Shown one piece after another: positions 1-34,964 of a stretch of 34,964 nucleotides of DNA. The notes under the pieces are model-generated. The model made no database searches, was not told the origin of the DNA, and worked only from the letters and a program-made list of their open reading frames with translations. A program made the translations under genes and the position numbers. The stretch comes from an uncultured Bacilli bacterium. GTDB taxonomy: Bacteria > Bacillota_I > Bacilli_A > RF39 > UBA660. Where the stretch lies: positions 1-34,964 of the forward strand of contig CANQAT010000007.1 in assembly GCA_947588925.1 (NCBI GenBank), written 5' to 3'. Numbering within the stretch: position 1 is the first letter of the stretch; every line of letters begins with the position of its first letter.

Positions 1-37
1 CCTGTCAAGAGGAACATTTGTTTGCTTTACACTTTTT
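1..37 (-). repeat. Copy 1 of a 37-nt exact repeat containing a TTGACA -35 element; the C/G tract would continue beyond the window edge
   Basis: cctgtcaagaggaacatttgtttgctttacacttttt is identical to 13858-13894. Confidence 0.9.
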
Positions 38-78
38 AAAAAATTTGCAAATTATTTTAACTTTTTGCAAACTTTTTA
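38..78 (-). terminator. Likely intrinsic terminator of obg
   Basis: Minus strand TTTGCAAA-N-TTTGCAAA-TTTTTT after the obg stop. Confidence 0.6.
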
Positions 79-97
79 TCACTATAATAATTATATT

Positions 98-1369
98 TTA
101 CTCTTTATATTCAAATTCATAATCTAAGATACGTATTGTATCTCCTTCTTGAATTCCCATTTCTTTTAGTTTATCATCTATTCCTAATTTTCTTAGTTTT
201 TTAGAAAATCTAGCAAATGCTTCATCACTTGAAAACCAAGTCATTTTAAGTAATTTCTCTATTTCATCACCTGTAACAACAAAGGTATTACCCTCTTTAT
301 ATATTTTAAATGGCTGTTCTTCTTTAAATTTATAAAGTACATGGCTCTCAAATTTTTCTTCCTCATATAAAGGCTGTTTTTCTATCGTATCTAGCATATC
401 AGCAAGTTTAATTAATACCTCATCTATTCCTTCTTTTGTAACTGCGCTTATAGGATATACTTCAACACTTACTTCTTTTTTAAATTTTTCTAAATTTTCT
501 TTAAATGAAGGCAAATCCATCTTATTAGCTATAACTATTTGTGGTTTATCGAGCAATTTTTTATTAAAGTTTTCTAGCTCTTTATTTATTATTTTGTAAT
601 CTTCAACTGGATTTCTACCTTCAAATGCGGACATATCAATAATATGTGCGATCACTCTTGTACGTTCTATATGTTTTAAAAACTTATCTCCTAATCCTTC
701 ACCAAGTGAGGCACCTTCTATTAGTCCGGGCAAATCAGCTACAACAAAAGAGCGATTATCTTTAGTTTTAACTACTCCTAAATTTGGAATTAAAGTTGTA
801 AAATGGTATGCGGCAATTTTTGGTTTAGCAGCGCTAATTACACTTATAAATGTACTTTTACCTACACTAGGAAGTCCAACAAGTCCAACATCCGCAAGTA
901 ATTTAAGTTCTACTTTAACCTTTTTTTCTTCTCCCGGTTCCCCATTCTCACAAAACGCTGGTGCGGGATTATTTCGAGTTGCAAAAGCCATATTACCTCT
1001 TCCACCTCTACCACCATAAGCAGCCACTACTCTATCACCAATCTTAGTTAAATCTCCTATTATAAGATTTGTATCTGTATCTGTTATTACAGTACCAATA
1101 GGAACTTTTATTACTAAATCATCTGCATTTTTTCCGTTGCACCCTTTACCTTCTCCGTGTTGCCCATCCTTAGCCTTATATATTTTTTTATATCTTAAGT
1201 CTATTAATGTATTCAAGCCTTCATCAACTTCAAAGACTATGTTTCCTCCGTGTCCACCATTTCCTCCATATGGACCACCCATTTCAACATATTTTTCTCT
1301 TCTAAATGCCATACATCCATTACCACCACGTCCAGCATTTAATTCTATTATTACTTCATCTATAAACAT
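98..1369 (-). CDS. obg: GTPase Obg/CgtA
   Basis: Glycine-rich Obg fold (FIDEVIIELNAGRGGNGCMAFRREKYV), G motifs GLPSVGKST, DLPGLIEGAS, NKMD, C-terminal OCT domain. Confidence 0.97.
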   Translation of the reverse strand: MFIDEVIIELNAGRGGNGCMAFRREKYVEMGGPYGGNGGHGGNIVFEVDEGLNTLIDLRYKKIYKAKDGQHGEGKGCNGKNADDLVIKVPIGTVITDTDTNLIIGDLTKIGDRVVAAYGGRGGRGNMAFATRNNPAPAFCENGEPGEEKKVKVELKLLADVGLVGLPSVGKSTFISVISAAKPKIAAYHFTTLIPNLGVVKTKDNRSFVVADLPGLIEGASLGEGLGDKFLKHIERTRVIAHIIDMSAFEGRNPVEDYKIINKELENFNKKLLDKPQIVIANKMDLPSFKENLEKFKKEVSVEVYPISAVTKEGIDEVLIKLADMLDTIEKQPLYEEEKFESHVLYKFKEEQPFKIYKEGNTFVVTGDEIEKLLKMTWFSSDEAFARFSKKLRKLGIDDKLKEMGIQEGDTIRILDYEFEYKE

Positions 1370-1421
1370 AGTATCACTTCCTTTAAGTATTATACACTAA
1401 AAATTGTTAAATTAAAACACG

Positions 1422-2615
1422 TTACGAGACGTGTTTTTCAATTAGCATAGAGCTTGTAATATCACCAACTACATTTAAGCAAGTGCCGGGTGGATCTACT
1501 ATCCAACCAATTGTTGCAATTATTGGGAATGCCTCAAGTGGAAAACCATAAAGTGAGACAACAAGCATTTCTCCTATGAACGCACCACCCGGTATACCAG
1601 ACATAACAACTCCAGATAATACGGCTATTAATATAGCTATTAAATATGTATCTATTCCTGTAAAACTTTTACCGAATATTGAAAATAAGAATGCTATTTT
1701 AAGTATAGACGCCATACTAGAACCTTCCATATGAATAGTTGAACCTATTGGAAGTGTAGTTCTAGCAACATCATCATCGATATTTAATTTTTCTGCGCAT
1801 TCTAAATTTGCTGGAAGACTTGCAAGCGATGAACAAGTGCCAAGTGAAGTTACTGTTGGTGTAAATATATTTTTATAGAATTCTTTTACTCCCTTTTTAC
1901 CTCTAGCAATAAAACTATAAAGTGTATAAAAAATTACGAAATAAACTATAGATAGTACATAGTAAAATATCATACTTCTTGCATAACTTCCTATTATCTC
2001 CCCACCATATTCACCTACTAGTGAGGCAAAGTAAGCACAAAGTCCAACAGGTGCATAATACATAATTATTTTAATTACGTTCATCATTATTTTAGATATT
2101 GTATTTAAGCCATTTGATATTTTACTTTTTTCATCCTTTAACATACTTACTGCAAATCCTACTATGCATGAAAATATTATAAGTGGCAACATATTACTTT
2201 TGGATAACAGTTGATTAAATTCTGGCACAGTTATCATATCTACTATTTTATCCCCTAAATTAATAGCTTCAGTTGAACCTTCTGTTAATTCTAAAGTAAC
2301 ATTTCCTACTGGATTTACTAGTTTAACGCTAATTAAAGTAAATATTGAAGCAATTGCGCTTGTCAAGATAAATACAATGAACATATATGTAAAAATTTTA
2401 CCTAATTTTTTAAAACTTTTAATATTTGAAATACTACTAGATATAGTAAAGAATACTAGTGGGACTACTATTGTATAAAGTAAGTTAACAAAAACAGTTC
2501 CAAATGGTTTTAAATACATCGCATTTTCACCAAATATTACTCCAATTATACAACCTATCATTATTGAAATTAAAAGTATTAACGGAAACCTATACGCTTT
2601 TAATATTTTTTTCAT
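1422..2615 (-). CDS. Dicarboxylate/amino acid:cation symporter (DAACS family)
   Basis: Multi-TM protein; start trimmed to MKKILKAYRF with RBS GTAGGAGGTCTT; motifs SLASLPANLECAEKL, GSTIHMEGSS, GIPGGAFIGEML. Confidence 0.85.
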   Translation of the reverse strand: MKKILKAYRFPLILLISIMIGCIIGVIFGENAMYLKPFGTVFVNLLYTIVVPLVFFTISSSISNIKSFKKLGKIFTYMFIVFILTSAIASIFTLISVKLVNPVGNVTLELTEGSTEAINLGDKIVDMITVPEFNQLLSKSNMLPLIIFSCIVGFAVSMLKDEKSKISNGLNTISKIMMNVIKIIMYYAPVGLCAYFASLVGEYGGEIIGSYARSMIFYYVLSIVYFVIFYTLYSFIARGKKGVKEFYKNIFTPTVTSLGTCSSLASLPANLECAEKLNIDDDVARTTLPIGSTIHMEGSSMASILKIAFLFSIFGKSFTGIDTYLIAILIAVLSGVVMSGIPGGAFIGEMLVVSLYGFPLEAFPIIATIGWIVDPPGTCLNVVGDITSSMLIEKHVS

Positions 2616-2721
2616 AAGACCTCCTACTACATTATATTCAAATAAAAGCAAAAGGCAAAAAAATTTTACATTTACAAATCTTAAACATATTTAACTACCT
2701 GATAAAAATCTTCCATAAAGA

Positions 2722-2745
2722 AAAAATTGGTGTAACACCAACTTT
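2722..2745 (-). terminator. Intrinsic terminator after the HIRAN gene
   Basis: Minus strand TTGGTG-TTA-CACCAA-TTTTTT. Confidence 0.75.
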
Positions 2746-3424
2746 ATACGTTAAAAATTATTTTGACATTTGTTGTGATATATTCATCAGATAATTCAGA
2801 TTCAAAATTTAAGCTTTTAATCATTGCAGAATAATCTGTACCACTTTTTAATGCGTCTAATAACTGTTTGCTATAGTACCTAGGAACATAACCTATATAA
2901 TACTTTTTCCCTAAATTAGTATAAACAACTCTTATAGCATTTTCATCATATTTATTATTTAATTCTGGTTCTAGGTATAATTTATCATTTATTTTTAATA
3001 ACTTTTTGCACAAATTAATATCACTACTATAATTAGTACCAGCTACATCAAATTCAAGTCTATCTAAATCAAAAGCAGGTACAAATTCATAACTATCTGT
3101 TATTAGTCTTCCCTTTGTTGCTTTTAAAATTTCAAAATCGGTAGAATTGCTTTCCAAATTATAGGCATTTAAAATTTCCAAATAATCAGGTCTATTCTTG
3201 TTTGGCAATCTCGTTAAAATATTGGCAAATAACTTTTCACTTACATATGTTTTGTCAATATCTTTAAAGCCCGGAAAGTACTCAAACCCATTATCAATAG
3301 CATCATTAAGTTCAGGATTTGTATATCTAAATACATAATTTTCATCATTCTTTGTTAATGTACCAACTCTATAACGTCTGCGTGTAACAGGATCTTTCCA
3401 AATTAACCATAATTCATTTTTCAT
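2744..3424 (-). CDS. HIRAN-domain protein
   Basis: C-terminal NKYDENAIRVVYTNLGKKYYIGYVPRYYSKQLLDAL matches the HIRAN pattern. Confidence 0.65.
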   Translation of the reverse strand: MKNELWLIWKDPVTRRRYRVGTLTKNDENYVFRYTNPELNDAIDNGFEYFPGFKDIDKTYVSEKLFANILTRLPNKNRPDYLEILNAYNLESNSTDFEILKATKGRLITDSYEFVPAFDLDRLEFDVAGTNYSSDINLCKKLLKINDKLYLEPELNNKYDENAIRVVYTNLGKKYYIGYVPRYYSKQLLDALKSGTDYSAMIKSLNFESELSDEYITTNVKIIFNV

Positions 3425-3428
3425 GCTA

Positions 3429-4280
3429 TCACCCCTCTATTATATCAAGAAGTATATCTCTTCTCTTTATTAAGTATTCTATTATAAATTTTTTATGTAG
3501 TAACGTTATTAAATTGTCAGGAATTTTATTTACAATTGTAATTATCTTTTTATCAGATAGTTTTTTTAAATTTAGTATTTCTAATTTAACAAAATTAGGA
3601 TACATATCATACAACGTTTTAATTAAATCAAAATGTTTTATTCTTTTCCCATCTTCATTATATATCATGGATTGGCTTCTTTTAATATATGTTTCAAAAT
3701 CTTTTTCCTTGCTGTAAAACTTATTTAAAAAGTTTTCATCCTTAAATTCTCGTAAAAGGCTACACCCATTATCGTATAAAGGAGAAATTTTATATGATTT
3801 AAGGCCAATAATTATACCCCAATTTTCTTCATGTCTATCTTGTTCTCCTATAAGTGCATCAAAAATCATTATTTTAATGAAATCGAAGAAGAGAGTTTTA
3901 TCCATATCGTCTAATGTTTGTTTTATATTTTTTATTGTGTAATACTTTTTCCTTTCTGACTCATATTTATTTAAAAATGCACTTGCATCCATATGAATAT
4001 TTTCATTTGAGAACAAATAATTAAGAACCCCAAATACCATATTTTCATCTAACGCTAGTTCAATTCTAGCACATTTATAACCCAATATTTTAGCAATTTC
4101 GTAAGCTAATTTCTCAGAGCATGCCTCACTACAATTGTAATCTGATCGCTCGTATTTAAACATCATAATATTTTTATTTTTACCTAATGCCATTCTTTTT
4201 TTCCTAGAACCTTTTACAATATATGTACTAGTTAAAAAATGAAAATCTTTACCACTTATTTTAATTTTAAATTTATTCAT
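3429..4280 (-). CDS. HipA-like/CtkA-like Ser/Thr kinase
   Basis: DRHEENWGIIIG catalytic loop and SPLYDNGCSLL metal-binding motif; start moved to MNKFKIKISG with RBS AGGTGA; the ORF-track start is an upstream TTG. Confidence 0.7.
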   Translation of the reverse strand: MNKFKIKISGKDFHFLTSTYIVKGSRKKRMALGKNKNIMMFKYERSDYNCSEACSEKLAYEIAKILGYKCARIELALDENMVFGVLNYLFSNENIHMDASAFLNKYESERKKYYTIKNIKQTLDDMDKTLFFDFIKIMIFDALIGEQDRHEENWGIIIGLKSYKISPLYDNGCSLLREFKDENFLNKFYSKEKDFETYIKRSQSMIYNEDGKRIKHFDLIKTLYDMYPNFVKLEILNLKKLSDKKIITIVNKIPDNLITLLHKKFIIEYLIKRRDILLDIIEG

Positions 4281-4406
4281 ATATTCACCTATAATGTTTG
4301 CTACTTTAGGGGTGTCCAATTTAATTATACCACGTATAAATTACAAATAAAAGACTATTTTTTAATATTAGGGGTGTGCTATAATATGGACAGATATATA
4401 ATTTAG

Positions 4407-6037
<1,631 letters not shown>

Positions 6038-6041
<4 letters not shown>

Positions 6042-7414
6042 TAGTCACAATTTCCGGGTGTTCTATAATATGGAATTACATCTCTTATATTATCTACTCC
6101 TGTTAGATATATGAGTAATCTTTCAAATCCCATACCAAATCCTGAGTGAACACATCCACCATATTTTCTTAGGTTCAAGTACCAATCCATGGAATTTTTA
6201 TCCATTTTTAGTTCATCCATACGTTTAACTAACTTATCATAGTCATCTTCTCTTTGTGATCCACCCATAAGTTCTCCTGCACCCGGTACTTCAAGGTCAA
6301 CTGCTGCAACAGTTTTACCGTCATCATTTTGTTTCATATAAAATGCTTTTATATCTTTAGGCCAGTTTTTAATAAATACAGGTCCGTTAAAATATTCTGT
6401 GATGTATTTTTCGTGTTCTTTAGCGATATCCTCTCCGTATTCAGGTTCAAATTCCCATTTGACATCTGCTTTTTTTAGTATTGTTATTACGTCTTCATGG
6501 TCTATTCTTGTAAACTTACTATTTATAAGCTTAGTTAATTTTTCTATTAAACCTTTTTCAACGAATTTATCAAATAATTCCATCTCTTCTTTGGCGTTAT
6601 CTAGTACATATTTAACTACATATTTTAACATATCTTCCATTATATCCATGTCCATATCAAGATCGCAGAACGCAATTTCAGGTTCAATCATCCAGAATTC
6701 AGAAGCATGGTATTTTGTATTTGAATTCTCTGCTCTAAATGTAGGTCCAAATGTGTAAGTTTTCTTATATGCCATTGCAAATGTTTCTGCTTGAAGTTGA
6801 CCGCTTACTGTAAGAGACGCTCTTTTAGAGAAGAAATCTTTACTGTAATCAACTTTACCACTTTTTGCAACTCTATCTAAATCGAGTGTGGTTACTTGAA
6901 ACATCTCTCCTGCTCCTTCACAATCACTTGATGTTATTATTGGAGCGTGGAAGTATACATATCCCCTATCTTGAAAGTATTTATGTATTGCATATGCGGC
7001 TATACTTCTTACTCTAAATACTGCATTAAATAGATTTGTTCTAGGACGAAGATATGCAATTTCTCTTAAAAATTCACGAGTTGGTCTACCTTTAGATTGT
7101 AGTGGATAATCATCTTTTGAATCCCCTTCTAGTTTTACGTTACTTGCTTTAAGTTCAAAGTCTTGTGTGCCTTCTGATTTAATTAATTTACCAGTTATGC
7201 TAACAGCAGAACCTAGTCTCATTTTACTCAACTCATCAAAGTTAGATAATGTACTATCATAAACAACTTGTAAGTTTTTAAGATACGTACCATCATTAAA
7301 ATCTATAAATCCAAAATCTTTTTGTTTTCTATGACTTCTTATCCAACCTTGTACTGTAATATCTTTATCTAAATATTTTTCATAATCTTTATATATATCT
7401 TTTACATCTAACAT
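6038..7414 (-). CDS. asnS: Asparaginyl-tRNA synthetase
   Basis: Class IIb aaRS with OB fold and Asn-type motifs (TVSGQLQAETFAMA, FGPTFRAENSNTKYHASEFWMIEPE, GFGMGFERLLIYLTGVDNIRDVIPYYRTPG); start MLDVKDIY with RBS AAAGGTG. Confidence 0.95.
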
Positions 7415-7418
7415 TTTA

Positions 7419-8834
7419 TCACCTTTTTTCCATTTCTTCATTTATTATATCCCTCGTAAGTACTGGATTAGCCTTACCACGGGTTTCTTTCATAACTTGA
7501 CCTACAAAATAATCAAATGTGTTTTTACCTTTTCTGTGATCCTCTATTAAGTCAGGTCTTTCATCAAGTAATTTTGTAACTATATCACGTATAGTTTTAT
7601 CATCTGTAATTTGAGTAAGTCCAAGCTCTTTAACCACTATATTTGGTTCTTTATTTTCTTCTAAACATTTTGAAAATACTTCTTTACTTTGCTTAGATGA
7701 TATTTTATTATTATCGACCATATCAATTAATTCACATAACATTTTAGGAGTTAAAGATAAGTCTTTTATATCAAGTTCATTTTTATTTAAGTATCCAAGT
7801 ACTGAAGTTGTTATCCAATTTGAAATGCTTTTTGGATTACAACCTATAAATACACACTCTTCAAAATAATCTGATACTGCTTTATCTTTTACAAGTATTT
7901 CTGAATCATAACGAGATAGACCATAAACTTCCATATATTTATTAATTCTATCGAATTGTAACATAGGTATTTCACTTTTTATCTCATCTATCCACTCATC
8001 AGTTATTTTAATAGGTGGTATATTTGGTTCAATATAATATTTATAATCTACTGCGTCTACTTTAGAACGAAGTGAATGAGTAGTTAAAGTATCCTCATCA
8101 AAGCGTCTAGTTTCCTGTAATATAACTCCACCATTTTCAAGAACCTCTTTTTGTCTTTTTATTTCAGTTTCAATTGCAAGACGTACACTATTAAAGCTAT
8201 TTATATTTTTCATTTCAGTTCTAGTTCCCAGTGTATCATCTTTTGAAAGTGATATATTTACATCTACTCTCATCTGTCCTTTATCTGTGCGTGCTTCTGA
8301 TACTCCTGTATATAAGAATATCCCTTTTAAAGCTTCAAGGAAAGCTATTGCCTCCGTTGATGAGTGCATACAAGGCTCTGTTACTGTTTCTAGAAGTGGT
8401 ACACCTGCTCTATTATAATCTATTAATGAATAATCTTTAAAGTGGTCTAGTGAGGCAGTATCTTCTTCTAAGTGAATGTTATTTATTCCTATTTTTTTAT
8501 CCTCACCATCCACGTTAATCATGACATACCCATTAACTCCAACTGGTTTTGTCTCTTGTGTTATCTGATAACCTTTAGGTAGATCTGGGTAGTAATAGTT
8601 TTTTCTATCGAACATTACTATATCAGGAGTTTTACAATTTAAAGCAAGTGCCATAAGTAAGGATTTTCTAAATGCTTCTTTGTTTGCAACAGGAAGTATT
8701 CCGGGTAGTCCTAAATCTACAACAGATACGTTTTCGTTAGGATACTCTGAATATGCATTTTTCGCACTTGAAAAGTTTTTTGAATTTGTTTTAACCTCAC
8801 AGTGTACCTCAAGTCCAATTGTTACTTTATACAT
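7419..8834 (-). CDS. gatB: Asp-tRNA(Asn)/Glu-tRNA(Gln) amidotransferase subunit B
   Basis: GLEVHCEVKTNSKNFS, GLPGILPVANKEA, C-terminal GatB/YqeY domain. Confidence 0.97.
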   Translation of the reverse strand: MYKVTIGLEVHCEVKTNSKNFSSAKNAYSEYPNENVSVVDLGLPGILPVANKEAFRKSLLMALALNCKTPDIVMFDRKNYYYPDLPKGYQITQETKPVGVNGYVMINVDGEDKKIGINNIHLEEDTASLDHFKDYSLIDYNRAGVPLLETVTEPCMHSSTEAIAFLEALKGIFLYTGVSEARTDKGQMRVDVNISLSKDDTLGTRTEMKNINSFNSVRLAIETEIKRQKEVLENGGVILQETRRFDEDTLTTHSLRSKVDAVDYKYYIEPNIPPIKITDEWIDEIKSEIPMLQFDRINKYMEVYGLSRYDSEILVKDKAVSDYFEECVFIGCNPKSISNWITTSVLGYLNKNELDIKDLSLTPKMLCELIDMVDNNKISSKQSKEVFSKCLEENKEPNIVVKELGLTQITDDKTIRDIVTKLLDERPDLIEDHRKGKNTFDYFVGQVMKETRGKANPVLTRDIINEEMEKR

Positions 8835-10272
8835 CGTATTCCTCCTTTATTAATCCCTTATACCCTAGTTTATCTTCTATTTTGTTTGCTATATTAAGTA
8901 CTTTAGCGTCATCAAAAGCTTTACCAGTTATATTAATTCCAATAGGCATATCATCTACAAATCCATTTGGAATAGTAATGCTAGGAAACCCTCCAAAGTT
9001 ACCTATTACCATATGGTTTTCTAGTATCAAGTATCTATCACTCATTCTATCTATTTCGTTATCAAAGAAAGGCGCAACTCCTCCGCTAGCAGGTAGTATC
9101 ATAGCGTCATAAGTCTTATATAACTCATTCATCTTATCTACTATTATATGTCTTAATCTTAAAGCATTTTTAAATAGTCTTTCTTGATTTTCTCTTTGAA
9201 GTATATAACTACCTAGTATAAATCTTCTTTTTATAAGTTCACTAAAGCCTTTAGTTCTAGCGTCAAACATTATTTCGTTTATACTGCCTCCTTCTCCACG
9301 AGGTCCAAAAGGAATTCCTGTTAGGTTTGAATTATTACTTGTTGCCTCGGCTGAGCTTATTGTTATATAGGTTGGATAGAGTGCTTTTAAAAGATTATCG
9401 TCAAATGATACTTCATCAACTGTAAATCCTAGCTTTTTGCACTCTTCTATAGTCTCTTTAAATTTATCTAATATCTTTAAAGTTTCTTCTCCTGCGTCTT
9501 TATAAAGTGTTTTATCTGTAATTTCTTTTATATAGAATAGTTTCATACCTTTTATATCGTTATCGATTACATCAGTATATTTTATATCTTCATTTGGAAG
9601 TGAGGTCATATCTTTTTCATCTTGACCCTTTAATATATCAGTAACAATTGCAGCGTCTCTAACACATCTTGCAAAACATCCAACATGGTCTAGACTTGAA
9701 GCAAAAGCAAATAATCCATATCTTGATATTCTACCGTATGTAGGCTTAAATCCAACTAACCCACCGAATGCGGCTGGTTTTCTAATGGAATCTCCTGTAT
9801 CTGAACCTATTGAAAATGGAACTATACCAAGGGCAACTGCGGCAGCTGATCCAGCACTAGAGCCACCTATTTCTCTATTTTTATTCCAAGGATTTCTTAC
9901 TATACCTGTGTGTCCAGTCGTACCTGTTCCGCCCATTGCAAGTTCATCTAAAACTGTTTTTCCTACAAGTACTGCTCCTGCGTCTTTTAACTTTTTGTAT
10001 GCAGTTGAATCGTATACTGGAACATAATCTTTTAATATGTTTGAAGAAGCAGTTGTAAGTATTCCTTTAGTTGAAAAGTTATCTTTTAAAGCATATGGAA
10101 TACCGCTTAGAAGTGAATTAGACTCTTTTTCTTCTTTTTTATCCATAATTGTTACAAATGAATTGAACTCATCTTGATAAGTATGTGCTTTTTCTATTGC
10201 GATTTTAAATAGCTCATCGCTTGTAACTTTTTTCTCATCTAAATCTTTTCTTAGATCCATTATAGTTTTCAT
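8827..10272 (-). CDS. gatA: Asp-tRNA(Asn)/Glu-tRNA(Gln) amidotransferase subunit A
   Basis: Amidase signature (GGSSAGSAAAVALGIVPFSIGSDTGDSIRKPAAFGG). Confidence 0.97.
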   Translation of the reverse strand: MKTIMDLRKDLDEKKVTSDELFKIAIEKAHTYQDEFNSFVTIMDKKEEKESNSLLSGIPYALKDNFSTKGILTTASSNILKDYVPVYDSTAYKKLKDAGAVLVGKTVLDELAMGGTGTTGHTGIVRNPWNKNREIGGSSAGSAAAVALGIVPFSIGSDTGDSIRKPAAFGGLVGFKPTYGRISRYGLFAFASSLDHVGCFARCVRDAAIVTDILKGQDEKDMTSLPNEDIKYTDVIDNDIKGMKLFYIKEITDKTLYKDAGEETLKILDKFKETIEECKKLGFTVDEVSFDDNLLKALYPTYITISSAEATSNNSNLTGIPFGPRGEGGSINEIMFDARTKGFSELIKRRFILGSYILQRENQERLFKNALRLRHIIVDKMNELYKTYDAMILPASGGVAPFFDNEIDRMSDRYLILENHMVIGNFGGFPSITIPNGFVDDMPIGINITGKAFDDAKVLNIANKIEDKLGYKGLIKEEYDV

Positions 10273-10562
10273 TCACCCACCACCTTTGGTACTTTTACTT
10301 GATCTGCTTTTGTATCTTTTGCATTAGCTAAAACTTCATCAGTAGTTAAACTGTCTTTTGCTTCATCTTCTCTAAAGTTTGCATGGTATATAACATATGG
10401 AAATACAAGAGGTTCAACGCTTTTTATATTTTCTATTTTACCTATTAATTCCATATGCTTTTCTACTGTTTCAAACTCTTTTAGAGTTCTTTCGTATCCT
10501 TCATCATCCATATCAAACATTAGCTTTGCTGCATAATCTTTTAAGTTTTCCTTTGTTACCAT
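10269..10562 (-). CDS. gatC: Asp-tRNA(Asn)/Glu-tRNA(Gln) amidotransferase subunit C
   Basis: 97-aa ORF directly upstream of and overlapping gatA; GatC-like helical protein; RBS aggagg. Confidence 0.88.
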   Translation of the reverse strand: MVTKENLKDYAAKLMFDMDDEGYERTLKEFETVEKHMELIGKIENIKSVEPLVFPYVIYHANFREDEAKDSLTTDEVLANAKDTKADQVKVPKVVGE

Positions 10563-10576
10563 AATATCCTCCTAAC

Positions 10577-10599
10577 AAAAAAACAAGCCAAAGGCTTGT
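10577..10599 (-). terminator. Intrinsic terminator between the tRNA-Asn pair and gatC
   Basis: Minus strand ACAAGCC-TTT-GGCTTGT-TTTTTT, just before the gatC RBS. Confidence 0.8.
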
Positions 10600-10611
10600 A
10601 CTATTTTTAAA

Positions 10612-10687
10612 TGGCGCCTGATGTAGGACTCGAACCTACGACCTAACGGTTAACAGCCGTGCGCTCTACCGACTGAGCTAATCAGGC
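10612..10687 (-). tRNA. tRNA-Asn(GTT), distal copy, CCA encoded
   Basis: GCCTGATTAGCTCAGTCGGTAGAGCGCACGGCTGTTAACCGTTAGGTCGTAGGTTCGAGTCCTACATCAGGCGCCA; anticodon loop CTGTTAA. Confidence 0.95.
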
Positions 10688-10695
10688 ATTTAAAA

Positions 10696-10771
10696 TGGCG
10701 CTCAATGTAGGACTCGAACCTACGACCTAACGGTTAACAGCCGTGCGCTCTACCGACTGAGCTAATTGAGC
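10696..10771 (-). tRNA. tRNA-Asn(GTT), proximal copy, CCA encoded
   Basis: GCTCAATTAGCTCAGTCGGTAGAGCGCACGGCTGTTAACCGTTAGGTCGTAGGTTCGAGTCCTACATTGAGCGCCA. Confidence 0.95.
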
Positions 10772-10784
10772 AAATCTAAATAGT

Positions 10785-11031
10785 TTCACCTTGCTTGGGA
10801 CGAAATAACCGCGGTGCCACCCAAATTGTCAAATGACCACTTTACCGATTCTAATAAATCGTGCAACGGCTAACGGGTTACATCCGGAAAACTCTACTTT
10901 GTTCAAGTTAACAGTTCATGAGTGTTATTCATAATATGCTTGATTGTTAGCTTCCACCATACCTAACTCGCTTTAATTAGTTTATATTATTACTTCTCTC
11001 AATCAAAACTTTTATTCCCTAAAAGGCTTAT
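10785..11031 (-). promoter_or_regulatory. T-box leader RNA, probable specifier AAC (Asn)
   Basis: T-box core GGGTGGCACCGCGG (10809-10822, minus); Stem I features GAGAGAAGTAA and GCGAGTTAGG..GGTGGAAGCTAAC; candidate specifier AAC at 10924-10926. Confidence 0.92.
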
Positions 11032-11037
11032 GTACTA

Positions 11038-11066
11038 ATTATAGATTAGAATTACCTTTTTGTCAA
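11038..11066 (-). promoter_or_regulatory. Sigma-A-type promoter of the T-box/tRNA-Asn/gatCAB/asnS unit
   Basis: TTGACA (11061-11066) - 17 nt - TATAAT (11038-11043). Confidence 0.9.
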
Positions 11067-11145
11067 GTAGTTTTTTATACTTTTATTATATGCATATTCA
11101 TTTGATTTATTTTTTTATTTAAGTTATAATTCTTTTGGTGATATT

Positions 11146-11739
11146 ATGTATTCTATTCAAAATAATGTAGAAAATACTATAATAATTAAAAAATCAAAAT
11201 TTATAACTAAATTATATAGAGTTAATAATATAGAAGAAATTAAAAGTATTATCGATAGTTTAAAAGATGAATATAATGATTCAACGCATATCTGTTATGC
11301 ATATATTGTTAATAATATGGAGAAAAGTTTTGATGATGGTGAGCCTAGTGGGACTAGTGGACTACCTATTTTAAATGTTCTTAAGAAAAATAATTTATCA
11401 AATGTACTTGCAGTAGTTATAAGATATTTTGGTGGGATTAAACTTGGAGCTAGTGGACTTTTAAGAGCATATTCATCAAGTGTTTCTCTAGCTTTAAAAT
11501 TAACTGATATTATAGAACTTATTAAAGGTTATTTAATTGAAATAGAGTTTAATTATGATAATTTAAAATTAGTAGATTATATATTGAGTAATAAAAACAT
11601 TGTAGATAAAAAGTATGAAGATAATATAACGTATAAATTTTATTTAACTAAAGAAGAATTAAATATAATAAGTGAGCTTGAAAAAATAGCAATACATATA
11701 TCTATTATAGATGATGTATTAATTGAAAATAAGAAGTAG
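11146..11739 (+). CDS. YigZ/IMPACT family protein
   Basis: KKSKFITKLYRV...DDGEPSGTSGLPIL...VVIRYFGGIKLGASGLLRAY. Confidence 0.92.
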   Translation: MYSIQNNVENTIIIKKSKFITKLYRVNNIEEIKSIIDSLKDEYNDSTHICYAYIVNNMEKSFDDGEPSGTSGLPILNVLKKNNLSNVLAVVIRYFGGIKLGASGLLRAYSSSVSLALKLTDIIELIKGYLIEIEFNYDNLKLVDYILSNKNIVDKKYEDNITYKFYLTKEELNIISELEKIAIHISIIDDVLIENKK

Positions 11740-11762
11740 TTTGTTACTTCTTATTTTATTTA
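11728..11762. terminator. Terminator between yigZ-like gene and BspA-like gene
   Basis: aataagaagtagtttgttacttcttatttta. Confidence 0.7.
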
Positions 11763-13799
11763 TTAATCTACATAAGTATATGTCTTAGCAGGTATTCCAT
11801 TAAGTAAACTATCTGGCAAATTCCATTTATCTTTAGTTACCTTTACAACAGATAAGTTAGTACAGCCCCAAAACATGCCATAGTCAGTAGCGCTATGTGT
11901 ATCAAAACTTGTTAAATCTAATTCTGTTAGACCTGTACAGTTTGCAAACATGTTGCGCATAAAAGTTACTTTTGAAGTATCAAAATGACTTACATCGAGT
12001 TTCGTTAAACTACTACAATTATTAAACATTCCTCCCATTTCTATTGCAATAGATGTATTAAAATATTCAAGTCCTACTATCTTACTTAAATTTGTACACC
12101 CATTAAACATTCTAGTCATATATGCTAGTTTTTCAAATGTACAATTCTCTCCAAACTTAATACTTTTTAGATTGGTACAGTTTTGAAATAATGAACAATC
12201 CCAAGAAGTAATAACTGTTACACTCTTTGTATTCCATTTGCTTAAATCTAGATACTCTAAATTACTATCATCGGAAAATAATCCATTCATATTTGTTACC
12301 TTTGATGTATCAAAGTTTTCTAGTCCCTTAATTTCTTTTAGGCTCGTACAGCCACGAAGCATAGAACCCATATTTTCTACTTGCGAGGTATTAAAATTAC
12401 TTAAATCGAGACTTGTTAAACTACTACAACCATAAAACATTCCATCCATTCTTGTTACAGAAGATGTATCGAATTTCTCTAGACCTTTTATTTCTTTTAA
12501 GTTGGTACATCCATTAAACATATTGGACATATTTGTTACTTTGATTGTTTTAAACATACTTATATCTAAATATTCTAAACTACTACAGCCCCTAAAAAGA
12601 CCATTAGAATTATTATAAAAATCAGTAACATTTTCTAAAGTAAAATTCTTCCCAAAGTTTATGCTCTTCAAGCTACTACAAAATGTAAACATTCCTCCAT
12701 TCCAAGTCCCAATAGTTGTTACTTTTCTTGCGTCCCACCTAGTTAAATCAAGACTCGTTAAACTTTTGCAATTATAAAATGTAGCACACATATTTGTTAC
12801 ATTCGATGTATCAAAATTTTCTATTCCTTTTATCTCTTTTAAGTTTATACAGTCTCGAAACATATCACCTATGCTTCTTGCACTACTTGTATTAAAATTA
12901 CTTAAATCTAGTTCTTTTAAACTACTACATCCTGAAAACATACCTCCTATATCTGTTACACTACTTGTATTAATTCCTATAAGATTAATATTTTTTAATG
13001 AATTACAATATTGAAACATCCAAGTCATAATCGTTACTTTACTTGTGTTTATTAAATTTAATTCTATTTCTTCTACTACTTGAAAATTCGCAAAAATCCA
13101 TCTAAGATCTGTTGGACAACTTATATATCCATCACTATATACATAGATTGTTCCATTCTTATCATCATAATATGCATTTGTTTCATATTCACTTTTATCT
13201 GTAGATACTTTTATATGTCTAAAATTTTCTAATTCTTCTTTTGTTAAACCTTCTGGTAGTACACTATCTTGTAAAAAGATTATCTTTTTCACTGTCGTAT
13301 CTGCATAATCTCTTCCATATTTTCCATCTTCTATTGTGTCTCCTACTAATGTCTTTATTTTTGTATTAAAAGTATTTCCATCAACTAAAGTACTCTCATT
13401 TAAGTTTTTTAGTATCTCTATATCTTCATCTGTTACTCTTGCATAGTAATCATCTATTAGTCCCTTTAGTACTCTTGTTACTTTTGAGTTCTCTATTAAT
13501 AGAAGTCCACTTTTTAATCCTCTTCCATCATAGTTTATAAATATCTCTTTATCTCCTAGTACTATTTTCTTTCCATTATCAGTAATAGTGTATAATCCAT
13601 CTTTTACATTATTAAATACTTCTTCATTTATAAGAGACGTATTTACTGCTCTTATATATTCACTTGTACTTATCTTTAATGATTTTATCTTTGCCTCTGT
13701 TATTATATTTAATACTAGTGGTACTGCTATTATAGCAATAAAAGCTAATATTAATATTACTGCTAGTAACTCTACTAATGTAAATCCCTCGTTTTTCAT
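11763..13799 (-). CDS. Prepilin-type N-terminus plus BspA-like (DUF285-type) leucine-rich repeat surface protein
   Basis: NEGFTLVELLAVILILAFIAIIAVPLVLNII prepilin signal/helix; many MFxxCxxLxxLDLSxFNTSxVTxM repeats. Confidence 0.9.
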   Translation of the reverse strand: MKNEGFTLVELLAVILILAFIAIIAVPLVLNIITEAKIKSLKISTSEYIRAVNTSLINEEVFNNVKDGLYTITDNGKKIVLGDKEIFINYDGRGLKSGLLLIENSKVTRVLKGLIDDYYARVTDEDIEILKNLNESTLVDGNTFNTKIKTLVGDTIEDGKYGRDYADTTVKKIIFLQDSVLPEGLTKEELENFRHIKVSTDKSEYETNAYYDDKNGTIYVYSDGYISCPTDLRWIFANFQVVEEIELNLINTSKVTIMTWMFQYCNSLKNINLIGINTSSVTDIGGMFSGCSSLKELDLSNFNTSSARSIGDMFRDCINLKEIKGIENFDTSNVTNMCATFYNCKSLTSLDLTRWDARKVTTIGTWNGGMFTFCSSLKSINFGKNFTLENVTDFYNNSNGLFRGCSSLEYLDISMFKTIKVTNMSNMFNGCTNLKEIKGLEKFDTSSVTRMDGMFYGCSSLTSLDLSNFNTSQVENMGSMLRGCTSLKEIKGLENFDTSKVTNMNGLFSDDSNLEYLDLSKWNTKSVTVITSWDCSLFQNCTNLKSIKFGENCTFEKLAYMTRMFNGCTNLSKIVGLEYFNTSIAIEMGGMFNNCSSLTKLDVSHFDTSKVTFMRNMFANCTGLTELDLTSFDTHSATDYGMFWGCTNLSVVKVTKDKWNLPDSLLNGIPAKTYTYVD

Positions 13800-13829
13800 A
13801 TTCTATTCCTCCCATATTAATCTATCTAT

Positions 13830-13865
13830 ATTATCTCATTGCCCCCCCCCCCCCCCCCCTGTCAA
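13830..13865 (-). promoter_or_regulatory. Candidate phase-variable promoter with G18 tract between -35 and -10
   Basis: Minus strand TTGACA (13860-13865) - G18 (13842-13859) - CAATGA - GATAAT (13830-13835); TG at the extended -10 position. Confidence 0.7.
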
Positions 13866-13894
13866 GAGGAACATTTGTTTGCTTTACACTTTTT
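13858..13894 (-). repeat. Copy 2 of the 37-nt exact repeat
   Basis: Identical to positions 1-37. Confidence 0.9.
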
Positions 13895-13982
13895 GCGTAG
13901 AAGCACTATGCATTTGCCTTTTAAATTAAAGAATAACTAATATAATTATTCCCTTATTTTTTATGTTTATTCATCTATTTAA

Positions 13983-14011
13983 AGTATACTACCAGTCACT
14001 TTTAATGTCAA
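13983..14011 (-). promoter_or_regulatory. Strong promoter-like sequence upstream of the G-tract promoter
   Basis: TTGACA (14006-14011) - 17 nt - TATACT (13983-13988). Confidence 0.75.
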
Positions 14012-14012
14012 T

Positions 14013-14038
14013 AAAAAAGCAAGGATTATTTACCTTGC
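14013..14038 (-). terminator. Intrinsic terminator overlapping the 3' end of tsf
   Basis: Minus strand GCAAGG-N8-CCTTGC-TTTTTT. Confidence 0.75.
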
Positions 14039-14904
14039 ATTTGTTTTGCAACTTCTTCTGCGAAGTTTTCTTCTCTTTTTTGCATACCTTCGCCAACTTC
14101 AAAACGAATCATATCAGTTATAGTACCACCATTTGCTTTAACATAATCTGAAACTGTTTCTTTATTTTCTGCTTTTACAAATATTTGATTTTCTAGGCAT
14201 ACTTCTTCATAATATTTTTTAACTTTTCCAACTAATATTCCATCAATCTTATCAGCAGGTTTACCTTCATTTAAAAGTTGTTCTTTCATTATTTCTTTTT
14301 CTTTATCAAGTACGTCAGTAGGTACATCACTAGCTTTAACATATAAAGGTTTCATTGCAGCAGCATGCATAGCAACATCTTTTGCAACATTCTCATTTGC
14401 GCCATCTATTACAGTTAAAACTGCAATTTTTCCTCCCATATGTATATAATCTCCGAAAGTCTCACTATCTTTTTTAGTTACTACTTTCATTCTTCTAAAG
14501 CTTAGTTTTTCACCTATTGTTGCAGTACGAGCAACTATTAATTCTTCTATAGTTCCTTCATTTGTAGAAAGCTTTAGTGCGTCTTCTAATGTTTTAGCAT
14601 CACTATCTATAATAGTTTCTAGTATGGTATTTACCATATCTGTAAATTTTTCATTTTTAGCAACGAAGTCTGTTTCTGCATTAACTTCAACTATTACGGC
14701 TTTATTACCTTTTGTAAGTATTGCAGCTACACCCTCTGCAGCAATTCTATCTGCCTTTTTAGCAGCTTTAGATATCCCCTTTTCTCTCAACCAATCGATT
14801 GCAGCGTCGATATCTCCATTAGTTTCTTCAAGTGCTTTTTTACAATCTAACATTCCAGCACCTGTTTTTTCTCTTAAATCTTTTACTTGACTTGCAGTAA
14901 TCAC
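14026..14904 (-). CDS. tsf: Elongation factor Ts
   Basis: ITASQVKDLREKTGAGMLDCKKALEETNGDIDAAIDWLREKG; GTG start; RBS aaggagg. Confidence 0.98.
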   Translation of the reverse strand: MITASQVKDLREKTGAGMLDCKKALEETNGDIDAAIDWLREKGISKAAKKADRIAAEGVAAILTKGNKAVIVEVNAETDFVAKNEKFTDMVNTILETIIDSDAKTLEDALKLSTNEGTIEELIVARTATIGEKLSFRRMKVVTKKDSETFGDYIHMGGKIAVLTVIDGANENVAKDVAMHAAAMKPLYVKASDVPTDVLDKEKEIMKEQLLNEGKPADKIDGILVGKVKKYYEEVCLENQIFVKAENKETVSDYVKANGGTITDMIRFEVGEGMQKREENFAEEVAKQMQGK

Positions 14905-14924
14905 AATAATCCTCCTTATCTTAT

Positions 14925-14951
14925 AAAAAGATGATTTTTAAATCATCTTCG
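14925..14951 (-). terminator. Terminator/attenuator between rpsB and tsf
   Basis: Minus strand GAAGATGATTTAAAAATCATCTTTTT. Confidence 0.7.
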
Positions 14952-14957
14952 TTTTAT

Positions 14958-15995
14958 TTATTTTAAAGCTTCTAATAACTCAGCTTTTTTCATTGTAGAA
15001 TATCCTTTAATTTCTCTTTCTTTAGCGAGGTCTCTTAATTCAGCTACTGTTTTTACAGTTAAATCTTCTTTAGCTTTAACTGTGGCTTTTTCTTTAACAG
15101 TTTCCTTTTTTTCCTCAACTACTTCTTTAGTTTCTTCTACTTTTACTTCTTTTTCAAAACTTTTTGATGACTTTCTCTTATCAAAAGATTTTTCTTTATC
15201 AAATGGTTTTTCAACATTTTTTCTTTCTTCTTTACGTTTTACTGACTCAACTGCTCTTTTCATGATGTCTGAACCATTTTCATCAGTCTTTCCACTTACA
15301 TAATCAGTAATACTACCACCGTTAGCTTCAAGTATAGCGTTATTTAAAACACCCATAATTAGTTTAACAGCGCGTATTGCATCATCGTTTGCAGGAATTA
15401 CATAATCTATCATATCTGGATCACAGTTTGTATCAACTATTCCAAATACAGGTATATTTAATTTCTTAGCTTCACGTATTGCAATTTCTTCTTTAGATGG
15501 GTCTACTATAATCATAGCCTGTGGAAGTTTATCCATTGAACGAATACCGCATAAAATTTTATCTAATTTAGCATACTCTTTCTTTAGACCAATTACTTCT
15601 TTTTTAGGAAGTAAATCAAATATTCCATCTGCTTCCATCTTTTCTATTTGCTCAAGTCTTTTTACTCTAGCTCTAATAGTTTTAAAGTTTGTAAGTGTTC
15701 CTCCTAACCATCTTTCAGTAACATAGTAAGAATCACTTTTTACAGCTTCTTCTTTAACTGCTTCTTGAGCTTGTTTTCTTGTTCCAACAAAGATAGTTTT
15801 ACCACCATTTTTTGAAATTTCTAGAAGTGCATTATATGCCTCTTCTATCTTCTTTGCAGTCTTTTGTAAATCGATAATATAAATATCATCTCTTGAAGTA
15901 AAAATGTATTCTTTCATTTTTGGATTCCATCTTTTTGTTTGATGGCCAAAATGAACTCCAGCTTCTAATAAGTTGTTCATAGACACAACTGCCAT
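14958..15995 (-). CDS. rpsB: Ribosomal protein S2 with C-terminal extension
   Basis: [41 protein letters not shown]; start MAVVSMNN with RBS GAAAGGAATG. Confidence 0.97.
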
Positions 15996-16142
15996 AATAT
16001 CATTCCTTTCGTTATTTCTTCCACTCATTTCAACTTTATACATCACCAATTGGCACTAGATATATAAATCCATGGGTGTGTAATTTAAAAAGCCATATAT
16101 ATTATAACATATTATATGACTTTTGCAACAATTTTTTTCAAA

Positions 16143-16757
16143 TTAAATAACACTTCTTATACTAACTATAGGGATTATATTAATTTTATCTATCCTAACC
16201 CCAAGCTCTGGCGTTGAAGAATGGACTATTTTACCATTACCGATATAGATTGCAGAATGTGTAACTGTAGTCCCATAACCATAAGAGACTATATCACCCG
16301 GTTTAATATCCTCTATAATAACCTCTTCGCCTGATTTAGCTTGATCAGTTGTAGTTCTAGGAAGTTTTATATTAAACTGTCTATATATTGCTTGTACAAA
16401 TCCTGAGCAGTCCGCACCAGTAGTTAAACTAGTACCTCCACTTACATATGGATTTCCAACGAATTTTACAGCATAATTCACTATTTTTTTTCTCAAGTTA
16501 TCTTCTAACTTTTCTAATCTTAATCTTTCTTCTCTTTCTTTTTCTAACTTCATTTTAGCAAATTCTTTTCTGCCAGTATCTGTCTCATAAAAATTGATAA
16601 TGTTTTTATTTTCTAATTTTTTTGCGCTTATTTCATAAATTTTAACCATCTTTTCTTCATCGTTATTAGCTTCTGTTGATGAAATGTTTCTCGTATCTAT
16701 TAAAGATAGAACTAGCGCGCATATAAAAATTATAAAATAAATTTTTACTTTTTTCAC
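16143..16757 (-). CDS. NlpC/P60-family peptidase with N-terminal hydrophobic segment
   Basis: TGADCSGFVQAIYRQFNIKLPRTT...GDIVSYGYG...THSAIYIGNGKIVHSS; GTG start with RBS AAGGAG. Confidence 0.9.
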   Translation of the reverse strand: MKKVKIYFIIFICALVLSLIDTRNISSTEANNDEEKMVKIYEISAKKLENKNIINFYETDTGRKEFAKMKLEKEREERLRLEKLEDNLRKKIVNYAVKFVGNPYVSGGTSLTTGADCSGFVQAIYRQFNIKLPRTTTDQAKSGEEVIIEDIKPGDIVSYGYGTTVTHSAIYIGNGKIVHSSTPELGVRIDKINIIPIVSIRSVI

Positions 16758-16909
16758 AATAATTCTCCTTAACTTTTCTATGCCTTTTTTAAGACACATT
16801 GTCGATTATAACAAAATATTAAAAAAATGTCAAATTATGGAATTATGGAATTATTAGAATTTATTAATTGCATGTGAAAGAAGTAGCGCAATCCAATATA
16901 AATAAAAAC

Positions 16910-16938
16910 TTGATAAAAATTAATTTTTATGATATTAT
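16910..16938 (+). promoter_or_regulatory. Promoter of candidate antitoxin RNA
   Basis: TTGATA - 17 nt - TATTAT. Confidence 0.65.
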
Positions 16939-16944
16939 GTATAT

Positions 16945-17066
16945 GGATGTGGAAATCACATACAATAAAAAGAGATACACTTGATATTGACGTGTTAGGT
17001 GTTAATCTCTGTCTAAAAATTAGTCTTTGAAAAACACCTATTATGTGTAAATAGGTGTTTTTCTTT
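16945..17066 (+). ncRNA. Candidate type I antitoxin RNA, convergent to a small hydrophobic ORF
   Basis: Good promoter upstream, terminator hairpin at 17031-17061 followed by a T-rich tract, no coding potential. Confidence 0.5.
17031..17066. terminator. Bidirectional terminator shared by the convergent small RNAs
   Basis: AAAACACCTA-TTATGTGTAAA-TAGGTGTTTT, T-rich in both directions. Confidence 0.8.
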
Positions 17067-17131
17067 TAGTCTTGATTGTAAAATTTTGTCATAACCATAA
17101 TAACTAAAATTAGCAGTACGATATATTCCAT
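17066..17131 (-). CDS. Candidate type I toxin peptide MEYIVLLILVIMVMTKFYNQD (21 aa)
   Basis: Single hydrophobic helix with polar tail; AGAGGTG upstream; promoter TTAACT-17-TATTAT at 17236-17264; below the ORF-track size cutoff. Confidence 0.5.
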   Translation of the reverse strand: MEYIVLLILVIMVMTKFYNQD

Positions 17132-17235
17132 AAATCGCCTTTAGACATCACCTCTATTCTAAATTATTTTAGGGTTAAAAATTTGGTTTAATAGAACAGA
17201 GGGAAACACCTAACTATCTTGTATATCTCACGTAC

Positions 17236-17264
17236 ATAATACTACAAAAATAAACGATAGTTAA
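17236..17264 (-). promoter_or_regulatory. Promoter of candidate toxin mRNA
   Basis: TTAACT (17259-17264) - 17 nt - TATTAT (17236-17241). Confidence 0.55.
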
Positions 17265-17299
17265 TGATTTTTTTAACTGCAAAAAATTAATAGAAATTT

Positions 17300-17323
17300 A
17301 AAAATCGTTGAAAATCAACGATT
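17300..17323 (-). terminator. Terminator after tRNA-Glu
   Basis: Minus strand AATCGTTGATTTTCAACGATTTTTA. Confidence 0.8.
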
Positions 17324-17333
17324 AGAATTCAAA

Positions 17334-17410
17334 TGGTGACCTGTAAGGGATTCGGACCCTTGTATGTAGCCTTGAGAGGGCTATGTGTTAAGCCACTTCA
17401 CCAACAGGCC
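17334..17410 (-). tRNA. tRNA-Glu(CTC)
   Basis: GGCCTGTTGGTGAAGTGGCTTAACACATAGCCCTCTCAAGGCTACATACAAGGGTCCGAATCCCTTACAGGTCACCA; loop CTCTCAA. Confidence 0.92.
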
Positions 17411-17536
17411 ATTTCCAAACATATTAATCTTAACACAAATATTAAATTTTTACAATACAAATTTACCAAAAAATGCAAAACTGATTGTCTTGTTTATTAC
17501 CGTAAACGATGATATAATTTAACAAAGGAGGATCAA

Positions 17537-17842
17537 ATGAAAGAAATAACTATCAGAAGCTTACAAGAAGGTATATTAAAAATTGATAATACACCTAACG
17601 CTATTGATAAATACTTTGAAAAACTTGTTGAGGAAGTTGGAGAATTATCGAGAGCTATGAGAAAAGATATTCGTCTTGCAAATAGCGACAATATAAAAGG
17701 AACCGTTGAAGAAGAATTATATGATGTTCTTTATTATGTAATATGTCTATCTAATATGTATAACATAGATTTAGAAAAATGTGCTATTTTAAAAGAAGAA
17801 TTGAACAAAGAAAAGTATAATAGACCAAGTATCTTTGAGTAA
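17537..17842 (+). CDS. MazG-like nucleotide pyrophosphohydrolase
   Basis: KLVEEVGELSRAM...EEELYDVLYYVICLSNMYNIDLE; RBS aaaggagg. Confidence 0.85.
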   Translation: MKEITIRSLQEGILKIDNTPNAIDKYFEKLVEEVGELSRAMRKDIRLANSDNIKGTVEEELYDVLYYVICLSNMYNIDLEKCAILKEELNKEKYNRPSIFE

Positions 17843-17975
17843 AACAATTTAAAATATTTCTTATTGCGATTAATAAGTAGTAATAACTACATAAACATAT
17901 CATCTTTTAAAAATTTTCAACCTAGGATTGACAAATGATATTTATTTGTGATTTAATTGTTTTAGGGGGATTAGT

Positions 17976-18584
17976 ATGGAGAGTTTAAATTTAATAACTG
18001 AACAATTAAGAATTAACTTAATAAACTTTTTTAGAGAGAAAAAGGCAAAATTTGATAGTATGTATTTTGATGATGAAGATGGTGAGGAATTAGAGGATGA
18101 AAATACTTGCTGTGATGAAACAGATACAGATGATTTAGATGACGAAGAATATGATATGTTGGCCGATGAGGAAATAGATTATAATAGTAGTAGGTTCAAT
18201 GAAGAAGTAGAAATGAAACTAGTTGAAGAAATTAGAAAAAGTGACTATAAAAAGATTATTTATCTTATACTTTTAGAAGATATATACGAAGCTTGTAAAT
18301 CAAGACAAATATTAAACGAAAATCTAGCTGACTACGAAAAAAATTATATAAATCTATTAGAAGGAGCCAGTTTAAAAGATATATTTAATTGTTTTGAAAA
18401 AGATGATGAATTCTTACTAGACACATTTTCTTTATTTTATGGCTATAATATATCTAGTTCTATTGAGGATAGATATAAAAATAGAAAGCTTATAGAACTA
18501 GCTGGGAATTATTCTTATTTGGAAAAGTTTTCTGTACATACAATGGATGACGCACAATACGAATACTATAAAAGAAGGAATTAA
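17976..18584 (+). CDS. Hypothetical acidic protein
   Basis: 202-aa ORF with RBS aggggg and internal Asp/Glu-rich tract. Confidence 0.8.
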   Translation: MESLNLITEQLRINLINFFREKKAKFDSMYFDDEDGEELEDENTCCDETDTDDLDDEEYDMLADEEIDYNSSRFNEEVEMKLVEEIRKSDYKKIIYLILLEDIYEACKSRQILNENLADYEKNYINLLEGASLKDIFNCFEKDDEFLLDTFSLFYGYNISSSIEDRYKNRKLIELAGNYSYLEKFSVHTMDDAQYEYYKRRN

Positions 18585-20239
18585 CCTTCTTTTATTTTTG
18601 TAAATCTATCTTTTATTCTATCTTTACCTAATAAACTCATTATTTCATACAAATCTGGTGTCATTGACTTACTTGTTAGAGCTACTCTAAGAACAGTAGA
18701 TATGTCTGCGACACTTCCTTTAAACGCGCTAGGATCTTTCTTATATTCTTTCATATTTGAAGCATATCCAAGGTTATCACACATGAGTTTAATATTGTTA
18801 AACCATATATCTTTATCTGATAAATCTATATACTTATCTATATATGTATTAAGTATTTTATTTATCTCATCTTTATCAGTAATATTTTTCCATTCATAAG
18901 TTTTTTCTTTATTATAGAATATATCATCGTACATATACCATATTAAATTTTCTATATCAGAATATTTAGCAATATCTTTTCTTGGCTTTTCTTGTTCTCT
19001 TTCTATATTTATAATGCTTTTATAATAATCTGGATCTTTTTCTATTAAATTTTTTAGAGTTTCACTATAAGTACTAGCCCAATTTAAAGATTCTTGATAT
19101 AGTTCTTCTTTTGTCATTTTAGATATAATATTTTTAGATATATCATCAAGTTTCATTAAATCATAAAGCGCACCACTAGTGGACATCTTATCCGCACTAA
19201 ACTTAAAATCTGTAAATTTTTTATCTGGATTAGAAGTGTGCCACTCCTCATAATTAGAATTTATTATAGTCATAAGAGATTCTATAACTGCAAGTTTAGG
19301 ATATCCTAATTCTTCATAATAACTCATTCTAGCTTCTGGATCTTTTCTTTTACTTATCTTTCTTAGTGTTTCACCATCTTTTTTCATGATAAGTGGTGTA
19401 TGTATGTATTTTGGAGCTTCAAATCCAAATGCTTCAAACATTTGAATATGTTTAGGCGCACTAGGCAACCACTCTTCTCCTCTAACTACATATGTAGTAT
19501 GCATTAAATGGTCATCTACAACGTGTGCGAAATGATATGTAGGAAGCATATTTTCACTTTTCATAATTACTTCATCTATATCATTTTCGTTTAAGTAAAG
19601 TTTCCCTTGCCTTAAATCATCAAATTCAAATTTATTATCAAAATTTCCATTACTTCTAAATCTTATTACGTATTTTTCACCATTTTTTATTTTCTCAATA
19701 GCTTCTTCGATAGATAACCTTGAACATCTAGCAAATCTTCCATGATAGCCCGGTCTAATTTTCATAGTTTCTTGGTTTTCTCTCATTAAATCTAGCTCTT
19801 CTTTGTCACAAAAGCAAGGATATGCCCTACCTATTTCTATTAAGTGTTTTATAAATGCATGATATATTTCTTTTCTCTCACTTTGTATATATGGTCCATA
19901 ATTACCAACTGTTTTTCCATTAAATTCATATTCATCAGGGATTAGATCATAGTGAGTTAAAGTATGCATAATAATTTCATCTGCGCCCTCTAATTCCCTA
20001 GCCTTGTCAGTATCCTCAAATCTTAAATAAAATACTCCATTAGATTCTTTAGCAATTGTATAATCTATAAGTGCTTGAAAAAGTCCACCTAAATGTATAA
20101 AGCCTGTTGGTGATGGCGCAAATCTAGTAACTATCGCCCCGCTAGGCAAATTCCTACTTGGATATTCTTTTTCGTAATCCTCTATAGTTTTAGTAATATT
20201 TGGGAATATTAAATCTGCTAAATCTTTATTTGTCATCAA
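18581..20239 (-). CDS. gltX: Glutamyl-tRNA synthetase-type class I aaRS
   Basis: TRFAPSPTGFIHLGGLFQALIDY, LRFEDTDKAR, KISKRKDPEARMSYYEELGYP. Confidence 0.93.
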   Translation of the reverse strand: MMTNKDLADLIFPNITKTIEDYEKEYPSRNLPSGAIVTRFAPSPTGFIHLGGLFQALIDYTIAKESNGVFYLRFEDTDKARELEGADEIIMHTLTHYDLIPDEYEFNGKTVGNYGPYIQSERKEIYHAFIKHLIEIGRAYPCFCDKEELDLMRENQETMKIRPGYHGRFARCSRLSIEEAIEKIKNGEKYVIRFRSNGNFDNKFEFDDLRQGKLYLNENDIDEVIMKSENMLPTYHFAHVVDDHLMHTTYVVRGEEWLPSAPKHIQMFEAFGFEAPKYIHTPLIMKKDGETLRKISKRKDPEARMSYYEELGYPKLAVIESLMTIINSNYEEWHTSNPDKKFTDFKFSADKMSTSGALYDLMKLDDISKNIISKMTKEELYQESLNWASTYSETLKNLIEKDPDYYKSIINIEREQEKPRKDIAKYSDIENLIWYMYDDIFYNKEKTYEWKNITDKDEINKILNTYIDKYIDLSDKDIWFNNIKLMCDNLGYASNMKEYKKDPSAFKGSVADISTVLRVALTSKSMTPDLYEIMSLLGKDRIKDRFTKIKEG

Positions 20240-20288
20240 ATCACTCTCATTTCTAAATGATTATAACAAAATTTATATATTTTGTAAA

Positions 20289-21122
20289 TCATTTTTTATT
20301 TCTTTTATAGTTAAACATGTATTGTATAGCAAGTCCACTATATTCTTTATATGTATTATATGTAAATTCTCTAATATTTTTTTCTCCTTCGATATTGTAA
20401 TCGTCTTTCATAAACTTTTTAACCCATGTGTCTACTGGATATACATCTAGTTTTTGATATGCAAATAAAAGTATACATGAAGCAACTTTCATGCCTATTC
20501 CTTTAAAACTCATAAGATAATTTAGCGCTTCTTCACTATTCATATCATTAATGCTAGTTAAATCAAGTTTTTTATTTACTATATCTTGCATTATACCATA
20601 TAAATATTTATCTCTAAAACCTACTTTACAATTTCTAAAATCTTCGACTGTCAATTTAGATAAATCTTCTATACTTGGAAATAAATAATAATCATTTCCT
20701 TCAAATGTAACTTTTTTACCGTAGTTACTTGCAATTAAATTAAGGGCATTTGCAATAAATGTTACTTTGTTTCTTTGAGATATAATATAAGCAATTAAGG
20801 TCTCAAATGGATATTGATGTATTATTTTTAGACCCTTACTATATTTTATCGCACTTTCAATCTTTTTATCTTTTTCTATTATACTTTTTTCTATTTTATC
20901 GTAATCTCTATTTAAATCTAAATAGTCATAAATTATTTCTTTTAAATTCTCTTCATTATTAGATTTTACTATTATATAGTCTTTATCCTCTTTTAGACTT
21001 ACTACTCTATCTTTTAAAATTACTATATATTCATCATCAACTTTTTTAAATCTAAAGATTTGACCACATGTAAGAGTAGATTCCAAATCAAAATTATTTT
21101 TTATCTTCAACACATTTATCAC
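20289..21122 (-). CDS. 8-oxoguanine DNA glycosylase (Ogg-type, HhH-GPD)
   Basis: TLTCGQIFRF...SFKGIGMKVASCILLFAYQKLDVYPVDTWVKKFM. Confidence 0.9.
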   Translation of the reverse strand: MINVLKIKNNFDLESTLTCGQIFRFKKVDDEYIVILKDRVVSLKEDKDYIIVKSNNEENLKEIIYDYLDLNRDYDKIEKSIIEKDKKIESAIKYSKGLKIIHQYPFETLIAYIISQRNKVTFIANALNLIASNYGKKVTFEGNDYYLFPSIEDLSKLTVEDFRNCKVGFRDKYLYGIMQDIVNKKLDLTSINDMNSEEALNYLMSFKGIGMKVASCILLFAYQKLDVYPVDTWVKKFMKDDYNIEGEKNIREFTYNTYKEYSGLAIQYMFNYKRNKK

Positions 21123-22386
21123 CTATATTTTCCTTACTATATATAATTTTTGATACCACATTGCTATTTTTTCTTCTATAGTTTTCTTCTAAGTATTCAT
21201 AGTATGTTCCCGGAGATATAATGCCAACTATTTTTAATACTTCAAATACATAGTTTCTCATAAGCATATCGACAAAATATGTACAGTTTACTCCAAATAC
21301 AAAATATCTTTTATATGTACCTTTTGCAAACTTATAAAATTTAGCGTGGGTTGCAAGTAAGAGTTTATTTGCATAATCCATTTTCTTTTTGTCTTTACAC
21401 TTATCCGGTTTCCAAGGAATTGTATCTTTTAAAATATTATTTAACGCTCCTTTAAGTTTATCTTTTTCTTCTAAAGTTAGCTTAATGCCATATTCTAAAA
21501 TAGTTTTCTTACTGTTATTTATACAAAAGTTAATATATTTTTCTTTTTCTTTTATTTCAAATAATACCCCATCCCCTAGTGAGGTGAACAAGATCCTTGA
21601 ATTTTTATCATAGTTTCCATATGAATAAATAATTCCTTCAAACATAATATCCATATGTCCAAATTGATTAAAACCATATGGAGATAAATGTATAAATATT
21701 TGCAAGTCAGAATCTTTATTATTCTTTTTAGTTTCTACTATTAATTCGTCTAAATATTTATTTATATGTTTTAAAGCCCTTTTTGGAATAAAAGCTTCAA
21801 ATAATATTGGAAGTGTCATTCTTAATTTCTTTTTTACTTTAAGTTTTAATTTATCTGATAGTATATCTATAACAAACTCAAATAATTTACTAATTCCAAG
21901 TATAATGCAATATATACCTATTATTGTTACAAATATACTGATTTTGCTAGTTGGATAAAATAGAAAGAATAAAGAAAATATCAAAAACACAAGTCCAAAT
22001 AATAATTCTTTTAATCTTGATCTTAAATTTACTTCTGCAAGTATTGAATAATTTATAAATTTAACTATTGCATTAAAAAGTAAATATATTGAAAATACTA
22101 TTGGGATTAATGATATAGGCAGTTTTGGAAATAACAAAAATATTAATCCTAATACTATATTTATTATTATTTTAAACAGTGTTTGAGAATTTCTAACTAT
22201 TTTTTTATTTAATAGAAAGTTTATTAATTGAGATATACCAAATATTATAAATGCATATACTAATAAAGTAATAACCGAATTATAAAGGTTAATACTTCCT
22301 ATAACTACTATAATACCTAAAGTAATTATTGTAAGTCCAGAGACTAAATTATTTAATATACTTAATTCTTTTTTTCTTAAATACAT
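21094..22386 (-). CDS. DUF308/HdeD-like membrane protein with uncharacterised C-terminal soluble domain
   Basis: Repeated TM helices in N half; C half with HMDIMFEGIIYSYG and FGVNCTYFVDMLM. Confidence 0.65.
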   Translation of the reverse strand: MYLRKKELSILNNLVSGLTIITLGIIVVIGSINLYNSVITLLVYAFIIFGISQLINFLLNKKIVRNSQTLFKIIINIVLGLIFLLFPKLPISLIPIVFSIYLLFNAIVKFINYSILAEVNLRSRLKELLFGLVFLIFSLFFLFYPTSKISIFVTIIGIYCIILGISKLFEFVIDILSDKLKLKVKKKLRMTLPILFEAFIPKRALKHINKYLDELIVETKKNNKDSDLQIFIHLSPYGFNQFGHMDIMFEGIIYSYGNYDKNSRILFTSLGDGVLFEIKEKEKYINFCINNSKKTILEYGIKLTLEEKDKLKGALNNILKDTIPWKPDKCKDKKKMDYANKLLLATHAKFYKFAKGTYKRYFVFGVNCTYFVDMLMRNYVFEVLKIVGIISPGTYYEYLEENYRRKNSNVVSKIIYSKENIGDKCVEDKK

Positions 22387-22453
22387 AAAAGCACATCCAA
22401 ATTTCTACAATTATTATAGCACACTTTTAAACATAATAAAACTCGAACCTTAA

Positions 22454-22476
22454 TTCGAGTTATATTCAATTTGGTA
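22454..22476. repeat. att-like direct repeat, tRNA-distal copy
   Basis: ttcgagttatattcaatttggta identical to 23030-23052. Confidence 0.9.
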
Positions 22477-22717
22477 TGAATAAGCAGTATATCCGAAACT
22501 TTAGGAATAATTGATAAAAACCTAATAACTAAATGCATTTTACCATAGATATTTATTATTTCAACATTTTTAATGAGCTTTTATAAAATAATATGAAAAA
22601 AGGGAACAGTATTCCTTTTTCTCCTTCTCAAAAATAAAGGTATTCAGTTACACATTCGTTATATTGCATCTTATAATTAATGCAAATATCTAACACTTAT
22701 ATTCAAATGTATGCAGA

Positions 22718-22746
22718 TTGACTTTAAATATAAAATGTGCTACAAT
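22718..22746 (+). promoter_or_regulatory. Promoter-like sequence inside the repeat-flanked island
   Basis: TTGACT - 17 nt - TACAAT. Confidence 0.5.
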
Positions 22747-22860
22747 GTAATTGCTCAATGACCAAGTGTTATATGAGTCCTGGAGACGCAACTATTTACT
22801 AGTTGCGTTATCCGTATTATGATATTTTAAATAGCTTTTAATATAATTGATCAATTGCTT

Positions 22861-22975
22861 TTTTTATACCTATTATACTCTTTTAGCACATTTTTTAAAT
22901 ATCCTGGTTCATCAATTAAATATGAACTAATTATATACATATCACATTTATTCTTTTCAAGTATATACTAATAAA
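22861..22975 (-). pseudogene. Possible coding remnant (LEKNKCDMYIISSYLIDEPGYLKNVLKEYNRYKKSN*)
   Basis: Short open frame with protein-like composition and no start context; family not recognised. Confidence 0.25.
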
Positions 22976-23029
22976 TATCAAAAAACTAATCCATTCCTGA
23001 ATTAGTTATTCATCAAACTCAAATTAAGG

Positions 23030-23052
23030 TTCGAGTTATATTCAATTTGGTA
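23030..23052. repeat. att-like direct repeat, tRNA-proximal copy ending inside the tRNA-Met 3' end
   Basis: Identical to 22454-22476. Confidence 0.9.
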
Positions 23053-23124
23053 GCGACGGGGAGATTTGAACTCTCGACACCATGGGTATGAACCATGTGC
23101 TCTAGCCAACTGAGCTACATCGCC
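23048..23124 (-). tRNA. tRNA-Met(CAT), elongator-type
   Basis: GGCGATGTAGCTCAGTTGGCTAGAGCACATGGTTCATACCCATGGTGTCGAGAGTTCAAATCTCCCCGTCGCTACCA. Confidence 0.92.
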
Positions 23125-23214
23125 ATAAGACAACAATAACATTATAACAAAGTTGTTTTTTTTTTGCAATACTTTTTTATAAATTTGTGCTATAATCTGA
23201 ATAGGAGGATATAT

Positions 23215-23712
23215 ATGGAAAATAGGAAAAAAGAAATTGTTAAAATGTTACTTCATCAAAACTTAGAAGAAAAAGATGAAGAAGAAATACTAGATTTGTT
23301 ATTTAATGAACCTATAACAATAGATGTAGATAAAGAAAACGATAAGAAAATGTCTATTGGAGATAAAGTTGCAGATAAAATATCTGAAATAGCTGGTAGT
23401 TGGACTTTTATAATACTATTTTGTGCTTTCTTAATTATTTGGATTATTATAAATGGTATTGTTCTTACAAATGCAGTTGATCCATATCCATTTATTCTAC
23501 TTAATTTAGTACTATCTTGTATTGCGTCACTTCAAGCTCCAATAATTATGATGAGTCAAAATAGACAGGCAAAAAAGGATTCAATTAGAAATAAAAACGA
23601 TTATAGAACTGATCTTAAAAGTGAATTAATTCTTGAGTCTTTACATGATGATCTTGATGAAATACTTAAAAATCAAAAGAAAATTTTAGAATATCTAAAA
23701 AATGAAAAATGA
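23215..23712 (+). CDS. DUF1003-family membrane protein
   Basis: GDKVADKISEIAGSWTFIILFCAFLIIWIIIN...DPYPFILLNLVLSCIASLQAPIIMMSQNRQAKKDS; start MENRKKE with RBS aggagg. Confidence 0.88.
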   Translation: MENRKKEIVKMLLHQNLEEKDEEEILDLLFNEPITIDVDKENDKKMSIGDKVADKISEIAGSWTFIILFCAFLIIWIIINGIVLTNAVDPYPFILLNLVLSCIASLQAPIIMMSQNRQAKKDSIRNKNDYRTDLKSELILESLHDDLDEILKNQKKILEYLKNEK

Positions 23713-23729
23713 CCTTATCAGTCATTTTT
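23705..23729. terminator. Bidirectional terminator
   Basis: aaaaatgaccttatcagtcattttt between convergent genes. Confidence 0.75.
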
Positions 23730-25073
23730 TCTTACTAAATCTTTAAAGGTATTACCCTTTTCTTCAAAGTTTTTAAAATATTCATAACTACTTGCAGCAG
23801 GGCTTAATAAACATATCTTGCCTTTTTGTGTAACCTCTTTTGCTTTTTTTACTGCGTCTTTTAAATATTCTATATAATATATATTTTTATCGTTATTTAT
23901 CTTTTCTATTCCCTTACCTACTTTATATCCAGTTGTTGGCATACATATAAGGTTATTAACACCACTCTCTATTAAAAAGTCTATTAACGGTTTATAGTCT
24001 ATTCCCCTATCCATACCTCCAAATATTAGTGTATCTACATCTTTTAAAGTCTTTATTGCATTAATTGTAGCGGCAGGTATAGTCGCAATAGAATCGTTAT
24101 AATAAGTTATATCGTTATATGTTCCAACAAGCTCTAGTCTATGTTCTAAAGGAATAAAAGAATTTACAGTATTAACAGCCTTACTTATATCTAAATTAAG
24201 TAATTTTGATACCAAGAGTGAGACCATTATATTAAATAAGTTATGATCCCCAAGTAAGTTTCTCTTACTATTTTTATCATATAGTATTTCACTATTATAA
24301 ATAACATTATCACTATCTAAGTATATAGTATTATCTTCTTTTTGATTTGTAAGAGTTACTTTATATAGTTTACTCAATATTTTATTATTGTTTACTTCTC
24401 TTACTAAATCTTTATTATCTAAGCTATATATACCTATATCAGAACTCGTTTGATATTTAAACATATTCATCTTATTTTCATAATAGTGTTTTAAAGTTCC
24501 TGCGTGGTCTAGGTGTTCCTCAAATAAATTAAGTATTACACCTATATGAGGTGAGACTTTAACATATTCTAGTTGTAAGGCTGCCATTTCTATTACAAGA
24601 TAAGTGTCCTTATTAAATTTTTCTACATCATTTAATATAGGATTACCAATATTACCAAGTAAGTATACATCATATCCTTGATCTTTAATTATATTATATA
24701 TTAGACTTACTGTTGTACTTTTTCCTTTTGTACCTGTTACTCCAATAGTATTTTCTTTAAATACTTCAAGAACAAGTTCTAATTGTGATGTAATCTTATC
24801 CTTTATATCGGTTATATCTATATTTTTAAAACTGATACCGGGTGTTTTTATGATTAAATCATATTTATTTAGATTATCTAAGTAGTTATCCCCATATATT
24901 ATATCTACATTAGAGTCACTAATTAAACTACTTATATCCTTTTTATCTATTATAGTTAGATGTTTATCTTTTAAATGTCTTCTTATAAAGTTATAAGTAG
25001 AAATACCTTCCCTACCAAATCCTAATATACATATATTTTTATCTTTTATCTTTTCAATTATACTATTATACAT
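23718..25073 (-). CDS. murD: UDP-MurNAc-L-alanine:glutamate ligase (MurD/MurD2-like)
   Basis: GVTGTKGKSTTVSLI, NLFEEHLDHAGTLKHYYENKMNMF, PLEHRLELVGTYNDITYYNDSIATIP, DTLIFGGMDRG. Confidence 0.92.
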   Translation of the reverse strand: MYNSIIEKIKDKNICILGFGREGISTYNFIRRHLKDKHLTIIDKKDISSLISDSNVDIIYGDNYLDNLNKYDLIIKTPGISFKNIDITDIKDKITSQLELVLEVFKENTIGVTGTKGKSTTVSLIYNIIKDQGYDVYLLGNIGNPILNDVEKFNKDTYLVIEMAALQLEYVKVSPHIGVILNLFEEHLDHAGTLKHYYENKMNMFKYQTSSDIGIYSLDNKDLVREVNNNKILSKLYKVTLTNQKEDNTIYLDSDNVIYNSEILYDKNSKRNLLGDHNLFNIMVSLLVSKLLNLDISKAVNTVNSFIPLEHRLELVGTYNDITYYNDSIATIPAATINAIKTLKDVDTLIFGGMDRGIDYKPLIDFLIESGVNNLICMPTTGYKVGKGIEKINNDKNIYYIEYLKDAVKKAKEVTQKGKICLLSPAASSYEYFKNFEEKGNTFKDLVRKND

Positions 25074-26424
25074 TTTCTAAAGCCTTCTTTACAATTTCAA
25101 TAAATTTTTCTTCTAAGTTGTTTTCATTATTAAACTCTTTTTTTAAATTATGATTTAACTCTAAATCATAGTTATTTTTATAATACTTTAATAAGTATGG
25201 AAGATTACCACCTAATTTACTTATAGTAAGACTTAGGGCATATCTAACCTCTTCGTACGTTCCAACACATTCAAAAGGTTTAGTTTCACTATATCCTGCA
25301 AGCTCTAATAAAGTACCAAGTAATTCTTTATCTTCAAATAAATCTTCACCAAATATATCTACTAGCTCATCTTTATATAAAAATGGACTAAGTATAATAT
25401 ATACAAATAAGCATTTTGGGCATTTGCAGCACCACTCCCAAGGATTACTTTTACTTCCTACGTTACAGCTTCTAAATACTTTATGATATTTTTTATATTT
25501 AGAAAATAACATACCTATTTGAAATTCGCTTAAAGGTCTAAGTAGACTAAAATATTTAATATCTAGTCCAAAGTATTTAAGTGTATAATCGTTAAAGTCG
25601 TTTTCAAACTCATAAGTTTTAGAGTATTGATGATTTATTTTAGTACCTATAACAGTTGGTTCATTCGCACTTCCCTCGTTAGATAGTATTATATATTTTT
25701 TATTTTGTAAATATGATATAAAGTATGTAACAAAGGCAACTAGTGATGAAAAAGGTGTATGTCCATTTAAAAAGCCTTGGTCGTTTAATTCTATTAGTTT
25801 TTTATCTAGTACTCTTTTTACTGTAACTATTTTCTCATCACTATATCCTGCGGTATTTGCGCAATTAATACTTACCTCTTTAGGATTTATAACAAAGCAA
25901 GTATTATTTTCAAACTCATCTTTCATAAGTTCTAAAGTAACTATTGAATCTTTCCCACCACCAATAGGTATTAAATTACCATTTGGTCTATAAGTCACAT
26001 CAAACTCGCTTTTTTCATTATTAGTACAAGTGATATTCATGAGGTTATCCATTGATACGTCTATACCGTTTTTATATAAAAACTCTCCAAGTCCATAATA
26101 ATATAGTTTCTTAAACCAATTTATTTGATCTTGATCTATATATCCTGCATTTATTATTACATTAGGACTACAAGTACATTTAAAATAACTAACTAACTCA
26201 ACAAGTCCTATATGAAATACTAAATAGTTAAATAAATTAGTATCTATATCATTATTTTTAATATATTTTTTATCGATTATATAGTATGGATTAAATTCAC
26301 ATAATCCTTCTATTTTAAAGTGATATATTATTTTTATGGTATCGCCGTTATCAACTACTTCATAACTATCATAATAAAAGTTTTTATATTTTTCTCTTAA
26401 TTCATTAAACTTTTCTTGATTCAT
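25066..26424 (-). CDS. MurL-like (UDP-MurNAc-L-Ala-L-Glu epimerase candidate)
   Basis: IPIGGGKDSIVTLELMKDE PP-loop-like motif, NHQYSKTYEFE, WCCKCPKCLFVY; overlaps murD by 8 nt. Confidence 0.65.
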   Translation of the reverse strand: MNQEKFNELREKYKNFYYDSYEVVDNGDTIKIIYHFKIEGLCEFNPYYIIDKKYIKNNDIDTNLFNYLVFHIGLVELVSYFKCTCSPNVIINAGYIDQDQINWFKKLYYYGLGEFLYKNGIDVSMDNLMNITCTNNEKSEFDVTYRPNGNLIPIGGGKDSIVTLELMKDEFENNTCFVINPKEVSINCANTAGYSDEKIVTVKRVLDKKLIELNDQGFLNGHTPFSSLVAFVTYFISYLQNKKYIILSNEGSANEPTVIGTKINHQYSKTYEFENDFNDYTLKYFGLDIKYFSLLRPLSEFQIGMLFSKYKKYHKVFRSCNVGSKSNPWEWCCKCPKCLFVYIILSPFLYKDELVDIFGEDLFEDKELLGTLLELAGYSETKPFECVGTYEEVRYALSLTISKLGGNLPYLLKYYKNNYDLELNHNLKKEFNNENNLEEKFIEIVKKALENV

Positions 26425-26432
26425 ACGACCTC

Positions 26433-26969
26433 CTAATATGTATTAATACTAACTAGTACCCAATCATAGTCTTCCTGATTGTAAGTACTATGACAAAATT
26501 CACAGTATCCAGATTTATTTACGTCCATAGGATGTCCACAATTAGGACAAAATCTAACTATGCCTTGCACTTTCGCACTTCTTTTTTTCTCAAATACTAA
26601 TATATTTTCTTTTTCTATTCTTGATGTATTATTACCTCTTTTAAACTTTAAGGTAGTCTTATCTACTATATAATCCATATATCTTGAAATTAGTCTAACT
26701 TTTATAACATATTTATCAGGAAGTATTTCAACACTTAATATATCAGTTGACTTTACATTCAACTCATCAAACATTTCTCTTTCGTTATTTTGATTTAAAG
26801 TAGCAAGTCTATTTTTAAATTCTTCCATAACACTATCACTTATAAAGTGGTCTACTCTTTTTAAGTTATCTGTCATAAGACTCATGTGTAACATAACAAA
26901 TATATTATCTACTTTAGTTTTAAAACTACTTAAAGTAAATGTTGGGTCTAATTCTATTAATTCATCCAT
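26433..26969 (-). CDS. Tim44-like domain protein with C-terminal zinc ribbon
   Basis: Tim44-like N half; FCPNCGHPMDVNKSGYCEFCHSTY. Confidence 0.6.
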   Translation of the reverse strand: MDELIELDPTFTLSSFKTKVDNIFVMLHMSLMTDNLKRVDHFISDSVMEEFKNRLATLNQNNEREMFDELNVKSTDILSVEILPDKYVIKVRLISRYMDYIVDKTTLKFKRGNNTSRIEKENILVFEKKRSAKVQGIVRFCPNCGHPMDVNKSGYCEFCHSTYNQEDYDWVLVSINTY

Positions 26970-27013
26970 AGTATCACCACTTTAATTATATCAAAATAAT
27001 ATACTTAATACAA

Positions 27014-27700
27014 TTATCTATTTTGAAGTTTTAACCTGCTTATAACTTTTTTCTCTATTCTTGATATATATGACTGGCTTATACCTAGAGCCTCCGCAAC
27101 CTCCTTTTGTGTGAGTTCCTTATTTCCAAATAAACCATATCTAAGTGACATAATCTGTTTATCTCTATCATTTAACTTTTCTAATTCTTGATAAAGTATT
27201 TTCTTTTCTATTTCTTCTTCTAAAGGTCTAGTTACCAAGTCATCAGATGTACCTAGTATATCTTCTAAGTGGAGCTCATTACCCTCACTATCATAACTTA
27301 GGCTATCTTCAAAACTAACTTCTCCTCTTCTTCTTTTGTTTTTTCTTAGAAACATTAAAATCTCATTATCTATACACCTAGAGGCATATGTAGCTAGTTT
27401 AATATTCTTATCTAGTTTATAAGTATTTACGCCTTTAATAAGTCCAATAGTTCCAATACTTACTAAATCTTCTAAATCAACGCCCGTATTTTCATACTTT
27501 TTAGCAAGAAACACGACTAGACGGAGATTGTGTTCTATAAGTTTATTACGCGCATACTCATCTCCTACCATAGATAATTCTACAAACTTTACCTCATCTT
27601 CTTTAGAGAGTGGCTCAGGTAGTTTATCTGTACTGCCTACAAAATATACACCTTCACTACTTAGTAATTTTTTTATAAAATTAATTATATCTCTTATCAT
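27014..27700 (-). CDS. sigE: Sporulation sigma factor SigE
   Basis: GVYFVGSTDKLPEPLSKEDE, NLRLVVFLAKKYENTGVDLEDLVSIGTIGLIKGVNTYKLDKNIKLATYASRCIDNEILMFLRKNKRRRGEVSFED; adjacent to spoIIGA-like gene. Confidence 0.93.
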   Translation of the reverse strand: MIRDIINFIKKLLSSEGVYFVGSTDKLPEPLSKEDEVKFVELSMVGDEYARNKLIEHNLRLVVFLAKKYENTGVDLEDLVSIGTIGLIKGVNTYKLDKNIKLATYASRCIDNEILMFLRKNKRRRGEVSFEDSLSYDSEGNELHLEDILGTSDDLVTRPLEEEIEKKILYQELEKLNDRDKQIMSLRYGLFGNKELTQKEVAEALGISQSYISRIEKKVISRLKLQNR

Positions 27701-27701
27701 G

Positions 27702-28478
27702 TTATTCCTCCAATAATCTTTTATTAAGTATTACATCTACTCCATCTAAACTAATCTTATCCATAATTCCAAGCAATATATTTTTATACTCTTTACTACC
27801 AAAAAGCAGTTTATCTACTTTTATAACTTTAATCATATTTAAACCATTTACTCCCATGTATGGAATGAGTCTAAACTCTTTAATATCGAATAGTATTTTT
27901 CTTTTATCTATAAGTATTACAGGTTTTCTTGTTAAATTATCTATTAGAGTATTACCTGTATCTAGGTATGCGGTATATTTATATTTTTTATTTTTTAATA
28001 TGATATCTATATTGTAATAGTTAGAATAGTTTAATCTAAAGTTTTTAGTTTGCTTAATATAAATATATAGTATGAGTGGTGAAAATATTAATAAAAATAT
28101 AAAATTTATAGATAGTCCATTATTAAAGAATATTATACCTATATGCTTATATGAAAACTCTATATTAAGTAAGTATAAAAATCCTCCAAGTATAATACTT
28201 GACATATATAAATATAGTATATTTACTAAAGTATATTTTATATTTACAAATCTAAATGTAATTATAGTCATTACTACACTTATTAAAAATTTAAGTATAA
28301 ATAATAATACACTATTTATATTAAAAAATAAGAGTAGTATACTAATTCCACCTACAAATGCCCCAAACATTATACGGGTTATTTTTATATTTCTTTTAAG
28401 TATTACTGATACTGTAAGTAATAATATAAAATCAATAAAAAAATTAAGTATCATGATAAGGTCTAAATATATTTTCAT
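27702..28478 (-). CDS. spoIIGA: Sigma-E processing peptidase SpoIIGA
   Basis: Five-TM N half; YLDTGNTLIDNLTRKPVILIDKR aspartic-protease-like motif; directly upstream of sigE. Confidence 0.88.
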   Translation of the reverse strand: MKIYLDLIMILNFFIDFILLLTVSVILKRNIKITRIMFGAFVGGISILLLFFNINSVLLFILKFLISVVMTIITFRFVNIKYTLVNILYLYMSSIILGGFLYLLNIEFSYKHIGIIFFNNGLSINFIFLLIFSPLILYIYIKQTKNFRLNYSNYYNIDIILKNKKYKYTAYLDTGNTLIDNLTRKPVILIDKRKILFDIKEFRLIPYMGVNGLNMIKVIKVDKLLFGSKEYKNILLGIMDKISLDGVDVILNKRLLEE

Positions 28479-28498
28479 TTTATCACCTACTTAATTAT

Positions 28499-28533
28499 AA
28501 AAAAAGAACACTATTAAAAGTGTCGTTTTTTAT
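28499..28533 (-). terminator. Intrinsic terminator
   Basis: Minus strand GACACTTTTAATAGTGTTCTTTTTTT. Confidence 0.65.
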
Positions 28534-28844
28534 ATTAGTGATTTGTTTTTACAATCTTCATATTTTTTATTTATTTCATATTCTATTATTTCATCTAAGC
28601 TCATATAACGGCTAGCTAATTCAGATTTAGTTGGATTAGCATTTCTCTCTTTGATTGCTTCGATTTGTGATTTAATAGTTTCATATTGACTAATAACTAT
28701 TTTAACTAGTTCATTATAGTCTTCTAAATCATTAATAATCTCTAAGTAATTAAGTTTGTACTCAACATCTTGGATTACTTGTTTTGAACCTCCATATAAT
28801 TCAATTATTTCTTCAATTTCTTCATCAGTTAGTTTAAATATCAT
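28530..28844 (-). CDS. Hypothetical helical protein
   Basis: 104-aa ORF with gggggat upstream of ATG. Confidence 0.65.
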   Translation of the reverse strand: MIFKLTDEEIEEIIELYGGSKQVIQDVEYKLNYLEIINDLEDYNELVKIVISQYETIKSQIEAIKERNANPTKSELASRYMSLDEIIEYEINKKYEDCKNKSLI

Positions 28845-28902
28845 ATAAATCCCCCTACGGGTTTATATACTATCATAAATAATACTGATTGTCAACTTTT
28901 TC

Positions 28903-29505
28903 TTAACTTTTTCTTAAAACAATAAATGGATATTTATATAAGTCCTTTATATTCTTAAAATTATTTAACTCTAATTTTTTTAACATCTGTAAAAATATTA
29001 AAGCAGTTCCTTCACTATCATAATCTGCTCTGTGGTGCTTCTGCTCATCCCAAGGAATGTTATACCTTTTAACTAAAGTAGCTAGATTATGATATCTTTC
29101 ATTTGATTCTAAATATCTAGATAGTCCTAGAGTATCTATAATGGTATTATTTATTCTACCTAAGTTATATTTTAAATATGCCATATCTAGAAAAGATAAA
29201 TCAAATTTTGCATTATGAGCAACCATAGGAAGATCTCCTACCCACTTCATAAAGTCTTTTACAGAGTCTTCTTCATTTCTCTTTCCTTTTAACATGTCAT
29301 TACTTATACCAGTTATTTTAGTTATTTCATCACTAATATTTATATTAGGGTTAACAAGTTCATCATATCTGTCGATAACTTTGCCATTTTGTATTTTTAC
29401 AGCGCCTATTTCTATTATTGAATCTCCACTATTTGGATAAAATCCTGTAGTTTCTAAATCAAATATTACATATGTATCTTCTAAAAGTGTTACATCCTGT
29501 ACCAT
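28903..29505 (-). CDS. PolC/DnaQ-type 3'-5' exonuclease (DEDD)
   Basis: YVIFDLETTGFYPNSGDSIIEIGAV, VAHNAKFDLSFLD, HHRADYDSEGTALIF; start MVQDVTLLEDTY with RBS AGGAGG; the track N-terminus would be translation of the upstream RNA gene. Confidence 0.9.
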   Translation of the reverse strand: MVQDVTLLEDTYVIFDLETTGFYPNSGDSIIEIGAVKIQNGKVIDRYDELVNPNINISDEITKITGISNDMLKGKRNEEDSVKDFMKWVGDLPMVAHNAKFDLSFLDMAYLKYNLGRINNTIIDTLGLSRYLESNERYHNLATLVKRYNIPWDEQKHHRADYDSEGTALIFLQMLKKLELNNFKNIKDLYKYPFIVLRKS

Positions 29506-29518
29506 ATATCCTCCTATT

Positions 29519-29697
29519 AAAAATGCCAGAAGAGCGTAGTCCTGAATCGAATAAAACCTAGTCTCCCAGGTGGGCACCACATCATACCCTTTAGGATCCC
29601 TAAATTAATAGGTCTTCAACACCGAGTATGAATTAGATTCCCTTATATTTCGATTAGTAGGTTTTTCATATAGGACATTTTATCGCTTCTTCCAGCA
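29519..29697 (-). ncRNA. ssrS: Likely 6S RNA
   Basis: Promoter TTGAAT-17-TATAAT (29703-29731) followed by ~178-nt RNA with closing stem GCUGGAAGAAGCG/CGCUCUUCUGGC, inner stems GUCCU/AGGAC and AAAACCUA/UAGGUUUU, and large internal loops. Confidence 0.6.
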
Positions 29698-29727
29698 TAA
29701 TAATTATAGCACGTTTCAAAGAAGTAT

Positions 29728-30915
29728 TCAAGTATTATTATCTTGATTATACTTTTCTATATCTACGTAATCTGTTACATCTTCAACTACGCTAAAAAAT
29801 ATATTTAGTGTAATAGAATCATCGCTTACACTTTTACTCAGTATCTTATAATCAGATATATATTCTTTACTTCCTAATTTGCTTTTTATTTTTTCTAAAG
29901 CCTTTAAACTTGCTTTTTTTACTAAATCTTCCTCATTTAATGTTTCATTTATTACTTTAGTTTCTCTTTGTAATTGATATACTAATTTTACCGGCAATAT
30001 GTTATTTTTAAATATTGTTTTTTCTTCTATATTTTTAGTTTTATATTTTTGAAAGTTAAATAATTCTATATCATTATTTAAAAACTTAACTACTAATACT
30101 TTATTCTCTTTTCCTGTTTCATAATTTTCATAATATGTAAAAGGATAAGTGATTTCTACCTTATACCATACCTCTCCATAAACAGTTCCTATAGAACTTA
30201 CTGTATCTTTTATATTTCCATTTAAGTCTATATATCCACTTACAATAATATCTCCCTTTTTTACAAAGGAATTCACGCCTTTTACAATTTGTCCACTAGA
30301 TATATTTAGATTTTTAATGATACAATCTTTTTTAGCTACAATATGTCTTAATGGATAGTTTAAAGTATCGTTATTTTCTATTCTTGGTTCATATCTTACA
30401 ATATATTTAGTTCCAATATTTTCTATTTCAATCCAATCTATATCATTTCTATATTTATTTAGTATTTCCTGCTTTATTTTCTGAATATCATTATAACTTT
30501 TTTTAAATTTATATTTTTTTATACCTAAAGTATCTAATTCTTCTTTTAATATTTTCTCCATTTTTGAGTCATTTGTTATAATATCCACGCTAAATATTAT
30601 ATTTGTAGTTGTATATATCAAAAATAAAGCTATAAATATTAATATTATAATAAGTTTATTATTAAGTATATTATTTTTAAATCTAGCAATACCAAAGTAA
30701 TCTATAATATCTATTTCATATATTGTTTTAAGCTCAACAACCTTATCATAGTCACTTTTATATATTTTTATATTTATCTCACTTTTAGATATATAATTTA
30801 TGTTAAGTATTTCTATGTTATTATTTTTTAATCTCTTTATAAACTTTTCTATATTATTACCCTTTATTTTTAAATAAAGTTTGCTTCTTAACATAAATAA
30901 TATATAATTTTTCAA
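29728..30915 (-). CDS. yqfD: YqfD-like sporulation protein
   Basis: N-terminal repeat-like domain, single TM, long extracytoplasmic domain; downstream of YqfC-like gene. Confidence 0.8.
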   Translation of the reverse strand: MKNYILFMLRSKLYLKIKGNNIEKFIKRLKNNNIEILNINYISKSEINIKIYKSDYDKVVELKTIYEIDIIDYFGIARFKNNILNNKLIIILIFIALFLIYTTTNIIFSVDIITNDSKMEKILKEELDTLGIKKYKFKKSYNDIQKIKQEILNKYRNDIDWIEIENIGTKYIVRYEPRIENNDTLNYPLRHIVAKKDCIIKNLNISSGQIVKGVNSFVKKGDIIVSGYIDLNGNIKDTVSSIGTVYGEVWYKVEITYPFTYYENYETGKENKVLVVKFLNNDIELFNFQKYKTKNIEEKTIFKNNILPVKLVYQLQRETKVINETLNEEDLVKKASLKALEKIKSKLGSKEYISDYKILSKSVSDDSITLNIFFSVVEDVTDYVDIEKYNQDNNT

Positions 30916-30919
30916 GATA

Positions 30920-31159
30920 TCACCTAAATTCTATCGCACTAAATTGCCCCGTTATAAGTATCTCATCATTCATAAGCTTAGAAACTACTAAATCACTACC
31001 TTTAACTATTACATCAAAATACATAGTTTTTACTACTATTTTATTGGAATCAAAGTGTCCAATGTCTTTATAGTTTACGATATTTATCTTATTATTTAAT
31101 ATAACTATTTTAGGTTCTTCTTCGTTTATGTATGACCTGATACTTTTTACTATACTCAA
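30920..31159 (-). CDS. yqfC: YqfC-like sporulation protein
   Basis: 79-aa protein directly upstream of yqfD-like gene; C-terminal LMNDEILITGQFSAIEF. Confidence 0.75.
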   Translation of the reverse strand: MSIVKSIRSYINEEEPKIVILNNKINIVNYKDIGHFDSNKIVVKTMYFDVIVKGSDLVVSKLMNDEILITGQFSAIEFR

Positions 31160-31208
31160 GATATCACCTATATAATTTTATTAGAAATTTAAAAAAAAAT
31201 ACTAAAGT

Positions 31209-31790
31209 TTAGTATTTAATTTTAAGTACTTTTTCGATGTAACACTTACCACAAAGTGGTTCATATATTTGATTAGCGCTCATTCCATCAATTATAACTT
31301 CTTCACCATCTTTAACATATTTACCGTCTACAAGTCTTGCATTAAATTTAGCTCTTTTACCACACTTACAAATAGTTATAAGTTCTTCAAGCTCATCTGC
31401 AACTTCCATTAAAGCCTTAGTTCCCTCAAATAATTTACCTTTAAAATTAGTCTTAAGTCCATAACATATTACTGGTATGTCTTTTAATTTTGAAATAATC
31501 CATAATTCTTTTATTTGAGATTTGCTCATAAACTGTACTTCATCAACCAAAATACAGCTTAAATTATTAAAATCTATCTTTGAAGTTAATTTTTCTTTTG
31601 GACCTATTAATATATCAACGCTTCTTTCAATACCTAACCTAGATACGATTTTTTTACCTCCCTTTTTATCTATAGAGGGTTTTATTATAATAACTTTCAT
31701 TCCTTTTTCTTCATAATTATGGGCAACCTGCAATAAAGCTGTTGTCTTACCACAGTTCATAGCTCCAAATCTAAAATATAGTTTTGACAT
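31209..31790 (-). CDS. tdk: Thymidine kinase
   Basis: FRFGAMNCGKTTALLQVAHNYEEKG, CILVDEVQFMS, zinc-binding CKCG and CGKCY; start MSKLYFRFG with RBS GAGGTAAT. Confidence 0.96.
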   Translation of the reverse strand: MSKLYFRFGAMNCGKTTALLQVAHNYEEKGMKVIIIKPSIDKKGGKKIVSRLGIERSVDILIGPKEKLTSKIDFNNLSCILVDEVQFMSKSQIKELWIISKLKDIPVICYGLKTNFKGKLFEGTKALMEVADELEELITICKCGKRAKFNARLVDGKYVKDGEEVIIDGMSANQIYEPLCGKCYIEKVLKIKY

Positions 31791-31791
31791 A

Positions 31792-32682
31792 TTACCTCCT
31801 CGCTCTTGGATGAGCATTTAAATAAACATTTCTTATTTTTTCATCTGTTAAATGCGTATATATTTGAGTGGTTGACAAGTTTTCATGTCCAAGTAGTTCT
31901 TGAACACTTCTAAGATCCGCTCCGTCTGTTAACATATGAGTTGCAAATGTATGTCTTAAAACATGGGGAGATATTTTAAGTTCAATACCTGCTATTTTAG
32001 AGGCACTATCTACTATAGATCTAATCTCTCTATCATTTATCTTCTTACCAGTCTTACTTAAGAATAAATACTCACTGTTATTTACATTAAGTTTTTTATA
32101 ACTTTTTTTTAGATATTCGTTTAATAAGTTTAAACATTTACTACCAAAATACACAATTCTTTCTTTATTACCTTTTCCAGTTACTGTAATAGATTTATTA
32201 TATATAGATATATCGCTCATTTTTACATTACAAATTTCACTTACACGCATACCTGTTGAATATAACATCTCAAGTATTAATGAATTTCTAAGTCCAATAT
32301 AGTTATTATTATCAAAGGCATTTAAAAGTTTTTCAGTATCTTCAAAGTTCAAATATTTAGGCAATTTTTTATCCAATTTAGGATTAGATACTAAGGAGCA
32401 CGGGTTATCTTCTATAATATTGTTTACTTTTAAATATTTAAAAAAACTTCTAAGTGAACTAATATGTCTAGATATTGTTTTACTATTATACTTTTGGTTA
32501 TACAAATAGTTTATATATAATCTTATATCTTGATATTCTATATCTTTAAAGCTTTTTATATTGTTTTCATTTATATATTCTAAAAACAAATCCAAATCTT
32601 TTAAATATCCATTTACTGTTAAATCAGAGTAATTTTTTTCATACTTTAATTCTTCTATAAATTTCAAAATATACTCTCTCAT
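31792..32682 (-). CDS. XerC/XerD-type tyrosine recombinase
   Basis: LYSTGMRVSEICNV, HVLRHTFATHMLTDGADLRSVQELLGHENLSTTQIYTHLT; start MREYILKF with RBS GGAGG. Confidence 0.95.
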   Translation of the reverse strand: MREYILKFIEELKYEKNYSDLTVNGYLKDLDLFLEYINENNIKSFKDIEYQDIRLYINYLYNQKYNSKTISRHISSLRSFFKYLKVNNIIEDNPCSLVSNPKLDKKLPKYLNFEDTEKLLNAFDNNNYIGLRNSLILEMLYSTGMRVSEICNVKMSDISIYNKSITVTGKGNKERIVYFGSKCLNLLNEYLKKSYKKLNVNNSEYLFLSKTGKKINDREIRSIVDSASKIAGIELKISPHVLRHTFATHMLTDGADLRSVQELLGHENLSTTQIYTHLTDEKIRNVYLNAHPRARR

Positions 32683-32724
32683 AAAAGCCTCCAATATAAT
32701 TATATCAGAAAAAGAATAGTATTT

Positions 32725-33792
32725 CTATTCTTTTGGTTCAGATACACCATCTTTAAATGCACTTACTAATTCATTGAATTTAAGAAGATTATTAGCTAAA
32801 GCATTCTTATCAGACTCATATTGAATTCTATCTAGGGCGAGCTGACTCCTCTCTTCATCAAGTGCGTCTTTTTGCTTTCTAAGTACATCTTCAATATGTG
32901 CGAGCTCTTCTCTTCTATTATCGTATGCAGCCTGTACTTCTTTTTGTACTTTGTCGATGTTGTCTTGCTCTTTCTTTTTATACTCTTCAAATTCTTGCTT
33001 TTCATTTTCTAATGAAGCTTGAGAATCTTTAAGTAGATTAAGTCTCTTTTCGATTTCTTCTTTTTTCTCAGTTAATTTATTTAATACTTCTTCTTTATAT
33101 TCGTTTATCTCATCAAACTGACTCTTTTTAGAATTTTCTATTTCAGATTGTAGTTTCTTTAATTCATCAAATCTTGAATCGATTTTTTGTTTTAAATCAT
33201 TATTCTTTCTGAATATCTCTGAAGCGTCTTTTACATTTACACTAACTTTTTCAAATAGATCATTTATATCTGTTGAATCTATATTATCTTCTTCATACTC
33301 AGTTAGTTTATTTAACTCTTCTATAGGTGTATCAGAAAGTGTGATTGTATCATCAGACTCACTATTTTCTTGTGGCTCTAAACTTTCTACCTCTTCAGGT
33401 TCACTTACAGTCTCAAGATTTTCATCAACGCTTGGTAGCTCTTCTTCAGTGTTATTAGGTACATTGTCTGAAGGAGCCTCTACCTCATTAATATCTTCAG
33501 TAGGAGTTTCTACGTTATTAGCATCTTCTTGTTCATTTTCGTTATCTTGAGTATAATAATCAAAACTAGGTTCTTCTACATTAGTATCTTCAGCTGCGCT
33601 ATCTAAGCTACTTATTCCAAAGTTATTATTTTCTACAGGAGTTGTATCATTATTAACTTCTGTATTAAATAAATCCTCGTTTTCATAATCACTTTCTCCA
33701 AGACCACTTATTGAATCATAAGTAAATTCTTCATTTTGTTCATCGTTATTATCGCTATTAAATTCAAATATATCATCGTTATAATTTTCCAT
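32725..33792 (-). CDS. Acidic coiled-coil protein
   Basis: Asp/Glu/Asn-rich N half and long heptad-like C half. Confidence 0.8.
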   Translation of the reverse strand: MENYNDDIFEFNSDNNDEQNEEFTYDSISGLGESDYENEDLFNTEVNNDTTPVENNNFGISSLDSAAEDTNVEEPSFDYYTQDNENEQEDANNVETPTEDINEVEAPSDNVPNNTEEELPSVDENLETVSEPEEVESLEPQENSESDDTITLSDTPIEELNKLTEYEEDNIDSTDINDLFEKVSVNVKDASEIFRKNNDLKQKIDSRFDELKKLQSEIENSKKSQFDEINEYKEEVLNKLTEKKEEIEKRLNLLKDSQASLENEKQEFEEYKKKEQDNIDKVQKEVQAAYDNRREELAHIEDVLRKQKDALDEERSQLALDRIQYESDKNALANNLLKFNELVSAFKDGVSEPKE

Positions 33793-33803
33793 TTCACACC
33801 TCT

Positions 33804-34430
33804 TTATTCCTCATCACTTATTGGCTTAAAACTTGCATTTATTTGACTAATTAAGTCCTTAAATCTATCACATTTCTGTTGAAGATTCTTATTTTCAAGT
33901 TCAAGCTTCTCATTAGTAACTTCTTTATATTTTTCAAATTGATTTTTTTCAGATTCCAATATTTCTTGGGAGTGCTGAAGCCTATTCAATTCCAAACCTT
34001 TATAAGTTTCAAATTGTTCTTTTTCTTCTTTAAATTTTTCTTTTTGCATTTCTAACTCTTTTTTAGATAATTCTAACTCATTTAAAGAGTTATCCATGTT
34101 ATTTTTAAATTCGAGTTCCATTTTAGATAAGTTTTGTTTTTGCTCTTCTAAATATAAATTGACTTGTTCCATCTTCTTTTCATATTCTTCGTTTTTAGCA
34201 CTCACATACTTTTCAAAATCTAATTTAGATTTAGTTAATCTTTGTTTTTCTTCTAATAATTCTTGCTGCTCAATATTATTTTCTTCTCTTTTTTTGTTTA
34301 CAGTATCGATATATTTATTAAAATTATTGATATCATTAGTCAAATTATCAAACATACTATCTAAGTTTGTATCACTCTTTTGAGATGTATTAGAATTAAC
34401 ATTGTCGTTTAATAAAAAATCATCATACAT
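33804..34430 (-). CDS. Coiled-coil protein, probable paralogue of the downstream gene
   Basis: Long heptad-like helix; short acidic N-terminus; similar C-terminal tail. Confidence 0.8.
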   Translation of the reverse strand: MYDDFLLNDNVNSNTSQKSDTNLDSMFDNLTNDINNFNKYIDTVNKKREENNIEQQELLEEKQRLTKSKLDFEKYVSAKNEEYEKKMEQVNLYLEEQKQNLSKMELEFKNNMDNSLNELELSKKELEMQKEKFKEEKEQFETYKGLELNRLQHSQEILESEKNQFEKYKEVTNEKLELENKNLQQKCDRFKDLISQINASFKPISDEE

Positions 34431-34532
34431 AAAATCACCCTTTTATTCTCTTTTTACTCTCGTACTGTACCAATTGTATCATTTTTTTTAAAAAATTTCA
34501 ATACAATTATACAATGTTTTATATTTTTCTTA

Positions 34533-34666
34533 ATTCTCATAGTAAAAACCCTTTTTTAAATTGATGGGTTTTTAGTTTGAGAATAGCTATGGGTTTTTAG
34601 TTTGAGACAAGTTATAACTGAATAAAATAATATTACAAAATTATATGTTGCATTTAGTTTGAGAAT
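34533..34666. repeat. Cluster of GGGTTTTTAGTTTGAGA repeats (three direct copies, one inverted)
   Basis: 34533-34551 (inverted, two mismatches), 34566-34584, 34591-34607, 34653-34666 (partial). Confidence 0.8.
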
Positions 34667-34702
34667 TATGTAAAGTAACACTTCATAAGGAGGTGTTTTT
34701 TT

Positions 34703-34964
34703 ATGAACAATTTAAATGATGTAATCTTGTATCTTGATGACATTAACTCATATGTCTATTCAATTCTTTATTATCATACTTGTCCTTTAAATGTTAGACA
34801 AGAATTGGATTTGACAGAAATTTTAATGTATTTATCAACCGTTTCTGAAATAATACAAGATATAAAAAACTATTTATATTCTAAAGAGGTTCTTCCGAAA
34901 GTTTCCGGAAAAAGTAGAAAGTGGATAGAAATATCTGCTTTTTATTTTATTGAAAGAGAATCGA
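34703..34964 (+). CDS. Hypothetical protein, 3' end outside window
   Basis: ATG after RBS aaggaggtg; MNNLNDVILYLDDINSYVYSILYYHTCPLNVRQELDL... open to the window edge. Confidence 0.75.
   Translation, partial: MNNLNDVILYLDDINSYVYSILYYHTCPLNVRQELDLTEILMYLSTVSEIIQDIKNYLYSKEVLPKVSGKSRKWIEISAFYFIERES

Follow-up and report, generated by a model that had tools for sequence, protein, structure and literature searches.

A candidate phase-variable poly-G promoter shared by a family of prepilin-type surface protein genes in an uncultured gut Bacilli lineage

A run of 18 consecutive G residues lies on the minus strand of the window, the 34,964-nucleotide stretch of DNA analysed here, between the -35 and -10 elements of a gene for a surface-type protein. 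The question raised by this locus is whether the run is the adjustable part of the promoter, as the initial annotation proposed. The arrangement TTGACA-G18-CAATGA-GATAAT, followed by a ribosome-binding site and a start codon, was re-read and matches that annotation in its coordinates (Table 1). The spacer is 24 nt long as written, and a G11 tract would make it 17 nt; the recount agrees with the original arithmetic on both points.

Table 1. Positions of the promoter module, the gene behind it and neighbouring features within the window
Feature	Position	Strand	Remarks
678-aa prepilin-type surface protein	11763..13799	minus	N_methyl motif, conserved N-terminal region, DUF285/BspA-type LRR
RBS GGGAGGA	13807..13813	minus	Read from sequence; ATG begins at 13799
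CAATGA + extended -10 (TGA GATAAT)	13830..13841	minus	Read from sequence; CAATGA 13841-13836, TG of extended -10 13838-13837, GATAAT 13835-13830
G18 homopolymer	13842..13859	minus	Variable part of the promoter spacer; read from sequence
-35 hexamer TTGACA	13860..13865	minus	Read from sequence
LexA-type box CAAACAAATGTTCC	13868..13881	minus	One mismatch to the Gram-positive LexA box; 2 nt upstream of -35
Terminator-like hairpin after tsf, GAATAA...TTATTC, TTTAATTT	13923..13951	minus	Read by eye
Second copy of the same promoter module	1..24	minus	Box 24-11, TTGACA 8-3, then GG; contig end cuts the copy off just after TTGACAGG

The downstream gene, described earlier as prepilin/BspA-like, is indeed an intact open reading frame that carries both the prepilin motif and the leucine-rich repeats. 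The Pfam and NCBIfam assignments for its product are clear, and the repeats are named PARCEL by NCBIfam. The upstream genes tsf and rpsB end in the terminator-like hairpin, and therefore the 678-aa gene has its own promoter; the same hairpin is common to several copies of the promoter. A prepilin peptidase is encoded in the genome; with the prepilin motif and the LRR/PARCEL repeats, the product may be exposed on the cell surface.

The promoter is not unique to this gene. The assembly (1.28 Mb in 80 contigs, 95.6% complete, about 29% GC) would be expected from its base composition to contain about 0.001 runs of 11 or more G or C. It has 19 runs of at least 7 G, all of them tied to prepilin-type genes or to their promoter module: 18 come after TTGAC(A), and one, a G9, is inside the start of a prepilin ORF. 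Every one of the 12 runs of at least 12 G, counted on both strands, is directly 3' of TTGAC(A), and two further runs are G11. The reversed pattern, used as a control, had no matches. Both hexamers are readable in 13 promoters. In eight further copies the contig stops within the tract or shortly before it; four of these show at least G8, and the other four, with 0-4 G, were assigned by the shared upstream core. The module is found before some twenty or more prepilin-type paralogs, many of them carrying leucine-rich repeats of the BspA/DUF285 type. By our own count there are about 31 DUF285 genes in the genome. Since many of their contigs begin within the shared N-terminal coding region, the true number of putatively switched copies is probably greater than 21.

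Two details of the module stand apart. In the ATGA-type copies (L001, L003 and L005) CCCCC immediately precedes TTGACA-G(n), so that the -35 hexamer is placed between complementary C and G runs. At L007 (G000:C52:535-587) there is a vestigial copy of the promoter, consisting of the box and TTGACAGGGGGGGAGG but having neither a -10 element nor a gene; a functional-looking copy follows about 190 bp downstream.

The tract is the part of the module that differs from copy to copy. The 75-nt flanks of the seven CAATGA-type copies are 97% identical and have no insertions or deletions, whereas the tracts they surround are 11, 11, 13, 13, 14, 18 and 18 residues long and are unequal in 18 of the 21 pairs. 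The length of the tract therefore evolves far more rapidly than its flanks. A reference for the spacing is provided by the 44 perfect TTGACA/TATAAT pairs found genome-wide, in which the spacer is 17 nt in 27 cases, 16 nt in five and 18 nt in two. Some of the poly-G promoters have this spacing and others deviate from it: the readable spacers are 17 nt (C1, C4, C28), 19 nt (C29, C52, C53), 20 nt (C37, C64), 21 nt (C3), 23 nt (C12, C36) and 24 nt (the window copy and C71), individual lengths, especially the longest, being approximate because the 80 contigs often end in tracts. Copies that are identical, such as the window copy and C71 with G18 each, may have been given a single consensus. A spacer of 17 nt is reached with different numbers of G, by G11 with CAATGA and by G13 with ATGA. 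Two promoters of paralogs that lack the G-run have a spacer of exactly 17 nt, and the interrupted tract GGGAGGGGGGTGG (C32, C2) gives a spacer of 18 nt. Both kinds look like locked forms of the promoter.

These comparisons, namely a family extending from G11 to G19 within nearly invariant flanks, a norm of 17 nt to which some copies conform, and relatives without a G-run or with an interrupted one at 17 or 18 nt, strongly support the phase-variable promoter put forward in the initial annotation; the switching itself is what we infer from them. The best reading is a slipped-strand spacer switch similar to that of Neisseria porA but applied to a multigene surface family, and its probability is estimated at about 0.87. 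On this reading the promoter would be of the sigma-A type and the G18 run the adjustable part of its spacer; the gain or loss of G residues by replication slippage within the lineage would shift the -35 hexamer relative to the extended -10 element. Expression would depend on the resulting distance. A spacer of 17 nt, corresponding to G11 in the window copy, would create a strong promoter and a spacer of 19-20 nt a weak one, whereas at 23-24 nt, the state of the window copy as assembled, the promoter would be off or leaky only by virtue of the extended -10 element. In its consensus state the window copy is likely to be OFF or weak. With one module placed before many paralogs, each cell would display a random subset of the surface proteins, from which a selective advantage may arise. 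The earlier caveat that an extended -10 element could retain activity at non-optimal spacing is well taken, as the TG is present in 13 of the 13 readable copies, which may therefore leak when the spacing is unfavourable; the element could even permit transcription whatever the spacing. Loss of mismatch repair was considered as a cause of slippage and rejected: MutS is encoded in the genome, and therefore high slippage from this source is not indicated, a point that weighs against the slippage reading.

The arrangement extends beyond this genome. The poly-G promoter is found in five of 15 other genomes of the genus, mostly before prepilin genes and with spacers of 15-22 nt; the paralogs of one related genome have spacers of 15, 18, 19, 19, 20 and 22 nt. 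When 85,462 species genomes were scanned for exact matches to TTGACA followed by at least 10 G and ATAAT, 33 stretches were obtained, from Bacilli, Clostridia, Kiritimatiellae, Bipolaricaulota, Synergistales and others, including two named strains, although some of these matches may be due to chance. Many of the promoters stand before secreted or surface-type genes, some of which encode BspA-type LRR or InlB-repeat proteins, and some recur as paralogs of unequal length in the same genome (L101, G11; L106, G10). A scan of viral contigs for the promoter pattern gave no matches. In two different Firmicutes assemblies (L105 and L127) a promoter with a poly-G spacer, of 20 and 19 nt, respectively, is positioned ahead of a response-regulator gene.

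Of the known systems with which the promoter had been compared, Bordetella fim is the least fitting. Its C-tract is located between the -10 element and an activator site, and not between true -35 and -10 hexamers. Neisseria porA and Mycoplasma vlp, the other two systems named at the outset, together with Treponema pallidum tp0126 are therefore closer parallels. In Mycoplasma hyorhinis each member of the vlp lipoprotein family has a homopolymer in its promoter spacer. The likeness is in the spacer homopolymer carried by every member of a surface family in a low-GC relative; the vlp tracts, however, are poly-A and the genes are clustered at one locus, whereas here the tracts are poly-G and the prepilin-type genes are dispersed over the genome. 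The porA promoter of Neisseria meningitidis, too, belongs to a surface-protein gene and has poly-G between the -35 and -10 elements, 11 G giving high, 10 G intermediate and 9 G low expression (PMC3639595), but it is a single gene with a shorter tract, unlike the single module with G11-G19 before some 20 or more paralogs. Poly-G likewise separates the -35 and -10 elements of tp0126, which is transcribed best at a spacing of 17 (PMC7864442), the norm of the present genome, but this is a single spirochaete gene without a shared module. 'Candidatus Mycoplasma girerdii' has a BspA-like surface family with repeat-length variation in metagenome reads, but its switching is translational and uses dinucleotide repeats in the reading frame (PMC5476646), in contrast to the promoter spacing considered here.

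Spacer switching is known in principle; the novelty lies in its scale, in the lineage and in a possible coupling to LexA and to a retroelement, and no account of the promoter family was found in the literature searched. The initial annotation had not noted the multigene scale, the LexA-type box or the possible link to retroelement-type variable pilins. Promoter-spacer slippage has so far been described mostly in single genes of pathogens. The present data suggest that a host-associated lineage known from assemblies alone runs a large pilin-like repertoire through one slippage-prone promoter design. Since similar promoters occur in unrelated gut taxa, some of them before BspA-type proteins, commensals may use spacer switching more often than is recognised, and breaks in assemblies at the tracts conceal it. 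With the module present at several tract lengths in a single organism, metagenome reads would allow the dependence on spacing to be examined there.

An alternative explanation accepts that the tract varies in length, but assigns the main control of expression to a LexA-type repressor bound next to the promoter, the G-tract tuning only the basal level. Promoters of the CAATGA subfamily and related copies have a 14-bp box 2 nt upstream of the -35 hexamer. The box was compared with the operator type CGAAC-N4-GTTCG. Four different exact matches to the degenerate Gram-positive consensus CGAACRNRYGTTYC adjoin poly-G promoters: those of C53 and C32, and CGAACAAACGTTCC and CGAACATACGTTCC in a related species, in which the further flanks are different. 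The window copy is one mismatch away. LexA is encoded in the genome, and two boxes with this core, TGAACAAATGTTTG and CGAACAAATATTCG, lie in the lexA promoter. A strict search for the LexA-box pattern gave 23 sites compared to 15 in a reversed control, the excess being made up by the poly-G promoter family; apart from this family and lexA, none of the strict sites belonged to a clear SOS gene. The box-bearing promoters may plausibly be under SOS control. As the main determinant of expression, however, the repressor is unlikely, because most copies carry CAAAC instead of CGAAC and because the G-tract occurs without the box in the ATGA-type promoters and in most poly-G promoters of other species. 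To our knowledge, no LexA-type box is known at tp0126.

It is improbable that the G-run is instead a fixed structural element, such as a G-quadruplex or a start site of recombination like that of Neisseria pilE, that drives gene conversion among pilin paralogs rather than promoter switching. Tracts of G15 or longer could in principle form an intramolecular quadruplex, and the paralogs are alike in their promoter and N-terminal regions and unlike in their C-terminal parts. Nevertheless, the tract is positioned exactly between the -35 and -10 elements and varies in length, the 11 residues of the G11 copies do not suffice for a three-tetrad quadruplex, and the genomic optimum of 17 nt is found in some copies. 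An artefact of assembly or of poly-G base calling, to which the several contigs ending within the tract and the implausible A run that continues the left-end tract of C37 might point, is largely refuted and very improbable, since 13 copies read through the tract into the correct -10 element, RBS and gene, and the same arrangement recurs in other species and in unrelated assemblies, including the two named strains.

Returning to the spacer switch, some of the genes under its putative control may be diversified in their coding regions as well. The poly-G-controlled pilins C12 and C36 (L003:3138-3272 and L005:3198-3332) are near-identical until the last 40 or so codons, where 22 differences are found in the last 135 bases, about one every six bases, and almost all of them change a residue. 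Other prepilin-type genes have a variable stretch and then FRVVLA at the end. C66 (L193, minus strand, contig end) opens with AACAACAATAATGCTAATAAT, an AAC/AAT-rich repeat and possible template repeat. Just downstream of it is a reverse transcriptase whose match to group II models is weak (61.5, with a cut-off of 300 bits). In the stretches examined, no template repeat matching the variable ends of C12 and C36 was found. The pattern of substitutions makes a diversity-generating retroelement signature probable in some of the switched pilins. Whether the surface is diversified in three layers, with a LexA operator and a poly-G spacer switch acting over some 20 or more genes for prepilin-type adhesins, part of them with C-termini diversified by a retroelement, is doubtful; if it were so, DNA damage and random slippage would jointly choose the variants that are displayed.

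The single G9 run located within a coding sequence (L140:313-321, G000:C25) is at the 5' end of a prepilin-type ORF, and its nine residues preserve the reading frame. It may represent a translational switch in the same class of genes.
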